From contig PEWE01000029.1 of assembly GCA_002779605.1 (NCBI GenBank), positions 1 through 57,523 on the forward strand: DNA of 57,523 nt, in the 5' to 3' direction. Origin of the DNA: Zetaproteobacteria bacterium CG06_land_8_20_14_3_00_59_53 (lineage in GTDB: Bacteria > Pseudomonadota > Zetaproteobacteria > Mariprofundales > Mariprofundaceae). The notes under the pieces are model-generated. The model ran no database searches, was not told the DNA's origin, and saw only the letters and a list, made by a program, of their open reading frames with translations. The translations under genes and the position numbers were made by a program. How positions within the stretch are numbered: the first letter of the stretch is position 1; each line of letters starts with the position of its first letter. Shown here piece after piece: positions 1 through 57,523 of the stretch.

Positions 1-28
1 TCTTCTCTTCCGTAAATCGCTTCTTCAT
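1..28 (-). CDS. IS3-family transposase OrfA, N-terminus only
   Basis: Only the first nine codons are inside the window; the gene runs off the left edge. They read MKKRFTEEK, which closely matches the usual opening of IS3-family OrfA proteins (MKKRFTEEQI..., the start of the helix-turn-helix that binds the IS ends). A strong ribosome site, AAAGGAG, lies about 6 bases before the ATG. The call rests on a nine-residue match plus the ribosome site. The K at position 9, where Q is usual, is a small deviation. Confidence 0.55.
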
Positions 29-79
29 GTCCAATCTCCTTTCAATTTGGGATTGGACTCTAAATCGTTGTGCTACTCA
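1..79 (-). mobile_element. Left-edge IS3-like insertion sequence, partial
   Basis: Read on the reverse strand, the IS terminus may start near position 79 with TGAGTAGCACAACGATTT. It begins with TG, as IS3-family inverted repeats do, and resembles the IS150 type of end. It would put about 50 bases between the IS end and the transposase start, the usual spacing in this family. The other end and the direct repeats are outside the window, so the boundary is a guess. Confidence 0.35.
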
Positions 80-278
80 AATTGGGGGTGACGTCGGGGG
101 CGATGAAGAAAATGATTATGGGGCTGTCATTTCCCTGCTGGCGTGGCTGGTGAACAATCGAGATCAGGCCTTGAATGGCGGATTGCGTGAAGGGATGTAA
201 TGTTTCGCGAATTTGGTTCCCCTTCCTGATCAATCTGACCCACCAGAGGGTAACGCAAAGCCGCATGGCCTGAAGCAC
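80..278. other. Intergenic stretch between IS-like sequence and abi gene
   Basis: I see no convincing gene here. A 72-codon open frame on the reverse strand (60-278) has no ribosome site, no recognisable family and an atypical composition. No terminator with a clear T-run follows the abi stop codon at 279. Confidence 0.4.
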
Positions 279-1226
279 TCAGGAATGTTCGCCATTCTCA
301 CTCCGGGGATGCCAGAAAGGGTCTTGCTGCCAGCTTTCGGGGAACCCCATCTGCGCTTGCGGCACATCGGCATGCTCTTCGAGCAGGGCAAGCAGGCGGT
401 CCTTCCAGCTTGAGTGCGGATTGATGCGCAGCATCATGCACTGAACCATACAGAGATAGGTGTAGAGCTTCTGGCGAGTGCCCACTTCATGCCGCACCCA
501 CGCGATGCGCGGATTGCGCGGAACATCGGGCCGGTAAATCAGTTTGCGATTCCACATTCGCCCATGGTGAGCGCAGATATTGCGCAACAGACATACAGGC
601 TTGAACCATGAGCGAAGCAGCGAGACGGAAATGCCGAAGCGGCTTGCGATACGGTAGCGCGTATCTTTCACAAGTTGCTTGTCGGCATCCATGCTCAGGA
701 AGATGCGCTCCAACTCCCCCACCGTTAGAGCTTCAAGCAACTTCCAACTCGGCGGATCCCCCAGATAGTGCTCCCGATGATGCTTCATGAACTCTTCCTG
801 AGACTCGCGGCAGAGCCTTTCAATCCGCAGCATCTCCGCGCCATAACTGAAACGCCCGCTATCATTGAACAAACTCGCATCCGCATACCAGTTCGGCCCG
901 GCCGCAATGGAAAACTCATAGGCAATGGCAGCACGCAAAGCGACTTCGATCCGCTCAATCGCATCCATCACCAGCAGCCGAAGTTCCCGATCAAAGGTAT
1001 ATAAGCCAAGCATGTCGTCGAAACAGGTGCCGGAGCGATAATGATGGTCGGGCGAATGTTCCACCTGCAAGGTACGGGCATAAATACTCAGGCGATAGTA
1101 GCTGATAAAGCTCAGATAATGCCGCGCGCGCTGCACATCGGGCACAGCCATGCCACGCCTGATATACAGGGCGATTTGTTCATCAATGGTAAGAGGGGGT
1201 TTGTCGTAGGGTTGTAATTCAGGCAT
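279..1226 (-). CDS. Abi family (Abi_2 / AbiD-AbiF type) HEPN protein
   Basis: Predicted abortive-infection protein of 315 residues. The N-terminal block (KPPLTIDEQIALYIRRGM, then YLSFISYYRLSIYAR) and the C-terminal block RNICAHHGRMWN are hallmarks of the Abi_2 family. RNICAH fits the R-x4-H signature of HEPN ribonucleases, so an RNA-cutting toxin active during phage infection is the likely role. I chose the ATG at 1226; the frame continues five codons upstream to a TTG, but those codons overlap the terminator hairpin of the RNA described next. Only GGCGGG, eight bases upstream, could act as a ribosome site, and it is the 3' arm of that hairpin. The gene stands alone beside an IS fragment, as expected of a mobile defence gene. 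Family call is firm; mechanism is inferred. Confidence 0.88.
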   Translation of the reverse strand: MPELQPYDKPPLTIDEQIALYIRRGMAVPDVQRARHYLSFISYYRLSIYARTLQVEHSPDHHYRSGTCFDDMLGLYTFDRELRLLVMDAIERIEVALRAAIAYEFSIAAGPNWYADASLFNDSGRFSYGAEMLRIERLCRESQEEFMKHHREHYLGDPPSWKLLEALTVGELERIFLSMDADKQLVKDTRYRIASRFGISVSLLRSWFKPVCLLRNICAHHGRMWNRKLIYRPDVPRNPRIAWVRHEVGTRQKLYTYLCMVQCMMLRINPHSSWKDRLLALLEEHADVPQAQMGFPESWQQDPFWHPRSENGEHS

Positions 1227-1271
1227 AAAAAAACCCGCCAAAAATGCGCTTCAGTGAGAGGCGAGGCGGGT
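1227..1271 (-). terminator. Rho-independent terminator of the abi-linked RNA
   Basis: Seven-base-pair GC-rich stem with arms at 1265-1271 and 1233-1239, followed on the reverse strand by seven T (1233-1227). It sits immediately before the abi start codon, so it may attenuate abi expression and also hide its ribosome site. Confidence 0.65.
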
Positions 1272-1278
1272 GTTGATG
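1227..1278 (-). ncRNA. Candidate abiF-type small RNA upstream of the Abi gene
   Basis: A short transcript of roughly 50 nucleotides is predicted between a sigma-70-like promoter (1285-1313) and a T-run ending one base before the abi ATG. It contains a 7-bp stem, ACCCGCC (1265-1271 complement) with GGCGGGT (1233-1239 complement). The 25-base loop includes CTCACTGAAGC and a possible inner CGC/GCG helix. A run of seven T follows, so the RNA ends as a rho-independent terminator. Conserved RNAs called the abiF motif are known just upstream of Abi_2 genes; I assign this one from position and architecture, recalled rather than searched. Read-through would produce the abi mRNA. Confidence 0.6.
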
Positions 1279-1284
1279 CCCCGA

Positions 1285-1313
1285 ATCATAAACCCGACCC
1301 CAAAGCAAATCAA
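1285..1313 (-). promoter_or_regulatory. Sigma-70-type promoter for the abi-linked RNA
   Basis: On the reverse strand, -35 TTGATT (1308-1313) and -10 TATGAT (1285-1290) are separated by exactly 17 bases. The -10 box matches five of six consensus positions and the -35 box four of six. Transcription would start near 1278, just before the hairpin. Confidence 0.6.
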
Positions 1314-1511
1314 TCTCAGGCTGGAGTTGTGAATATTGCGCTTCTCCACATGGATTGTTACCCATCCCCCTGCCCCCCTTAACGATTTTCTGAAACGAGA
1401 CTAATGCCGCATGTCGAATCCGGCAATGTCTGGGCCTACAACTGCACGACAGATGCGGTTCGAAAAATCACCTCATCTTGCCGCGCGGCGCATGATGCGT
1501 AACATGGCTGC

Positions 1512-2546
1512 ATGAAACAAATCTCCACCGCCATTCTCGGTGCCACCGGATATACCGGTGCCGAACTCATCCGCCTGATCGATGCGCATCCGAATCTGCG
1601 CATTGCGCATCTGGCAGCGCATTCGCAGGCGGGGAAACTTGTGGCGGAAGTGCTGCCCGGGGTGAGCGGTGAAGTGTCCGCCATGCAGCTTGCCTCTGCT
1701 GATACTCCCCTGCCCTCCGATGTTGAGCTGGTGTTCACTGCATTGCCGCACGGCGCTGCTGCGGAAAGCGTGAAGAAGGCGCTGGATACGGGTTGCCGGG
1801 TGGTCGATCTTTCGGCTGATTTCAGGCATCAGGATGCCGATACCTATCGGGCGGCGTATGGCGCGGATCATCCGTATCCGGAGTTGTTCGAGCAGGCCGT
1901 GTTCGGTCTGTCGGAATGGGCAAGGGATGCGGTCTGCGGCACGAAGCTGGTGGCCAACCCCGGCTGCTACCCGACCTGCACCCTGCTGCCGCTGCTGCCT
2001 CTTTTGAGGGCCGGCGCACTGGATACCTCGGTGATCATCGTGGATGCCAAATCCGGCACATCGGGCGCCGGGCGCAGCCCGAAAACAGAACTGCTTTACT
2101 GCGAAGCCAATGAAGGCGTGCGGGCCTACGGTCTGCCGCGCCACAGGCATGCGTGGGAAATGGAAGAATGGGCCAGGGCCTATGCCGGGCAGGAAGTGCA
2201 TGTGGATTTCGTGCCGCATATCCTGCCGATGACACGCGGCATGCTGGCCACCCTGCATCTGCGCGGCGACAACCCGGATGGCTGGCATGGCCTGCTCAGC
2301 GGCGCCTATGCCGACGAGCCGTTTGTCCGTGTGCTGCCAAAGGGCGCCCTGCCGACCACCAAGGGTGTGTGCGGCAGCAACCGCTGCGATATCGGCGTGG
2401 TCGTGACCGGCCCGAACAGCGGCGTGGTGATCAGCTGCATCGACAACCTGCTCAAGGGCGCTTCCGGTCAGGCCCTGCAGAATGCCAACATCATGCTGGG
2501 ACTGGATGAAGGTCTCGGCCTGAGCACTCAGGCGGTCTGGCCATGA
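1512..2546 (+). CDS. argC: N-acetyl-gamma-glutamyl-phosphate reductase
   Basis: Third step of arginine biosynthesis: NADPH-dependent reduction of N-acetylglutamyl phosphate to the semialdehyde, in the cytosol. The 344-residue protein has the nucleotide-binding loop GATGYTGAE at residues 10-18 and the active-site cysteine C152 in VANPGCYPT. Length is normal for the long (type 1) ArgC. It is the first gene of a rightward run; the next gene begins 15 bases after its stop. No good ribosome site precedes the ATG, but the alignment of the GATGYTG motif so near the N-terminus supports this start. No other arginine gene is in the window. Confidence 0.97.
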   Translation: MKQISTAILGATGYTGAELIRLIDAHPNLRIAHLAAHSQAGKLVAEVLPGVSGEVSAMQLASADTPLPSDVELVFTALPHGAAAESVKKALDTGCRVVDLSADFRHQDADTYRAAYGADHPYPELFEQAVFGLSEWARDAVCGTKLVANPGCYPTCTLLPLLPLLRAGALDTSVIIVDAKSGTSGAGRSPKTELLYCEANEGVRAYGLPRHRHAWEMEEWARAYAGQEVHVDFVPHILPMTRGMLATLHLRGDNPDGWHGLLSGAYADEPFVRVLPKGALPTTKGVCGSNRCDIGVVVTGPNSGVVISCIDNLLKGASGQALQNANIMLGLDEGLGLSTQAVWP

Positions 2547-2561
2547 AGGTTCGGCCTTAAT

Positions 2562-3293
2562 ATGTGGCGAAGGCTTCTTACGTTTCTGTTCAAGAGCTAC
2601 CAGTTGATGGTGCTCGAACCGCAAGGTGGCCAGACCGTACGCAACATGCGCATCAACCGGGCCACCATTCTGGGTATCGTGCTGCTGCTGTGCATCGGCT
2701 CGGGAGCACTGGTCTGGCATTACGCCCCGCGGGAAACCGAGGATCTGTCGGCGCGCTATTACCAGCTGCAGCAGCAGAACCACGACCAGCGTGACAAACT
2801 GGCCGCAGGCGAAGGCGAGTTGGCCGTGGCAAAGGAACAGATCGCCGGACTGAAGGACGAGTTAATGAACAGTCAGCAGCAGATCGAGGAACTGCAGCAG
2901 GCTAAAACGGTATATGAAAGTATCCTTGAAGCCAGAAAATCGGCCGGCGTGCGTATCCTGCGCGCCTCGGCTAGTCTGGGGGATGTTGATGCGAACGGCA
3001 CACGACAGCTGAGCTATTCCATCATTCTGGTGAAGGGGGGGAACTATCCGCGCAGCGTGACGGGCACCGTGCACATCGATGCCTTTGGTGCTGATGGACA
3101 ACGGGCCGACCTGCAACTGGATGAAAAGCATGCCGATCTGCCATACAGCATGGATACGCACGCATTTCTCGAAGGAAATGTGATCTGGGCACAGGACTGG
3201 CAACCGGTCAAATTGCAGATTACCCGCATGAACTATCAGGGCGCGGAACGCGACCAGGTGGAAATCGATGTGGACGGAACAAAACCACAGTAA
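2562..3293 (+). CDS. Coiled-coil inner-membrane protein, DUF6776-like
   Basis: Function unknown. The 243-residue protein has a cytoplasmic N-terminus, one membrane helix at about residues 34-55 (TILGIVLLLCIGSGALVW), then a Q/E-rich coiled coil (about 65-125) and a C-terminal beta-rich domain that should lie in the periplasm. The architecture is like the DUF6776 proteins often found beside bactofilin genes in proteobacteria, and a bactofilin gene does start 12 bases downstream. A role in cell-envelope or shape scaffolding together with bactofilin is an inference from that pairing. Confidence 0.7.
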   Translation: MWRRLLTFLFKSYQLMVLEPQGGQTVRNMRINRATILGIVLLLCIGSGALVWHYAPRETEDLSARYYQLQQQNHDQRDKLAAGEGELAVAKEQIAGLKDELMNSQQQIEELQQAKTVYESILEARKSAGVRILRASASLGDVDANGTRQLSYSIILVKGGNYPRSVTGTVHIDAFGADGQRADLQLDEKHADLPYSMDTHAFLEGNVIWAQDWQPVKLQITRMNYQGAERDQVEIDVDGTKPQ

Positions 3294-3305
3294 GCAGGAA
3301 GCTTT

Positions 3306-3740
3306 ATGAAAGGATGGTGGGGTATGAGATCAGCGGCAGTGGATAACAATAATATTCAGACGATCATCGGTCAGCACGCCAGCTTCAAGGGCGAGCTCGC
3401 TTTCGAGGGCGCGGTGCGTATCGACGGCAGCTTCGAGGGCAATATCCGTGCGACCAACGGCGCCACGCTGATCGTCAGCGAAGTGGCCATGATCACCGGC
3501 GAGGTGGATGTGCCGAATCTGGTACTGCACGGCACCATCAGCGGCAATGTGCGCGCCAGCGAAAGCCTGAAAATGACTACCACGGGCAAGCTCAAGGGTG
3601 ATGTCGAATACCGTGTCATCTCGCTCAGCGAGGGTGCCTCGATCAACGGGCGTTGCAACCGTATCGAAGAAAAACAGGCATCCCCCATCTCCGATGCGGG
3701 CAAAATGCCGGTCGGCGGGAAGCTCGGCCAGACTGCGTGA
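3306..3740 (+). CDS. Bactofilin family protein
   Basis: Polymer-forming cytoskeletal protein of 144 residues. The centre (about residues 17-115) is a string of short beta-helix turns with repeating glycine/valine/isoleucine patterns (GELAFEGAVRIDGSFEGNI, then GEVDVPNLVLHGTISGNV), flanked by unstructured tails, as in bactofilins that assemble filaments under the inner membrane. AGGAAG five bases before the first ATG supports this start; a second in-frame ATG at 3324 is possible. Its stop codon overlaps the GTG start of the carbonic anhydrase gene, so the two are probably co-translated. Confidence 0.93.
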   Translation: MKGWWGMRSAAVDNNNIQTIIGQHASFKGELAFEGAVRIDGSFEGNIRATNGATLIVSEVAMITGEVDVPNLVLHGTISGNVRASESLKMTTTGKLKGDVEYRVISLSEGASINGRCNRIEEKQASPISDAGKMPVGGKLGQTA

Positions 3741-4249
3741 TCACCAGCTACCTCGACTGGACCCCCGAGATCGATACCTCGGCCTTCGTGGCCGATTCCG
3801 CGGAGATCATGGGACGGGTGACTATCGGGCCTGATTCAAATATCTGGTATCAATGCGTACTGCGCGGCGACGTGCACGACATCCGCATCGGCGCTCGCAG
3901 TAATATCCAGGATCATTCGACGCTGCACACCAGCCGCAATGTGGCCCCGTGTATCGTCGGCGACGATGTAACCGTCGGACACCGTGTGCTGCTGCACGGC
4001 TGCGAGATCGGCGACGGCTGTCTGGTCGGCATGGGATCGATCCTGATGGACCGCTCGCGCATGGAGCCCGGCTGCCTGCTGGCCGCTGGCTCGCTGGTCA
4101 CCGAAGGCAAGGTATTAAGGGGCGGCTACCTGTATGCCGGCTCCCCGGCGCGCGAACTGCGCGAGCTCAAGGACGAGGAAAAAGCCTTTCTGAAGGCCTC
4201 GGCCACACACTACGTCGCCCTGTCCAAATCCCACATCCGCAAACCGTAA
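3737..4249 (+). CDS. Gamma-class carbonic anhydrase family protein (YrdA-like)
   Basis: Left-handed beta-helix hexapeptide protein of 170 residues. Zinc ligands expected for this family are visible in DHSTLHT and GHRVLLH. Members either hydrate carbon dioxide or are structural homologues with no proven activity; the sequence alone does not decide which. I start it at the GTG (3737) overlapping the bactofilin stop as GTGA, because the frame upstream of that point lies inside bactofilin and does not look like this family. The Ppx/GppA gene follows after three bases. Confidence 0.9.
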   Translation: MITSYLDWTPEIDTSAFVADSAEIMGRVTIGPDSNIWYQCVLRGDVHDIRIGARSNIQDHSTLHTSRNVAPCIVGDDVTVGHRVLLHGCEIGDGCLVGMGSILMDRSRMEPGCLLAAGSLVTEGKVLRGGYLYAGSPARELRELKDEEKAFLKASATHYVALSKSHIRKP

Positions 4250-4252
4250 AGC

Positions 4253-5188
4253 ATGCTCAAAGCAGCCATCGATATCGGCTCCAACACCTTCCGAATGCTG
4301 ATCGCCCGTCCGGCTGAGCAGCAACCGTGGGAAACGGTGTACTACACGCATCGCATCGTGCGCCTCGGCGAAGGCATGCATCTCACCGGGCGCTTGTCCG
4401 ACACTGGCATGCAGCGCGCGCTTACCGCCATGGGTGAATTCGCCGCCATCATCCGCGAGCACGGGCTTGCAACGGGTGATGTGCATGCCGTGGCCACAGC
4501 CGCCATGCGCGAAGCGGCCAACGGCAGCGAACTGCGCCAACGAATGCTGGACGAGACCGGCATCGACGTACGCATCATCGACGGTGATAGCGAAGCCTGC
4601 ATGTCACTGGCCGGTGCCAGCGCGGTGCTGCATGCACAGACCCGCCGCGACATGCTGTTGTTCGATATCGGCGGCGGCAGCACCGAGTTCGTGCGCGCCT
4701 GCGACGGGAAGATACAGGATGCCATCAGCCGCAAGCTCGGCGTGGTCCGGCTGGTGGAAGCACATCTGCACAGCGACCCGCCCATACCCGGCGACTACCG
4801 CGCCATGCTACAGGCAGCCGATGCGCATCTCACTGAAGTAGAGTCTCACTGGGGGGACGCTCGTGCACCGGCGCATCTGGTCGGCACTGCAGGCACTGTC
4901 ACCACGCTGGCCGCTGTGCACCTCGATCTGTGTCCGTATGTGGTGGAGAAGATCAACAACCATGTGATCACGCTGGATGCATTCATCGCGCTGCGCGACC
5001 GCCTGCTGGCTATGGATCTGCAGCAGCGTCAGGCGCTGCGCACCATCGAGCAGGGGCGTGCCGATCTGCTGGTGGCGGGACTGGCCATCATCGAGGCGGT
5101 GTACCGCCGCTGGGGATACCGGGAAATGATCGTGGTGGATGCAGGCCTGCTGGAAGGCGCCTGGCTGAACTGCGCTTCAGGAAGCTGA
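4253..5188 (+). CDS. Ppx/GppA phosphatase family protein
   Basis: Exopolyphosphatase or guanosine pentaphosphate phosphatase, 311 residues, cytosolic. The N-terminal ASKHA fold begins AIDIGSNTFRMLIA and the second phosphate-binding loop is DIGGGSTEF. The length matches the short form that has only the Ppx-GppA domain, without the C-terminal HD domain of E. coli Ppx (about 510 residues). Which substrate it uses cannot be read from the sequence. Its last 12 bases overlap the end of the convergent DUF374 gene on the other strand. Confidence 0.92.
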   Translation: MLKAAIDIGSNTFRMLIARPAEQQPWETVYYTHRIVRLGEGMHLTGRLSDTGMQRALTAMGEFAAIIREHGLATGDVHAVATAAMREAANGSELRQRMLDETGIDVRIIDGDSEACMSLAGASAVLHAQTRRDMLLFDIGGGSTEFVRACDGKIQDAISRKLGVVRLVEAHLHSDPPIPGDYRAMLQAADAHLTEVESHWGDARAPAHLVGTAGTVTTLAAVHLDLCPYVVEKINNHVITLDAFIALRDRLLAMDLQQRQALRTIEQGRADLLVAGLAIIEAVYRRWGYREMIVVDAGLLEGAWLNCASGS

Positions 5189-5833
5189 TTCAGCAAGAAA
5201 AAAGTTGTCGGCCCGCTTCTGCACTTCGTCCATAGCCTGCTGAACCCGTGACAGCGCTTCTTCCAGATCATCATCGGGAGCAACGAAAATCGGCTCTCCA
5301 TACACAAACACCCCGCGCGAAAACGGTAGCGGTACGTAAAAACGGTCCCATGAACCTGCCCGCCAGAACCGGCTGGTGGCCCAGCAGATCGGCATCACCG
5401 GCAGGCCGGATTTCATCGCCAGTTGAATGGTGCCCTTCTGCACCTTCTCGGCCGGTCCTTTCGGCCCGTCGGGGGTGATGCCGAGATGCCGCCCTTCATT
5501 CTTTACCGCACGCAGCATCTTGAGCATGGCACGCGCCCCGCCACGAGTGGTAGAGCCGCGCATCGTTTCCACGCCGCACAGGTTCAGGGTATCGGAGATG
5601 AATCCCCCATCCCGATGTTCGGAGATCAGCATATAGCCGTGCCAGTTTTGCGTGGCGCGCAGCAACATCAGAATGCGCGCATGCCAGAAGGCATGGATAT
5701 AGCGCTGCGGCACTTCGGGCCTGAATGCCGGGCCGCCGATGTCCTGCCAGCGGATGCTGTAAAGCAGAATATAGTAGGCGATGCGAATCAGGCGCGGCAC
5801 CAGCCAGATCACGAAACGCTCATGCCGGGGCAC
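5177..5833 (-). CDS. DUF374 lysophospholipid-acyltransferase-like protein
   Basis: Membrane-associated protein of 218 residues belonging to the DUF374 family, related to glycerolipid and lipid A acyltransferases. An N-terminal hydrophobic stretch (IWLVPRLIRIAYYILLYSIRW) is followed by FWHARILMLL, SEHRDGGFI and TPDGPKGP, the conserved DUF374 blocks. Members usually sit next to lipid A or KDO-transfer genes, and here the gene follows msbA by six bases as the last gene of a six-gene envelope operon. Acyl transfer to a lipopolysaccharide precursor is plausible but unproven for this family. Confidence 0.88.
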   Translation of the reverse strand: MPRHERFVIWLVPRLIRIAYYILLYSIRWQDIGGPAFRPEVPQRYIHAFWHARILMLLRATQNWHGYMLISEHRDGGFISDTLNLCGVETMRGSTTRGGARAMLKMLRAVKNEGRHLGITPDGPKGPAEKVQKGTIQLAMKSGLPVMPICWATSRFWRAGSWDRFYVPLPFSRGVFVYGEPIFVAPDDDLEEALSRVQQAMDEVQKRADNFFLAESAS

Positions 5834-5839
5834 GATGAT

Positions 5840-7654
5840 TCAGGCCTCGCCGGTCCCGGCCCCGTCTGTCGCATCGGGCGTACCGGTAAGCTGGGGACGG
5901 GCCGCCTCAAGCTGCGATTCGAATTGCATGTGATACAGCTCGCCGTACAAACCGCCCTGTTTGATCAGTTCGTCATGCGTCCCGATCTGCGCCACATGAC
6001 CGCCCTCGAGCACAACAATCCGGCTGGCATGCCGGATGGTGGAAAGGCGATGCGCTATCACGATCACTGTGCGCCCGTGCATCAGGCGATCGATAGCCTG
6101 CTGCACCAGACGTTCGGATTCGGTATCCAGCGCGCTGGTCGCCTCATCGAGAATCAGGATGGGGGCATCTTTCAGCAGAGCACGGGCCAGCGACAGACGC
6201 TGGCGTTGACCACCGGACAGGATCACGCCGCGTTCACCGACCAGCGTGTCGTAGCCGTCCGGCAGATTGATGATGAACTCGTGTGCATTGGCGGCCCTGG
6301 CCACCGCCTCGATATCATCCTGCCGCGAGGCATCCAGACCGTAGGCGATATTGCTGCGCACCGTATCGTTGAACAACACGATCTCCTGCGTGACCATCGC
6401 CATCTGACTGCGCAGCGACGCCTGTGTCAGGCTGCGCACATCGTGGCCGTCGATCAGTACCGACCCATCGGTCACATCCATGAAGCGCGGCACCAGATTC
6501 ACCAGTGTGGTTTTACCCGCGCCGCTACGCCCGACCAGCGCCACCACCTCGCCGCGCTGCACCTCGAAACTCACCCCGCTCAGCACCGGGGAATCCGTCT
6601 TGGGATACTGCAGGGTGACCTTGTCGAAACAGATGCTGCTTTTGAATTCCTTCAACGTCTGCGCATCCGGCGCATCGGTCACCGCCACACGTTCGTCGAG
6701 GATCTCGAACAGGCGCTCGGCGGCGGCCAGACCCTGCTGGATCTCGTTATTGGCTCGCGACAGACGCTTCACCGGCTCATACAACATGATCAGCGCGGCC
6801 AGAAAGGACACCAGCGTACCGGCCGTGGTCTGTCCTGAAGCCACGCGCATGCCGCCGTACAGCAGCACACCGGAGATTCCGAAACCGGCCAGCAGCTCCA
6901 TGATGGGGAAGGACAGGGCTTGAACCTTGATCATGCGAAGCTGGTGGAACAGGAAGTCGCCGGTCAACCTGCGGAAACGGCCGCGTTCGTAGTTCTCCAT
7001 GCCGAAGGCCTTGACCACACGGATACCACCCACCGTTTCCTCGACCAGACTGGACATCTCGCCCATCGACACCTGCCCGTCGAAACTGGCATGCCGCATC
7101 TTCCGGCCGAAACGCGCGATCGGATAAATCACCAGCGGGAACACCAGCATGGCGATCACAGCCAGCATCCATTCCTGATAAAACACCACACCGAGCAGGA
7201 ACACGATACTCACCGAATCGCGCATCAGCGCCGTCACCGAGGTACTCACCGCCGACTGCACCAGCGTCACATCGTAGGAGATACGACCCAGCATCTCGCC
7301 GACCTTGCGGTGCGCGAAAAACTCCAGCGACTGGCGGGTGAGTTGATCGTAGATGGTGTTGCGCAGATCGAAGATCACCTTCTGCCCGACATGTCCCATC
7401 AGCGTGGCCTGCCCGTAGTAGGCCGCCCCCTTGATGATGTAGAGAACGATCACCAGCAGTGGAATCAGGTAGATCAGTTCGGGATTCTTGCCGGAAAGCG
7501 CCTCATCCAGAGCCGGCTGCAGCGCCCATGCGGTGGCGGCAGTACAGGCCGCGAGCACCACCATGCAACCCATGGCAATGGCCACGCGACCGCGATAAGG
7601 CTTGAGAAAATCGAGCAGGCGAAGATACAGCTGAAAGGATGTGGGTTTGCTCAT
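5840..7654 (-). CDS. msbA: Lipid A / lipopolysaccharide flippase ABC transporter
   Basis: Inner-membrane ABC half-transporter of 604 residues that flips lipid A-core from the cytoplasmic to the periplasmic leaflet. Six membrane helices occupy about residues 20-300; the ATPase follows with Walker A GRSGAGKT (375-382), signature LSGGQ (479-483), Walker B ending ILDEATSALD (501-510) and an H-loop histidine near 534. Length and order match MsbA. The start ATG overlaps the amidase stop as ATGA. Position in an operon with an O-antigen ligase family gene fits LPS export; general multidrug ABC exporters look similar, so context carries weight. Confidence 0.92.
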   Translation of the reverse strand: MSKPTSFQLYLRLLDFLKPYRGRVAIAMGCMVVLAACTAATAWALQPALDEALSGKNPELIYLIPLLVIVLYIIKGAAYYGQATLMGHVGQKVIFDLRNTIYDQLTRQSLEFFAHRKVGEMLGRISYDVTLVQSAVSTSVTALMRDSVSIVFLLGVVFYQEWMLAVIAMLVFPLVIYPIARFGRKMRHASFDGQVSMGEMSSLVEETVGGIRVVKAFGMENYERGRFRRLTGDFLFHQLRMIKVQALSFPIMELLAGFGISGVLLYGGMRVASGQTTAGTLVSFLAALIMLYEPVKRLSRANNEIQQGLAAAERLFEILDERVAVTDAPDAQTLKEFKSSICFDKVTLQYPKTDSPVLSGVSFEVQRGEVVALVGRSGAGKTTLVNLVPRFMDVTDGSVLIDGHDVRSLTQASLRSQMAMVTQEIVLFNDTVRSNIAYGLDASRQDDIEAVARAANAHEFIINLPDGYDTLVGERGVILSGGQRQRLSLARALLKDAPILILDEATSALDTESERLVQQAIDRLMHGRTVIVIAHRLSTIRHASRIVVLEGGHVAQIGTHDELIKQGGLYGELYHMQFESQLEAARPQLTGTPDATDGAGTGEA

Positions 7655-8883
7655 GTCTGTGGCTGTCCGCTTGTTGATCGCTTCTGACCCGATGGCATAT
7701 GCTGTTCATCCCGGCCGAGTTGTGTGGGCGGCAACCTGCCCTGCTCTTTGAGGAAGGTGCGACTGGCTTCGAGCAGCGCTGTCGCCAGCCTGTCCTGATG
7801 TTCGCTGCTGCGCAGCAAGCGTTCGCGCTCGGGATTGGAGATGTAATCAAGCTCCACCAGCACGCTCGGAATCTCGGCAGCGGTGAGCACGACAAAGCGC
7901 GCGTGCTTGGGGGCACCGTATTTCACCGGCCCGACCTGGCCGATATGTTTCAATATCTGCTCGGCCAGCATCTCGGCGCTGTTCAGGCTGTCGCGCTTGA
8001 TCAGATCGGCCAGAATACTCTGCACCAGCGGGTCCTCGACCTCGCCGGGCATCACCCCGCCCACGGCATCGGAGCTGTTCTCCTTCTGTGCCAGCAGTGC
8101 GGCCACGCGGTCTGAAGCTCCCTTATCGGACAGGGTATAGACACTGGCCCCGGAAACATCCCGTTGCTTCACCGCATCGGCATGGATGCTGATCATCAGA
8201 TCGGCGTTGGCCTTGCGGGCGATGATCACGCGCTTTTTCAGGCCGACGAAATAATCGCCTTTACGGGTAAGCACAGCCTGCAGGCCCGGGGTGTTATTGA
8301 TCTCTTCGGCAAAGCGTTTGGCCACGGCGAGCGTGATATCCTTTTCGCGCAGCCGGTGAGGCCCTGAAGCTCCCGGATCCTCGCCACCATGCCCGGCATC
8401 CACGGCAATGACAATAGGCTTGCTGGCATGGTCGGAGGCCTTGGCAACCACCTTGGCATCCGCATCCTCGGCACGCAGCAGATCGATGACCAGACGGTAC
8501 GGCTTACCCTGCATCGGTTTGAGCAGGAAGGTGCGTATCTGCACTTTCTCGCGCATATCCATCACCAGACGCAAGGTTCCAGGCTTGGGCTTGCCGTAGC
8601 GCACATCGATCAGCACGGGGTCGTTTTTCTCGAAGTTATCCAGCGTGGTGCGCAATTCGGCACCCTTGATGTCCACCACCACCCGTTCCGGGCTGTGCAG
8701 ACTGTAGGCCCGGTATTCCACCGCGGCACTCAGGTCGAGAACAGCGCGTGTGTGATCCGGCGCTGTCCAGAAGCGCGCTTCCCTGATCTGCGGTGCTGCC
8801 GCATAGGCCTCGCTAAGACTCCCGGCGAACAGACACAGGACAATCAGAAACCCGGACAGGCGTGTTACGATTTTATCTTTCAT
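7651..8883 (-). CDS. N-acetylmuramoyl-L-alanine amidase (AmiC-like), AMIN plus Amidase_3
   Basis: Periplasmic zinc amidase of 410 residues that cuts stem peptides from peptidoglycan during cell separation. Signal peptide residues 1-29 (SGFLIVLCLFAG core, cut near AYAA); AMIN domain about 31-135, which targets such enzymes to the septum; Amidase_3 domain about 155-385 with DAGHGGEDPGA (H165, E168) and the second zinc histidine in SIHADA. The start at 8883 is chosen because a proper signal peptide begins there; it overlaps the ligase stop as ATGA. It is unusual to find a cell-separation amidase in the middle of a polysaccharide export operon. Confidence 0.93.
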   Translation of the reverse strand: MKDKIVTRLSGFLIVLCLFAGSLSEAYAAAPQIREARFWTAPDHTRAVLDLSAAVEYRAYSLHSPERVVVDIKGAELRTTLDNFEKNDPVLIDVRYGKPKPGTLRLVMDMREKVQIRTFLLKPMQGKPYRLVIDLLRAEDADAKVVAKASDHASKPIVIAVDAGHGGEDPGASGPHRLREKDITLAVAKRFAEEINNTPGLQAVLTRKGDYFVGLKKRVIIARKANADLMISIHADAVKQRDVSGASVYTLSDKGASDRVAALLAQKENSSDAVGGVMPGEVEDPLVQSILADLIKRDSLNSAEMLAEQILKHIGQVGPVKYGAPKHARFVVLTAAEIPSVLVELDYISNPERERLLRSSEHQDRLATALLEASRTFLKEQGRLPPTQLGRDEQHMPSGQKRSTSGQPQT

Positions 8884-10295
8884 GAACAGGCAGACTCCAG
8901 GGGTTTTGCGATGGATTCTTTCTCCCGCCGCTGAATCAGCAACGCAGCCATGACAAGCCCGAGCAGAATCATCAATGGCTCCATGATACGCACAATGATG
9001 AAGGTATTGGAACCCAGCGCATGCACCAGCAAGCCCCAAAGACCGCATAGTCCGCCGAGGGCCACGCCGCGCAATCGCCCGTCCTCAAGCTCCCGGCTAC
9101 CCTCCTTGAATACCTGTAGCATACGTGAAATCAGCCATAAAAAGGCAAACAACCCGATAAGCCCTGTCTCCGCCAGTACTCTCGCATATTGCGCATCCAT
9201 GAATCCCACCCCGGTCACGCCGCGGCCGATAATCGGGTGATTGGGAAAAATCACCGTCAGAGCGCTCTTCCACTGGTTCAGGCGGTCACTTGTCGATGTG
9301 TCGACATGCATCGAGCCTACAGCAATCTGTCCCTCTTCCTGCTTCTGGGTGAAGGTGAACATGATGCGATCCACCACTGCCTTAGGTGCTATGAAAGGCG
9401 CCAGTACGATGCCGAGCGCACAGCAGGCAATCAGGACTTTTTTCTGTGAGGAATAGATAATGAAACAGGTAATCACCACAATGAAGGCCAGATAGGAACT
9501 GCGTGACTGGGTGAAGGCCAGCGGTGGCAGGATAATGCCCAGCATAATCAACCATCTTGTTTTCGCCTTCTGATCCATGTCTTCGAAGAACATGCCGAGA
9601 GCAACGGCAAAGAGCAGTACCAGATAGCCGCCGAAGGTATTCGGCTCGCCTTCTCTACCTTCGAATGGAGCAGAAACACGGTCACCCGACGCAATCTGAC
9701 TCCAGCCGACAAGACTCACCACAAAACAGGTGAACATCAGAACAGTGACATAACGCCGCAAGGTTGCCCGATCCTGGATGTCATTCACGATAACATAAAA
9801 CATTACAAAATATTCAAGATATTTCAGCACGAAGAAAAAGCCGTAGACACTCTTCACATAGCCGGCATAAAAACCGATCGTCGTAGCCAGTACGGATGCC
9901 CCCCAATACCACAGGATGGGCTGATTGATCGGCGTGCTGCGCAGAAGGTTCAATTGCTTACTGACAGCCATGCGAAACAGCCAGGTCAGACAAACCAGAG
10001 TCAGCAGGATGTCATCCACGCGAATGGTCACACCGCGCGAGGAGGTGGTTCCAGCTTCCGAGGAACCTCCACCGATACCGATTTCCGGCGACAGAAGCGT
10101 GGACATGATCACCAGATAGAGCGTCAATTCGGTATTGGTGAAGGCAATCAGCATGACCATCACGCCAAGACACAGCACCATGGGCAACATCACCACATCC
10201 GGGGCCACCAGATAGGCGGCAAACAGCAACAGTGTGGTAAGCAGGATGGTAAGGAGCATGGCCGGCGGCATCGGCAAACGGACCACTCGCGCCAC
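8880..10295 (-). CDS. O-antigen ligase / polymerase family membrane protein (Wzy_C)
   Basis: Polytopic inner-membrane protein, 471 residues, about 11-12 predicted helices with a large periplasmic loop at about 260-375 carrying the family hallmarks (SDRLNQWKSALTVIFPNHPIIGRGVTG). WaaL-type ligases move O-antigen from undecaprenyl carrier to lipid A-core; Wzy polymerases look alike, so either function is possible. Start is GTG, whose G is shared with the last base of the kinase stop (TAGTG on the reverse strand). The large loop motif, not overall identity, is the basis for the call. Confidence 0.87.
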   Translation of the reverse strand: MARVVRLPMPPAMLLTILLTTLLLFAAYLVAPDVVMLPMVLCLGVMVMLIAFTNTELTLYLVIMSTLLSPEIGIGGGSSEAGTTSSRGVTIRVDDILLTLVCLTWLFRMAVSKQLNLLRSTPINQPILWYWGASVLATTIGFYAGYVKSVYGFFFVLKYLEYFVMFYVIVNDIQDRATLRRYVTVLMFTCFVVSLVGWSQIASGDRVSAPFEGREGEPNTFGGYLVLLFAVALGMFFEDMDQKAKTRWLIMLGIILPPLAFTQSRSSYLAFIVVITCFIIYSSQKKVLIACCALGIVLAPFIAPKAVVDRIMFTFTQKQEEGQIAVGSMHVDTSTSDRLNQWKSALTVIFPNHPIIGRGVTGVGFMDAQYARVLAETGLIGLFAFLWLISRMLQVFKEGSRELEDGRLRGVALGGLCGLWGLLVHALGSNTFIIVRIMEPLMILLGLVMAALLIQRREKESIAKPLESACS

Positions 10296-12709
10296 TAAGT
10301 TTTCGCCACCACGATAGAAATCTCGGATCGGTCGTTCTGATAGTAAGCTTTCTCCTGAGAACTCATCAGACTACGCACCCCGACCAATAGCAACGCAGCC
10401 AACAGTGAGACGACAATAATCACCATCACCCGACGCTGCCAGCTTGCCCGGACCCAGCGCCGCGTAGCGGCCAGCGCATCGGTCAGACGGGCATTCAGAC
10501 CATCCACCCAGGACTCCTGTTCGGCCCCCTCATCGCCATACGCATAGGCATAATAACGGTTCATCTTGAACTTGGCATAGTCGAGCGACACCTCTCCGCG
10601 AACACCGTTGATCACCGTTCCGATCACCTTACCGCCCACCGCCTCGATATTGCTCTTCACGCGACGCAGAACAGCCCGGGCCACAGCACCGATGTGGTAG
10701 ACAAGCACAATCCCATCCACCTTGCTGGCCACCATCGATGCATCGGCGGTATGCAACAGAGGAGGCATATCGATCACCACCATATCGTATTCTTCACGCG
10801 CCTCTGAGATTAGCTGGGCCATCGCCGCCGAGGTCAAAAGGTCCGCCGGGTTGCCGCTTCTAGGACCACAGACCATGAGATCGAGTTGATCCAGACCCGG
10901 AGTTTTCAGCACCTCGTCCACACCGAACTCGCCGAGCATCATATCGGAAATCCCTTGCACACAATCGCGCCACGGCATCTGACCCATCAGATAGGTGCTC
11001 AGTCCGGGCTCGCGCTTCACTCCGAAGGTTTTGTGCTGCATGGGCTTGCGCAAATCGGCATCAATCAGCAGCACACGGGCTCCCTGCTGGGCGACAATCG
11101 CAGCCAGATTGGCGGAAACCGTACTTTTTCCTTCTTTGATGGTGGAACTGGTCACCAGAATGACACGATGCTCGCCGCTTTGAGAAAACATCACATTGGC
11201 CCGCATGGCCCGGTAAGCCTCGGCGAAGGTCGAAGAGGGTGCAAAATGACTGATCAGACGAAGCTGCCGCTGCAGCATCCCTCCCTCCGGTTCTCTTCCG
11301 TCCCCGGAGGAAAACAGCTCCAGAGCGACGTCATGGGTCACCTGAGGAATGAACCCGACCACCGGCACATCAAGGAAGCTCTCCACTTCCTCGATGGAAC
11401 CAACGGAGGTATCCAGCGCCTCAAGTACCAGAGATATAATCAACCCGAGCACGAGACCGAGGATGAAACCGGCAATCGCACTTTTCCTCGTGCTCACGGG
11501 ATTGATGCGGGAATATGAAATGAGCGCCGGCCTTAGGATGGTCACTTCCTCGACCTTCTCGGCCTCCTTGATCAGCGCCTCCTGATATTTGCTTTTCAGC
11601 TCATTAAACAGATTTGCATTGGTCGCCACATCCCGTTGCAGGCGATTCAACTCGATCGTCTGTTGCGGAAGCTCCAGGTAGGCCTTGTTCGCCGACTCCA
11701 ATTGAGACCGGGCCTCTTCCATATTGCTATTTTCAAGCCGTATCTGACGGGATAACTCATCGAGCATCGCAGCAATGATCCTGTTCCCCTGGTTACGCAG
11801 GTCCTGCATCTCCGGATGCATATCGGTGTAGTCCGCCGACAACTGGGCATGCCTGAATGCCATCTCGGACAGGTTTTTGGTTAGTTGCGAGAAAAGCGCG
11901 CTAACCTCGATATTGACCGAGACACCATTGAAATCCCAATCACCACTGGATGCGCGCGCCTGTAATTTATCCCGGAGGCCGGAAAGCTCACGCAACCGTC
12001 CCTGCTGCTTCACCAGGGATTCCTCGAGCAAATGCACCTTCCCGGAGATAAGCCCGGCTTCGGATGGATCCATGGCTGAACGGTGATCCTGCTGGTAATT
12101 GCGCACAGCATCTTCAGCTTCTTCCAGCCGCTTGCCGACCACGGTCAGCTGATCCTGAACAAATGCCTTGGCCTCATAAATGCGTTTGTTCTTTTCTTCA
12201 ATATTATAGAGACGGAATTCTTCCGCGACAGCACGCGCCAGATCACGCGCGAAATCGGCTCTGTCTGAAGTGGTGGTAATCGTAATAACTCCGCTCGCAC
12301 CCTCCTGGAAAGCCTGCACATCGCGCCTTAATTCAAGAATCTTCCCCATCATTCCGGGATGATTCCGAATTTCTTCGCTGCTAAAACGCGGTGCTATCAG
12401 GCCCAGCCGTTTGGCTACGCGCTCAAGCAGGGCATAGGAACGAATCAATTCAAGCTGAGTACCGATGTGATCGACAGTGTTAACCATCAGACCTTGCATC
12501 AGCAGCCCGGTCAGATCAGAAGACTGCTCAACCTTGACCTGGGTGGTGGATGAAAAAATCGGCGGAGGCTGATGCAATCCCGTGAACAACCAGCTGAACA
12601 GGCCGAGAGAAAATGCGCTGAACAGGATGAGCCAGCGCCGGCGAAGAATAACATGCCAGTATTCCTCGAGATTGAACTCGTAACCTTCGCTGCGCTCGTC
12701 GGCTGCCAT
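10295..12709 (-). CDS. Wzc-type polysaccharide co-polymerase and tyrosine autokinase
   Basis: Inner-membrane BY-kinase of 804 residues controlling export polysaccharide length. Wzz domain 12-105 with TM1 at 26-45; long periplasmic coiled coil about 165-390; GNVR motif region and TM2 about 405-430; cytoplasmic kinase about 490-715 with Walker A (SSTIKEGKST, 521-530), Walker A' (LLIDADLRKP, 547-556) and Walker B (VVIDMPP, 644-650). A tyrosine cluster YYAYAY (719-724) would be the autophosphorylation site. Unusually the protein then continues to a third membrane helix at about 761-779 and a 25-residue tail, whereas typical Wzc ends at the tyrosine cluster. It starts two bases after the export lipoprotein gene. 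Confidence 0.94.
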   Translation of the reverse strand: MAADERSEGYEFNLEEYWHVILRRRWLILFSAFSLGLFSWLFTGLHQPPPIFSSTTQVKVEQSSDLTGLLMQGLMVNTVDHIGTQLELIRSYALLERVAKRLGLIAPRFSSEEIRNHPGMMGKILELRRDVQAFQEGASGVITITTTSDRADFARDLARAVAEEFRLYNIEEKNKRIYEAKAFVQDQLTVVGKRLEEAEDAVRNYQQDHRSAMDPSEAGLISGKVHLLEESLVKQQGRLRELSGLRDKLQARASSGDWDFNGVSVNIEVSALFSQLTKNLSEMAFRHAQLSADYTDMHPEMQDLRNQGNRIIAAMLDELSRQIRLENSNMEEARSQLESANKAYLELPQQTIELNRLQRDVATNANLFNELKSKYQEALIKEAEKVEEVTILRPALISYSRINPVSTRKSAIAGFILGLVLGLIISLVLEALDTSVGSIEEVESFLDVPVVGFIPQVTHDVALELFSSGDGREPEGGMLQRQLRLISHFAPSSTFAEAYRAMRANVMFSQSGEHRVILVTSSTIKEGKSTVSANLAAIVAQQGARVLLIDADLRKPMQHKTFGVKREPGLSTYLMGQMPWRDCVQGISDMMLGEFGVDEVLKTPGLDQLDLMVCGPRSGNPADLLTSAAMAQLISEAREEYDMVVIDMPPLLHTADASMVASKVDGIVLVYHIGAVARAVLRRVKSNIEAVGGKVIGTVINGVRGEVSLDYAKFKMNRYYAYAYGDEGAEQESWVDGLNARLTDALAATRRWVRASWQRRVMVIIVVSLLAALLLVGVRSLMSSQEKAYYQNDRSEISIVVAKT

Positions 12710-12711
12710 CG

Positions 12712-14961
12712 CTAGAATGCCGCTCCGGTATTGATCAGCACACTATTGTTGCCGGTGTTACGCAACAGACTGCGCAGGGTGTTCATCTGGGTAATCGAGG
12801 AAGTGATCGTGCTGACAGTTGGCAGCAACTTGCGGATGAAACGGTTCCAGTTGGTGATCGGATCAGCAGGAATAATAATGATATCCTTGTCCTGCAGCAG
12901 CATGTTCTGGCTCAGATCGCCCTGCTTGAGGAGCCGGTCGAAGGCGATGGCATACACTTCGGGAACCTCCCGGTCCGCACGCACAATGCGGATATCCGGA
13001 TAATAGGCATCATTGGTGAATCCGCCGCTCTTGGAAATGGCATCAAGGAAGCGGTATTCGCCCTGGAAGGACACGACCCCCGGGCTCTTCACCTCACCCA
13101 GCACATAGATCTGGCGGGCCGATTCATCAACCGAAGGAATAACAATGGTGTCGCCATCGTCCAGAATCGCGTTCTGGGTCTCATCGGATTGACGGATGGC
13201 CCGTTGCACATCAAGTACCGTGGTTTTACCACCGCGCACCAGCCTGATGCGGCTGAAATCCGCATCTTTGGCTGGCGAACCCATGCGCGACAGCAGATCA
13301 ACAAGAGTCTCCCTGCCCTCAAGATAGAATGTGCCACCGGAAGGATTTGCCTGCGAACCGGCTCCAGTTCCGAACACCCTGACCCGTTTGCTGTGCATAC
13401 TTAACACCCGAACATCCAACCGTGGATGCCGCAGATAACGCGACAGAAAATCCGTCATGTAGTCATCCACTTCTGGAGCCGTCATACCCTCGATGTTGGC
13501 AGCCTCGAAATACGGCAGAGAAACGGTTCCGTCCGCCCTGACGAGCAGTTTATATTCGCTGGGCTTACCGCTCTGCCACATGGTGATGGATACCTCATCG
13601 CCAGGACCGATACGGTACTCCACCACCCCGTTGATTGTTTTAAACACTTTGTTTTCGCTCGGGGCCATCAGGTTGTTGTCAGCCTCTGCGGAAGAATGCG
13701 GCCCGGCCATGTCATTTTCCGACAACCCGGGCAGCCGCCTGGACCACACCTCCACCCTTCCATCGGCCCTTGCTGAAGCAACCTGCTTATGTCCGTCGGC
13801 GTACACATCAGCGACATCAATCCCGAAATAGACGCCATGCTCCGGAAGCATGCCCTTCACCCTCTGTGCACCACCCAACCTGAAAAAACCGTGGCCGCCA
13901 CTCCAGCGCCATACAGCAATGCCCTCGCCATCGCGCGAGGCGGCAAGGATGTTCATCGCGCCATCACCGTCGATATCGGCGATGCGCAGCATCCCCCATG
14001 TACCGACATCGGTAATGCTCTGCATATCCCAGTCGTCAACCATATTCAGCCACAAGCGGACACCGATACGGAACAGACCGGCAACGATATCGGGACGCCC
14101 GTCACCATCCACATCCGCCACACTCACCGATTCGGCATCGCCCTCGACAGGCAGCAAACGCGAATCCCAATGCGCACCGCCATCTCCCAGCCATATCTGC
14201 ACACCACCGACCTGCTGATAGCGATTGCTGCGAATACGCATCGAACCGAAACCGCCACGTGCCGATGCGATGATGTCCTGATAGCCGTCACCATTCACAT
14301 CAGCCACAGCCAGGCCCGTGTAATGGCCTTCTCCGGTCGGACCGTATCCTTCCAGCCAGCCGCCCTTCTGATTATTCAACCAGACATGGACACCACCGCC
14401 TGTCTCTTCTCCGAGGCTGGCTGCAACCACATCAGGCCAACCGTCCCCGTTCACATCCTGCAAGGCCACCCCGTGGAACACACCCTCGCCGGTCAGGTTG
14501 CCATATAGCTCCCAGGCACCCTTCCCGTCCATCTTCCAGACCTGCAAACCATGCTGAATACCCTCTCCGCCGATCAGCACCTCCATGCGACCGTCCCGAT
14601 CCACATCGGCCACAGCGATCGCGCGCGGCTGAATATTGCTCACCGGACCGGGCTGCATGCGCCAGTGCCCTTTGCCATCGCCCAATTGCACCTGAAATCC
14701 CATGCCGGGCTTTTTCGAACCGACCAGCAGGTCGGTGTTCCCGTCGCCGTCGATATCCGCGAAGCAGGGTGTAAACGTCTCGAATTCCTGTTCAGGAGCA
14801 ATGTTCCCGAGCTGTGCAGCACTCACCGGCTCTGGTTTATTGTCAATTCTCGAAGATGGCGGAGGAACGGTGGTCGGACATGCCGTGAGCATCAGCAGGC
14901 AGGCCACACCAAGGGTCCGGAAATACCATGTCAGGCATTTACACATAGTCAAATCATCCAC
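12712..14961 (-). CDS. FG-GAP/VCBS beta-propeller fused to Wza-like polysaccharide export lipoprotein
   Basis: Outer-membrane export protein, 749 residues. Lipoprotein signal with lipobox LTAC and acylated C28. Residues about 60-405 hold seven calcium-loop repeats of the D-x-D/N-x-D-G type near 69, 119, 169, 221, 283, 329 and (degenerate) 384, spaced about 50 residues, as in a seven-bladed integrin-like propeller. Residues about 447-525 are the Poly_export (Wza) domain (YRIGPGDEVSITMW), then two SLBB-type domains (about 526-610 and 616-700) and a C-terminal amphipathic stretch (703-735) that could form the membrane pore helix. Typical Wza is about 380 residues and lacks the propeller. Start is GTG at 14961; an ATG at 14946 also gives a lipoprotein signal. 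Confidence 0.9.
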   Translation of the reverse strand: MDDLTMCKCLTWYFRTLGVACLLMLTACPTTVPPPSSRIDNKPEPVSAAQLGNIAPEQEFETFTPCFADIDGDGNTDLLVGSKKPGMGFQVQLGDGKGHWRMQPGPVSNIQPRAIAVADVDRDGRMEVLIGGEGIQHGLQVWKMDGKGAWELYGNLTGEGVFHGVALQDVNGDGWPDVVAASLGEETGGGVHVWLNNQKGGWLEGYGPTGEGHYTGLAVADVNGDGYQDIIASARGGFGSMRIRSNRYQQVGGVQIWLGDGGAHWDSRLLPVEGDAESVSVADVDGDGRPDIVAGLFRIGVRLWLNMVDDWDMQSITDVGTWGMLRIADIDGDGAMNILAASRDGEGIAVWRWSGGHGFFRLGGAQRVKGMLPEHGVYFGIDVADVYADGHKQVASARADGRVEVWSRRLPGLSENDMAGPHSSAEADNNLMAPSENKVFKTINGVVEYRIGPGDEVSITMWQSGKPSEYKLLVRADGTVSLPYFEAANIEGMTAPEVDDYMTDFLSRYLRHPRLDVRVLSMHSKRVRVFGTGAGSQANPSGGTFYLEGRETLVDLLSRMGSPAKDADFSRIRLVRGGKTTVLDVQRAIRQSDETQNAILDDGDTIVIPSVDESARQIYVLGEVKSPGVVSFQGEYRFLDAISKSGGFTNDAYYPDIRIVRADREVPEVYAIAFDRLLKQGDLSQNMLLQDKDIIIIPADPITNWNRFIRKLLPTVSTITSSITQMNTLRSLLRNTGNNSVLINTGAAF

Positions 14962-14999
14962 ATTCCCTCTAGCCGGTCAAGGCGGCCTGCAAGGCAGAG

Positions 15000-15027
15000 A
15001 AAATATTGAAAATCAATGCTTTTACAA
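15000..15027 (-). promoter_or_regulatory. Candidate promoter of the envelope operon
   Basis: Reverse strand: TTGTAA (15022-15027), 16 bases, TATTTT (15000-15005), giving a start near 14993 and a leader of about 30 bases before the GTG of the export gene. Matches are moderate. The 126-base gap here is the only space from which the whole reverse operon (5177-14961) could be driven. Confidence 0.35.
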
Positions 15028-15038
15028 ACGCACTGAAC

Positions 15039-15068
15039 TTGACTTGCAGCGGCGGATAAACAAACAAT
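15039..15068 (+). promoter_or_regulatory. Candidate promoter of the ExeA-like ATPase gene
   Basis: Forward strand: TTGACT (15039-15044), 18 bases, AACAAT (15063-15068), about 20 bases before the ATG at 15088. The boxes match five and four of six consensus positions. It lies back to back with the envelope-operon promoter, so the two units may be co-regulated. Confidence 0.35.
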
Positions 15069-15087
15069 ACGGGCAAGGTGATAAGCG

Positions 15088-15888
15088 ATGTATCTAGACC
15101 ACTGGCAGCTTAAGCATTTTCCTTTTGAAAATGTCGGCAACCCGGCTTACTTCTTCGAGAGCGAAGTCGTTCGCACCATGCTGGACGATCTGCAGGATGC
15201 CATCGAAAGGCGCAAGGGTGCAGTGATGCTTACCGGGGAGATCGGTTGCGGCAAAACCACGCTCATCGAGCACTTTCTCCTGGCCCTCGACGAGGCCCGT
15301 TACGACATCGCCCTGATCACCTACCCATGCCTTGAGCCGCTGGAAATGCTGCGCGAGATCAACCTGCAACTGGGACTCGATGCGGATGGCAGCGACCGAA
15401 ATGCCATGCTGCATGCCCTGCAACAGCATCTGGCCAACAATGCGGCAAACGGCCGTGACACGCTGATCTGCATTGATGAGGCGCAAAGCATTCCGTCCAT
15501 CACCACCTTCGAGGAACTACGCCTGCTGCTCAACTTCAAGCTTCCCGACCGCTTTCTGCTAACCCTGATGTTCGTCGGCCAGCCCGAGTTGCAGAAGAAG
15601 ATCAACAAACTGCCGCAGCTCAAGCAACGCATCGCCCTTCATCTGCATCTGGGCCCGCTTTCCGAACAGGATGCCACCGAATACATGCTGCACCGGCTCG
15701 ATGCGGCCGGCAGTACACGCTGTATCCTGACCCGCCAGGCTGTCGATTCGGTGTACCGCCATACACGTGGTGTGCCGCGACGCATCAACCATCTGGCCGA
15801 TCGCTGCCTGATGGAAGGCAAACGGCTGAACGTCACCCTGCTGGACAGCCGGCTGGTCAACGAAACCATGAAGCATTACAGCTGCTGA
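15088..15888 (+). CDS. ExeA/GspA-type AAA ATPase
   Basis: AAA ATPase of 266 residues. It opens with the ExeA signature (YLDHWQLKHFPFENV), then Walker A GEIGCGKTT near residue 50, Walker B LICIDEAQSI and a sensor segment GVPRRINHLADRC. ExeA drives assembly of the type II secretin; shorter relatives like this one, lacking the peptidoglycan-binding C-terminus and the membrane helix, occur in exopolysaccharide clusters (the XrtA-associated ATPase type). Its position, divergent from a Wza/Wzc operon, favours the exopolysaccharide role. AAGGTG eight bases upstream supports the ATG. The next gene follows after two bases. Confidence 0.88.
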   Translation: MYLDHWQLKHFPFENVGNPAYFFESEVVRTMLDDLQDAIERRKGAVMLTGEIGCGKTTLIEHFLLALDEARYDIALITYPCLEPLEMLREINLQLGLDADGSDRNAMLHALQQHLANNAANGRDTLICIDEAQSIPSITTFEELRLLLNFKLPDRFLLTLMFVGQPELQKKINKLPQLKQRIALHLHLGPLSEQDATEYMLHRLDAAGSTRCILTRQAVDSVYRHTRGVPRRINHLADRCLMEGKRLNVTLLDSRLVNETMKHYSC

Positions 15889-15890
15889 GC

Positions 15891-17033
15891 ATGCCGAAAT
15901 ACATCGATCTGCTGCGCGCCCACAAATCAGGCTCACCCGCCGCACCCTCGCCGGACGGAAAAACAATGTTTGAGGAAGAACCCCTGAACAAGGCCCCGAC
16001 CAAGCGGACAAAGGCAGATTCCACACATCCCGCTGCCGCGCAACCCGCACCCCGCAAGGTGAAGAGCAAGAGCCTTACAACTGAGCAAGCGGATGAAGCA
16101 AAGCAGGACATGAGTGATACAGATGTCTGGCTGTCCCAGTGCATCCGCATCATGATGTCCTTTTTGAAGGCCGCCTCGAATCGCAAGGTTGTGCAGATCG
16201 ACAAGCTTTGGAAACACTTGAAGCCGCAAGTCGCCGCCATCATGTCGGATCAGAAACGACTCAGCGCACTTGAATTAAAGGTCAGCGGGGATACGCGGAA
16301 AATCCGCGAGATGAGCGCCGAATTCGGCGGCATGCTCGAGAAATCCATGAACATGCTGCTGCTGTGTATCAAGGTCGGCATGCAATTACGCATGGGTGAG
16401 CAGGCCATCCTGTCGCTGCTGCTTGCCGGCATGCTGCATCACGCAGGACTTGCCCGCGTGCCCATGGCCATCCGGCAGAAATCCAGCGCACTGACACGCG
16501 AGGAACGCCTGTCCATCCGCAATGCCACACGCGAAGGCGTGGAATATCTGCATGCATGCGGCATTGATGATAAGGACACCCTGCTGGCCATCGAACAGTC
16601 GCAGGAACGCATCGACGGCTCCGGCCCGCTCGGGCTGTCCGGCGACGAGATTTCCTATATGGCCCGCATCGTCGGTCTGCTTTCGTTTTTCGAAGCGCTG
16701 ATCCATTACCGTCCGTACCGCCAGCGCATGCTGCCCAGGGATGCCATCCGCGACATCATCCTGCACCACAAGAGTGCTTTTGATACCAGCCTGCTGAAGG
16801 CACTGATCGATGCGGCCTCGCTGTATCCGATCGGCACCTATGTGCAGCTCAATTCCGGCGATATCGGACAGGTGATTCATATCCATCCACGGCTTCCGTT
16901 ACGTCCGACTGTGCGGCTGTGCATGAACAAGGCCGGCCATCCCATCGCCCCGCGCGAAATCGACCTGCAGGTGCAAACCACGCTGCTGGTCGAACGGTGC
17001 ATGTATCCTGAAGATATTGCCAAACCTCTGTAG
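15891..17033 (+). CDS. HD-GYP-like protein with lost catalytic residues
   Basis: 380 residues. Residues 1-75 are disordered and rich in A, P and K; about 80-155 is helical; about 160-310 aligns by eye with HD-GYP phosphodiesterases (helix order, MLHHAGLARVP, then ERIDGSGPLG and MARIVGLLSFFEALIHYRPYR). The HD dyad of HDIGK is HH (183-184), and HHERxDGxGYP has become SQERIDGSGPL, so most metal ligands are missing. It is probably a c-di-GMP or protein-binding scaffold, not an enzyme. Sandwiched between the ATPase and a histidine kinase in one unit, it may be the output or partner of that kinase. Confidence 0.72.
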   Translation: MPKYIDLLRAHKSGSPAAPSPDGKTMFEEEPLNKAPTKRTKADSTHPAAAQPAPRKVKSKSLTTEQADEAKQDMSDTDVWLSQCIRIMMSFLKAASNRKVVQIDKLWKHLKPQVAAIMSDQKRLSALELKVSGDTRKIREMSAEFGGMLEKSMNMLLLCIKVGMQLRMGEQAILSLLLAGMLHHAGLARVPMAIRQKSSALTREERLSIRNATREGVEYLHACGIDDKDTLLAIEQSQERIDGSGPLGLSGDEISYMARIVGLLSFFEALIHYRPYRQRMLPRDAIRDIILHHKSAFDTSLLKALIDAASLYPIGTYVQLNSGDIGQVIHIHPRLPLRPTVRLCMNKAGHPIAPREIDLQVQTTLLVERCMYPEDIAKPL

Positions 17034-17056
17034 GCAGACCACCATTCATCCGGGGG

Positions 17057-18766
17057 ATGCGGGCGCAAGAGCTGTTTCGCATGCTTGATCCGCTGCACAT
17101 CATGGGGCCGGGGGGGAATGAGCAGGATCTGATCTCCGCCCAGAAGCAACAGGTCTGGGTTCGCATCGTCCTGTCGGCTCTGGTGCTCGGCTATCTCGCC
17201 GCTCACGCGCCCGCGCTGATGGATTATCTACAGCTCGCAATCGTATCAACAACGGTCTATTGCCTGTTCAATCTGCTGAGCCTGCGCTGGATATCCCGGC
17301 AGCCCTACCACCTGCCCCGACTGCTGGCCTCACCTCTGTTCGACATCGCCTTCACCTGTCTGGGTATGTGGCTGGATGGTGGCCCAAGCAGCCCGATGTA
17401 CATCATGTTTTTCATCATCATTGTCGGCAACGGCCTGCGTTTCGGCAATGTCATGCTGCTGTATTCCCTGTCGCTCAGCCTTATCGGACTGGCTATCGTC
17501 AGCCTGCTGAATATCTACGGTCAGACGCAGACGATAGACTGGCTCTACCTGATGCTGCAATTGACAGGGATCATCATCGTCCCCGGCTACACCTATATTC
17601 TCGGCATGCGGTTGGACAAAGCCCAGTCTGCCCGTGCACAGGCGGAGCAGGACTCGGTCGGCCTGCTGGATGCCAGCCCGATCCCGGCTTTCACCTTCGA
17701 AGCCGCCAGAGACGGGGATATGCAGATCCGCTATGCCAATCCCGCCATGGAACGCTTTTGCGGCGTGCAGCACGAAGAACTGCGCGGCTTAAGTATCGCA
17801 CGCATCTGCATCCCCGAGGATGTCGATGCGCTGCGCGAGGGTTGTGCCAAGGTGTTGTTACAGCTCCGGCCGGAAATCATCCACAGCTTCGATATACGCA
17901 GCCGCATGGCAAATGGCGACATGAGAAACCAGATGTGTCAGGGCAGCAGCATACGCTGGCGCGGACAGTTACTGGGACTCTGCCTGATGACCGACGTCAC
18001 CGAAAGCGAACGACTGCACGACCAACTGGAGAGCATACATCGGCAGGAATACCTCAATTCGGTGCTGGGCGGCATGGCACACGATTTCCGCAACACCCTG
18101 ACCAATATCATCGGCACCGCCGAGGTGATGAAGATGACAGCTGCCGACCACTCAGCGGATGACAAGCTCGACATCATCATCGAATCCGGAGAGCAGGGAT
18201 CGGAAATGATCAATCATCTGCACCATCTGATGCGCGGCCGCAAAACCAAGCGAGGCCTGATCAATCTACAGGATTCGCTGTATGCAGCCATCAATCTCGT
18301 CCGCCTGCGCCTGCCGCACCATATCAGCCTGATTTGCAGTATCGACGACGATCTCCCCCCGGTTTCCGGTCATGCGACGCAGATCGATCAGATGGTCTTG
18401 CTGCTCATCGACAATGCCGCGCACGCCATCCGCGGCAGCGGACGGATCGAGGTATTTGTGGAAAAAGATGCCGGACATGTGCTGGCTCGAAAACCGCTAC
18501 CGGCATTGCGCATCCGGATCACCGATAGCGGCTGCGGCATCAGCGCGGAGGATCTGCCGCATGTGTTCGAATCCTTCTGGACGACGCGCAAGGAACAGAA
18601 CGCCGCAGGTCTCGGCCTGACTATGGTCAAACGCATCGTCGACTGGCATCACGGCGCCATCGACATCACCTCAAAACCCGGCAGGGGAACAGCCGTAGTC
18701 ATCCATCTGCCACCGGCTTTTGATACGCAAAAGACAAGCAAGCAGACAACCGCCGCCTCCGGCTAA
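17057..18766 (+). CDS. Membrane-bound PAS sensor histidine kinase
   Basis: 569 residues. About six membrane helices between 33 and 185, then a short coiled linker, one PAS domain (about 204-320; starts LLDASPIPAFTF), a dimerisation helix with phospho-acceptor H342 in GGMAHDFRNTLTN, and an ATPase domain with N-box near 437 and G-boxes DSGCGIS and GLGLTMVKRIV. There is no receiver domain. It likely senses a membrane or intracellular signal and passes phosphate to a response regulator not adjacent to it. It is the third gene of the 15088-18766 unit and ends 28 bases before the convergent ftsY. The start is uncertain because no clear ribosome site precedes it. Confidence 0.9.
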   Translation: MRAQELFRMLDPLHIMGPGGNEQDLISAQKQQVWVRIVLSALVLGYLAAHAPALMDYLQLAIVSTTVYCLFNLLSLRWISRQPYHLPRLLASPLFDIAFTCLGMWLDGGPSSPMYIMFFIIIVGNGLRFGNVMLLYSLSLSLIGLAIVSLLNIYGQTQTIDWLYLMLQLTGIIIVPGYTYILGMRLDKAQSARAQAEQDSVGLLDASPIPAFTFEAARDGDMQIRYANPAMERFCGVQHEELRGLSIARICIPEDVDALREGCAKVLLQLRPEIIHSFDIRSRMANGDMRNQMCQGSSIRWRGQLLGLCLMTDVTESERLHDQLESIHRQEYLNSVLGGMAHDFRNTLTNIIGTAEVMKMTAADHSADDKLDIIIESGEQGSEMINHLHHLMRGRKTKRGLINLQDSLYAAINLVRLRLPHHISLICSIDDDLPPVSGHATQIDQMVLLLIDNAAHAIRGSGRIEVFVEKDAGHVLARKPLPALRIRITDSGCGISAEDLPHVFESFWTTRKEQNAAGLGLTMVKRIVDWHHGAIDITSKPGRGTAVVIHLPPAFDTQKTSKQTTAASG

Positions 18767-18793
18767 GAACCGAACCCCGGCAGAGAAGAGCGA

Positions 18794-19720
18794 CTAGACC
18801 GGCTGCCCGAGAGATTCCTGATCACCACCTGTCGAGCCCACATCGGGAATCAGGCCAACGACAAAATCAGCCGCATCGAAAGGCATCATGTCCTCAAGCG
18901 CCTCCCCGACGCCGACATAGCGCACCGGCAGACCGAAACGATGCACCAGTTGCAGCACGATCCCGCCCTTGCCGGTTCCATCGAGCTTGGTGACGATCAG
19001 GCCGCTGGTCCCGGCCACCTCGCGGAACTTATCCACCTGCGCCACGGCATTCTGTCCGGTTCCCGCATCAACCACCTGCCATACCTCGTGCGGTGCGCCA
19101 TCGAGCGCCTTGCCGATCACGCGCTTCACCTTGCCGAGCTCGTCCATCAACCCCTTATCGGTCTGCACGCGGCCGGCCGTATCGATAATCACCACATCGT
19201 ATGCGCGCGAGATACCGCGCTGCACAGCATCGTATGCCACAGCTGCCGGATCGGCGCCGTCCTGCTGGCGCACCATATCGGCTCCGGCACGCTCCACCCA
19301 CACCGCCAGTTGCTCGATGGCCGCCGCACGGAAGGTATCGCAGGCACCGACCACCACACGTTTGCCCTGCGCACGGAACATGGTCGCCAGCTTGCCGATG
19401 GTGGTGGTCTTGCCGGTGCCGTTCACACCGACCACGAGCAACACGAACGGCCCCTGCAGAGGCTGGTTCACCGGCTTGTGCTCGGGGAACATGCGCAGCA
19501 TGGCCTCTTTCAGACCATCCAGCGGCTGACTGCTTTTGCGTGCCTTGCCGACCAGTGCCAGTGCCGTTTCCGCACCGCAATCGGCCAGAATCAGGCCGTC
19601 CTCGACATCAGCCCATTCGGCCTCGCTCAGCTTCACCGTATCGCGCCCGGGCAACAACTGCGCCAGACCTTCCCGGCTGCGAGCCAGACCCTTTTTCAAC
19701 CGCCCGAAGAATGAACTCAC
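18794..19720 (-). CDS. ftsY: Signal recognition particle receptor FtsY
   Basis: SRP receptor GTPase of 308 residues, docks ribosome-SRP complexes at the inner membrane. NG domain motifs in order: G1 GVNGTGKTT, DTFRAAAIEQL, DTAGR, TKLDGTGKGG and the closing GVGEALEDMMPFD. The long acidic A domain of E. coli FtsY (497 residues) is absent, as in many other bacteria; membrane contact must rely on the short basic N-terminal helix (FFGRLKKGLARSREGL). GTG start with AAGGAGAG six bases upstream. Confidence 0.97.
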   Translation of the reverse strand: MSSFFGRLKKGLARSREGLAQLLPGRDTVKLSEAEWADVEDGLILADCGAETALALVGKARKSSQPLDGLKEAMLRMFPEHKPVNQPLQGPFVLLVVGVNGTGKTTTIGKLATMFRAQGKRVVVGACDTFRAAAIEQLAVWVERAGADMVRQQDGADPAAVAYDAVQRGISRAYDVVIIDTAGRVQTDKGLMDELGKVKRVIGKALDGAPHEVWQVVDAGTGQNAVAQVDKFREVAGTSGLIVTKLDGTGKGGIVLQLVHRFGLPVRYVGVGEALEDMMPFDAADFVVGLIPDVGSTGGDQESLGQPV

Positions 19721-19786
19721 AGCTCTCTCCTTGATTCGAAATCGTTGCGGATGCTGGAGCCAACAGGCGCAGGGGTCAAACCACGC

Positions 19787-20440
19787 TTACAGGATCTGCA
19801 GAGCGGGAATCAGCAGGCTGGCAGCCTTCGCATAGTCTGATTCGACGGGCAATGGCTGCGCCGCACTTCCTGCCACCAGACCCTCAGCCAGCAACCTTCC
19901 CTGTGTGGACTCGAATTCACCGGCAGGACCGCCCAGCAGCACGCCCTCCAGACGCATCGCAGCGGCAAGTGCGGCAAGCGCTACTCTTCCGCGCCATTGC
20001 ATGTCGTTTTCACCCTGCGGATTTGCGGCAAGCAGCTCGAAGGCGGCATCGCCGAGATCGTGCGTCTGCTGCATCATGGTTCCGCCGGGCATCGAATCCC
20101 CGGTACTTGCCGGCATGACCATACCCGCATGCATGTCCATGCCGGAGGAAGCTTTCGCTTCACCGGACGCAGATCCGCCATGGTGCATGGTATTCATTTC
20201 CGGTCCGGACATGGCGCGACGCAATATGTCGGCGGACTGGTGCACCGGGACATCACCCGGCAGCACAGCCAGACTCACCGCCTGCACGATCAGCAATTGC
20301 AGCTGCTGCATCTGCGCACTGTCCTGCGAGGCCGCCTGCGGCATGGCGGGCGGATGCCCGGCAGCATGCTCCTGTCCACCGCTGCACGCGGCCAGCAATA
20401 CGCCGACGCACATCGTCAGCATCCAGGTTATCCGTTTCAT
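19787..20440 (-). CDS. Met/His-rich lipoprotein of unknown function
   Basis: 217 residues, lipoprotein signal with lipobox LLAAC (acyl C19). A central segment (about 83-130) is crowded with methionine and histidine (MNTMHHGG, GMDMHAGMVM, SMPGGTMMQQTH), a pattern seen in periplasmic copper or silver binding proteins. The rest is helical. I do not recognise a family. AGGGAG before the ATG supports the start. It lies in a reverse-strand run with an outer-membrane barrel and a Cys/His-rich secreted protein that also carry metal-binding-like residues, so metal handling is a reasonable but untested idea. Confidence 0.7.
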   Translation of the reverse strand: MKRITWMLTMCVGVLLAACSGGQEHAAGHPPAMPQAASQDSAQMQQLQLLIVQAVSLAVLPGDVPVHQSADILRRAMSGPEMNTMHHGGSASGEAKASSGMDMHAGMVMPASTGDSMPGGTMMQQTHDLGDAAFELLAANPQGENDMQWRGRVALAALAAAMRLEGVLLGGPAGEFESTQGRLLAEGLVAGSAAQPLPVESDYAKAASLLIPALQIL

Positions 20441-20492
20441 TGCTTTCTCCCTTGAATCGATACTGTTCGCGATACTAGCACACGATAGAGGA

Positions 20493-20511
20493 CCGGGACT
20501 GCTTGTCCCGG
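20493..20511. repeat. Intergenic hairpin between barrel and lipoprotein genes
   Basis: Perfect 7-bp inverted repeat CCGGGAC/GTCCCGG with a five-base loop. No T-run follows on either strand, so it is not an obvious terminator; it could stabilise the mRNA end of the barrel gene. Confidence 0.4.
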
Positions 20512-20527
20512 CCCGACAACACGCCGA

Positions 20528-21571
20528 TCAGAAGCGATAGGATGCGCGCAGGAAATACCAGTGATCGGTCACCTGCTGGATACCGTTGGTCTTCTGATAA
20601 ACCGGCTGGCGGTATTCACCGCTGATGACGATGGACGGCGATGCCACCCACTGGAAGCCGGGCGAGATGAACAACGACTTGATGCCGGTGTTCACCACAT
20701 TGTCGATCATCGAGGTCGGATTCTGGTAGGCCACCAGACCGGATGAATCGATCGTACCATCGGTCTTGTCTTTGCCGGCCCAGATGCCGTTCACATCCAG
20801 CTTGAGATTGAACATCGAGGTCAGCCGGTAGCGAGCGGAAATATCGGCGTTCAGCCGGTCACCCACACGGTAACCCAGATTATTGGTGGTATTCGTCTGG
20901 TAGGTCAGTGAGGGGGAAATCAGCCACTGAGCACCTCTATCCTCATGCTCGCCGAAGGCCAGCGTACCATTGGCGATGAGCACGCCCCCCCATGCACCGG
21001 TTCCGGTCTGCATCATCATATGGATCAGCTGGCCGCTACGGTTGCGATGATCGTGCTTACCGGTCGGTGCGATGATGCCGGCACCGAGGCTGAAGCGCTT
21101 TCTGGTACGGATCGGTGTGTCGGTATAGACATTGCGCAGATACACCATGGAGACATCACCGAGACCGCTGATGGTATCCATGGTCATATTCATACCCATG
21201 GCACTGAGCATCTCCATATCGTTGATCAGATACGGGATGGTCAGCACGACCGCCTGATCTTCATCCACCCTGTAGGAAATATTGGTGCTGAACTTCTGCA
21301 TGGTCATTTTGGTCGGCACCGACAGGTTGGTTCCTGTAATGGTGCGGGCCTGCTGTGGTGACAGCTTGGTGGATCCCTGACGGATGGTTTTCATATCCAT
21401 CAACTCATACTGGGCGGTGAGACTGAAGCCGGTTGAGTTACCCACCCCCTCGACACCTGCGGCGATGCAGCAGGACAGCCCGCACTCGCTGGCATCGGCC
21501 TGTGTTGCCCCCAGCAGGATAAGCATGGCCACGGCAAATAAGTTGCGGCCGGAATTCTGACATTTATTCAT
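20528..21571 (-). CDS. Outer-membrane beta-barrel protein (transporter / MetA-phenol-pathway-like)
   Basis: 347 residues with a signal peptide cut near residue 27. The mature part is made of alternating amphipathic strands and ends in an aromatic residue (RASYRF), the usual outer-membrane insertion signal. It resembles the meta-pathway-of-phenol-degradation/transporter barrel group, whose substrates are mostly unknown. A CGLSCC motif directly after the signal peptide and a methionine-rich loop (MEMLSAMGMNMTMD) are unusual for a barrel and again suggest metal contact. GAGGGTT lies eight bases before the ATG. Confidence 0.78.
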   Translation of the reverse strand: MNKCQNSGRNLFAVAMLILLGATQADASECGLSCCIAAGVEGVGNSTGFSLTAQYELMDMKTIRQGSTKLSPQQARTITGTNLSVPTKMTMQKFSTNISYRVDEDQAVVLTIPYLINDMEMLSAMGMNMTMDTISGLGDVSMVYLRNVYTDTPIRTRKRFSLGAGIIAPTGKHDHRNRSGQLIHMMMQTGTGAWGGVLIANGTLAFGEHEDRGAQWLISPSLTYQTNTTNNLGYRVGDRLNADISARYRLTSMFNLKLDVNGIWAGKDKTDGTIDSSGLVAYQNPTSMIDNVVNTGIKSLFISPGFQWVASPSIVISGEYRQPVYQKTNGIQQVTDHWYFLRASYRF

Positions 21572-21662
21572 CTAAACAAACCCTCCGATTCATGGGTCGA
21601 ATGCCTCGCATTCAACGGAACAGGTGCGCGCAAACACAACACATGGCCGCAACACCGTATCA

Positions 21663-21690
21663 GGTCGGCAAAACCGACCGGCTTTTTTTT
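21663..21690 (+). terminator. Terminator-like hairpin with T-run, no obvious gene
   Basis: GGTCGG (21663-21668), loop CAAAA, CCGACC (21674-21679), then GGC and eight T. The T-run is on the forward strand, yet both neighbouring genes are on the reverse strand. It could end an unannotated forward transcript or be chance. Confidence 0.4.
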
Positions 21691-21704
21691 AGTAAGGTGA
21701 ATCG

Positions 21705-22100
21705 TCAGATGGTTTGGGGAGGAGGAGAAAAAACGGGCAGAACGCGGGCTTCGGGAGCCAGTTCGGTTGCAACATCGAGTAGCACGGATGACTGAGCGCA
21801 CGACAGCGAAGCGGTATCCGGGCTGTGCGGAGCCAGCATATGCGGCAGTGAATCGATGCTGTCATGGCAACCGCAGCCGCACTCGACGCACGCCTCTCCG
21901 GCAGGCACATCGATATGCCCGGCAGCGGCTTGCATGGCGGAATGCTGATCATCCTGATGCTTGGCCGTCCCCTGCATATCGTCCATGGACTGCATCGCCG
22001 AGGCGTGTGCAGGCGGACAGGCCGATGCCAGTGGCACCAGAGGAATACTGGAGACCACCACAATGCTCAGCGCCATCATCAGGGAGAAAAATTTCCGCAT
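21705..22100 (-). CDS. Small secreted Cys/His/Met-rich protein
   Basis: 131 residues with a clear signal peptide (MRKFFSLMMALSIVVVSS...) probably cut near the ASA at about residue 25. The mature part is rich in histidine, methionine and cysteine (AMQSMDDMQG, KHQDDQHSAMQ, CVECGCGCHD, PHMLAPHSP) and looks able to bind a soft metal such as copper. I do not recognise a family with certainty; DUF2946-type proteins are a loose analogue. The start is the ATG giving the signal peptide. It precedes the barrel gene on the same strand and is divergent from the TlpA-like gene. Confidence 0.65.
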   Translation of the reverse strand: MRKFFSLMMALSIVVVSSIPLVPLASACPPAHASAMQSMDDMQGTAKHQDDQHSAMQAAAGHIDVPAGEACVECGCGCHDSIDSLPHMLAPHSPDTASLSCAQSSVLLDVATELAPEARVLPVFSPPPQTI

Positions 22101-22192
22101 GGGCGACAACAATAGCCAGCGGCATCTTGACGTGCAATATTTTGCCGCTATCAATCCAACAAGGCTTGCCGACCGGCCAGAGGAGGATCGAA

Positions 22193-22672
22193 TTGCCAAC
22201 ATCGAAACACCTTGCGATCACCCCCCTGCTGCTTGCCGCCCTGCTGCTCCTGTCGCTTCCGGCAAACGCCGCGGAGGCGTTCCGCTGGCTGGATGCCGAT
22301 GGCCAGATGCACACGCTGGAGGAATATCGCGGCAAACCGGTAATCCTGCATGTCTGGGCGAGCTGGTGCGGACCATGTCGAAACGAAATGCCGGAATTGT
22401 CCCGATGGATACTTGAACATCCCGATGTCCCGCTGCTGGTGGTTTCGGTGGACGAATCACAGAAAGATGCAGCGGATTTCCTGAAGCACAAGAATATCGA
22501 TGCCCCCCTGCTGCTGACCGATGGGCGGGAAGCTTCGTCGCTCGGTATCCGCGTACTCCCTTCCACGCTTGTGTTTGCAGGCAACGGCGAAGTGAAGCGA
22601 CGCATGTCCGGTAGCCAGGCATGGACGGACGCAGCCTTCAATCAGGCACTGCTCAAGGATATCCAACCGTAA
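22193..22672 (+). CDS. TlpA-like thioredoxin family protein
   Basis: Exported thiol-disulfide protein of 159 residues. An N-terminal hydrophobic signal (ITPLLLAALLLLSLPANA) precedes a thioredoxin fold with WCGPC active site and cis-proline in VLPST. Likely a periplasmic reductant for cytochrome c or metal-site cysteines. The start is a TTG at 22193: a textbook AGGAGG sits seven bases upstream, and earlier codons overlap the divergent gene. The gene is next to dsbC and to cysteine-rich envelope proteins, whose thiols it may keep reduced. Confidence 0.88.
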   Translation: MPTSKHLAITPLLLAALLLLSLPANAAEAFRWLDADGQMHTLEEYRGKPVILHVWASWCGPCRNEMPELSRWILEHPDVPLLVVSVDESQKDAADFLKHKNIDAPLLLTDGREASSLGIRVLPSTLVFAGNGEVKRRMSGSQAWTDAAFNQALLKDIQP

Positions 22673-22768
22673 GCCCTGCCCTGCAAGCGCAAGCTTTCCC
22701 CTTGCCCTCGGCGGGGATTCATCCATCATAGCCCGCCGCAAGCAACCCCACCGCCACAGGAGTTCATT

Positions 22769-23500
22769 ATGTTCCGCAGCACCCTTTTCACCCTTGCCAT
22801 GCTGGCCTTTTCCACGTCATCGCTGGCCGGCGCACCGATGGACAACGATCAGGTCAAGGCGACGATTGCCAAAAATCTGCAGCGCCTTTCCCCGCAGCTT
22901 GTGGTGCGGGATGTACGCCCGCTGGATGCCTTTCCCGGCCTGTATGAAGTGCGCATCGGCGACAATATCTTCTATACCGATGCCAGCGGCGATCACATGA
23001 TCTCCGGCCACATCTTCGACACCGCTGCCCGTTCCGATATCACCCAGGCACGCATCGAGGATCTGAACCGCGTGGACTGGAAAACCCTGCCGCTGAAGAA
23101 CGCCATCGTATCCGGAGACCCGAAGGGCAAGCCGGTTGCCGTGTTCACCGACCCCGACTGCCCCTTCTGCCGCCACCTGGAAAAGGAGATGCCGAACGTG
23201 AAAGGTGTGAAGGTATATACCTTCCTGATGCCGCTGGAGAGCATTCACAAGCATGCGCGCGGCAAGGCCGAGGCCATCTGGTGCGCCAGGGACAAACACA
23301 AGGCCCTGCAGTCCGTGATGCTGGACGACAAGCAGGCCGCCGACCTGAAGTCCAGGGACTGCAAGACCCCGATCGATGAGAACATCGCACTGGCCGAATC
23401 GCTCGGCATCAACGGCACCCCGACACTGATCGCCGGCGACGGCCGCAAACATGCAGGCAGCTTCACTGCCGAACAGCTGGAAGCCTGGGTCAGCCAGTAA
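22769..23500 (+). CDS. dsbC: Periplasmic disulfide isomerase DsbC
   Basis: 243 residues. Signal peptide 1-20 (cut at SLAG region), N-terminal dimerisation domain (about 25-80), linker helix, then thioredoxin domain with active site CPFC in [11 protein letters not shown] and cis-proline in GTPT. A second cysteine pair (C in IWCARD and SRDCKTP) matches the structural disulfide of E. coli DsbC. It reshuffles wrong disulfides in the periplasm. AGGAG eight bases before the ATG. A strong terminator follows. Confidence 0.94.
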
Positions 23501-23510
23501 TCCGCAATTC

Positions 23511-23540
23511 CGGGCCGGCAATGCCGGCCCGTCTTTTTTA
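23511..23540 (+). terminator. Rho-independent terminator after dsbC
   Basis: CGGGCCGGC (23511-23519), loop AAT, GCCGGCCCG (23523-23531), then TCTTTTTTA. Nine GC-rich pairs and a T-run; separates dsbC from rph. Confidence 0.9.
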
Positions 23541-23576
23541 CCGACATCAAAACCCCGTCCGTTCCAAGGAGACCCC

Positions 23577-24293
23577 ATGCGCAGCAACAGAACTGCGGAC
23601 GCCCTGCGTCCGGTGGACATCGATACCCGCTTCAATCGCCATGCCGAAGGCTCTGCACTGATTTCCTTCGGACAGACGCGCGTGCACTGCACCGCCTCGG
23701 TGGAGGAGCGTGTCCCCCCGTTCCTGCGCAACAGCGGCAAGGGCTGGGTGACCGCTGAATACGGCATGCTGCCGCGCTCCACGCATACACGCAGCGACCG
23801 TGAAGCGGCACGCGGCAAACAGGGCGGACGCACCGTGGAGATCCAGCGCCTGATCGGACGAAGCCTGCGTGCCGTCATTGATCTGGAAAAACTGGGCGAA
23901 CGCCAGATCGTGCTGGATTGCGATGTCTTGCAGGCCGACGGCGGCACACGCACCGCCGCCATCACCGGTTGCTGGGTGGCGCTGCGCATCGCGGTGAACA
24001 AATTGCTGGCCGACGGCCTGCTGACTGAAGACCCGATCATCGCACAGGTGGCAGCCGTTTCCTGCGGCTTTGTGGATGATGAAGCACTGCTCGATCTTGA
24101 GTACAGCGAAGATTCCCGCGCCCGGATGGATGCCAACTTCATCATGACCCCGGATGGCGGCATCATCGAGATTCAGGCCACCGCCGAAGACAAGCCCATG
24201 CACTGGAACGATGTGCTGAAGCTCAAATCGCTGGCGGAACAAGGCATCGGCGAACTGGCTGCCATGCAGCTTAAGGCGGTTGCGAGCGCCTGA
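23577..24293 (+). CDS. rph: Ribonuclease PH
   Basis: Phosphorolytic 3'-5' exoribonuclease that trims tRNA 3' ends, 238 residues, normal length. The conserved start (RPVDIDTRF), phosphate-binding R-rich segment ([28 protein letters not shown]) and catalytic acidic motif EDSRARMD are all present. AAGGAG lies six bases before the ATG at 23577; earlier in-frame codons belong to dsbC and the terminator. Stop overlaps the rdgB start by one base (TGATG). Confidence 0.97.
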
Positions 24294-24874
24294 TGCGCCT
24301 GGTCATCGCCAGTAACAACGTCAAAAAACGGAAGGAGATCGCATCCATTCTCGGCGCACTCGGCATCGAGATCGTCGCCCCCGAGGATACGACCTTGGTG
24401 GATGTCGAAGAAAATGCCGACAGCTTTGCCGACAATGCGAAACTCAAAGCTGATGCCTTTGCCGAAGCCAATCAATGTGCGGCGCTTGCCGATGATTCCG
24501 GCCTGTGTGTGGATGCATTGAACGGGGCTCCGGGCGTCTATTCCAGCCGCTATGCCGGTGCCAATGCCAGCGATGCCGACAACAACAAAAAGCTGCTGCG
24601 CGATCTGCAGGGCAAAGAGAACAGGCATGCGCATTTCGCCTGCGCTCTGCACCTCAGTCTGCCCGATGGCCGCGCACTGACAGCCGAGGGCCGCGTGGAG
24701 GGTGTCATCCGCCGCTCCCCCGAGGGTCATGGTGGCTTCGGCTACGACCCGCTGTTCTTCTGTCCCGAGCTCGGCAAGGTGTTCGCCGAGACCAGCGCAG
24801 AGGAAAAGGCCTCGGTGTCGCATCGCGGTCGGGCGCTGAGAATGCTCGCCGGCAAGCTCGCCAGCCTTGACTGA
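24293..24874 (+). CDS. rdgB: RdgB/HAM1 non-canonical purine NTP pyrophosphatase
   Basis: Removes dITP and XTP from the nucleotide pool. 193 residues with the Ham1 motifs VIASNNVKKRKEI (substrate loop), ALADDSGLCVDAL (catalytic aspartate) and GFGYDPLFF near the C-terminus. The rph-rdgB pairing is common in proteobacteria. The following gene overlaps its end by eight bases. Confidence 0.96.
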   Translation: MRLVIASNNVKKRKEIASILGALGIEIVAPEDTTLVDVEENADSFADNAKLKADAFAEANQCAALADDSGLCVDALNGAPGVYSSRYAGANASDADNNKKLLRDLQGKENRHAHFACALHLSLPDGRALTAEGRVEGVIRRSPEGHGGFGYDPLFFCPELGKVFAETSAEEKASVSHRGRALRMLAGKLASLD

Positions 24875-25493
24875 TTTCGATATTCACTGCCGTGCCTGCC
24901 CCCGGCTGGCCGGTTTTCTCGATGAGGTCAAAGCCAGACATCCGGACTATTTTGCAGCACCCGTCCCGGCCTTCGGGGATGCGCATCCCAGGCTGCTGAT
25001 CGTGGGACTGGCCCCCGGCATGCATGGAGCCAACCGCTCTGGCCGCCCGTTCACCGGCGATTATGCCGGTATCCTGCTGTATCAGGCCCTGTTCGATCTC
25101 GGACTGTCATCCGCCCCTGTTTCGGAGCATGCAAACGACGGGCTTGAGCTGCATGGTGTACGCATCAGCAATGCCGTGAAATGCCTGCCGCCGCAGAACA
25201 AACCGGAGACCTCCGAGATCATCGAGTGCAACCGCTTCATCAAGCATGAGATCGAGCACCTGCCGTCCGGCTGCAATCTGCTGGCCCTTGGCAAGATCGC
25301 CCACGATGCCGTGCTGCGCGCCTATGGCCTGAAGATGTCCGCCCTGAAGTTCGCGCACGCTGCCAGCCATCCCCTGCCCGACGGGCGTACCCTGACCGAC
25401 TCCTACCACTGCTCGCGCTATAACACCCAGACCCGCCGCCTGACCCCGGAGATGTTCCACTCCGTCCTCAAACAAGCCGCAGGACTGCAATAA
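24867..25493 (+). CDS. Family 5 uracil-DNA glycosylase (UdgB-like)
   Basis: DNA repair glycosylase of 208 residues. Motif A is GLAPGMHGANRSGRPFTGD and the late motif is DSYHCSRYNTQTRRLT, both diagnostic of family 5 (UdgB), which lacks the polar catalytic residue of family 1. An N-terminal CRACPRLAGF could hold an iron-sulfur cysteine pair as in related families 4 and 5, with other cysteines in NAVKCLPPQNKP and SGCNLLALG. Starts at TTG overlapping the rdgB stop; no ATG lies earlier in the coding part. The three-gene rph-rdgB-udg set maintains nucleic acid quality. Confidence 0.9.
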   Translation: MTDFDIHCRACPRLAGFLDEVKARHPDYFAAPVPAFGDAHPRLLIVGLAPGMHGANRSGRPFTGDYAGILLYQALFDLGLSSAPVSEHANDGLELHGVRISNAVKCLPPQNKPETSEIIECNRFIKHEIEHLPSGCNLLALGKIAHDAVLRAYGLKMSALKFAHAASHPLPDGRTLTDSYHCSRYNTQTRRLTPEMFHSVLKQAAGLQ

Positions 25494-25811
25494 ACCTCAC
25501 CGTCTTTTGCCTTTGACCATCTTGTATTGATTCCGGGCCCCGCTGTAGCTGTGCCGGTCCGGGTACTTGTCCGGCGGGAATTGCGCAAAAAAAGCGGGCT
25601 TTACTCGCGGTTTGCGCCCGCCGGGCAAGTGCACGGACCGGAAGTTCACAGATACCCGTGGGTGCCCTTTCTTGCTTCTATTTGATTCGGGGCATCCCGG
25701 CCCCTCACCCTACGGGCGCCCCCTGGGCGTCCAATTCGACAGTCGGTCGAATTGTGAGCACGCAAAGAAGAAATTCATACATGAATGATTCGAACTACGC
25801 TCGGTTACAGA
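25494..25811. repeat. Non-coding, strongly folded intergenic element
   Basis: About 318 bases without a convincing gene, between two convergent genes. It contains an imperfect 25-bp inverted repeat (25554-25578 with 25617-25641) whose loop has a second pairing (GCGCAAA with TTTGCGC), and a perfect 9-bp hairpin CAATTCGAC/GTCGAATTG (25732-25740, 25746-25754). TTTCTTGCTTC and AAAGAAG near its right part form a weaker inverted pair. A 73-codon frame (25567-25788) crosses it but follows the hairpins and has no ribosome site. The layout is that of a dispersed palindromic repeat or structured RNA, not of a plain spacer. Confidence 0.5.
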
Positions 25812-26501
25812 CTAAAGATCGTCGGCGCTGGCCTTGAACTTCTTCATCACCGCGAAGATCTTGTTCGGATAACGCCGGCTGCCGAGCGAGCCGTTGTAGG
25901 CGGCCAGGGCCCGCTCCAACCCGTGATAGCGGTCTTTGTACATATGCAGGATAGCACAGCCGTAGCGGATATTCGTCTCGATCTCGAAGAGATTATCGCT
26001 CTTGCTGCCCAGCTCTTCCTTCCAGAACGGCATCACCTGCATCAGTCCGCGCGCCCCCACATTACTCACCGCGAAATGATCGAACTGCGATTCCACGGCG
26101 ATCACCGCCAGCACCAGCTCCGGGGAAAGATCGAAACGCTGGCTGTAGATATACACCCAGCGGGCAATGGTCTCGGCCTCACGCTCATCCGGCACCTGCG
26201 GCAGGATCAACTGCTTCATATCGGTCAGCCAGACGGTTTCCTCGAAGCTCGGAGGCTCTTCCTGACGGGTCTGCAGATCGCGACGCAGACGGTCTTCCTC
26301 TTCCGGTTCGAGTTCCAGATTGCCGACGCTCTGCTGCACCATCTCGATGGTCGCCGTGTTCTGCGCCATGCGCTGTTTCTGTTCGGGTGTTCCGGCCAGC
26401 CACAGCGGCAGTGTGGCCACAAAGCCTGCGATCATGATACCCGCCAGAATCGCCTTCGGAGGCATGCCTCCGAGACGTGCGCGGAGTTCGTCTGCGTTCA
26501 G
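25812..26501 (-). CDS. Membrane-anchored lytic transglycosylase (SLT domain)
   Basis: Peptidoglycan-cleaving enzyme. From the ATG at 26465 it is 217 residues: a membrane anchor (ILAGIMIAGFVATLPLWLAG), an acidic linker, then the SLT domain with catalytic glutamate in VIAVESQFDHFAVS, GLMQVMP and AYNGS. I extend the start to a CTG at 26501: it forms a CTGA overlap with the proS stop, has GGAG seven bases upstream and adds a protein-like basic N-terminus (NADELRARLGG), while the ATG has its only GGAGG too close. The CTG start is an inference; the shorter form remains possible. Confidence 0.85.
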   Translation of the reverse strand: MNADELRARLGGMPPKAILAGIMIAGFVATLPLWLAGTPEQKQRMAQNTATIEMVQQSVGNLELEPEEEDRLRRDLQTRQEEPPSFEETVWLTDMKQLILPQVPDEREAETIARWVYIYSQRFDLSPELVLAVIAVESQFDHFAVSNVGARGLMQVMPFWKEELGSKSDNLFEIETNIRYGCAILHMYKDRYHGLERALAAYNGSLGSRRYPNKIFAVMKKFKASADDL

Positions 26502-28234
26502 TGGCCCGCTCCGTGCCCTGAACCGACCCCGCGCAAGGTTTCGGCCAACGCAACGATCCCGGCCACGGTTTCATTCAGCGGCACCGCCCTGCGATCACCG
26601 CCGCGGGCACCCAGTTCCACCACGCCTTCCTTCAGCCCGCGGTCGCCGACCACCAGTTGCAAAGGTAATCCAAGCAACTCCGCATCCTTGAACTTCACAC
26701 CCGGACGCTCGTTGCGCTCATCCCACAGCACATCGAATCCGGCAGCCTGCAAATCCTTGTAGAGCCCGGCACATGCCTGCTCCACTTCATCACCCTTGCC
26801 CATGCCGATCAGTGCCACATGGAACGGCGCCATATCCAGCGGCCATGCGATGCCATTCTCGTCGTTGCACTGCTCGACGATCGCCGCCATCAGGCGCGAA
26901 ACACCGATGCCGTAACACCCCATCGTGGCGGTTTCCTCACGGCCTTCCTGACTGTGGAAACGCACCTTCATCGGCTCGGTGTAGCGTTTGCCGAGCGCGA
27001 ACACCTGACCGACCTCGATACCTCGCGACAGGCCCATCGAGCCGCCGCACCTGCCGCACTTGTCACCGGCACGGGTTTCACGCAGATCGGCGAAGATTGC
27101 AGTGGGCACATCACGCGCCACATCCATGCCTGTGACATGCACATCGTGCTTGTTTCCACCGGCCACCAGGCCTGTTGCACCGCGCAGCGATTCATCCACC
27201 AGTACCTTGCAGGAGATGCCCGCAGGCCCGACGAATCCGCCGATACCGCCGACGGAAGCAATGCCGGCCTCGTCCGCCATCTCGACCGCATCCGCGTCGA
27301 TGGCATGGATCAGCTTCACTTCCTGCAACTGGTCGTCGCCGCGCACACAGGCGGCCACGATCTGCTCGTCCAGCTCGCCGCCGGTGACACGATACACCAG
27401 CGTTTTGACCAGCACAGCGGCATCCACCTTCAGGAAAGCGGTGACATCCTCGACAGAGGATGCGTTCGGGGTGCTCACCTCGGACAAAGCCCCAGCCTCG
27501 CCGTCGGGATTCCCGCGCACGGACACCGCCTTTTCGACATTGGCCGCATATTCACAACCGTCGCAATGCGCGATCAGGTCTTCACCGGAATCGGCCAGCA
27601 CATGGAACTCATGCGAATCGTTGCCGCCGATGGAACCGGTATCGGCCTCCACCGCACGGAAAGTCAGGCCGAGGCGCGTGAAGATGCGCTGATAGGTGGC
27701 GAACATATTCTGATATTCGCGCGTCAGATCTTCTTCGGTCGCGTGGAAGGAATAGGCATCCTTCATGATGAACTCGCGGCCTCTGAGCAGACCGAAGCGC
27801 GGACGGATCTCGTCGCGGAACTTGGCCTGGATCTGATACAGATTCAGCGGCATCTGCTTGTAGGAGCGCAACTCGCGCGCCACCAGATCGCAAATGACCT
27901 CTTCATGCGTGGGCCCTAAGCAGGATTCATGCTCGTGCCGGTCGGTGAAGCGCAACAGTTCGGGGCCGTACTTCTCCCAGCGCCCGGAGGACTGCCACAG
28001 CTCGGACGGCTGCACCATCGGCATCAGCAATTCCTGCGCACCGGCGGCATTCATCTCCTCGCGCACCACAGCCTCGATGCGGCGCATCACCAGCAGACCG
28101 AGCGGCAGGAAATCGTACACCCCGGAAGTCACACGGCGGATATAACCGGCGCGCAACAGGAGCTTATGCGAGATCACCTCGGCATCGGCCGGATCGTCAC
28201 GCAGGGTGGGAGCAAAGAACTGGGAATATTTCAT
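26498..28234 (-). CDS. proS: Prolyl-tRNA synthetase
   Basis: Charges tRNA-Pro in the cytosol. 578 residues, the bacterial type with the YbaK-like editing domain inserted between class II motifs 2 and 3. Visible blocks are the N-terminal SQFFAPTLRDDP, motif 1 region (GVYDFLPLGLLVMRRIEAVVREEM), motif 2 (KFRDEIRPRFGLLRGREF), editing insert about 230-390 and motif 3 (GCYGIGVSRLMAAIVEQ), then the anticodon-binding domain. The lytic transglycosylase gene overlaps its stop. Confidence 0.97.
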   Translation of the reverse strand: MKYSQFFAPTLRDDPADAEVISHKLLLRAGYIRRVTSGVYDFLPLGLLVMRRIEAVVREEMNAAGAQELLMPMVQPSELWQSSGRWEKYGPELLRFTDRHEHESCLGPTHEEVICDLVARELRSYKQMPLNLYQIQAKFRDEIRPRFGLLRGREFIMKDAYSFHATEEDLTREYQNMFATYQRIFTRLGLTFRAVEADTGSIGGNDSHEFHVLADSGEDLIAHCDGCEYAANVEKAVSVRGNPDGEAGALSEVSTPNASSVEDVTAFLKVDAAVLVKTLVYRVTGGELDEQIVAACVRGDDQLQEVKLIHAIDADAVEMADEAGIASVGGIGGFVGPAGISCKVLVDESLRGATGLVAGGNKHDVHVTGMDVARDVPTAIFADLRETRAGDKCGRCGGSMGLSRGIEVGQVFALGKRYTEPMKVRFHSQEGREETATMGCYGIGVSRLMAAIVEQCNDENGIAWPLDMAPFHVALIGMGKGDEVEQACAGLYKDLQAAGFDVLWDERNERPGVKFKDAELLGLPLQLVVGDRGLKEGVVELGARGGDRRAVPLNETVAGIVALAETLRGVGSGHGAGH

Positions 28235-28333
28235 GGGAGCGTAGCCTAGCGGCGCAAACCCCGTTCAGGTAGTGGCGGTGATATAGCTCAGCACATCAAA
28301 ACCAACCGGCAGGACTCGGCCGGATATTGCCGT

Positions 28334-28969
28334 TCAAGCCTCGGCGGAGGGGAGGCTGAGATTCAGGCGCCAGGCTAGCAGGCGGGTACCGGTAGTGATG
28401 AGGATGACACCCCACACCACCAGGGTATCGGGCAGGGCAAGCTGGGTAAGACCGAGATAGGCCAGCGCGCCGAACAGGCTGGCGGAAGCGTAGATCTCTT
28501 TTTTCAGGATGAAGGGGATCTCGGCCACCAGCATGGCGCGCAGTGCGCCGCCGCCGGTGGAGGTGAGCATGGCGATGAAGATCACCCCGACGGGACCGAG
28601 ACCTGCCTGATCCGCGACGGTGGCACCGACCAGCGTGAATACACCCAGCCCGATGGCATCGAAGGTGATCAGCCAGTTCTCCTGCTCATGCAAATGTCTG
28701 CCCCAGAAGAACGCCAGAATGCCGACGATGATGGCGATCAGCAAATAGGTCTGATCGGCAAAGGCCGCGGGTGGATGCCGGCCGATCAGCGCGTCGCGCA
28801 TCATGCCGCCGCCCATGGCCGTGACGATGGCCAGCACCACCGCCCCCATCAGATCCAGCTTCTTGGTCAGCGCACGCAAGGCGCCGGTCAGCGCGAACAC
28901 CGCCGTGCCGAACAGATCGAGGGCATGAATGGCGGCCGGCAGCTGGATCACCGCCCCGCTCATACTCAT
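28334..28969 (-). CDS. TRIC/UPF0126 family membrane protein
   Basis: Trimeric cation-channel family protein, 211 residues, seven membrane helices arranged as two UPF0126 repeats. Each repeat has a glycine-rich kink (AMGGGMMRDAL and TSTGGGALRAML) that lines the pore in the known TRIC structures. Probably a monovalent cation channel; physiological role in bacteria is unclear. Its ATG overlaps the mpl stop as ATGA. Confidence 0.92.
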   Translation of the reverse strand: MSMSGAVIQLPAAIHALDLFGTAVFALTGALRALTKKLDLMGAVVLAIVTAMGGGMMRDALIGRHPPAAFADQTYLLIAIIVGILAFFWGRHLHEQENWLITFDAIGLGVFTLVGATVADQAGLGPVGVIFIAMLTSTGGGALRAMLVAEIPFILKKEIYASASLFGALAYLGLTQLALPDTLVVWGVILITTGTRLLAWRLNLSLPSAEA

Positions 28970-30360
28970 ACAGCTGTTCCGAGTCGTTCGAGCAAGCGCT
29001 TGTGAATGCCGTCGAAGCCGCCGTTGGAGAGGATCAGGATGTCATCGCCGCATGCGGCATGGGCAGAGAGATGTTCGATGATCGCGGCGGCATCGGGCAG
29101 CACACTGGCATGCGGACCGATGGTCTTGCAAACAGCCTGCACATCGAGCACCTCGTCCGGCCTCAGGTTGCGGCTGGACGGCTGCGCGAAGATCACCTCG
29201 TCGGCATCACCGAAACACAGGGGTAAGCGATCCTGATGAATGCGGGTGCGCATGGTGTTGGAACGCGGCTCGACGATCACCCGCAACTTACCGGCGGACT
29301 TCATCGATGCTTTCGCCGCCGACACGATGCCGCTTATGGCGGTCGGGTGATGCGCGAAATCGTCGAAGATGCGAATGCCGTTGGCTGTACCGGTCAGCGT
29401 CATGCGGCGGCGCACACCGGAGAAGGATGCGAAGGCGGTTTCGATATCCGAGAGGGAAACGCCCAACTCCGTGGCAGCAGCAGCCACAGCGCAGGCATTG
29501 GTGACATTATGTACACCGAGCATGCCCCATGCGGTTTCCAGAACCATCGTGCCGTCGCGATACAGACGGAATCCCGAACCATCGTTCTTCAACGCTTCCC
29601 ATTGCCATGCGGCGGATGCATGCCCAAGCCGGGCAAAAGAGATGCAGGGCGTCCAGCAGCCGCGGCGCAATACATCGGCGATGTTGTCATCATCGGCATT
29701 GGCGATGATATGGCCGCAGGCGGGCACGGTGCGAAGCAGGTGATGGAACTGAAGCTTGATGGCCTCCAGATCCGGGAAGATATCGGCGTGGTCGTATTCC
29801 AGGTTGTTCAGAATCAGGGTGCGCGCGTGGTAGTGCAGGAACTTGCTGCGCTTGTCGAAGAAGGCGGTGTCGTATTCATCGCCTTCGAGCACCACATGCT
29901 CACCTTCCCCAAGCCGCGCGCCGCCTCCGAAATCCTCGGGAATGCCGCCGATCATGAAACCGGGCTCTTTCCCCGCGACCTGCAGCACATGCGCCATCAG
30001 GCTGGAACTGGTGGTCTTGCCGTGGGTGCCTGCCACCACCACACCATGCCGGCCGGGCAGGATATGGTCGCCGATGAACTGCGCGCCGGAGGTGTATGCG
30101 ATCCCTGAATTAAGCACGGCCTCGACTTCCACGTTGCCGCGCGAGAGCGCGTTGCCGATCACCACAAGGTCGGGGGCGGGATCAAGGTTGGCGGCATCGA
30201 ACGGGGCGATAGCTATGCCCTGATGGCGCAAATAATCGGACATCGGCGGATAGATACCGGCATCGGAACCGCTGACCTTATACCCCTGCTCTCTGGCCAG
30301 CACGGCAATTGCCGCCATGGCGGTGCCGCAAATACCGAGGATGTGGATGTGTTTCGACAT
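28966..30360 (-). CDS. mpl: UDP-N-acetylmuramate:tripeptide ligase Mpl
   Basis: Murein recycling ligase that joins the recovered L-Ala-D-Glu-meso-DAP tripeptide to UDP-MurNAc. 464 residues from the ATG at 30360. Mur-ligase features: N-terminal UDP-binding GICGTAMAA, ATP loop GTHGKTTSSS, EGDEYDTAFFDKRSK and a C-terminal NGGFDGIHKRLLE. A GTG six codons upstream is possible, but family members begin MKHIHILGICGT, which matches this ATG. Together with the transglycosylase and amidase it indicates active wall turnover. Confidence 0.96.
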   Translation of the reverse strand: MSKHIHILGICGTAMAAIAVLAREQGYKVSGSDAGIYPPMSDYLRHQGIAIAPFDAANLDPAPDLVVIGNALSRGNVEVEAVLNSGIAYTSGAQFIGDHILPGRHGVVVAGTHGKTTSSSLMAHVLQVAGKEPGFMIGGIPEDFGGGARLGEGEHVVLEGDEYDTAFFDKRSKFLHYHARTLILNNLEYDHADIFPDLEAIKLQFHHLLRTVPACGHIIANADDDNIADVLRRGCWTPCISFARLGHASAAWQWEALKNDGSGFRLYRDGTMVLETAWGMLGVHNVTNACAVAAAATELGVSLSDIETAFASFSGVRRRMTLTGTANGIRIFDDFAHHPTAISGIVSAAKASMKSAGKLRVIVEPRSNTMRTRIHQDRLPLCFGDADEVIFAQPSSRNLRPDEVLDVQAVCKTIGPHASVLPDAAAIIEHLSAHAACGDDILILSNGGFDGIHKRLLERLGTAV

Positions 30361-30422
30361 GCGGCAGGATTGAACCACAAAGGCCGAAAGACAGAAAGTG
30401 AATTTTCAGCCATGCTTCGCCG

Positions 30423-31085
30423 ATGAATACCCTGCCGCACCTTGTAGTAGATACCGCACCCGAACCCGATGCCGCCGTCATCTGGCTGCACGGTCTGGGT
30501 GCCGACGGGCATGATTTCGAACCTATCGTTCCCGAACTGCGATTGAAGCCTGAAGCCCGCATCCGCTTCATCTTCCCGCATGCCCCGGCCATGCCCGTGA
30601 CCATCAACGGCGGCTATGTGATGCCGGCCTGGTACGACATCATCGAAACCGACCTCGGCATCAGGCACGACGAGGCCGGTATTGCCGCCTCCGCCAGGGC
30701 GATTCAACTGCTCATCGAGCAGCAGCAGATGCACGGCATCCCGGCCGACCGCATCGTGCTGGCCGGCTTCTCGCAAGGAGCCGCGATGTCGCTGCATGTG
30801 GGGCTGGCGCAGAGCGAGCCACTGGCCGGCATCATGGCCCTGTCCGGCTATCTGTTGCTTCCCGGTCAGTTGAAAACGCATCTGAAACCCGAATCGCTGA
30901 CGTCATCGCTGTTCATGGCGCACGGCATCAATGATCCGGTGGTGCCTTATGATCTGGGCGAGATGGCGCAGGACCGGTTGCAGAAACTGGGTATGGATGT
31001 GGAATGGCACAGCTACCCGATGGCGCATCAGGTGTGCCCGAAGGAGATCGTCGCCATCGGCAGCTGGCTCAACAGAATTCTGTAA
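30423..31085 (+). CDS. Carboxylesterase / phospholipase of alpha-beta hydrolase type
   Basis: Serine hydrolase of 220 residues in the Abhydrolase_2 group (EstB, YpfH). Features: oxyanion loop WLHGLGADGHDF, nucleophile serine in GFSQGAAMS, aspartate in HGINDPVVPY and histidine in MAHQVCP near the C-terminus. Cytosolic, no signal peptide. Substrate cannot be told from sequence. It lies 62 bases from the divergent mpl. Confidence 0.94.
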   Translation: MNTLPHLVVDTAPEPDAAVIWLHGLGADGHDFEPIVPELRLKPEARIRFIFPHAPAMPVTINGGYVMPAWYDIIETDLGIRHDEAGIAASARAIQLLIEQQQMHGIPADRIVLAGFSQGAAMSLHVGLAQSEPLAGIMALSGYLLLPGQLKTHLKPESLTSSLFMAHGINDPVVPYDLGEMAQDRLQKLGMDVEWHSYPMAHQVCPKEIVAIGSWLNRIL

Positions 31086-31117
31086 TCCGACCGGCGCTTG
31101 AAACTCGCCGGATATAC

Positions 31118-31918
31118 TCAGCTGAGCATGGAGAACTGATCGAACTCTTCGGCTTCGACATAGATCGAGGACGGGTAGATCGGCCCGATATCCACCATGA
31201 TCCACACCCCGCCGCGCTGGCCGAGCTCGACATCGAGCACATCGCCGTCGCGCATCAGCTTGGCGATCTCGGAGGACAGCACGACCGGCCCGATCTGCTC
31301 CTCCTGCGAATCGAAATTCAGCCATAAGCTGTTGCCGTCAAGCCTGCCGACGCGCGCATGCCCTTCGGCGAAACGCGAGAATTCGCTTCCCCGTGCATGC
31401 TCGGGCAATCCATGCGCCAGACGCACAAAGTGATACAGCAGTTGTGCGGCCTTGACCACGCGCACGGCTTCCGGCTCGATGTCGGCGAGAGCCGAGAGGA
31501 ATTCCAGATGATGCGCCTTATCCAGACGCCCGGCCTTGTTCAGGAACTGCCACCAGTCACGCATCACCGAGGCGAATTCGACGATTCCTGCGACATCGCC
31601 GCTGAGTTCACGCGGCAGATACCAGCCGAAGAATTCGCGGATATGGGAAGCTTCAAGCTGCTCGAGTTTCAGATCGTAAACAGAGAGCGGCGGCTCGACA
31701 TCACCCTGCATCAGCTCGCTCATATGGGAATCAAGCTGCTGCTCCCATTCATCCAGCTGCGCATCCTCCATTTCGACGTTTTCTTCGTCGAACAGGTCGG
31801 AATAGGCCACCAGATAATGCGACAGGTATTCCATGCATGCCTCGACCACCTGACCGCGATCGGAACTGCGCACGGCCTGGGTGCGCACAAAGCCATCCAC
31901 GGCATCCTGTAATAACAT
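31118..31918 (-). CDS. Conserved hypothetical protein, two-domain, acidic
   Basis: 266 residues, no signal peptide or membrane helix, rich in acidic residues. The first about 165 residues are helical (DGFVRTQAVRSSDRGQVVEACMEYLSHYL, YLPRELSGDVAGIVEFASVMRDWWQFL); the last about 80 look beta-rich (ARVGRLDGNSLWLNFDSQEEQIGPVVL, GVWIMVDIGPIYPSSIYVEAEEF). I do not recognise the family. The start is the ATG at 31918, with GGAGG five bases upstream; codons further up lack support. It stands alone and ends 33 bases from the esterase stop, convergently. Confidence 0.72.
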   Translation of the reverse strand: MLLQDAVDGFVRTQAVRSSDRGQVVEACMEYLSHYLVAYSDLFDEENVEMEDAQLDEWEQQLDSHMSELMQGDVEPPLSVYDLKLEQLEASHIREFFGWYLPRELSGDVAGIVEFASVMRDWWQFLNKAGRLDKAHHLEFLSALADIEPEAVRVVKAAQLLYHFVRLAHGLPEHARGSEFSRFAEGHARVGRLDGNSLWLNFDSQEEQIGPVVLSSEIAKLMRDGDVLDVELGQRGGVWIMVDIGPIYPSSIYVEAEEFDQFSMLS

Positions 31919-32029
31919 CAAGCCTCCACTTGCCCGAAATGGGCGCACTGGCTATGGTCGCGACCTCGCCTGACGAGGCATGTTATGAACTTTTTCGTCG
32001 GCAAGTCACCGACACTAAGGAGCCCATCC

Positions 32030-32590
32030 ATGCAAATCAATGCCCCGGCCATCCGCAAGGGAATGATACTCGAAGTTGACACCGCCCTGTGGCGGGTGAT
32101 GAAAATCCAGCATGTGACCCCCGGCAAGGGCGTGGCCTGCATGCAGGTGGAGATGCGCAACATCGAAACAGGCACCAAAACCAACAAGCGTTTCAATTCC
32201 ACCGAGCGCGTCGAACAGGTCACACTGACGTCGCGCAACATGCAGTTTCTCTATGCCGATGGCGACACCTATCATCTGATGGACATGGAAAGCTACGAGC
32301 AGATGGCGCTCGGTGCCGATTTTCTTGAAGACGCCATTCCCTATCTGCTGCCGGAAACCGAGGTCATTGTCGAATTCCATGATGAGCGCCCGCTGAACGT
32401 GCGCATGCCGCAGACCGTGGTGCTCGAAGTAGTGGAATGCGATGCGGCCATCAAAAGTCAGTCGGCTACCGGCTCGTATAAACCCGGCAAGCTGGAAACC
32501 GGCGCAAGCATCATGGTGCCGCCCTATCTGGAATCAGGCACTAGGGTCCGGGTGAACACCGAGACCGGCGAATTCATGGAACGCGCCTGA
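32030..32590 (+). CDS. efp: Elongation factor P
   Basis: Relieves ribosome stalling at polyproline stretches. 186 residues, three beta-barrel domains of normal length. The modification loop reads TPGKG, whose lysine is the site that gets beta-lysine or another modification in other bacteria. AAGGAG seven bases before the ATG at 32030 fixes the start. No modification genes (epmA, epmB, earP) lie nearby. Confidence 0.96.
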   Translation: MQINAPAIRKGMILEVDTALWRVMKIQHVTPGKGVACMQVEMRNIETGTKTNKRFNSTERVEQVTLTSRNMQFLYADGDTYHLMDMESYEQMALGADFLEDAIPYLLPETEVIVEFHDERPLNVRMPQTVVLEVVECDAAIKSQSATGSYKPGKLETGASIMVPPYLESGTRVRVNTETGEFMERA

Positions 32591-32597
32591 GTCTCGA

Positions 32598-33080
32598 TTA
32601 CGGACAACTCTGATACTTCCCGGTGAGCGCGGCGAGGTTGGCGTTGATCAGGCGCAACACATTGCTCAACTGTTCCAGATCCTGCTTCGGAATATCCTTT
32701 AGTGCTTCATCGCTCAGTTTTGTCAGTTCGGGCCAAAGCTTGATGAATGCCTGCTCACCGAGTCCGGTGATCTGCGCCCGGACCACACGCCTGTCCTGTT
32801 CATCCGGTATCCGCCCGACCAGACCGCTTTTCACCAGCGCATTCATCAACCGCGTCACCGCCGCTTTATCTTTGCCGAGTATGACGGCAAGCCGGGTTTG
32901 CGGCAGACCCTTGAAATGCCGGATGATCATCAGGGTTCCCGCCTCTTCCGGGGTCAGTGGATGACCGGCATCGCTGCATATCCTGCTGATGTGAAAGCGG
33001 ACATGACTCGACATGAAGCCGATCAGGGGCATGATTGCGCCAAGCTCGCCGCTGACCGGCTGTTGCTGCGGATTTTCCAT
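32598..33080 (-). CDS. MarR-family transcriptional regulator
   Basis: 160 residues: winged helix-turn-helix with recognition region LGKDKAAVTRLMNALVKSGLVGRIPDEQDRRVV, flanked by dimerisation helices, as in MarR proteins. Divergent from the TolC/RND efflux genes, with two palindromes between the start codons, so it most likely represses both itself and the pump until a small-molecule ligand binds. Confidence 0.93.
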   Translation of the reverse strand: MENPQQQPVSGELGAIMPLIGFMSSHVRFHISRICSDAGHPLTPEEAGTLMIIRHFKGLPQTRLAVILGKDKAAVTRLMNALVKSGLVGRIPDEQDRRVVRAQITGLGEQAFIKLWPELTKLSDEALKDIPKQDLEQLSNVLRLINANLAALTGKYQSCP

Positions 33081-33101
33081 GACCGAAGCCTAGTCGGCAT
33101 G

Positions 33102-33132
33102 ATTGACCGCATCAATAGTTGACACCATCAAC
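33102..33132. promoter_or_regulatory. Twin MarR-type palindromic operators
   Basis: Two near-identical 15-bp palindromes: ATTGA-N5-TCAAT (33102-33116) and GTTGA-N5-TCAAC (33118-33132), centres 16 bp apart. They lie between the divergent marR and tolC starts, 22-52 bases before marR. The second contains a perfect TTGACA (33119-33124) that could be the -35 box for the efflux genes, so repressor binding would block the polymerase. Confidence 0.65.
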
Positions 33133-33194
33133 CTTCTGAAGAACCATTCAGCTTTGGTCATCATCCGGGCTTTCCGAATCAGGTAGGGAGTATC

Positions 33195-34700
33195 ATGCAT
33201 CGTCTGTTTGCCAGCATTGTTTCACTCGCATTCGCCACGCTAGCGGCCATGCCTCCCGCCGCAGCCGCAGAGATGACCCTGAAACAGGTGATTCAGGGCG
33301 TGCTGGAAAACAATCCGCAGCTTGCCATCAGCCGGACCGATTCCGAGCTTGCCGCCGCCGATGCGCAGCGCATCGAAGGACTGCTGGATACCGGCATCAA
33401 CGCGACGGTGACCGGCAGCGATGAGCGGGTACCGACGGTCAGTGATTTTCAGGCCGCAAAAAACCGCAAAATGCAGGTCTCCGGCGGCATCAGCCAGCCT
33501 CTGAAGAATGGCGATACGCTGGGTGTATCGGCCAGTTATTCGCGCAGCGCGCAGGGCTTCAATTCACCTCTGGCAGCCCAGCTGGCACGCTTCAATCCGG
33601 CCTATCGTTCGCAGATCGACCTCACCTACCGCATCGCTCTGCAGCGCGGCTCAAACCGCCCCGACTACGCCATGGGCATGCAGTCGATCGAAGCGAAAAC
33701 CCGGGCCGCCGAACTGAACGAACACATCCTTGCCAGAAATCTGGCCCTGTCGGCACTCAATGCGTTTTACCGTCTGAGCGCCGACGATATCAACGTGGAT
33801 ATTTCAAAGCAGGCTGTGAAGCGCGCGCGCGACCTGCTGCGCTATCAAAAGGTGCGTCAGTCCTTCGGCCTGATCGAGCAAGCCGATGCCCTGCAGGCAG
33901 AAGCCCTGCTTGCCGCACGCCAGACTGATTTGCAACGCGCGCAGTCCGCACGGCTGGCGGACGAAACGAATCTGCGCAGATTGATGCGCGGCACATCGCA
34001 TCAATCCATCTCGCTTTATCAGCCTCCGCTTTCGGCCAGCGCTTCCGTTCCTGATTTCGACGCCGCCGAGAAACTGGCCATCCGGAAACGCCCGGACCTG
34101 CGTGCACTCGATGCCGGCCTGAAGGCTGCCGAATCCGATCTCGATGCCGCGCGCGGTTTTGACGCCGCACAGGTCGATATGGTGGCACAACTCGGTTCAC
34201 GTTCGCTGGATGCACGCCCCGATCATGCTGCCGGCAGAGCCTTTTCGCTGAACGACCGCTACGCCGCCCTGTCGGTGGAGATGCAGGACAATGTGGGCAG
34301 GAATACGGCAAGAGCCGCCATACGCAAGGCGGAGCTGGCACGCCAGCGCATCGCCGAGCAGCGTGATCTTGCGATGGAACAGATACGAGACGATCTGGCG
34401 GTTGCCATCTCGGCCATCCGCGGCGGTCTGCCGAACTTGCGCATGGCCCGTCTGCAAGCGCTGGCTGAACAGAACAAATACCAGGCAGAGCTCGACCGCT
34501 ATCGTAACGGTCGCTCGGATACGGCGACGCTGGTGCAGTTTGAAGGCGAGTTGCGCAATGCCCAGTTACAGGAGCGACTGCAGATGCAGACCCTGCAACT
34601 GGCCCGTTTCCAGATGGCATGGGCCACGGGCAGCCTGCTGGAGAATCTCGGCGTTGCATTGCCATCCGGCGATACAGCGGCAGGCAGGGCACAACCATGA
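33195..34700 (+). CDS. TolC-family outer-membrane efflux protein
   Basis: 501 residues. Signal peptide cut near AAA-E at about 24, then two homologous helical halves typical of the OEP/TolC fold, forming the trimeric outer-membrane exit duct. N-terminal half begins MTLKQVIQGVLENNPQLAI, a common TolC opening. GGGAG before the ATG. Its last four bases overlap the RND gene (ATGA), so the two are made together. Confidence 0.9.
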   Translation: MHRLFASIVSLAFATLAAMPPAAAAEMTLKQVIQGVLENNPQLAISRTDSELAAADAQRIEGLLDTGINATVTGSDERVPTVSDFQAAKNRKMQVSGGISQPLKNGDTLGVSASYSRSAQGFNSPLAAQLARFNPAYRSQIDLTYRIALQRGSNRPDYAMGMQSIEAKTRAAELNEHILARNLALSALNAFYRLSADDINVDISKQAVKRARDLLRYQKVRQSFGLIEQADALQAEALLAARQTDLQRAQSARLADETNLRRLMRGTSHQSISLYQPPLSASASVPDFDAAEKLAIRKRPDLRALDAGLKAAESDLDAARGFDAAQVDMVAQLGSRSLDARPDHAAGRAFSLNDRYAALSVEMQDNVGRNTARAAIRKAELARQRIAEQRDLAMEQIRDDLAVAISAIRGGLPNLRMARLQALAEQNKYQAELDRYRNGRSDTATLVQFEGELRNAQLQERLQMQTLQLARFQMAWATGSLLENLGVALPSGDTAAGRAQP

Positions 34701-37700
34701 AAAACCTCATCGCTTTTTTTGTTCGCCGTGGTCTGCTGGTCAACCTGATCTCCCTGATGCTGCTGGCAGGCGGCATCTATGCCGGCGCCAATATCCAACG
34801 CGAGGCATTCCCCAGTGTGAATTTCGATATCGTGGTGGTCGCCGCAGTGTATCCGGGAGCCGCACCCCGCGAGGTGGAGCAATTGCTGCTCACCCCCATC
34901 GAGCGGGAACTCAAGGGTATCGACGGCATCCATGTGATCCGTTCCACGGCCTATAGCGGCTCGATGCAGATCACCGTGGAAGTGGACCCGAACTACAAGG
35001 ATCGCTCGCGGCTGGTTTCCGATATCCAGCAGGCTATCAACCGCGCCGACCTGCCGGTCGATCTGCCTGCCGATCCGGTGATCTCTGAAATCAAATCCGA
35101 GCAGGCGCCGGTGCTCACCTTCTCCATCTTCGGCGATTTCGACCCGCTCACCCTGAAACGTCTGGGCGACGATATCGAAGATGATGTGCTCGGGCTGAAG
35201 GGTGTGGCGAAGATCCTGGTGCAGGGCGACCGCAAGGAAGAGATCCGCATCGTCCCGGACCCGGAAAAGATGCGCCAGCAGCGTGTCTCCACCAGTGACC
35301 TGGTCGCCCTGATCCGCGGCTGGAACATCAATGCCCCGGGTGGTCGCTTAAAGGCCCCTGACGGCCAGCGCATCATCCGCATCACCGGCGAGTTTTCCTC
35401 GGCTGAGGATGCGGCGAATCTGGTCATCCGTGCCAATGAGCGCGGCGAGGCTGTGCGGCTGGGCGATATCGCCGAGGTGACGCAGACCCTGGAGCGGCCG
35501 GACCGGTATGTCGGCGCGCAGGGCGATCCCGCGCTGAACATGATCGTGCTGAAAAAAGGCGATGCCGACATCATCGAGCTTGTGGATACTGTGCGTGCCT
35601 ACCTGAAAACCGTGCCGCAGAAATACGGTGCTGGCGTGAATGTCCGCGTGTACAACGATATGTCCACCATCACCCGTCTGCGTCTTGGCGTGCTCACGCA
35701 GAACGGTGCCATCGGCCTTGCTCTGGTCATGCTCACCCTGATGCTGTTCCTGCGCCCTGCCGTGGCGCTGACCACGGCCTGGGGCCTGCCCATCATCTTC
35801 TTCTCCGGCCTGCTGGTGCTCTATATGTCGGGGGTGACGCTGAATCTGCTGACCATGTTCGGCTTTATCATGGTGCTCGGTCTGATGGTGGACGATGCCA
35901 TCATCATCGGTGAAAACGCCACCTGGCATATGGAACAGGGCCTGCCGCCGGAAGATGCGGTCATCAAGGGAACCTATGAACTGCTCGGCCCGGTTTCCGC
36001 CACCGTGCTGACCACCATCGTCGCCTTCCTGCCGCTGATGCATATGGACGGCATCATCGGCAAATTCATCTATTCCATCCCCGTGGTCGTCGTCACGCTG
36101 TTGCTGTTCTCATGGCTGGAGGCGGTCTTCATCCTGCCGAATCACATCCGCGATGTGGCCAATGCGAAGAAGCATCCGCAGGAAAGGGCGTTTTTTGTCT
36201 GGATCACGAATGTCTATGTATGGTGGCTCCAGAGGGCTGTGAAACTCCGCTACCTGACCATCCTGCTGACCATCGTCGGCCTGCTTGGCGCAGGCATGCT
36301 GGCCTCGACGATGAAATTCCAGTTGTTCCCCAACGGTGCGGAATCCACCTTCTATCTGCGCGTCACCATGCCCATCGGCACCACACTGGAAACCGTGCAG
36401 GCCACTCTGAAAAAACTTGATGTCGAGGTGCGCAAGCGCATCGACCCTGCCCTGCTGGAAACCACCACGATGGTGGCAGGCGAAAACAGCGCCGACCAGC
36501 GCGAGGCTCTCAAGCAGATTGGCGACCGCTTCGGTTTCGAGCGCATCATCCTGATCCCGTTCACCGAACGCTCGGTATCCGCCTTCGAGGTGATGAGCAA
36601 GATCGAAAAGGATATTCCGGCCCTGTTCCCCGATCTTGATATCAGCTTCGCCATGGAGCGCGCAGGCCCCCCTGTCGGCCGCGCCCTGCAGGTGGAGCTG
36701 ACCGGCAGCGATGAAGATGCCATGGTGCGCACAGCCAAGCGGCTGATAAAGGTACTGGAGGGCATCCCCGGTGCCACGGCCATAGAAAGCGACCTTGAGC
36801 CGGGCGATAAAGAACTGCATATCGTGCTTGATCGCAGGCTGGCCGCCTATGCCGGTGTGGATCTCGCCACAGTCACCACGCAGGTTCGTGCCGCCTTCGA
36901 TGGCCTGCGGGTATCCACCCTGAAAAAAGGCAAGGAAGAGGTGGATGTGACCATCCGCTACGCTGAAGCAGCGCGACACGATCCGGCCACATTGATGCAG
37001 CTGGAGGTCCCCAACCTGCGTGGCGGCCTGGTTCCGCTTTCCCGCATAGCCCATGTCGAGGAAAAACCCGGTACCACCAGTATCCGCCACAAGGATGGCG
37101 ACAGGGTGATCAATGTCTCGGCTGAAGTGACAAACGGACAGATCACATCCAAGGAATTGAATGACAAGGTGGCAGCCATGCAGCAGCAGTGGCTGGGAGA
37201 TGATGCCGGCAAGCTGCATTTCCATCTTGGCGGCGAGCAGGAGAAAAGTCAGGAATCGGTCCGCGGTCTGGCCTTCAGCTTTCTGTTCGCGCTGGCCGGT
37301 ATCTTTGTGATTCTGGCGATCCAGTTCAATCGCGTCAGCTACCCGATTCTGGTGATGCTGGCCATCCCGTTCGGCGCCATCGGTATCGTCGTCGGCTTTT
37401 TCCTGCACGGGCAGCCGATCTCCTTTATGGCGATGATGGGCTTTGTCGCCCTCACCGGCGTGGTGGTCAATGCCTCTCTGGTAATGGCTGTGTTCATCCA
37501 GCGGCAGATCGCCGATGGCGTGGCATGGCGCGAAGCGATCATCGAAAGCGGCAAGCGTCGCTTGCGCGCGGTGCTGCTCACAGCCATCACCACAGTTGTC
37601 GGCCTGCTACCCACGGCCTACGGCTGGGGCGGTCACGATCCGTTTGTTGCTCCGATGGCTCTTGCCCTTTCCTGGGGTCTGATGTTCTCCACGGTGATTA

Positions 37701-37804
37701 CGCTGTTCTCCGTGCCGGCAGCGCTGGGTATCGCCATGGACTGCAAATCAGCCGTTGTGAAGCTGCTGGGAAAAGTCTTCCCGAAAGCGGCATCTTCTGC
37801 TTAA
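34697..37804 (+). CDS. RND-family efflux pump, HAE1/AcrB type
   Basis: Inner-membrane proton-driven exporter, 1035 residues, twelve membrane helices and two large periplasmic loops. TM4 carries the proton-relay pair in GLMVDDAIIIGEN; GFVALTGVVVNASLVM marks the second half. Opening (RRGLLVNLISLMLLAGG, QREAFPSVNFD) is that of the environmental HAE1 branch, not of AcrB itself. The ATG overlapping the tolC stop is preferred over an upstream codon inside tolC. No periplasmic adaptor gene accompanies the pair. Confidence 0.95.
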   Translation: MKNLIAFFVRRGLLVNLISLMLLAGGIYAGANIQREAFPSVNFDIVVVAAVYPGAAPREVEQLLLTPIERELKGIDGIHVIRSTAYSGSMQITVEVDPNYKDRSRLVSDIQQAINRADLPVDLPADPVISEIKSEQAPVLTFSIFGDFDPLTLKRLGDDIEDDVLGLKGVAKILVQGDRKEEIRIVPDPEKMRQQRVSTSDLVALIRGWNINAPGGRLKAPDGQRIIRITGEFSSAEDAANLVIRANERGEAVRLGDIAEVTQTLERPDRYVGAQGDPALNMIVLKKGDADIIELVDTVRAYLKTVPQKYGAGVNVRVYNDMSTITRLRLGVLTQNGAIGLALVMLTLMLFLRPAVALTTAWGLPIIFFSGLLVLYMSGVTLNLLTMFGFIMVLGLMVDDAIIIGENATWHMEQGLPPEDAVIKGTYELLGPVSATVLTTIVAFLPLMHMDGIIGKFIYSIPVVVVTLLLFSWLEAVFILPNHIRDVANAKKHPQERAFFVWITNVYVWWLQRAVKLRYLTILLTIVGLLGAGMLASTMKFQLFPNGAESTFYLRVTMPIGTTLETVQATLKKLDVEVRKRIDPALLETTTMVAGENSADQREALKQIGDRFGFERIILIPFTERSVSAFEVMSKIEKDIPALFPDLDISFAMERAGPPVGRALQVELTGSDEDAMVRTAKRLIKVLEGIPGATAIESDLEPGDKELHIVLDRRLAAYAGVDLATVTTQVRAAFDGLRVSTLKKGKEEVDVTIRYAEAARHDPATLMQLEVPNLRGGLVPLSRIAHVEEKPGTTSIRHKDGDRVINVSAEVTNGQITSKELNDKVAAMQQQWLGDDAGKLHFHLGGEQEKSQESVRGLAFSFLFALAGIFVILAIQFNRVSYPILVMLAIPFGAIGIVVGFFLHGQPISFMAMMGFVALTGVVVNASLVMAVFIQRQIADGVAWREAIIESGKRRLRAVLLTAITTVVGLLPTAYGWGGHDPFVAPMALALSWGLMFSTVITLFSVPAALGIAMDCKSAVVKLLGKVFPKAASSA

Positions 37805-37893
37805 GATTGGCGTGGTTCAGCGTTGAAATATTAACCCTTTGCGACACTCGGACATGGTAAATAAATCTTAATTAGCGTTTAACATCGATTTAA

Positions 37894-38002
37894 GAGCCGC
37901 CCCCATATGTTTCGGTCTGGCTCGGCGCCGCCCTCCTCTTCCCCTCCCTCCCCTTGGCGTCGAGCGTTCGAAAAAAGCCCCGGCATTGCGCCGGGGCTTT
38001 TT
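37894..38002 (+). ncRNA. Candidate small RNA with exposed pyrimidine loop and terminator
   Basis: In the gap after the RND gene a 10-bp stem (37920-37929 with 37956-37965, one G-U pair) presents a 26-base loop that after its first base is only C and T and holds several CCTCC and CCCTCC runs. This is followed by a strong terminator (37977-38002). A competing helix GAGCC/GGCTC begins at 37894. Loops of this kind in known small RNAs pair with Shine-Dalgarno sequences. The 5' end is unknown; TTGCGA-N17-TAAATC near 37839-37867 is a weak promoter candidate, or it may be cut from the RND mRNA. Confidence 0.5.
37977..38002 (+). terminator. Rho-independent terminator
   Basis: GCCCCGGC (37977-37984), loop ATTGC, GCCGGGGC (37990-37997), then five T. 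The matching A-run before the stem makes it potentially bidirectional. It sits 170 bases after the RND stop, which is far for a simple gene end. Confidence 0.85.
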
Positions 38003-38045
38003 GTTTGTATCCGATACGCCCATGCATGACTTCCGTTAGCCGAGA

Positions 38046-38062
38046 TTGGCCTGTTTCTTGCG
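38046..38062 (+). promoter_or_regulatory. Sigma-54 promoter of the 38115 gene
   Basis: TTGGCCTGTTTCTTGCG fits the 17-base -24/-12 consensus (TTGGCACGN4TTGCW) at GG and GC with correct spacing; mismatches are two in the middle and the last base. Start of transcription would be near 38073, giving a leader of about 40 bases to the AAGGAGG and ATG at 38115. Confidence 0.65.
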
Positions 38063-38114
38063 AGTTGCGATTGCCCGCTTCAGGCACACATCGGCGATCA
38101 AGCAAGGAGGCCGC

Positions 38115-38483
38115 ATGAAAATCCGTACCGGACAACTGACGGGGCCGCAGCAAGGTGCCAGCACAAGCCGGGTGAGCAGCACCGATGGCCGCTTTCAGGT
38201 GCTTCTGGACCACGAACTCAAGGATGCTGTCGAAAAACAATCCGACAGCACGCCATCAGGCCGCGGCGACAAAGAACATCCGTATCGCCTGATCGGCGAC
38301 GCGACCCGCCTGCTGGACGATGCGATCGCGCAGATTGAAAGCAGCGACACGCCGAACGATAAAACTATCGAATCACTGCAGCTGTTGAGGAACGAGTTAA
38401 GTCATCTGGGTCAGGGTGAACACGACTTGAAAGAAGCGGGCATCATCCTGAGTGTGGAAACCGAACGCCTGAAATCGTGGTAA
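38115..38483 (+). CDS. Small protein under sigma-54 control, likely flagellar
   Basis: 122 residues, no signal peptide. An N-terminal disordered part (MKIRTGQLTGPQQGASTS...) with a short FQVLLDHEL motif is followed by two or three amphipathic helices (residues 62-118). The layout recalls small flagellar accessory or chaperone-like proteins of FliT/FlgN size, but I recognise no family. AAGGAGG six bases before the ATG gives the start. The sigma-54 promoter and the flagellar neighbourhood point to a role in flagellar assembly; that is inference. Confidence 0.65.
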   Translation: MKIRTGQLTGPQQGASTSRVSSTDGRFQVLLDHELKDAVEKQSDSTPSGRGDKEHPYRLIGDATRLLDDAIAQIESSDTPNDKTIESLQLLRNELSHLGQGEHDLKEAGIILSVETERLKSW

Positions 38484-38538
38484 TATCCGTCATGTTAATA
38501 TCAGCCGTGCGAAAATCACTCATAGGAACAAACCCGCC

Positions 38539-39786
38539 ATGGTAAAGCAATCCGCCATGCTCGAAACACAGCTGCATGAGGCCATCGAAACCCTCAGCCT
38601 GCTGCGCACACGTATGTTGCGAACCGATCCGAAAAACGCCGAGCTGCGCAGCTCATTCCGCGAAATATCACACCATCTGGAAAGCATCCGGCAGCTCAAC
38701 CCGGTTTCATCCGAGGAGTTCCGTCAATTCATCAGCTGGCTGAGCATGTTCCTGCAAGCCGATTTCGGCATGAACCTGCGCCAATACCAGCAATTGGGCG
38801 ATAGCGAACGGGATGCCCTGATCGAACATATCAATCAGCGCAGACAACTGCTGCTGCAGGCCGAAAATGATGTGCCTCTGCTGCACACGGTCATCGGCAC
38901 ATGCCTGATGACACTGAACGCCGCTAGCGACAGCGAGGCATCCGGCAGCATCGAAAAGCAGGCACGACAGTTGGCCAAAACCCTGAACAATCATCTGCGT
39001 GAAGACGAAAAGCTTCACAAGGCCTTGCAGGCTTTCATCAGCGCCATGCAGCAATCACTGGAGAAGATATCGTCATCTCTAGGTGATATGGGCGGCCAAA
39101 TCCCCGAGCTCGCCGAAACCCAGAACATCCTGAATGCAGAGCTCCCCGCCGACCCGAAAATGGCCCAGGCCCTGCTGCTGAAGGCTCGCGCCAATATTCT
39201 TCGCGCAGGTCAGAAAGTCGGTCAGGCGGGCAAAGCCATATCGCAGGCGCTGAAAAGTCAGCAGGCGCAGATGCAGGAGATGAGCGAGAACCTGAATCGT
39301 GCGGAATTCGACGCACTGCATGACCCGCTCACCGGCCTTGGTAACCGCCGCAAGCTGGGAGAGATGTTCAAATCGCTGGGGAACCGCTCAGCCGCTTTTC
39401 TGATCATCGATGTCGATCATTTCAAGAAAATCAACGACCGCTACGGACATGATGCCGGTGACGATGTGCTGGTCGGAATGGCTCGGATTCTTACCGGCAA
39501 TGTACGCGCGACAGATATGGTCGTGCGGCTCGGTGGTGAAGAGTTTGCCGCAGTCCTGCCGGAGGTAAGTGCAGACAATGCCTTCACCATCGCGGAAACC
39601 CTGCGCGGCGCCATCGAGGCAGGAAGCTTCAAGACCCGTAAGGGAGAGATTCAGGTCACAACCAGCATCGGGCTGGCCTCGCGCAAACCGGACGAACCGG
39701 TCAGCCACTGGATCGGTCGCGGCGACGTGGCCCTGTATCAGGCCAAGAGCAACGGCCGCAACAGAACAGAGGTTTCGCTGGATTGA
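38539..39786 (+). CDS. Diguanylate cyclase (GGDEF) with helical sensor domain
   Basis: Makes cyclic di-GMP from GTP. 415 residues: a long all-helical N-terminal region (about 1-255) of unknown ligand, then the GGDEF domain. The active site is GGEEF (332-336) and the inhibitory site RATD (323-326) is at the correct five-residue distance, so product inhibition is expected. No membrane helix or signal peptide. It follows the small sigma-54-driven gene by 55 bases and may share its transcript. It converges on the PilZ/HD-GYP operon. Confidence 0.93.
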   Translation: MVKQSAMLETQLHEAIETLSLLRTRMLRTDPKNAELRSSFREISHHLESIRQLNPVSSEEFRQFISWLSMFLQADFGMNLRQYQQLGDSERDALIEHINQRRQLLLQAENDVPLLHTVIGTCLMTLNAASDSEASGSIEKQARQLAKTLNNHLREDEKLHKALQAFISAMQQSLEKISSSLGDMGGQIPELAETQNILNAELPADPKMAQALLLKARANILRAGQKVGQAGKAISQALKSQQAQMQEMSENLNRAEFDALHDPLTGLGNRRKLGEMFKSLGNRSAAFLIIDVDHFKKINDRYGHDAGDDVLVGMARILTGNVRATDMVVRLGGEEFAAVLPEVSADNAFTIAETLRGAIEAGSFKTRKGEIQVTTSIGLASRKPDEPVSHWIGRGDVALYQAKSNGRNRTEVSLD

Positions 39787-39927
39787 ATCCGATTCGCTTC
39801 CGAGCCGGATGACAGCCCGGGAAGCCACCACGAATATAAGTCAGGAATGTATTAGGCCCTCATGTGGCTGCATCGGATGCATGCCGCGGGGTGGATCATT
39901 ACAGTGGGATAGTCCTCGGGTGGATGT

Positions 39928-40527
39928 CTAGCCTGACTGTTGCGCGTCCAATTCCTTCTGCCTGAGTTCCAGCCGGATCATTTCGCGGTGCCGCCTGAAC
40001 ACATAGCTGGCAATCTGTTCCTGCTCGTCATCGCAGCGGAAGACAAAATTCACACCGAGATACACCTGACCGCGCGGTGCAGGCTCGATGCGGCGCACCG
40101 TGCCGAGCAGTTCCATCACCACAGGAGGCAGAGCCGGAAGCATCACGGTGACCTCCAGATGGTCGCCGAGCGCATAAACCTGACTGGTGGCGAAACTCAT
40201 GCCGGTTGCACTGATATTGACGGGACGTTCATCCAGATCGTTGCGATTGGCATCGTTGAGCATATTCACGCCGATCAGATAATTCAGCTTGGCATCAAGG
40301 GCCTCCAGAGCCCGGGAAGTCTCACTGCCATCCGAGTGACTGGGCACCAGACTGGAAAAGATGTCGTTGCCGACCATATTGCGCAGCAGCCGGCTCTGCC
40401 TGGAGCGGATGCCGATATGGCGTTTTTCAAACTCGAAGGTGGCGTCATCCATCGGTTTGTCCTGCATAGGCAGCAGGTCGTCAACGCGGAAATCCTGCCG
40501 GCGGTTGCCGTCATCAGTATCAGCCAT
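39928..40527 (-). CDS. PilZ-domain c-di-GMP receptor with inserted helical segment
   Basis: 199 residues. Both PilZ binding motifs are visible but far apart: RxxxR as RQDFR (10-14) and NxSxxG as NISATG (104-109). Between them are about 90 residues, mostly helical, whereas classic PilZ domains have about 25-30. Xanthomonas tetrameric PilZ proteins also carry extra helices, so this may oligomerise. The C-terminal tail (REMIRLELRQKELDAQ) is helical. GGAG eight bases before the ATG. It is the last gene of the reverse operon after an HD-GYP phosphodiesterase. Confidence 0.82.
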   Translation of the reverse strand: MADTDDGNRRQDFRVDDLLPMQDKPMDDATFEFEKRHIGIRSRQSRLLRNMVGNDIFSSLVPSHSDGSETSRALEALDAKLNYLIGVNMLNDANRNDLDERPVNISATGMSFATSQVYALGDHLEVTVMLPALPPVVMELLGTVRRIEPAPRGQVYLGVNFVFRCDDEQEQIASYVFRRHREMIRLELRQKELDAQQSG

Positions 40528-40551
40528 GGCATTGCTCCTCGGTATCCCGAA

Positions 40552-42144
40552 TCAGGCGGCAACCGACAGCGGCAAGTCTCCATGTTCGTCATCGTCCCGT
40601 GTTGCCTGGGTCGTGACATAGCCGCTGGCGATGATCTTCAACGCCACCTCAACCACGTCTGCATCAAATTGCGTGCCAGAATTGCGTTGTAGCTGCTCAA
40701 CACAGAACGACATCTGCTGTGCCATACGGTAAACACGGTGCGTGGTCATGGCATCAATAGAATCCGCCACGCACACGATCCGCGCGCTGAGGGGGATTTC
40801 GCGGCCTTTTAACCGATCGGGATAACCATTGCCGTCAATCCGCTCATGATGATGCCGGACAATTTGACGCTCCATGGTCAGCATATCCATATGCCGCAGG
40901 ATGGCATCACCGATGCCCGGATGCGCCTTCATGATGGCGTACTCGCGCTCACTGTAACGTCCGGGCTTAAGCAACACCGAATCCGGAATGCCGGACTTGC
41001 CGATATCATGCAGTCTTCCGCCCATCCTGATCACGGCCACTTCATCATCGGGCAGACCCATGCCGTGGGCCAGCATGGCTGCCAGCTTGCCGACGCGCTC
41101 TGAATGATCCTTGGTATAACGGTCACGGGCTTCAAGCGTATGCACCAGTGCGATCAGGGTTTCCGTGGCGCTGTCAGCGAGTGCCGCGTGCACCGCACGA
41201 TTATCCAACAGGGTGTCGAGTTGACGGATCAACATACCGAGCAGATGCCTGTCGCCTGCGCTGATCTCGTCATCGGCATGCCGGTCCATCAGGCACAACA
41301 CACCCATATTGGTTTCCTGCAAGCGCATCGGCACAGCGATGAACTCTTCGGCGTGCACTGTCGGCCAGCACATATGCATCCCTGCATCCGTGCGCGAAGA
41401 CTCGACAGCCTCTTTGCCCCACAACAGCAGCGGCGCAAACGGGGTATCGTCCACAGCACAGGATGCGGGGGCGTCATCGATATCACGCATCGCCTTATCG
41501 CTGCTATGTTGCGAAATCATGACCAGCCGCCTGTTGCCGCGATCATACAGGCAGACAAATCCGCGCCCGGCGCGACTGATATCAAGCGCGATGTGCAAGG
41601 CATCGTTGCAGATGTTCGCCACCTCGCGGTGCCGCGGCAGTTCGTTGATGATGCGGAACAGCAGGCTCTGATTCCTGTCCATATCGAACAGCTTGGGCAG
41701 CAGGGTCCGGTCGGTCCGGTAGGGCGTGGCATGTTCGGCCGGCGGAGCTCTTTCAACATGTTCAACGCCTGTGCCGGTATTCTCCAGCAGGGCCTTCACA
41801 GCTGACTCGAGTTCATTGGGCCTGAACGGTTTGGCGATGACGCGTGCCACCCCCAGCTCTTCGGAGCGCTTGACGCGTGTCGGCGAGAGAAACCCGCTGA
41901 CCAGAACGATCGGGAGACCGGGATTATCCATCCGGATCTCCTCGACAAGGTCGAGCCCCTTTCCATCGCCCAGATTGTAATCGGTCAGCAGCAGATCCCA
42001 GACGCGCGAATGATACAGCACCCGCGCTTCGGCCAGAGATGAGGCCTCGCTGATTTCAATTGCCAGAGGAATTTCAGCGATGCTTTCAACCATCACTTCG
42101 CGGACCGCCACCTGGTCCTCGACAATCAGGATATGCCGGGTCAC
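40552..42144 (-). CDS. Response regulator with receiver, GAF and HD-GYP domains
   Basis: Predicted c-di-GMP phosphodiesterase, 530 residues, cytosolic. Receiver about 1-120 with phospho-acceptor D55 and K105 (IAKPFRP); GAF about 150-310; HD-GYP about 325-525 with intact HDIGK (379-383) and HHERIDGNGYP (432-442), so activity is expected, unlike the degenerate homologue at 15891. ATG overlaps the stop of the preceding receiver gene (ATGA), and the PilZ gene follows 24 bases later. Phosphorylation probably tunes c-di-GMP breakdown. Confidence 0.94.
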   Translation of the reverse strand: MTRHILIVEDQVAVREVMVESIAEIPLAIEISEASSLAEARVLYHSRVWDLLLTDYNLGDGKGLDLVEEIRMDNPGLPIVLVSGFLSPTRVKRSEELGVARVIAKPFRPNELESAVKALLENTGTGVEHVERAPPAEHATPYRTDRTLLPKLFDMDRNQSLLFRIINELPRHREVANICNDALHIALDISRAGRGFVCLYDRGNRRLVMISQHSSDKAMRDIDDAPASCAVDDTPFAPLLLWGKEAVESSRTDAGMHMCWPTVHAEEFIAVPMRLQETNMGVLCLMDRHADDEISAGDRHLLGMLIRQLDTLLDNRAVHAALADSATETLIALVHTLEARDRYTKDHSERVGKLAAMLAHGMGLPDDEVAVIRMGGRLHDIGKSGIPDSVLLKPGRYSEREYAIMKAHPGIGDAILRHMDMLTMERQIVRHHHERIDGNGYPDRLKGREIPLSARIVCVADSIDAMTTHRVYRMAQQMSFCVEQLQRNSGTQFDADVVEVALKIIASGYVTTQATRDDDEHGDLPLSVAA

Positions 42145-42617
42145 AGATGATCCTTATGGTTGTCGTAGGCCCGCAGCGCATTGTGCCCGGCCATGCGGAC
42201 GATCGGTACGGGAGTATCGGCTGATGCACTCAGTATTTTGCGCAACAGTGCCTGATAGCGCGCGGCATTATTTAATCGCACATGGATTTCAGGCAACTGG
42301 AACGGTTTGCTTACAAAGTCGTAGGCGCCCTGCTGTACTGCTTCCAGAGCGTCCTGAATGCCGGAATAACCTGTCATGAGGATGACCAGCGTCTTATCCG
42401 GCCTGCCGCTGGCTGCGCGCAGAATGCTCATGCCACCAGCACCGGGAAGTACCAGATCGGTGAGCACCAGATCGAACTTCTTCTGTTCAAGTGCCTGCAG
42501 GGCGGTATCGCCACGCAGATGGGTTTCCACATCATAGCCGGCCTCCTGCAGGTACTCCTCAAGAAGGGCGGCAAGTGCTTCGTCATCCTCGACCAGCAGC
42601 AAACGAGCCATCGTCAT
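42141..42617 (-). CDS. Single-domain response regulator (receiver only)
   Basis: 158 residues. Receiver domain with acidic pair ED/D near 10-12, phospho-acceptor D54 in LVLTDLVLPG and conserved lysine in VSKPFQLPE. A C-terminal 35-residue extension (RMAGHNALRAYDNHKDHL) has no known domain. Likely a relay or chemotaxis-like switch protein acting with the HD-GYP regulator encoded right after it. Its ATG overlaps the stop of the small upstream gene. An internal ATG two codons later is equally possible. Confidence 0.9.
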   Translation of the reverse strand: MTMARLLLVEDDEALAALLEEYLQEAGYDVETHLRGDTALQALEQKKFDLVLTDLVLPGAGGMSILRAASGRPDKTLVILMTGYSGIQDALEAVQQGAYDFVSKPFQLPEIHVRLNNAARYQALLRKILSASADTPVPIVRMAGHNALRAYDNHKDHL

Positions 42618-42847
42618 GAATGGCTACCGGAATGGGCCTTGTACATCTCCAGAAGTTTGCTTTCCAGTTGCGAGGGAGCATGTTCCCCGCTGCCCGCAGC
42701 ATGAGCCTTGGCCTGGCTGGAAATATTGACCTTATCCTGAAGTGTTGCACTGTCGGCCGAAGCGTTTGCCGGGCGGGAGGTCGGGCGCTGATTCTGCTGA
42801 ATCAGACGGTTGATCAGCCCATCAACGGGAAGCACCGAAATTGCCAT
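42614..42847 (-). CDS. Small FlgM-like peptide
   Basis: 77 residues, mostly disordered, no signal peptide. The segment DKVNISSQAKAHA followed by a helical LESKLLEMYKAH loosely resembles anti-sigma factor FlgM, and short LxxA-type patterns of this kind are common in flagellar regulatory peptides. Similarity is too weak to name it. AAAGGAGG five bases before the ATG at 42847 is one of the best ribosome sites in the window and fixes the start. First gene of the four-gene reverse operon ending with PilZ. Confidence 0.5.
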   Translation of the reverse strand: MAISVLPVDGLINRLIQQNQRPTSRPANASADSATLQDKVNISSQAKAHAAGSGEHAPSQLESKLLEMYKAHSGSHS

Positions 42848-43111
42848 CTCAACCTCCTTTTCATCCTGAACAGGTGGCGATTGCACATCTGTTCACTACA
42901 TCCTATCGGCACCATTCAAGTGGACTTTAGGAATTATTTTTTCACCCGGCAGAACCAGTTTCGGAATGCTGTACGTTCGCAAATGAACGCAAAAAAATGC
43001 CGCTTTCCTGCCCATGCCGGAGAGCCTGCGAATATCGGGGCTTGCTATTCTCTCCATCCATATGTCATTATTTTGACTTAACACGCTGAGGGAACATGTG
43101 TGGGGAGCAAA
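42848..43111. other. Divergent regulatory gap, AT-rich
   Basis: About 260 bases between the small FlgM-like gene and the NtrC-type activator, both transcribed outward. The only structure I see is an inverted repeat CGTTC-N6-GAACG (42974-42989), a possible operator, followed by seven A. No confident promoter could be placed; a GG/GC pair on the reverse strand has nine instead of ten intervening bases, so it is not a proper sigma-54 site. Confidence 0.4.
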
Positions 43112-44494
43112 ATGGCCTATATTCTACTGGTTGACGACGAAGAGGAACTACGCACAACGCTACAGGAACTGCTGGAGCATTCGCGCCATCATGTCACATC
43201 CTGCGGCACCGCCGTACGCGCCAAAGAGGCGGTCCACAACGGCAAATTCGACATTTCACTACTGGATATCCGGCTCCCGGACGGCGATGGTCTGGAACTG
43301 CTGCGCGAGTTCCGCAGCGTGGACCCGGACATGGGCGTCATCATGATGACTGGCTATGCCGAGGTTGATACCGCTGTTGACGCTATCCGCCTGGGTGCCG
43401 ATGACTTCCTCAAAAAACCGTTTGATCTCGATGAACTGCTGGTACGGATCGACGAGTTGCTGAAAAAACGCGAGATGAAAAACAGCAACAAGGAATTGAC
43501 CCGGCAGGTTCAGGCCAATCAGGCCAAGCACACCCTGATCGGACAGTCACCCGCCATCGTCAAGATCCGCAACATGGTCAGCTTGCTCAGCGATTCGGAC
43601 AGCACCGTACTGATCACCGGAGAATCCGGCACCGGCAAGGAAGTGGTGGCCCGCATGCTGCACAATGCCGGCAATCGCGCCAAAAAGCCGATGGTCTCCA
43701 TGAACTGCGGGGCCATTCCCGAAGAGCTCCTCGAATCCGAGCTTTTCGGTCATGTGAAAGGCGCCTTCACCGGTGCCATTAAGGCAAGGCCGGGGCGTTT
43801 CGAGGTTGCCAACGGCGGAACGATCTTTCTGGATGAGATCGGCGATATGAGTCCGAACCTTCAGGTGAAGCTGCTGCGCGTGCTGCAGGAGCGTAAATTC
43901 GAGCCGGTCGGCAGCACACAGAGCATGGATGTCGATGTACGCATCATCGCTGCCACGCACCGTGAACTTGAAGAGGAGATCCGTCACAACCGCTTCCGCG
44001 AGGACCTCTATTACCGCCTGAATATCATCCCCATCGAGATTCCATCGCTGCGCCAGCGCGAGGATGATGTATTGCTCATCGCCGAGCATTTCATCAACTA
44101 TTTCAATGCCCAGAAGCAGGCCGGCATCGAGGGTTTCAACGACGCGGCGCGGCAGATCATGCTCGACTACCGCTGGCCGGGAAATGTGCGCGAGTTGCAG
44201 AATCTGATGGAGCGCATCGCCACACTGAAGCGTAACGGCGTGATCGAACCCGCCGACCTGCCCTCACGCATGCTCGGCGGAGCCGAACGCATCCAGCAGG
44301 GCTTCCGTCTGGATGTGGACGACGAAGAACAGGTTGATTTCAATGCCATGGTGGATGAGTTCGAAAACCACCTCATCGTCTCCGCACTGGAACGCTTCGA
44401 CTGGAACAAGAACAAGGCTGCCGGATTTTTGACACTGAACCGCACCACACTGGTCGAAAAAATCAAAAAGAAAGGCCTGAACCCGCCGGTCTGA
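43112..44494 (+). CDS. NtrC-type sigma-54 response regulator (FlrC/FleR-like)
   Basis: 460 residues. Receiver with D52 (LLDIRLPDGDG), AAA+ domain with Walker A GESGTGKE (170-177) and the sigma-54 contact loop GAFTGA (217-222), and a C-terminal Fis-type helix-turn-helix (ALERFDWNKNKAAGFLTLNRTTLVEKIKKKG). It opens sigma-54 promoters when phosphorylated. Start is the ATG at 43112 with GGGAG five bases upstream, not the GTG four codons earlier. Location just before the sigma-54 flagellar genes suggests flagellar control, like FlrC; no cognate kinase is adjacent. Confidence 0.93.
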   Translation: MAYILLVDDEEELRTTLQELLEHSRHHVTSCGTAVRAKEAVHNGKFDISLLDIRLPDGDGLELLREFRSVDPDMGVIMMTGYAEVDTAVDAIRLGADDFLKKPFDLDELLVRIDELLKKREMKNSNKELTRQVQANQAKHTLIGQSPAIVKIRNMVSLLSDSDSTVLITGESGTGKEVVARMLHNAGNRAKKPMVSMNCGAIPEELLESELFGHVKGAFTGAIKARPGRFEVANGGTIFLDEIGDMSPNLQVKLLRVLQERKFEPVGSTQSMDVDVRIIAATHRELEEEIRHNRFREDLYYRLNIIPIEIPSLRQREDDVLLIAEHFINYFNAQKQAGIEGFNDAARQIMLDYRWPGNVRELQNLMERIATLKRNGVIEPADLPSRMLGGAERIQQGFRLDVDDEEQVDFNAMVDEFENHLIVSALERFDWNKNKAAGFLTLNRTTLVEKIKKKGLNPPV

Positions 44495-44597
44495 GCTGTG
44501 TAACCCTTTATATCGCAGGCCTTTCCGGGCAAAGGTTTGCGATCCGTCCGGATCAGTCCGCATCATCCGCCCTGTCCTGTTCCGCCCGCCCGGACAA

Positions 44598-44614
44598 TCG
44601 GCATGCCTCTTGCG
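44598..44614 (+). promoter_or_regulatory. Sigma-54 promoter of the TPR gene
   Basis: TCGGCATGCCTCTTGCG has GG and GC at the exact sigma-54 spacing with six of eight positions of the -24 element matched. The predicted start of transcription is about 12 bases after GC, near 44625, which is the A of the gene's first ATG. Confidence 0.7.
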
Positions 44615-44624
44615 AGTAACAGGC

Positions 44625-46655
44625 ATGCGTGTGCCTGACCTTTCCCCGTTGCTGCTATCCATCGCACTGCTCGCCGCATGGCTGCCGGCAACGCTCGCCA
44701 TGGCTCCGATGCCTGCCGCAGCAGCGGAAAAAGTCGCTGACAGCAACACCACCAGCATCAATGGCATCCGCTCGCTGCTGCACAATGGCAAGCCGGAAGT
44801 CGCCAGAATCAAAGCCTACAATCTGCTGAAGACCGGCCACGTGGATGATCGTGAACGCCGTAGCCTGCTGCGCATCATCGCCGTCGCCGAGGAGATGCAG
44901 ACCTCGCTGCATGAATACAGCGATGCCGATCAGGCCATCGCCGCCTGGCAGAATCTGCTCAAGGAGTTCGTATCCCCCGATGATGCCGCCGGAATCCGCT
45001 GGAAGATCTGCTGGCTCTACTGGAAGAAGGGCGATCGGGAAGGGGCCAGCCGGGCAGCTGAAGAACTGCTCAAGGAGAATCCCTCCAGCGATCAGGCCCG
45101 CGAGGCGCACATGCTTCTGGCCCGCATCAATATCGGCAACGGCAAGCTGCATGCCGCCCGCAAGAATCTGATGAAATACATGCTGGATTCGTCTTCGGAT
45201 AGCGATCAGGCACAGGGCCTTGCATGGATGGGTGTGGTCGACTTCATGGAGCAACGTCCCGACACAGCGATGCAGAATATGATCAAGGCCATCAATCTGG
45301 CACCGGGCTTTGTTTCCTCTGACGTCACCCTGCTTTCGACCTATGTTCAGTTGCTTTACGCGAATCACAATCCGGATGTCTTCCAGCGTCAGGCCGACCG
45401 TTTCTTCAGCCTCTACCTGGACCAACCGCAGGCCATGCTGATCCGTCTGCTGCATGCCAATGTACTGGCTGAGCAGGGCAGGACAAAGGAGGCGCAACAA
45501 TCCTATGAGAGGCTCTCCGAGGTGGCGCCGGAAACATCCGTCGGCATGAAGGCCTTCATGCGCAAGCTGATGTTGCAGAATACCGGCGTGAATGACCTTC
45601 AGAGCCTCAAACCCGTGCTCGCCTCCCTGCAGAAACTGGCCGTGGAGAATCAGATCTCCGACATCGAGGACGAAGCCATGCTCGATCAGGCCCGTCTGTG
45701 GACCCGTCTGGCCGGACAGGTGGACAAGGCCGAGGAAAAAGCACTGGACCTCTACACCCAGGTGAGTGTCGGCACCTTTGCTGAATATGCCGCGCTGGCC
45801 AGAAAGGAAGGCTATGGCCTGTTTGTCAGGCATCTCGATGCCACACTGCAGAAGCAGGCATGGCTGGAATCTATCGTGCTGTGGCGGCGTTATGCGCAGC
45901 TGCGCGAGCCACCGCAAGCACTTCAGGGAAACGAACTCAAGGCACAGCGCAACATGCTGCTGGGTGTGGCGGGAGCCATGCGCCGGCTGATGGACTTCGA
46001 TGCCGCCGAGGAGATTCTCGCAGCGCTGTATAAAGACACCAGTTCCAGTGTCGAGAGCGACCGGGTGATGCTGGAGAGGGCCGAGCTCTGGCAGGACCGG
46101 CATGATCCGGACGGTTACGCACGCATCATGCGCTGGCTGGATACGCACAATTTCACCCTGTACCGGCCGGAGATGCTGATCATTGCAGCCGGCATCCAGT
46201 TACAGAACGGCCAGCCAAGCCAGGCCTCGCAAACAATCCGGCAGGTCGCAGAGCAGGACATTGCACCGGAGATGCGCACCGCGTACTGGCGTACCCGCGC
46301 TGAGATTGCCGAAGCTCTCGGTCAATGGCATCCGGCGGCAGCTGCATGGGCCAGTCATATCGCGTTACTGGGCGGGAAGGTTCCCGCAGACACCCTGCTG
46401 CGCCGGGCCGACAGCCTGTACATGGCAGGGGAATTCGCCGAAGCCGGAAGCATCTACAGCAACCTTCCCGGGGAAATGCACGATAATCGCTGGCAGTTCC
46501 GCATGGCGGTTTGTGAGGTTCGCACCGGTCAGTGGACGCAGGCCGAGGAACGACTAACCGGCCTGACGCAAAACCCGGATGCCGCCGAATACGCCACGCG
46601 TGCCCGCCTGCTGCTGGCCGATCGGGAAGCCATCAACCTGATGGAGAAATACTGA
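44625..46655 (+). CDS. Exported TPR-repeat protein of unknown function
   Basis: 676 residues. Signal peptide (LSPLLLSIALLAAWLPATLA) cut near AAAA-E at about 37; the rest is a solenoid of helical pairs of TPR type (for example WKICWLYWKKGDREGASRAAEELLKENPSS, then LLARINIGNGKLHAARKNLMKYM), so a periplasmic scaffold is likely. I do not recognise a named family. The stop overlaps the next gene's ATG (TGATG). Driven by its own sigma-54 promoter and followed by a flagellar regulator and the basal-body operon, it may support flagellar assembly through the periplasm, in the manner of MotY/FlgP-type accessory proteins. With no 5' leader predicted, translation may start leaderless. Confidence 0.78.
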   Translation: MRVPDLSPLLLSIALLAAWLPATLAMAPMPAAAAEKVADSNTTSINGIRSLLHNGKPEVARIKAYNLLKTGHVDDRERRSLLRIIAVAEEMQTSLHEYSDADQAIAAWQNLLKEFVSPDDAAGIRWKICWLYWKKGDREGASRAAEELLKENPSSDQAREAHMLLARINIGNGKLHAARKNLMKYMLDSSSDSDQAQGLAWMGVVDFMEQRPDTAMQNMIKAINLAPGFVSSDVTLLSTYVQLLYANHNPDVFQRQADRFFSLYLDQPQAMLIRLLHANVLAEQGRTKEAQQSYERLSEVAPETSVGMKAFMRKLMLQNTGVNDLQSLKPVLASLQKLAVENQISDIEDEAMLDQARLWTRLAGQVDKAEEKALDLYTQVSVGTFAEYAALARKEGYGLFVRHLDATLQKQAWLESIVLWRRYAQLREPPQALQGNELKAQRNMLLGVAGAMRRLMDFDAAEEILAALYKDTSSSVESDRVMLERAELWQDRHDPDGYARIMRWLDTHNFTLYRPEMLIIAAGIQLQNGQPSQASQTIRQVAEQDIAPEMRTAYWRTRAEIAEALGQWHPAAAAWASHIALLGGKVPADTLLRRADSLYMAGEFAEAGSIYSNLPGEMHDNRWQFRMAVCEVRTGQWTQAEERLTGLTQNPDAAEYATRARLLLADREAINLMEKY

Positions 46656-48058
46656 TGGCCGCCGCTTGCACCCGCTTGGTCGGCTTTCCGGCTGATAACG
46701 AGGCCGATCTGCGTGTGCAGCTCGGACGCGTGCTTCCCGACACCCGCATCGAAGCGGACAGTATCCTGCCGGACGATGTTCAGCTCGATGCCGATTCGCT
46801 GGTCTTCATGTATGACTCGCTGACCACGGAAGCCACCGTCACACGGCTGTTCTCGATCTGCCCTCAGGCTATCGTGGTGATTCTCGCCGCCACCGGGGAT
46901 CAGGACCGGGCTGCCGATCTGATGCATATGGGGGTCATGGATTACCGATTCCTGCCCTGCACCGACGAGGTGCTCAGCATCTATGCCCGCAAGGCCGGCC
47001 ATCTGGCCGAGCTGAGCAAGCAGGCGAGCAGTAATCAAAAGGATGCGGACACCTTTATCACCGAGAATACCGAAACCCGTCGCCTGCTCGATCAGGTGGC
47101 ACTGGTGGCACCGAGCAATGCCTCGGTACTGGTGGTCGGCGAATCCGGCACCGGCAAGGAGCGCTTAAGCCGCTTTGTGCATCAGTGCTCCAACCGCCGC
47201 GACCGTGCCTTCATCGCCATCAATTGCGCCGCGATTCCGGAGGGCATTCTGGAATCCGAACTGTTCGGCCATGAAAAGGGTGCCTTCACCGGCGCCACCG
47301 CATCCCGTCCAGGCAAGTTCGAACTGGCCCATCAGGGAACCCTGCTGCTCGACGAGATCACCGAAATGCCGCTGCACCTGCAGGCCAAGCTGCTGCGCGT
47401 GCTGCAGGAGGGCGAGGTGGACCGGCTCGGCGGTCGCGCCCCGGTGAGTATCGACGTGCGCGTGATCGCCACCAGCAACCGGGATATCGACAAAGCCGTG
47501 GCCGAAGGAACATTCCGGCAGGATCTGTATTACCGGCTGAATGTCGTCACCGTGCGGCTGCCGGCGCTGCGCGACCGGACCAGCGACATCGAACCGCTGA
47601 CCCGGCATTTCCTCGAAGGCTTCTCGCGCATGTACAACCGACCGGTACCGCATATCGGTGAAGCCGCGATGCGCAGCATGCAGACGCACGACTGGCCGGG
47701 CAATGTACGCGAACTGGAGAACTGCATGCATCGCGCCTTCCTGATGTGCGCCAACGGGGAAATCAGCCCCGAACACCTCGCCCTGCCTGATGCAGCTCCG
47801 AGCGCTGCCCCGGTATCCTCCGCCGCCGCTTCCATAGCCGCAGGCATGAGCATCCGCGACATGGAACGCGCACTGATCCAGGAAACGCTGCAACATGTGC
47901 GCGGCAACCGCACCGAAGCAGCCAGGCTGCTCGGCATCAGCATCCGAACCCTGCGCAACAAGCTTAACGAGTTCGACTCTGGCACGCCCCTTGCTCAAGA
48001 AAGTAAGCAACAGGCAGGTGCCCGAAACCACTCCCCGGCAGGCCTGTGCAACGTGTAG
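46655..48058 (+). CDS. Sigma-54 activator with degenerate receiver (FleQ-like)
   Basis: 467 residues. The N-terminal about 110 residues follow a receiver fold but lack the paired acids and the conserved lysine (ending DYRFLPCTDE), as in FleQ/FlrA, so phosphorylation control is doubtful. AAA+ domain with Walker A GESGTGKE (162-169) and GAFTGA (209-214); C-terminal Fis helix-turn-helix (GNRTEAARLLGISIRTLRNKL). Starts with TGATG overlap after the TPR gene. The sigma-54 promoter for flgB is embedded in its last codons, suggesting direct local control of the basal-body operon. Confidence 0.9.
   Translation: MAAACTRLVGFPADNEADLRVQLGRVLPDTRIEADSILPDDVQLDADSLVFMYDSLTTEATVTRLFSICPQAIVVILAATGDQDRAADLMHMGVMDYRFLPCTDEVLSIYARKAGHLAELSKQASSNQKDADTFITENTETRRLLDQVALVAPSNASVLVVGESGTGKERLSRFVHQCSNRRDRAFIAINCAAIPEGILESELFGHEKGAFTGATASRPGKFELAHQGTLLLDEITEMPLHLQAKLLRVLQEGEVDRLGGRAPVSIDVRVIATSNRDIDKAVAEGTFRQDLYYRLNVVTVRLPALRDRTSDIEPLTRHFLEGFSRMYNRPVPHIGEAAMRSMQTHDWPGNVRELENCMHRAFLMCANGEISPEHLALPDAAPSAAPVSSAAASIAAGMSIRDMERALIQETLQHVRGNRTEAARLLGISIRTLRNKLNEFDSGTPLAQESKQQAGARNHSPAGLCNV
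47979..47995 (+). promoter_or_regulatory. Sigma-54 promoter of the flgB operon, inside the preceding gene
   Basis: CTGGCACGCCCCTTGCT is a perfect match to the sigma-54 consensus YTGGCACGN4TTGCW with the required 17-base layout. Transcription would begin near 48006, about 60 bases before the flgB ATG and within the C-terminal codons of the activator gene. Confidence 0.88.
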
Positions 48059-48067
48059 GAGGAAGCC

Positions 48068-48490
48068 ATGGGACAACCGTTAACAGGTCTGTTTGATCAG
48101 GAGTTCAAGACCCTGTCCAGCGCACTTTCAGCCCGTGAACGCATGCAGAGCGTGCATGCCGCCAACATCGCCAATGCAGACACCCCGAATTATCACGCCG
48201 ATACCCGTCGTTTTGCCGATTTTCTTGCCGAAAAGCAGAATGTAACAAACAGGTCCACGCGTCTGGCCGCCACGCAGCCCGGGCATATCCCGATCGCCGA
48301 ATCGACGTCATGGCAGGGGCTGCTGGCCACCCAGCGGAACACCGCACAACGCATGGACGGCAATAGCGTCGATATCCAGAAAGAAATGGCCGGCATGGCG
48401 CAGAACCAGCTGATGCATGACATGACCATGCGTCTGCTGAAGAAGCGCCTGGATATGGTGGCCACTGTGGTTCGTGAGGCTGGACGCTGA
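48068..48490 (+). CDS. flgB: Flagellar basal-body rod protein FlgB
   Basis: Proximal rod subunit, 140 residues. Shows the rod/hook N-terminal motif HAANIANADTPNYHADTRRF and the C-terminal helix LLKKRLDMVATVVREAGR, normal length. Secreted by the flagellar export apparatus. AGGAGG seven bases before the ATG. Stop overlaps the flgC start (TGATG). First gene of the basal-body operon. Confidence 0.96.
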   Translation: MGQPLTGLFDQEFKTLSSALSARERMQSVHAANIANADTPNYHADTRRFADFLAEKQNVTNRSTRLAATQPGHIPIAESTSWQGLLATQRNTAQRMDGNSVDIQKEMAGMAQNQLMHDMTMRLLKKRLDMVATVVREAGR

Positions 48491-48936
48491 TGGCCGACAC
48501 CCTGTTCAACGCGATGAATATCAGCGCCGCCGGCATGTCGGCTCAGCGCTCGAGGCTGGATATCGTGGCCGAGAATATCGCCAACGCCGAATCCACTCGT
48601 ACCGAGCAGGGCGGCCCCTATCGCCGCCGTCAGGTGGTTTTCAAATCCACCGAGATCAAGCCGGGCTTCGATTCAGTGTTCCAGTCCTCCTTTGAAGGCA
48701 AGGGCCCGAAGGGCGTGAAAGTCACCTCGATCATCGATGACCAGCGGCCGTTCCGCGAGGTCTACAACCCGGGACACCCGGATGCCGACGCCAGGGGTAT
48801 GGTGAAGATGCCGAACGTCAATTCGGTCGAGGAAATGGTGGATATGCAATCGGCCGCCCGCAGTTTCGAGGCCAATGTGACCACCATGGAAGCGGCCAAA
48901 CGCATGTTCCAGAAATCGCTCGAACTGCTGCGCTAG
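48490..48936 (+). CDS. flgC: Flagellar basal-body rod protein FlgC
   Basis: Rod protein, 148 residues. N-terminal SAAGMSAQRSRLDIVAENIANAESTRTEQGGPYRR is the diagnostic FlgC block, and NVNSVEEMVDMQSAARSFEANVTTMEAAK the C-terminal helix that stacks in the rod. Normal length. Co-translated with flgB and followed by fliE after 11 bases. Confidence 0.97.
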   Translation: MADTLFNAMNISAAGMSAQRSRLDIVAENIANAESTRTEQGGPYRRRQVVFKSTEIKPGFDSVFQSSFEGKGPKGVKVTSIIDDQRPFREVYNPGHPDADARGMVKMPNVNSVEEMVDMQSAARSFEANVTTMEAAKRMFQKSLELLR

Positions 48937-48947
48937 GAGGTATTGCA

Positions 48948-49238
48948 ATGCAAATCAACGGATTAGGAAGCCTGCCAAATATCGCCCGCCCCGATGCCGG
49001 CCCGCAGGCTGCACCGCAGGGCCAGTTCGCCTCGCTGATGAAGCAGTATGTGAACGACACCAATACCCAGCAGCTGGATGCCAGCCGCGCCGCAGTGGAA
49101 CTGGCCACCGGCAAGAACCAGAACATCTCGGACACCATGCTCGCCCTGCAGAAGGCCGATGTGTCCTTCCAGATGATGCTCAGTGTGCGCAACAAACTCG
49201 TCGAGGCCTATCGCGAAGTCATGCGCATGCAGGTGTAA
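48948..49238 (+). CDS. fliE: Flagellar hook-basal body complex protein FliE
   Basis: Links the MS ring to the rod. 96 residues with the C-terminal helix VSFQMMLSVRNKLVEAYREVMRMQV typical of FliE and the preceding repeat GKNQNISDTMLALQKADVSF. AGGAGG seven bases before the ATG. Confidence 0.95.
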   Translation: MQINGLGSLPNIARPDAGPQAAPQGQFASLMKQYVNDTNTQQLDASRAAVELATGKNQNISDTMLALQKADVSFQMMLSVRNKLVEAYREVMRMQV

Positions 49239-49249
49239 AGGAGTAAACC

Positions 49250-50902
49250 ATGGCAAACGACATGCTTCCGGCATCCCGCTCCGGTCAGAACGGCACTCTC
49301 ACCCCCATGCCGGAAGTGACCGACTCGGGCGAGCAGGCGATGCCCGCGGGCTTCAACAAGGCATCCTTCGGTACGTTGCTCAGCCAGAACCGCAAGCTGT
49401 TGTTGTTCGCAGCCTCGGGCCTGATGCTGGCCGGATTCCTCAGCATGGTGCTGTGGTCGGCCAAGACCCCCTACCAGACACTTTATGCAGGCATGGATGC
49501 CAAGTCGGCCGCAAGCGTTGTCGAGTATCTGCAGAAGGAGCGCATCCCCTATCAGTTGCAGGGCGAGGGGACGGTGATGGTGCCCGCCGATCAGGTGTAC
49601 GCCGCAAGGCTCAAGCTGGCCGGTCAGGATATCGCTCCGGGTGGCGACAGCGGATTCGAACTGTTTGATAAAAAGGCCGAGTTCGGTATCAGCGATTTCG
49701 CCCAGCAGGTGAACTACCAGCGCGCCATGCAGGGCGAGTTGGCGCGTACCATCGAGGTGTTGCCGATGGTCAGCACCGCCCGCGTGCACATCGTGCTGGC
49801 CAGAGAATCGGCCTTTGCCGACCGCAAGCGCGAGTCCTCCGCCTCGGTGATGCTGAAGCTTACCGGCAGTCAGAAAATGAACCGCGAGAATGTCTCGGCC
49901 ATCCAGAATCTGGTCGCCGCAAGCGTGCCCGGACTTGATCCGGCGGCCGTCACCATCGTCGATGCCGGTGGCAACCTGCTGTCGCGCGACGAGGAACAGG
50001 CTGCACTCGGTGCCGGCCAGAGCCTGCAGGAGACCCAGAGCCGCATCGAGCAGCGTCTGGAAACCCGTATCACCGGCATGCTGGAACAGGTGGTCGGCGA
50101 AGGACAGGCCGTGGTGCGCGTCACCGCGATGCTGAACCGCCAGATGAGCGAGCAGAACAGCAAACAGTTCAATCCGGACGGGCAGGTGGTGCGCAGCCAG
50201 AAGGAAGCCAGTGAAAACCGCAGCAGCACCGACTCCACAGCTCAGGGCGTGCCCGGAACCGCATCCAATACCCCCGGAGCAAACCCGGCCACGGCGCAGG
50301 CTGCGGCCAGCCCTAAGGATTCCGCCAGCCGCAACGAGAGCACCGTCAACTACGAGATCAGCTCGATCACCGAGCACAAGGTGATCCCGTCCGGCGGCAT
50401 CACCAAGATCTCGGTTGCAGCGATTGTCGGCGGCAGCTTCGCCACCCCCGGTGATGCAGCCAGCTTCCAGCCGCGCAGCAAGACCGAACTGAAAACCCTG
50501 CAGGGACTGATCGAAAAGGCCATCGGCTTCGATGAGGATCGCGGCGACTCGGTGGAGATCCAGAGCCTGCCCTTGCTCGATATCACCAGCACCCAGGATG
50601 AGGAAGCGCTATCCGCACAGGAGAACAAGGCCTTCTATCTTGAGCTGGCCCGCTACGGACTGGCCGGACTGGCCATGCTGCTGCTGGCCTTCTTCATCCT
50701 CAGGCCGCTGGCCAGGCTGATCGGCTCCGACCCCGAGAGTAAAAAGAAGGAAGCGGAAGAGAAGGCGGCGAATGCGTCCCTGCAAACCCTCAGCCCGGCC
50801 GCCTTCGCCCACCTTGAAAGCATGCAGCAGGCCCGTCACGCCATCCAGCACCAGCCGGAACGCGCAGGCAAGATCGTCCGCGAGTGGGTGGAACAGGTAT
50901 GA
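49250..50902 (+). CDS. fliF: Flagellar M-ring protein FliF
   Basis: MS-ring subunit, 550 residues. First membrane helix about residues 48-65 (LLFAASGLMLAGFLSMVLW), periplasmic YscJ/FliF domains with YQRAMQGELARTIEVLPMVSTARVHIVLAR, a central low-complexity linker (S, A, P, N rich, about 320-360), second membrane helix about 463-485 (YGLAGLAMLLLAFFILRPL), and a C-terminal cytoplasmic FliG-binding tail. AAGGAG before the ATG. Confidence 0.97.
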   Translation: MANDMLPASRSGQNGTLTPMPEVTDSGEQAMPAGFNKASFGTLLSQNRKLLLFAASGLMLAGFLSMVLWSAKTPYQTLYAGMDAKSAASVVEYLQKERIPYQLQGEGTVMVPADQVYAARLKLAGQDIAPGGDSGFELFDKKAEFGISDFAQQVNYQRAMQGELARTIEVLPMVSTARVHIVLARESAFADRKRESSASVMLKLTGSQKMNRENVSAIQNLVAASVPGLDPAAVTIVDAGGNLLSRDEEQAALGAGQSLQETQSRIEQRLETRITGMLEQVVGEGQAVVRVTAMLNRQMSEQNSKQFNPDGQVVRSQKEASENRSSTDSTAQGVPGTASNTPGANPATAQAAASPKDSASRNESTVNYEISSITEHKVIPSGGITKISVAAIVGGSFATPGDAASFQPRSKTELKTLQGLIEKAIGFDEDRGDSVEIQSLPLLDITSTQDEEALSAQENKAFYLELARYGLAGLAMLLLAFFILRPLARLIGSDPESKKKEAEEKAANASLQTLSPAAFAHLESMQQARHAIQHQPERAGKIVREWVEQV

Positions 50903-51900
50903 GCGCAAAAAAAAAGCTGAGCGGCATCGACAAGACCGCGATCCTGCTTTATGCACTCGGTCCGGAACTAGCCGCACCGCTGGTGCGCGATCTGGATGAT
51001 GCCACGCTGATTCGCATCAGCCAGCGCATGTCGGATCTCGGCAAGATCGAATCCGAAACCCTGAACAGCGTACTCAGGGAATATATCGAGATGCACAACT
51101 CGGACGACCCGATGTTCCATGCCTCGCGCAGGGATGTCGTCGAACTGCTGCGCCATGCCGTGGACGAGCCGCGCGAGCAGCTTGTGCTGTCCAATCTCGA
51201 CGAGCCCAAGAAAATGACCATCTGGGACAAACTGACCCGCATGAAACCGGAGATGATCAAAACCTACATCGAGACCGAGCACCCGCAGACCATCGCCCTG
51301 ATCCTCGGCAATATCGACACCTCTGTAGCCAGCCGTGTGATCGCCCTGCTGCCGGAGGATCTGCAGATGAGCGTGGTGATGCGCATGTCGAAGATCGAAT
51401 CGGTGCCCAAGGATCTGGTGCAGGACATCGAGGAAACCCTGGAGGTCGAGCTGTCGGGCTCGGAAGGTCAGTCCGGTATGAGTTTCGACGGCATGCTCAA
51501 CGTCGTGGAGATCCTCAAGAAACTGGATAAGGCCGTGGCCACCCCGATCCTGAACAAGCTGGAGGAGAGGGACGAGGAGTTGTTCAAGCAGGTGGATCGC
51601 CTGCTGCTCATCTTCGACGACCTGATCGACCTGTCCGACCGCGATATCCAGACCATTCTGAAGCACATATCCTCCGACGATCTGGTCAAGGCGCTCAAGG
51701 GAGCCTCGGATGAGATCGCCGAACGATTCTTCGGCAACATGTCGTCGCGCGCCGCCGAAATCATGCGCGAGGACATGGAAGTGATGGGCGCGATGAAGCT
51801 TGCCGATGTGGAAGAGGCGCAGATGAATGTGCTGAAGACGGTGCGCAAGCTCGATGACGAAGGATCGATCTCGCTCAGCGGCAGTGAGGACATGGTATGA
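50899..51900 (+). CDS. fliG: Flagellar motor switch protein FliG
   Basis: Rotor protein, 333 residues, binds FliF at its N-terminus and faces the stator at its C-terminus. EHPQTIALIL, the middle-domain signature, is present, and the C-terminal torque helix carries charged residues (DEIAERFFGNMSSRAAEIMREDME). ATG overlaps the fliF stop (ATGA). Proper start is MSAKKKLSG at 50899. Confidence 0.97.
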   Translation: MSAKKKLSGIDKTAILLYALGPELAAPLVRDLDDATLIRISQRMSDLGKIESETLNSVLREYIEMHNSDDPMFHASRRDVVELLRHAVDEPREQLVLSNLDEPKKMTIWDKLTRMKPEMIKTYIETEHPQTIALILGNIDTSVASRVIALLPEDLQMSVVMRMSKIESVPKDLVQDIEETLEVELSGSEGQSGMSFDGMLNVVEILKKLDKAVATPILNKLEERDEELFKQVDRLLLIFDDLIDLSDRDIQTILKHISSDDLVKALKGASDEIAERFFGNMSSRAAEIMREDMEVMGAMKLADVEEAQMNVLKTVRKLDDEGSISLSGSEDMV

Positions 51901-52619
51901 GCGCACCCGGTTTCACACCGTTGTCCCTGAAAACCATCGAAGGCACGGTGGTAAGCTCGCCGCTTCGCGATTTCGACAAGCCGGCACAGAAGACGGCAGC
52001 GCACCCGGAAACCGACCGCATGCGCGAACTGGAACAGATGCTCAGCGAAGCGCAGGAGCGCAACAAGGATCTCGAACGCGAAACCTACGACAAGGCTTAT
52101 GCCGCCGGTGAACAGGCTGGCATGGAGCTGGGCCGCAAACGCGCCGAGCAGATGACCAGGAACATCGCCGGACTGCTGTTGCAATGCGAGAAGAGCGCCA
52201 GACGGCTGCATGAACGCATGGATGAGGTAGTTTTGGACATCGCCGACGCCGTCATCCGCCATATTATTGACACCATGATCGACGAGCATCCCGAATACCT
52301 GAAGCAGATGATCTCGCAGGCCACCCGCTATCTGCCGGAGCACAAATCCCTGAGTCTGGCTGTCTCGGTACCGGATATGGCCATGTTCGAGCGTCTGCTG
52401 GGCGACACCCCGAACAAACTGATCGCCGATGACAATATCACCCCCGGCACCTGCCGCATCATGGCCAGCGATCACGATATCCTGATCGATCCGCAGGCCG
52501 CGATCAGCGAATGCATGCACCATATCCGGGGCAGGCTGCTGCAGAAAGGTCAGCCCTCGCCGGACGAAGCCGCCGACCACGGCAACAACAGCGGCACGAC
52601 CGACCAGCCGGAATCCTGA
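51897..52619 (+). CDS. fliH: Flagellar assembly protein FliH
   Basis: Peripheral regulator of the export ATPase FliI, 240 residues. Long coiled coil (about 40-100, with GxxxG-like spacing AAGEQAGMELGRKRAEQM) followed by the conserved C-terminal domain that binds FliI. ATGA overlap with fliG and TGATG overlap with fliI. Confidence 0.9.
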   Translation: MSAPGFTPLSLKTIEGTVVSSPLRDFDKPAQKTAAHPETDRMRELEQMLSEAQERNKDLERETYDKAYAAGEQAGMELGRKRAEQMTRNIAGLLLQCEKSARRLHERMDEVVLDIADAVIRHIIDTMIDEHPEYLKQMISQATRYLPEHKSLSLAVSVPDMAMFERLLGDTPNKLIADDNITPGTCRIMASDHDILIDPQAAISECMHHIRGRLLQKGQPSPDEAADHGNNSGTTDQPES

Positions 52620-53977
52620 TGCCCGCGCATAGCGCCTTGTGGAACAACGAATCCCGGCAGAAGGTGCTGGGCAGCCTGAAGCATATCCGCCCCTTCCCCT
52701 CGCTCGGCCGGGTCCGCAAGGTGCTCGGCCCCATGGTCGAGGTGGACGGGCTGCATGCCAGCATCGGCCGCGCCTGCGACATCCACGCCGTGGACGGAGA
52801 AAACATCCAGGCCGAGGTGGTGGGTTTCCGCAACGACAATACGATCCTGATGCCGGTAGGCCATATCCGCGGCATCGCGCCGGGCAACGCCGTGCGCCTG
52901 CGCGCCGAGCTTCCCGGCATGCACATGGGGCATGAACTACTCGGCCGGGTACTCGACGGACTGGGCGAGCCGATGGACGACAAGCCGCTGAAACCGTCAG
53001 GTCCGTTCCGTCCCTTGTTCGGCGAACGCCTGAATCCATGCCATCGTCATATTATTGACAAACCCCTGCAACTCGGGGTGCGCAGCATCGATGCCTGCCT
53101 GACGGTGGGCAGCGGCCAGCGTGTCGGCCTGTTTTCCGGTTCCGGCGTGGGCAAGAGCTCCCTGATGGGCATGATGGCGCGCAATTCCAATGCGGATGTG
53201 AATGTCATCGCCATGGTCGGCGAGCGCAGCAGAGAAGTCCGCGAGTTCATCCGCGACAGCCTTGGCGAAGAGGCGTTAAAGCGCAGTGTGGTGGTGGTTT
53301 CCACCTCCGATGCGCCGCCGGTGCTGCGTATCCGCGCCGCCCTGCTGGCTTCAACGATCGCCGAATATTTCCGCGACCAGGATCAGCAGGTGCTGTTGAT
53401 GATGGACAGCCTCACCCGCTTCGCACAGGCACAGCGCGAGATCGGCCTGATGCTGGGAGAGCCGCCCGCCAGCAAGGGTTATACCCCGTCGTGTTTCGCC
53501 GCCATGGCCGAGGTGCTGGAGCGCGCAGGCCCCGGCGTCGGGCATGGCAACATCAGCGGCCTGTACACCGTGCTCGTCGAGGGCGACGACATCAGCGGCG
53601 ACCCTGTGGCGGATACCGCGATGAGCATCCTCGACGGGCATATCGTGCTGTCCCGTGAGCTGGCCGAGAAGGGTCATTTCCCGGCCATCGATGTGCTGCG
53701 CAGCGTCAGCCGTCTGAGCACCAGTCTTTGTTCCGAGGATATCCTCAAAGCGGCACGCTCCTTGCGTAGTGAATTGTCACTATACGAGCGAATGGAGGAT
53801 ATGGTGAATATGGGTGCTTACGAACGCGGCAGCAATCCGGAACTCGATCGGGTGATCGACCGCATGCCTGCCATCCGTGCCTTTCTGCAACAGCGTCAGA
53901 CCGAAACCGTCAGCCTGGACGATGCCGGACGCAAACTCCTCGAACTGATGAGAACGCACGGGGAGGGCTGGAAATGA
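52619..53977 (+). CDS. fliI: Flagellar export ATPase FliI
   Basis: Type III export ATPase, 452 residues. Walker A GSGVGKSS, Walker B segment VLLMMDSLTRFAQAQREI and the F1-type GERSREVREF are in place; it powers export of rod, hook and filament subunits together with FliH and FliJ. The ATG at 52619 overlaps the fliH stop; upstream frame continuation lies inside fliH. Confidence 0.97.
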   Translation: MPAHSALWNNESRQKVLGSLKHIRPFPSLGRVRKVLGPMVEVDGLHASIGRACDIHAVDGENIQAEVVGFRNDNTILMPVGHIRGIAPGNAVRLRAELPGMHMGHELLGRVLDGLGEPMDDKPLKPSGPFRPLFGERLNPCHRHIIDKPLQLGVRSIDACLTVGSGQRVGLFSGSGVGKSSLMGMMARNSNADVNVIAMVGERSREVREFIRDSLGEEALKRSVVVVSTSDAPPVLRIRAALLASTIAEYFRDQDQQVLLMMDSLTRFAQAQREIGLMLGEPPASKGYTPSCFAAMAEVLERAGPGVGHGNISGLYTVLVEGDDISGDPVADTAMSILDGHIVLSRELAEKGHFPAIDVLRSVSRLSTSLCSEDILKAARSLRSELSLYERMEDMVNMGAYERGSNPELDRVIDRMPAIRAFLQQRQTETVSLDDAGRKLLELMRTHGEGWK

Positions 53978-54423
53978 AACTGCTGCCGCATCAGGTATTG
54001 AAGAAGCTGGCCGAGAACGAGCGCAACAAGGCGCAATACGAACTGGCCGCCCTGAGCCACCAGCGTCAGGAACTGCGCAAACAACGCGAACAGGCGGTCG
54101 CCCACATCCGGCAGGTCCGCGAGCAGAAGGAAAAGGCCATACGCATGACCGTGCAGGCCGGCACGCTGATGATGTACGACGAACTGATCAGCGAGCAGAA
54201 CACCTTGATTGCAAGGCTTGATGCAGCCATTGATGTGCTGCACGGGCAGGAACAGGCACTGCTTCGTCAGTGGCTTTCGCACGACAGCCGCGGCAAGGCC
54301 TTTGACCGAATCGATAAAAAGTTCATCACCGAGGCCAACCGGGTGCTGGACCGTAAACTGCAACAGATCGACGATGACCGCGTTGCCGGCCGGTTGACCG
54401 GCCCGCTGGCTGCGGGAGTCTGA
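53974..54423 (+). CDS. fliJ: Flagellar export protein FliJ
   Basis: 149 residues, almost entirely one long coiled coil rich in Q, E, K and R, the usual FliJ antiparallel hairpin that acts as a central stalk in the FliI ring and escorts chaperones. Overlaps the fliI stop by ATGA. The gene order fliI-fliJ-motE supports the name more than sequence does, as FliJ is poorly conserved. Confidence 0.82.
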   Translation: MKLLPHQVLKKLAENERNKAQYELAALSHQRQELRKQREQAVAHIRQVREQKEKAIRMTVQAGTLMMYDELISEQNTLIARLDAAIDVLHGQEQALLRQWLSHDSRGKAFDRIDKKFITEANRVLDRKLQQIDDDRVAGRLTGPLAAGV

Positions 54424-54425
54424 TC

Positions 54426-55073
54426 ATGCTGGGCGCCGGCCGCGTACTGCTGCTGCTCAGCGTGCTGAGCGTTCTGGTGCTGGCCCGTGCAGGGCTGTCG
54501 TTATGGGCCGAGCAGCCGGCCGATGAGGTCATCGGCTTGGCACAGGCTGCAACCGAACAGGCCGTGAACGAAGCGGCTGCCGGCGATAGTTCCGGAAAAC
54601 AGGGCATGTCCATGCAAGCGATCCCGGAGGCCGAGGCTCTGCCCTACACCCCGGATGATGTCGCCATCAGCCAGGCCGAGCGGGAGACGCTACTGGCACT
54701 ACGCAAGCAACGCGATGAACTCGATGCCCGCCAGAAGGCCATCGATGAACGCGAGAAAGCCATTGCGGAAGGCGAGAAGAAGGTGTCGGAACGTATTGCC
54801 GATCTGGAAGAGCTCGAAGCACGCATCAAGGATATGCTGGCTCAGGAACAGAGCATCAATAACAAGAAGATCAAACGCCTGACCGCCGTATATGAAGGCA
54901 TGAAGGCCGACAAGGCCGCCCCGGTGCTCGCCCAGATGGATCTGCAGACCGTGGTGCAGATGTTCTCGCGCATGGATGAAAAGCAGGTGGGCAAGATTCT
55001 GTCCTTCCTGCCGCCCGAAAAGGCCGTGAAGATCAGTCAGGCGCTGACCGAACGGATCAGCGAAGTGCAATAA
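54426..55073 (+). CDS. motE: MotE family flagellar stator chaperone
   Basis: Membrane-anchored periplasmic protein of 215 residues. N-terminal helix (VLLLLSVLSVLVLARAG), a coiled coil about 80-150 (ERETLLALRKQRDELDARQKAIDEREK), and a C-terminal MgtE-N-like domain (MDLQTVVQMFSRMDEKQVGKILSFLPPEKAVKIS). MotE proteins stabilise the stator protein MotC in other flagellated bacteria. Starts two bases after fliJ and ends the flagellar run; motA/motB genes are not in the window. Confidence 0.87.
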   Translation: MLGAGRVLLLLSVLSVLVLARAGLSLWAEQPADEVIGLAQAATEQAVNEAAAGDSSGKQGMSMQAIPEAEALPYTPDDVAISQAERETLLALRKQRDELDARQKAIDEREKAIAEGEKKVSERIADLEELEARIKDMLAQEQSINNKKIKRLTAVYEGMKADKAAPVLAQMDLQTVVQMFSRMDEKQVGKILSFLPPEKAVKISQALTERISEVQ

Positions 55074-55224
55074 GCATGCAGGTCGCCTGTATCCACCGGC
55101 GACCCGCCGCACTTCCCGAACCACGCCGCTTCCTGCGGCTTATATCCGCCCTGCTTTGCAATCATTTTCGTTCAAACAATCCGGCTTCAAATAACCGGCT
55201 AGCAGCATAGCCCGAGGTGCCACG

Positions 55225-57462
55225 ATGAAAGGACTCGCCATGACATCCGTGCTCAAAGACCGTCCCCTGCTCTTCCATCATCTTGAATGGATTCTGATGC
55301 ATCCGCGCTTCGGCATCCTGATGCTGCTGCTCATCGCCATGTCCTTCACCCATAACCAGATGCTGGCCACCATCCTGTTCGTGGTCTTCTGCATCGAGCT
55401 TTCCATGCGTGTGGCCATCATGCGCTACAAAATACGCACCAACCCCTACCGTTCCTCGTTGAACTCCAAGCTGGATGCGCTGTTTCTGGTACTCGATTTC
55501 ATCGGTATCGCATCGCTGCTGATCACCGTACTGAATATCCCGCTGGATGCCGAAAGTGCGGCTGTCGCTCGCCTGCTGCGCGCCTTCTACCTGATGCGCA
55601 CACTCAGGGCCTTCCGTTATATCGACCTGCAAAGCACCATGTATTCGCCCACCTACGGCATGTTCATCTCGCTGGTCATCCTGCTGTCCTTCTTCGCACA
55701 GGACACCATTCTGTGGGTGGTCATCATCTTCTTCAGCGTGGAACTGGCCGTGCGCGCGCTGATCATGCGGCATATGGAATTTGAAACGAAAAAAGAGCGG
55801 CTCAGCGAATGGGGTTACTGGTGGGTCGATCTGGTGGCCACGGTGGTGATGATTCCCGCTCTGGCCGTGGTGCCTCACGGCAGTGCGCTGCGAGCGCTGC
55901 GTCTGATCCGCCTGCTCAGGCCGTGGAGCATCATCCTGCGCAACCTCAGGGATGTGATCCGCGAAGGACAGTTCATGCAGGAGGTGAATCTGATCGTACT
56001 GCTGCTCGGCGTGCTGGCCATCGCCGGTGGTGTGGCCGGACACTTCATGCTGCCGCCTTTCGATTACACACAGGACGGGGTGATCGGGGACATCGACAGC
56101 ACCCTGTTTGCACAGATCTGGTTCTCGTTCCGCCTGTTCACCGACCCGGGCAATGCCATTCTCTACCCGCCCAGCACCAGCATGGCCGTTGTATCGGTCG
56201 TGGCGGTTATCACGGGCGTGTTCATTTTCGCCTTCTTCATCGGCATCGGCGCACAGGTGGTGTCGGGTCTGATGCAGAAACTGCGCAACGAGCGCCTGAA
56301 CGTCACCAACCACATGGTCATGCTCGGCTGGTCGGAAACCGCGCCCTATATCATCGAAAAGCTGAAAAACATTTCCGAACGGCATTTCTCGCGTCTGAAA
56401 CTGGTCATGCTGGGCGAGAGCGAACACGCCCCCGCAGGGCTCGCGCAACAGCGCTGGGTGTCCTACCGCTGGGGCGATATGCAGCAGGTGCGCTCCCTGA
56501 AAAGGGTGAATCTCGGACACGCGCGACAGGCCATCATCAATGTGCCGGACAATGTGCCGCAGGCTATCCAGCTTTCCCACAGCATGTTTTCGCTGCTGGC
56601 CATCCGCAAGGTCAATCCCAATATCTACCTGAACTATGCCTCGCCGGGCTTGGCCCGCCCGCAACTCTCCAGTCATCACCACATCCTGCAGATCGGCTGG
56701 GACAATCTTCAGATGTACAACAAACCCACCGTGGTGATGTCGCATGCCGATGTGCGCGCCAATATGATGCGCAATATCCTCATCTATCAGGATTTCGATC
56801 AGGTGATGGAGCGCCTGATGATCCCGGGTCGTACCGAGGAATCCGCCCTGCAGATCAGTGAGTGGAGCGGCGAGGTCATGGTCGAGAGCGGTCGCGCCTG
56901 GCTCGGCAACAGGGATGGAAGCGTCCGTCTGGATGTCGTTCATCTGGCTGCCCGCCTGCAGACACGCGGTGTCACACTGGTTGCGCTGGCTGATGAGAAC
57001 GGAAAGTCATTCCCGCTGTACAGCTTGGCCGCACACGCCCCCTTCACTACCCGCGCGGCGTTGGCACTGGCGATTCAGCCACGCGATGTGAGTGGCGAAA
57101 TGGCCTATCTGTTCGCCCGCGGGGAACGCGAGGATATGCAAACGGAAAAGACCGGGGGAGCGATGCATATCGCCGGATTCGCAGCCGCCAGCCGGCGAAG
57201 CAAAGAATTACGCCTGGTGATCACCGGCTGGGTGGGATCCTTGCCCTTGCTGCTGAAGCTGTTGCTCAAGGATTTCGAGCGCATCGATGTGCGCATCATC
57301 GATGATGTCACACCGCAGGAACAGGCCGACAATATGGACTATTTGCGCCGCCGGCTCGGCGAGGTGGATACCGCGCTCGGCCGCGTTACCTTCGATGTGA
57401 TCCGCTGGGATTTCACCAATATGAACAGGCTGCGTCCTGAATCAGTGAGTTTACATTGGTAA
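55225..57462 (+). CDS. Ion channel with tandem voltage-sensor modules, CASTOR/POLLUX-like pore and RCK domains, probably truncated
   Basis: 745 residues. Two homologous four-helix modules (about 28-135 and 143-242) each end in an S4 helix with arginines every third residue (R116, R119, R125, R128, R131; then R223, R226, R229, R232), and the S2 segments share ELxxRxxIM. A single pore follows: S5 about 253-275, a re-entrant segment with TDPGNA (306-311) in place of the potassium signature TVGYG, and S6 about 322-345. The TDPGN motif recalls the ADxGNHA filter of CASTOR/POLLUX (DMI1) channels. NAD-binding RCK-like domain 1 starts near 361 and domain 2 near 663. Domain 2 stops after about 80 residues. 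Confidence 0.78.
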   Translation: MKGLAMTSVLKDRPLLFHHLEWILMHPRFGILMLLLIAMSFTHNQMLATILFVVFCIELSMRVAIMRYKIRTNPYRSSLNSKLDALFLVLDFIGIASLLITVLNIPLDAESAAVARLLRAFYLMRTLRAFRYIDLQSTMYSPTYGMFISLVILLSFFAQDTILWVVIIFFSVELAVRALIMRHMEFETKKERLSEWGYWWVDLVATVVMIPALAVVPHGSALRALRLIRLLRPWSIILRNLRDVIREGQFMQEVNLIVLLLGVLAIAGGVAGHFMLPPFDYTQDGVIGDIDSTLFAQIWFSFRLFTDPGNAILYPPSTSMAVVSVVAVITGVFIFAFFIGIGAQVVSGLMQKLRNERLNVTNHMVMLGWSETAPYIIEKLKNISERHFSRLKLVMLGESEHAPAGLAQQRWVSYRWGDMQQVRSLKRVNLGHARQAIINVPDNVPQAIQLSHSMFSLLAIRKVNPNIYLNYASPGLARPQLSSHHHILQIGWDNLQMYNKPTVVMSHADVRANMMRNILIYQDFDQVMERLMIPGRTEESALQISEWSGEVMVESGRAWLGNRDGSVRLDVVHLAARLQTRGVTLVALADENGKSFPLYSLAAHAPFTTRAALALAIQPRDVSGEMAYLFARGEREDMQTEKTGGAMHIAGFAAASRRSKELRLVITGWVGSLPLLLKLLLKDFERIDVRIIDDVTPQEQADNMDYLRRRLGEVDTALGRVTFDVIRWDFTNMNRLRPESVSLHW

Positions 57463-57523
57463 TTTTCTGTTTCTTCTTTTGTAATTAGCTGATTTTATTT
57501 ATGTTTTATGTTACATTAGAACC
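57440..57523. mobile_element. AT-rich DNA interrupting the channel gene, possible insertion boundary
   Basis: From about 57440 base composition falls abruptly to AT-rich, in contrast to the GC-rich gene before it. The last in-frame residues (SVSLHW) no longer look like the RCK fold. A terminus starting near TGAGTTTACATTGG is possible, but no inverted repeat partner or transposase is in view, so the element cannot be named. Confidence 0.4.

Follow-up and report, generated by a model that had tools for sequence, protein, structure and literature searches.

A probable AbiF RNA-toxin module in a member of the Mariprofundaceae, with a single hairpin predicted to act as antitoxin RNA, terminator and cover of the ribosome site

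In the genome of Zetaproteobacteria bacterium CG06_land_8_20_14_3_00_59_53, a relative of iron-oxidising marine bacteria, a short hairpin and a run of T stand immediately before the start codon of an Abi_2 gene. Is this an RNA of the abiF family that controls the gene as an antitoxin, a leader that merely lowers its expression, or an ordinary terminator that happens to lie there? A first-pass annotation made from the letters alone had proposed an AbiF-associated small RNA that forms an attenuator, with inhibition of the protein as an inference. Here we compare the locus with its counterparts in relatives, other bacteria, plasmids and phages. "The window" denotes the whole stretch of DNA analysed (57,523 nucleotides, contig PEWE01000029.1).

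Layout of the locus and its toxin gene

The features, all on the minus strand, are as follows.

1308..1313, minus strand: -35 element TTGATT, seen in the sequence; TTG at the equal offset in all seven family loci
1285..1290, minus strand: -10 element TATGAT, after a 17-base spacer; TATNNT in all seven family loci
1227..1278, minus strand: predicted small RNA of ~50 nt, with the 5' end placed from the -10 element and the 3' end from the T-run; RNA block 97% identical in seven loci
1233..1271, minus strand: abiF-family RNA hairpin (RF03085, 23.6 bits; held-out model, 34.9 bits; covariation)
1271-1265 with 1239-1233, minus strand: outer stem ACCCGCC/GGCGGGT of this hairpin
1263-1261 with 1249-1247, minus strand: inner stem of the hairpin, with a conserved CUCUC loop
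1246-1240, minus strand: bulge of the hairpin
1227..1233, minus strand: seven-T run, with the hairpin a likely intrinsic terminator; adjoins the start codon and is conserved in the family loci
1234..1239, minus strand: GGCGGG, sole ribosome-site candidate, in the 3' arm of the stem; duplex with the anti-SD, -5.8 kcal/mol
279..1226, minus strand: abiF (Abi_2) gene for a HEPN ribonuclease toxin of 315 aa; matches to Pfam Abi_2, PDB 8VZ6 and PADLOC AbiD
567..584, minus strand: HEPN catalytic motif RNICAH (R215, H220), aligned with R210/H215 of PbAbiF

The gene product scores 163.1 bits against Pfam Abi_2 (curated cut-off, 25.6) and 232 bits against PADLOC AbiD, and its residues 1-315 match the solved AbiF structure PDB 8VZ6 (PbAbiF) end to end (E 1.6e-54). 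Its RNICAH conforms to the catalytic pattern RNxxxH and places R215 and H220 on the two PbAbiF residues whose double change, according to PMC12373285, yields an inactive protein. We regard abiF as a probable phage-defence toxin gene. The same genome carries a second Abi_2 gene (L001, G000:C19, 715-1674) that belongs to a separate subgroup, and upstream of the genes of that subgroup, including L006, L014, L018, L103 and L104, no recognisable abiF RNA was found. Elsewhere, AbiF genes are often found within or next to type I restriction-modification genes (L086, L091, L094, L119, L121, L125). In Bacteroides fragilis the Abi protein WP_254695832.1 is annotated from a start that precedes its abiF RNA (L126, 372-500), and the true start is likely the ATG past the RNA, near 493.

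The arrangement of the region (1313-1224) agrees with what had been read from the letters at first pass: a promoter-like pair with 17-base spacing, a hairpin and seven T that end at the abi ATG, and a single candidate ribosome site. Thirteen bases separate TATGAT from the hairpin, the first T of the run pairs with the A of the outer stem, and zero bases lie between the last T and the ATG (1226-1224). GGCGGG has no competitor between stem and ATG. A TTG at 1241 was considered as an alternative start and discarded; it lies inside the stem, and the similarity of the peptide to its relatives starts after the ATG.

Taken alone, however, the -35/-10 pair is unremarkable and not beyond chance (score 9/12; one found in the region against 0.7 expected), and the predicted fold of -16.1 kcal/mol is only moderately better than that of shuffled sequences (z -2.06). 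The loop of 25 nt is unusually long for an intrinsic terminator, and for this reason a simple terminator scan of the region did not list the hairpin. By itself the sequence is therefore no more than suggestive, and comparison has to carry the case. Near the start of the contig, window positions 72-97 hold GCTACTCAAATTGGGGGTGACGTCGG, which recurs near the ends of contigs C7 and C14 of the same genome and in diverged form on contig C19; it is perhaps the end of a mobile element.

Identity and conservation of the RNA

Rfam family RF03085 matches the hairpin over all 37 model positions with the same two nested stems, and this is the best RF03085 place in the genome; its 23.6 bits fall below the gathering score of 37 bits. 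That cut-off appears strict: in a survey of 398 genomes of the phylum only three of 20 matches pass it, and the 17 that fall short mostly lie beside Abi_2 genes, as do most of the 20. The survey suggests that most such RNAs in this phylum are missed.

We gathered the regions that precede Abi_2 genes in relatives, in other Pseudomonadota, and on plasmids and phages. Outside the RNA-less subgroup of L001, nearly all AbiF genes collected have a similar hairpin before them. From these, 22 abiF RNAs were aligned, with the letters fitted to the two stems by hand, which may introduce bias. All pairs in the alignment are standard ones (100%), nine of the ten pairs show double-sided changes and none is broken; the covariation score is 0.414, whereas shuffled alignments give 0.121 and slid ones no more than 0.091. 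The first-pass annotation had staked its reading on covariance in homologous loci, and neither the pairing nor the score was reached in any of 500 shuffles. RNAalifold recovers the same structure from the alignment.

A covariance model rebuilt without any Mariprofundaceae RNA gives 34.9 bits at 1271-1233 on the minus strand (E 3.2e-7 in the window, 1.3e-5 genome-wide), and nothing else in the genome matches at E <= 10. Across 74 genomes of the family the same model finds eight places, each preceding abiF or its remains. On the plus strand the hairpin scores 16.1 bits; this merely mirrors the palindromic stem, and the reading was set aside. With its two nested stems, its conserved loop, the covariation behind them and an Abi_2/AbiF gene following at once in the same orientation, the RNA agrees with RF03085 in structure and setting. 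The assignment made at first pass thus holds on the held-out model, and falls short on the Rfam score. We conclude from comparative sequence analysis that 1271-1233 encodes an RNA of the abiF family, placed immediately before an intact AbiF gene.

Conservation within the family points the same way. A 49-base pattern from CACCCG to the ATG, allowing up to three mismatches, occurs in seven of the 74 genomes, and the family loci (Zetaproteobacteria) include that of Mariprofundus ferrooxydans PV-1. Across the seven, the RNA, T-run and start codon have a mean pairwise identity of 97% (minimum 94%), which falls to 63% over the 60 coding bases that follow and to 27-32% in the sequence further upstream. 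The promoter elements are conserved as well (-35, 71%; -10, 79%; spacer, 41%), and TTGNNN-17-TATNNT stands twelve bases ahead of the RNA block in every locus. Such conservation within diverged flanks supports the promoter and the RNA as functional units. A scan of genome contigs with the family alignment matched only two close relatives; viral contigs gave zero matches to the exact compact pattern, and a protein scan of them only two distant relatives.

These data bear on the idea that the hairpin is an ordinary terminator standing before abi by chance, unrelated to abiF RNA. The sub-threshold Rfam score would fit such a terminator; the held-out match, unique in the genome, the covariation and the 97% conservation in the family would not, and we reject this explanation as exceedingly improbable.

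Compact layout and predicted burial of the ribosome site

The distance from stem to start codon sets the window's clade apart. It is 6 bases in this clade and 5 in G037, where the stem is a covarying CTCGCC/GGCGAG, whereas at other loci the stem and the assigned start are separated by 10-53 bases (mostly 17-53), usually with a separate ribosome site in between. In a read-through mRNA of the window locus, GGCGGG has a predicted unpaired probability of 0.01; the median of 30 other leaders of the window is 0.39. Shielding of the ribosome site by the stem is a prediction in keeping with this accessibility and with the conserved layout.

A Phyllobacterium plasmid (L085) is compact too: its gene starts with TTG, and a strong site, GGGAGG, lies within the stem. 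It stands apart from the Mariprofundaceae clade in a protein tree whose deep support is weak, and the compact layout therefore probably arose more than once. The ribosome site tends to be buried at loci with a spacer as well (p 0.013, from a background of one genome and loci that are not independent). At five of the loci gathered (L016, L099, L112, L113, L013) a second small hairpin past the abiF RNA hides the site; its stems read GCCCTCC/GGAGGGC, and GCCCTTC/GAAGGGC in L113 is a paired change. Hiding of the site therefore seems to be a wider theme. We found no description of the compact layout in the AbiF papers that were accessible.

Proposed mechanism and fate of the module in the family

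In our model, the promoter at 1313-1285 would make the abiF RNA of ~50 nt, and the hairpin with its seven T would end most transcripts just before the toxin gene, leaving free RNA in excess. This RNA would bind the AbiF HEPN ribonuclease and hold it inactive. In the rare read-through mRNA the same hairpin would cover the ribosome site and so limit toxin translation further. AbiF would be released, and would cleave RNA and halt growth, once the RNA is lost, a phage takes over or some condition favours read-through. We consider it quite likely that the locus is such an AbiF RNA-toxin module, with RNA antitoxin, terminator and ribosome-site cover under one promoter. Termination, inhibition of the protein by the RNA and toxicity are taken over by analogy with studied relatives, while translational shielding is suggested by the layout alone.

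A close parallel is AbiF/RCd22 of Clostridioides difficile (PMC12373285), likewise an abiF-motif RNA before an Abi_2 HEPN toxin under one promoter, with termination before the toxin and some read-through; the window locus is laid out alike, and termination would be expected there too. RCd22 terminates ahead of abiF, and when it is deleted abiF mRNA rises 17-fold; it binds AbiF and neutralises the toxin both in cis and in trans, and changes that break its stems abolish function while those that preserve them do not (PMC12373285). Attenuation and antitoxin action have both been demonstrated in that system, and their transfer to the window locus, as a prediction, is therefore well founded. The two systems also differ. 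In RCd22 there are two abiF motifs and the terminator is separate, whereas at the window locus a single motif is itself the predicted terminator; abiF of C. difficile has a ribosome site of its own and 168 nt from transcription start to ATG, whereas the only site of the window's abiF lies inside the motif. Two cyanobacterial plasmids (L088, L090) carry tandem abiF-type RNAs, ~190 and 25 bases before abiF and with differing inner loops, which recall the two motifs of RCd22.

In the Prevotellaceae pair PbAbiF-AbiFr (8VZ6; Zilberzwige-Tal et al. 2025, as described in PMC12373285 and PMC12737573), the protein is homologous to the AbiF of the window end to end and the ncRNA is a hairpin with a single-stranded bulge. 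According to the review PMC12737573, PbAbiF is inhibited by its ncRNA, and the structure reportedly has one RNA per monomer, with inhibition via bulge nucleotides. Relative to the RF03085 consensus, the bulge of the window RNA reads UUUUU instead of AAAUC, and position 7 is U.

Might the hairpin act solely in cis, as a terminator or attenuator that lowers abiF with no binding to AbiF in trans? The terminator layout and the buried ribosome site would suffice to lower expression. However, the CUCUC loop and the CA past the inner stem are as conserved as the stem itself, across differing stem sequences, which argues against a mere terminator, since that would not need these single-stranded positions. 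The RNAs of relatives, moreover, bind AbiF directly (PMC12373285; PMC12737573). We thus judge a purely cis-acting leader to be unlikely, and a type III-like RNA antitoxin that also ends transcription before its toxin remains our best reading by analogy. As in type III toxin-antitoxin systems, a predicted terminator stands between RNA and toxin under one promoter, on the evidence of sequence and conservation; binding and inhibition of the toxin by the RNA are known from relatives only and would be expected here. In substance the interpretation given at first pass was right and is supported: the locus is an abiF RNA-AbiF module of the sort already published, though compactly laid out.

A single element combines antitoxin hairpin, terminator and ribosome site in this compact form, so AbiF that binds this hairpin on the mRNA made by read-through could directly block its own translation. 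We offer such built-in feedback tentatively, as an idea whose odds are somewhat below even. If true, such a loop would not be open in the same way to loci whose ribosome site is separate and set off by a spacer.

The toxin itself is not always retained in the Mariprofundaceae. At five of the eight family RNA loci (L057, L059, L060, L061, L117) abiF is broken and the RNA kept: the gene is truncated in G058 and G064, only ~14 of its codons remain in G020, and in G038 and G037 in-frame internal deletions fuse 14-19 initial codons to ~50 terminal ones, leaving mini-proteins of ~66-68 aa. The RNA at these loci is intact or nearly so, with one stem change in G038. The window locus could by the same token be a relic, a functional RNA beside a decaying toxin; its frame, however, is intact at 315 aa, the catalytic residues are kept and the protein is 70-74% identical to the two other intact copies, so we hold this to be very improbable and retain the reading of a working module. 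For the family as a whole, with five of eight loci lacking an intact toxin, the module may be under weak selection, and either the toxin losses are recent or an RNA without its toxin gene has a use of its own, such as defence against incoming AbiF. The survey suggests that loss of the toxin often leaves the RNA in place.

CRISPR-Cas13 has been proposed to descend from AbiF and its RNA. With ~50 nt that would serve as antitoxin, terminator and ribosome-site lock together, this locus would be a tiny test case for the way in which control of a HEPN nuclease by RNA arose.

Follow-up and report, generated by a model that had tools for sequence, protein, structure and literature searches.

In this study, we analysed a locus within a 57,523-nucleotide stretch of DNA, which is referred to in its entirety as the window. 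The features at this locus are listed below, with coordinates in the window and the evidence for each in brackets.

34697-37804, + strand: AcrB/AcrD/AcrF-family RND efflux gene, immediately upstream (Pfam ACR_tran)
37868-37872, 37879-37883 and 37890-37894, + strand: three TTAA(T/C/G) half-sites with 11-nt spacing, a putative OmpR/PhoB-type response-regulator box (logo of 39 copies, alignment)
37906-37911, + strand: -10-like TATGTT, family consensus TAnnnT (alignment column conservation)
37918-38003, + strand: predicted sRNA of ~85 nt (5' end placed by the -10, 3' end by the terminator)
37920-37930, + strand: 5' arm of the hairpin stem (covariation)
37931-37954, + strand: all-pyrimidine loop CCCUCCUCUUCCCCUCCCUCCCCU with the anti-Shine-Dalgarno motifs CCUCC and CCCUCC (loop alignment, unpaired probability)
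37955-37965, + strand: 3' arm of the hairpin stem (covariation)
37972-38002, + strand: intrinsic terminator of 13 pairs with a U tail (fold; compensatory changes in relatives)

It had been proposed from the letters of this DNA that a 10-bp stem here carries a loop made almost wholly of C and T with CCTCC and CCCTCC repeats, and both sequence and folding bear this out. The stem of the window copy has 10 bp (37920-37929 with 37956-37965), an eleventh pair (G-U) being possible, and closes a 26-nt loop (37930-37955, GCCCTCCTCTTCCCCTCCCTCCCCTT) that consists of pyrimidines apart from its first base; the hairpin at 37920-37965 can hence be drawn with a stem of 10-11 bp and a loop of 24-26 nt. Folding gave a mean unpaired probability of 0.9997 for positions 37931-37954 and a minimum free energy of -47.8 kcal/mol for 37885-38008 (z = -3.3 against shuffled sequence). 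At 25 nt, the pyrimidine run is longer than any other in the window, where the runner-up has 18 nt, and this length was reached in none of 60 dinucleotide shuffles. A strong terminator had been placed about 170 bases past the last gene, and the 13-pair structure indeed begins 168 nt 3' of the stop codon of the AcrB-family gene (37804). According to the folding, one hairpin and this terminator are the whole layout of the predicted RNA in the window copy. The start of the RNA, which the original prediction had set at 37894, needs correction, as this position lies in promoter-like DNA (TATGTT at 37906-37911) and the start is probably near 37918.

A DNA search detected the element in each of the three further genomes of the genus and, at ~75%, in a second family of Mariprofundales, the order of marine iron-oxidising Zetaproteobacteria. 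In a first MAFFT alignment of seven copies, changes on both sides were already seen in 5 of the 11 pairs of the stem and in 3 of the 13 of the terminator. The main structure test used two MAFFT alignments, neither of them fitted to the structure; here both-side changes were seen in 8 of 10 stem pairs and 99.7% of cells were paired. None of 500 shuffles reached the observed covariation score of 0.44, and sliding the pairing partners lowered it to 0.02-0.17, with paired cells down to 30-40%. The locus has, in other words, the conserved RNA secondary structure expected of an sRNA gene. CCTCC and CCCTCC occur in each of the 38 aligned loops and CTCCTCC in 28; the loops are 17-31 nt long, and C or T makes up 92% of their letters. 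Lack of conservation of stem or loop had been named at the outset among the grounds for refuting the proposal. When this was checked, stem, loop, promoter and terminator proved to be kept across the order with compensatory changes.

Two covariance models were used to follow the family further. A pattern scan also matched unrelated high-GC genomes, which were set aside. The first model (R1), which includes the terminator, matches 68 of 78 Mariprofundales genomes and also, weakly, many genomes elsewhere in the phylum, which we attribute to its terminator half. Therefore a second model (R2) was built from 38 copies with the upstream box and the hairpin but with the terminator left out. R2 matches 72 of the 78 genomes, including all 39 of high quality, and none of 320 genomes sampled elsewhere in the phylum; since it was trained on members of the order, this restriction to Mariprofundales partly reflects the reach of the model. 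Members outside the order were accordingly rejected, as they were represented by weak R1 matches alone and none was left with the terminator-free model. Copy number ranges from one to six per genome, most Mariprofundus genomes having two to six, with tandem copies in some. The source genome has two, the window copy and C9:58652-58755, the latter with a stem unrelated to that of the window copy and the loop CCCUCCUCCCCUCCCU. Likewise, the single-contig genome G011 contains copies with at least three different stems while loop type and upstream box are alike, and siblings with unrelated stems generally retain the loop core (CCCUCC, then CUCCCU) and the box. Copies adjoin different genes and lie on different contigs, and therefore they appear to be separate transcription units. 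Nothing in the window exceeded the gathering threshold of Rfam release 15, and all matches of a permissive Rfam scan were sub-threshold and mostly on the terminator. A literature search found no study of small RNAs in Zetaproteobacteria or Mariprofundus, and the family is apparently new to description.

The region upstream of the hairpin is conserved together with it. Across 39 copies the consensus reads TTAAT-N6-TTCA(T/C)-N7-TCA-N11-TAnnnT, so that the last half-site ends 11 nt before TAnnnT; the alignment holds the half-site variants TTAAT-N6-TTCA/TTAA, then TCA/TAA. No -35 consensus was found upstream of the -10 in the 39 copies, nor a sigma-70 consensus pair in this region of the window. 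Direct repeats that are spaced by 11 nt and extend over the -35 region characterise promoters that OmpR/PhoB-family regulators activate. With a conserved box and -10, and a terminator in nearly all copies, the element has the parts of a transcription unit of its own, and we consider it very probable, on sequence grounds, that the stretch encodes an sRNA gene for a regulatory RNA of roughly 85 nt. The spacing of the box to the -10 is the same as in the porin-pstS promoters of the genus, where the half-sites are TGTCA; the half-sites of the sRNA box (TTAAT/TTMAY) do not follow the Pho-box pattern TGTCAT-N5-TGTCAC. PhoB itself was for this reason rejected as the regulator, the letters of the box differing from those of porin-pstS Pho boxes of the same genus. 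As the spacing is alike and the letters are unlike, we infer that a putative regulator of the OmpR/PhoB family, other than PhoB by consensus, acts on the box. A PmrA/QseB-type box is no more than a possible lead, and a literature search on it found nothing usable. When the promoter motif was scanned over the source genome, matches fell mostly inside genes or over start codons, and the full arrangement was present at the two sRNA copies only. Two observations were made in passing. Textbook Pho boxes (TGTCAT-N5-TGTCAC, with the -10 after 10 nt) occur in the first 110 bases of the oriented loci L089-L092, upstream of the porin-pstS operon, and a one-mismatch match to the promoter box, possibly due to chance, immediately precedes ccoN (cbb3 oxidase) and reads on the opposite strand from this gene (G000:C28:24433-24460, in L074).

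An Hfq-dependent sRNA presupposes Hfq in the organism. The Hfq model (PF17209) gave no match over cut-off in any of 78 Mariprofundales genomes, with a single sub-threshold match of 20 bits in G023, and a search for ProQ in 17 Mariprofundales genomes was negative; the E. coli positive control was detected in both cases. As neither protein was detected, an Hfq-independent mode of action seems likely.

Several C-rich-loop RNAs from other bacteria resemble the Mariprofundales sRNA in part. LhrC of Listeria monocytogenes exists in five copies, all activated by the response regulator LisR; CU-rich UCCC sites in its loops attach to target mRNAs and hinder translation, and Hfq is dispensable (PMC4132741). 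Both RNAs are multicopy, and response-regulator control, shown for LhrC, is inferred for the Mariprofundales sRNA; however, LhrC has two loops and a linker with three short UCCC sites rather than one long loop, and no homology is claimed. The alpha-r14/cuckoo/CcsR/NfeR1 RNAs of alphaproteobacteria combine an ultraconserved CCUCCUCCC anti-Shine-Dalgarno loop with differing stems and several related copies; NfeR1 has three hairpins with the motif in each, and CcsR1-4 arise by processing of a DUF1127 (ccaF1) operon (PMC10746234, PMC10253847). The Mariprofundales family likewise keeps an anti-Shine-Dalgarno loop on different stems in several copies, but each copy has one hairpin with its own promoter-like box and terminator. 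Neither the three motif-bearing hairpins nor the DUF1127 operon of the cuckoo type was found, the flanking genes scanned containing no DUF1127. As to the cuckoo-type motif CCUCCUCCC, 25 of 38 loops have CCCTCCTCC, and the window copy carries CCCUCCUCUUCCCC. In Xanthomonas, sX13 uses its C-rich loops to repress, independently of Hfq, mRNAs in which G-rich motifs lie close to the start of translation (PMC3771888). sX13, which has three loops, and RepG of Helicobacter pylori (PMC8295292) are close systems that differ in layout, and no sequence relation to either is claimed. LhrC and sX13 are tested precedents for C-rich loops that act on mRNA without needing Hfq, and by analogy the best reading is that the Mariprofundales sRNA would act like these two or the cuckoo RNAs.

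We therefore propose the following mechanism by analogy and from the sequence features, and rate it in full as somewhat better than an even bet: a multicopy, Hfq-independent, trans-acting sRNA under response-regulator control whose C-rich loop pairs with G-rich Shine-Dalgarno regions. The ~85-nt RNA, one of one to six siblings per genome, would be transcribed independently, with all siblings activated by an OmpR/PhoB-family response regulator that probably senses envelope or metal conditions. Consisting of just two tight hairpins, the RNA could be stable without Hfq. Its loop would pair with G-rich Shine-Dalgarno stretches (AGGAGG, GGGAGGGG) of several mRNAs, block 30S binding and so lower translation. 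The CCUCC and CCCUCC of the loops are complementary to AGGAGG and GGGAGG, and the earlier claim that matching sites precede many local genes agrees with the source genome, where GGGAGG stands 4-12 nt before ATG 174 times versus 46 times for the reversed pattern; therefore many start sites could pair with the loop. Since GGAGG-like sites precede very many genes, complementarity by itself lacks specificity. For a few real 5' UTRs, the predicted duplexes ranged from -10 to -28 kcal/mol versus -4 for one lacking such a site, values that are illustrative and come without a background distribution, and among the candidate 5' UTRs with GGGAGG none was singled out as a target. Going further, the siblings may form an order-wide regulon in bacteria that lack Hfq and in which ProQ was not detected. 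It would be the chief post-transcriptional branch of a single two-component system that senses the envelope or metals, and the shared box and loop would set a translational threshold for all mRNAs with a strong G-rich Shine-Dalgarno sequence rather than each sibling having single targets; this extension is speculative, and we would give it about one chance in five. A near-universal multicopy family in an order lacking Hfq is a natural test of chaperone-free base-pairing sRNAs, would repeat in another lineage the C-rich-loop solution of Listeria, Staphylococcus, Helicobacter, Xanthomonas and rhizobia, and provides a tangible element that can be cloned to study how marine iron oxidisers regulate their genes.

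Conservation of the loop exceeds the need of CCUCC pairing alone, and this would also fit a protein ligand. The siblings might offer one C-rich motif to an RNA-binding protein, such as Rho, ribosomal S1 or a protein of the KH or cold-shock type, and titrate it in the way that RsmY/RsmZ sequester CsrA. The near-identical loop core on unrelated sibling stems speaks for such titration, and redundant copies under one promoter type are typical of titrating RNAs. However, loop length and exact wording vary, which suits redundant pairing registers better than one protein site, the studied C-rich-loop precedents work by base pairing and no candidate protein came up, and we regard this explanation as rather unlikely. 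Equally doubtful is a base-pairing sRNA whose G-rich targets lie away from Shine-Dalgarno sites and are stabilised or activated, as with PmaR of Agrobacterium tumefaciens. PmaR, found only in Agrobacterium and a close Rhizobium, has the same spoon shape, in which a long stem ends in a large single-stranded loop, rich in C, that makes the contact with targets; this loop acts outside Shine-Dalgarno sites, with predicted sites across transcripts, and mostly activates (PMC6234868), which counsels caution about Shine-Dalgarno blocking. Yet the interacting region of PmaR is stated not to be anti-Shine-Dalgarno (PMC6234868), whereas CCUCC, the exact anti-Shine-Dalgarno core, is in every loop of the Mariprofundales family.

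Pairing of a separately transcribed sRNA with Shine-Dalgarno regions also has to be set against the view that the locus is merely the structured 3' end of the RND mRNA, a terminator with a stabilising hairpin and no separate RNA. No terminator separates the sRNA from the RND stop codon ~115 nt upstream of it, and the AcrB-family efflux gene is the usual upstream neighbour, in synteny with the sRNA in much of the order: in the largest neighbour cluster, which has 22 entries in 19 loci, this gene lies upstream on the same strand, and it also precedes the sRNA in L182, L190 and L191, of which L191 comes from another Mariprofundales family. Nevertheless, tandem and dispersed copies without an adjoining RND gene each have their own conserved box and -10, the box is conserved together with the hairpin, and a 3' end does not need a conserved C-rich loop, so that this view is very improbable. 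Readthrough from the RND gene probably stops at the sRNA terminator, and the sRNA would therefore also lie within the 3' UTR of the RND mRNA. A chance hairpin is contradicted by the conservation and strong covariation, and a short open reading frame, suggested by a frame that starts with the ATG at 37907 and runs through the hairpin in the source genome, by the absence of this ATG from most relatives (TACTGT, TAGTGT) and by loop lengths that differ by 1-14 nt irrespective of frame, which leaves either with a negligible probability.

The placement between the efflux gene and a sigma-54 flagellar promoter, earlier regarded as suited to a trans-acting regulator, held in part: the efflux neighbour is conserved and a sigma-54-like site is present, but the flagellar side of the window is not conserved among copies and the site belongs to the downstream gene. 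This -24/-12 element (38047-38064, TTGGCCTGTTTCTTGC; TTGGC-N7-TTGC) recurs in L005 of a relative, and the gene 3' of it (38115-38483, 122 aa) has no Pfam match. Other sRNA copies adjoin a glycine-zipper lipoprotein gene, a DUF4390/NtrY-like operon, a phosphomannomutase or a Na/H exchanger gene; that several neighbours are envelope-related is suggestive only. In L184 and L186 of Mariprofundus, one sibling lies upstream of the DUF4390 - NtrY-like sensor operon. Mariprofundus also has a second hairpin type (L053:292-385, L073:1675-1764, L051:1700-1789), with the stem AGATCTGGCACC / GGGTGTCGGATCT and a C-rich loop (about CCCACTTCCCACACTTCCCC), that contains neither CCCTCC nor a TTAAT box. It sits just 3' of, and convergent with, the Na/H exchanger gene, and in L051 and L073 it is found downstream of a main-type copy.

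Follow-up and report, generated by a model that had tools for sequence, protein, structure and literature searches.

An open reading frame at the end of the window, by which we mean the whole stretch of 57,523 bases that was analysed, raises the question whether one channel subunit can carry two complete voltage sensors ahead of a single pore. To our knowledge, each pore domain in the described channels of the voltage-gated superfamily goes with a single sensor. The original prediction read the frame (55225..57462, + strand, 745 aa) as two S1-S4-like blocks followed by one CASTOR/POLLUX-like pore and RCK-type domains, an arrangement that in its view would be new; it was silent on the truncation of the gene by an insertion sequence (IS) and on the flagellar and chemotaxis operon context, both of which we describe here. 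The window is the entire contig C27 of a 2.37 Mb genome (99.95% complete), whose closest relatives are Mariprofundaceae (Zetaproteobacteria).

The frame was present where predicted, but it is not a complete gene. Homology with relatives stops at residue 737-738, and the terminal 88 bases of the window, starting CCTGAATCAG, recur at six other contig ends, identical over 75-84 bases and with different sequence ahead of them in each. Since this IS end starts at 57436, residues 738-745 and the stop codon are encoded by the IS, which rules out a natural short form, and, as the IS is multicopy, its end accounts for the contig stopping at this point. Altogether the IS end (CCTGAATCAGTGAGTTTACATTGGTAA...) is common to seven contig ends. 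Full-length relatives comprise about 940-1000 aa. The native C-terminal 224 aa found no match anywhere in the genome assembly, and fliK, which comes after the channel gene in close relatives, lies elsewhere (C25:7424) behind unrelated genes; these two observations speak against the remainder of the gene sitting on another contig. The position of fliK indicates that the channel locus has been rearranged, and the window copy, broken by the IS, is therefore probably dead and non-functional. Intact copies are held by relatives, where about 50 full-length homologues exist. The features of the locus are collected in Table 1.

Table 1. Channel gene and neighbouring features, in window positions
Feature	Position	Strand	Basis or remark
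fliF C-terminal domain	50081-50572		in the window
fliI-like	52511-53977	+	by gene order and ATPase motif only
fliJ-like	53974-54423	+	ORF; gene order as in relatives; Pfam of relatives' genes
MotE-like	54426-55073	+	ORF; gene order as in relatives; Pfam of relatives' genes
Tandem-VSD channel gene, form A, native part	55225..57435	+	residues 1-737; without C-terminal ~220 aa of intact relatives
Module 1, S1	55297..55347	+	family alignment, AF2 helices
Module 1, S2, charge-transfer F55-x-x-E58 + R62	55357..55440	+	invariant 41/41
Module 1, S3, D91	55456..55512	+	invariant 41/41
Module 1, S4, R116, R119, Y122, R125, R128, R131	55558..55620	+	invariant 41/41
Module 2, S1	55648..55689	+	family alignment, AF2 helices
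Module 2, S2, F170-x-x-E173 + R177	55705..55773	+	invariant 41/41
Module 2, S3, D202	55789..55845	+	invariant 41/41
Module 2, S4 + S4-S5 linker, R223, R226, R229, R232	55879..55965	+	invariant 41/41
Pore helix S5	55981..56049	+	AF2, pore profile
Pore helix + CASTOR-type filter T306-D-P-G-N310	56104..56154	+	conservation; bacterial CASTOR pore profile P=1.9e-8
Pore-lining helix S6	56176..56259	+	AF2, pore profile
Gating ring, truncated: cytoplasmic RCK1 + beginning of RCK2	56305..57435	+	Foldseek on intact PV-1 homologue; weak Slo-like_RCK and TrkA_N matches
End of multicopy insertion sequence, truncating the channel gene	57436..57523	+	seven contig ends identical over 75-84 bases, all with start CCTGAATCAG

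In voltage sensors, an F-x-x-E motif in S2 and an aspartate in S3 make up the charge-transfer centre, and S4 carries arginine at every third position. These hallmarks are found in both blocks of the frame. Module 1 reads 'FCIELSMRVAIM' in S2, 'LDFIG' in S3 and 'ARLLRAFYLMRTLRAFRY' in S4, where five arginines and Y122 follow a strict every-third spacing; the corresponding motifs of module 2 are 'FSVELAVRALIM', 'VDLVA' and 'LRALRLIRLLRPW', the last with four arginines at every third residue. The ELxxRxxIM signature said to be common to both S2 helices is as described. Among 41 distinct form A relatives, ranging from about 41% identity to the window upwards (over the gene), all 18 sensor positions tested were unchanged, namely 10 in module 1 (F55, E58, R62, D91 and the six S4 residues of Table 1) and 8 in module 2 (F170, E173, R177, D202 and its four S4 arginines). 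This invariance rules out S4-like repeats that arose by chance, and it upholds the arginine-rich S4 claimed for each block. Further, the transmembrane (TM) region aligns nearly without gaps across all family members.

Profile comparisons are consistent with this picture. The two modules match one another at P = 1.8e-9 and 5.7e-10 (two comparisons), with reversed controls at ~1e-2 to 1e-3. Against a bacterial NaV-like voltage-sensor domain (VSD) profile, module 1 scored P = 3.1e-6 (reversed control 6e-3; against reversed profiles, 3e-3 or weaker), and thus matches ordinary bacterial VSDs. Module 2 reached P = 2.6e-6, a less clean match because its arginine-rich composition gives 9e-5 on one reversed profile. 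The Pfam family Ion_trans covers module 2 and the pore (55705-56247) at E 1.8e-9, with 37.2 bits against a Pfam cut-off of 25; it was also the Pfam family hit most often when module 1 was scanned by itself (19 of 22 members), always under the cut-off (E 0.0021 at best and 0.035 for the window copy). On average the S2-S3 loops carry 5.1 and 3.9 basic residues (K+R) and the S3-S4 loops 0.0, a pattern that obeys the positive-inside rule for a ten-helix protein whose termini both lie inside. Single-sequence searches with the frame gave only COX2_TM at E 4.3 in Pfam and no match in NCBIfam or the PDB. When the module-1 profile was run against PDB sequences, neuropeptide Y receptors came up (E 0.013), a match over a segment with many basic loop residues that we put down to chance; the module-2 profile had no match in the same collection.

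Structure prediction with AlphaFold (AF2) gave ten TM helices with one pore helix, both from the family alignment (pLDDT 68) and for the intact protein of Mariprofundus ferrooxydans PV-1 (L036; pLDDT 78, pTM 0.76); confidence in the TM part is moderate. Together with the invariant hallmarks, the internal repeat and the Ion_trans matches, these models bear out the two S1-S4-like blocks. A Foldseek search with the PV-1 model retrieved Slo channels (E 6e-15) as well as the gating ring of LjCASTOR, at a TM-score of 0.74 (on target), so that RCK-type domains do follow the pore. A Slo profile match across VSD, pore and RCK1 was weak (E 0.0046), and the TM model alone matched only voltage-gated and TRP channels among its best 50 hits, again weakly (best E 0.05). 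The single pore carries TDPGNA at residues 306-311, in agreement with the original prediction, and its filter is highly conserved (Asp in 40 of 41 relatives, both Gly and Asn in all 41). The filter of LjCASTOR reads ADSGNHA, and its D265N substitution abolished current (PMC6697748). We collected bacterial CASTOR relatives through the Pfam family Castor_Poll_mid (PF06241), the clear ones being L136-L142, and compared profiles: the pore of the present family matched theirs at P = 1.9e-8, and pore plus RCK1 at 2.9e-14, whereas the same procedure against TVGYGD pores returned P = 0.019, the level of reversed controls. This lack of a match argues against an ordinary K+ channel, and the likeness to CASTOR/POLLUX pores stands. 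PF06241 itself (E<=1e-3) was not among the matches listed for the source genome (G000) or any Zetaproteobacteria. The predicted architecture, from alignment and models, is two sensor modules, one pore and a double-RCK ring, with ten TM helices and a re-entrant loop.

Elsewhere in the source genome lies form B, a distant paralogue (C1:244686-245768; ~1200 aa frame; 29% identity), with long N- and C-terminal extensions and a degenerate second voltage sensor. Form B occurs at L057 (G000:C1:240000-250000) and likewise at L060, L063, L065, L066 and L068. Profiles of forms A and B match module by module (module 1, P = 3e-19; module 2, P = 4e-7), and the sensor duplication is therefore probably older than the A/B split. 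In 19 form B rows, some of which are overlapping copies of one gene, the hallmarks of module 1 are kept, with the S2 glutamate changed to aspartate in 3 and the last S4 arginine lost in 4. In module 2, leucine replaces the S2 phenylalanine and two of the four S4 arginines remain. Because form B keeps the module 1 hallmarks while its module 2 has decayed, module 1 looks like the more constrained of the two; and because that decay removed the charge-transfer phenylalanine and two S4 arginines, a second working sensor is not a feature of the whole family. Form A is present in two or three copies in several genomes, and in one Mariprofundaceae MAG (L051:5505-11382) two form A channels stand in tandem near fliD-like genes.

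These comparisons bear directly on what module 1 does. One alternative, which we regard as rather unlikely, holds that the pore takes its voltage signal from module 2 alone and that module 1, although of VSD fold, has a separate job, such as an Hv1-like proton pathway, a partner anchor or an S0-like element. Module 1 is not connected to the pore; moreover, its better conservation between forms A and B, and its full charge set where module 2 of form B decayed, suggest that it may act alone. Yet its hallmarks are the same as those of module 2, the two modules are linked without gaps in all members, and module 1 was never found without a pore. More sceptically, module 1 could be a degenerate S1-S4-like membrane domain left by duplication, with a TRP-like ligand-binding fold and no voltage sensor. 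We consider this highly improbable: a short S1 and the sub-threshold Pfam scores of isolated module 1 would fit it, but the five S4 arginines, the F-x-x-E motif and the S3 aspartate are invariant in all 41 relatives, and a degenerate copy would be expected to shed charges, as module 2 of form B did.

With respect to distribution, the channel family was found in 55 of 78 Zetaproteobacteria genomes and FliF in 54, with both in 51, the channel only in 4, FliF only in 3 and neither in 20 (Fisher 8e-12, kinship ignored). The 39 better genomes gave 25, 1, 3 and 10 in the same order (Fisher 4e-6, kinship ignored). A tandem profile run against 399 Pseudomonadota genomes (E <= 1e-4) had matches in Zetaproteobacteria only. 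A seed-based scan of GTDB genomes, through which alone phyla beyond Pseudomonadota were covered, returned Zetaproteobacteria records and one MAG labelled 'uncultured proteobacterium', and no relatives were found in plasmids or viral contigs.

The gene neighbourhood is often that of motility. In close relatives the order is fliF, fliG, fliH, fliI, fliJ, MotE-like, form A channel, fliK, flgD, flgE, motA, motB, with several identities confirmed by Pfam and others taken from order and sequence; in 20 genomes belonging to three families, a comparison of coordinates places form A ~5-7 kb away from fliF. The form B gene is situated directly 3' of an MCP gene at every locus with upstream sequence, and is itself followed by a response-regulator gene in nearly all loci extending that far, with a CheA-like gene next in several. 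The MotE-like gene of the window has a relative, L033:4739-5404, whose C-terminal part gives an MgtE_N-type match at E 1.8e-5. Three close relatives have a small gene of ~150 aa directly upstream of the channel (L033:5412-5858, L032:5558-6001, L039:5523-5987), of which the L033 copy has no Pfam match; the window is without it, and 150 bases separate its MotE-like gene from the channel. It could be argued that the protein is an ordinary ion-homeostasis channel (K+/Na+/Ca2+) with motility neighbours by coincidence, as RCK rings are typical of homeostatic channels and the form A copies at L048, L055 and L056 lie outside flagellar operons. We find this unlikely, given that it would leave to coincidence the proximity of form A to fliF across those 20 genomes, the constant MCP neighbour of form B and the way in which family presence tracks FliF.

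We therefore favour, as the more probable reading overall, a Zetaproteobacteria-associated family of tetrameric cation channels with a CASTOR-type pore, a double-RCK ring and two tandem VSDs per subunit, tied to motility. Its likeliest role would be that of a cation channel gated by both voltage and ligand that links the membrane potential to motility. If the subunits assemble as a tetramer, two VSDs in each would give eight sensors per channel. Module 2 would gate the pore directly through the S4-S5 linker to S5, while module 1 would be an extra sensor in a more peripheral position, tuning module 2 or cooperating with it. The gating ring could add a cytoplasmic ligand signal, Ca2+ or nucleotide; cations, possibly Ca2+, would pass when membrane potential and ligand coincide, and the channel would thus report the energy state, form A to the flagellar motor and form B to the chemotaxis kinase pathway. 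A precedent for a voltage-gated channel in bacterial motility is NaVBP (Ito 2004, as cited in PMC4225499). With channel genes inside operons for swimming and steering, iron-oxidising marine bacteria may control movement by membrane voltage; no paper linking Mariprofundus flagella to an ion channel was found in the collection of open-access papers searched. More tentatively, and in our view open to doubt, both sensors of each subunit may work and the channel may be a dedicated membrane-potential receptor of motility (form A with the motor, form B with MCP-CheY-CheA), voltage being an energy-taxis input of these microaerophilic iron oxidisers. Given the operon placement, whether bacteria steer by membrane potential, a question of long standing, could be put to a direct test in cultured strains, Mariprofundus ferrooxydans PV-1 among them. 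Likewise, a naturally occurring pair of sensors, each with its full gating charge, would allow a test of sensor-pore coupling, and of whether added gating charge sharpens the voltage response.

Set beside known systems, the family shares with CASTOR/POLLUX/DMI1 and their bacterial relatives a pore with an xDxGN filter, the 'NHxVxLGW' region from S6 to RCK1 and a double-RCK gating ring. Plant members, however, have four predicted TM helices, and the bacterial CASTOR-pore relatives examined (L136-L142) have two and no VSD, with filters such as TDPGY or DSGTM, whereas the present family has ten TM helices, two VSDs and no PF06241 match. Since the CASTOR-type pore comes without a VSD in the bacterial members examined, the family would link the plant symbiosis channels to voltage gating. 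Slo/BK channels (Slo1, Slo2), the best Foldseek match, also combine a VSD, a pore and a double-RCK ring within a single subunit, but with one VSD and a TVGYG/TVGFG K+ filter instead of the two VSDs and TDPGN seen here. RCK-bearing bacterial channels of the Kv type, which turned up as distant matches, have a VSD joined to a pore and TrkA_N/RCK; they differ in having one VSD and TVGYGD, and their pore profile has no match to the family pore. Bacterial NaV channels (NaChBac, NaVBP) share the VSD hallmarks but have one VSD, another filter and no RCK. Two-pore channels (TPC1/2) likewise have two VSDs per polypeptide, each with its own pore domain, while here both stand ahead of one pore. A search of a collection of open-access papers, with few subscription papers or preprints in it, returned no channel that has two sensors for one pore; within that scope the arrangement appears new, as first proposed. 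The parts of this channel are of known kinds, and it is their combination that appears to be new.
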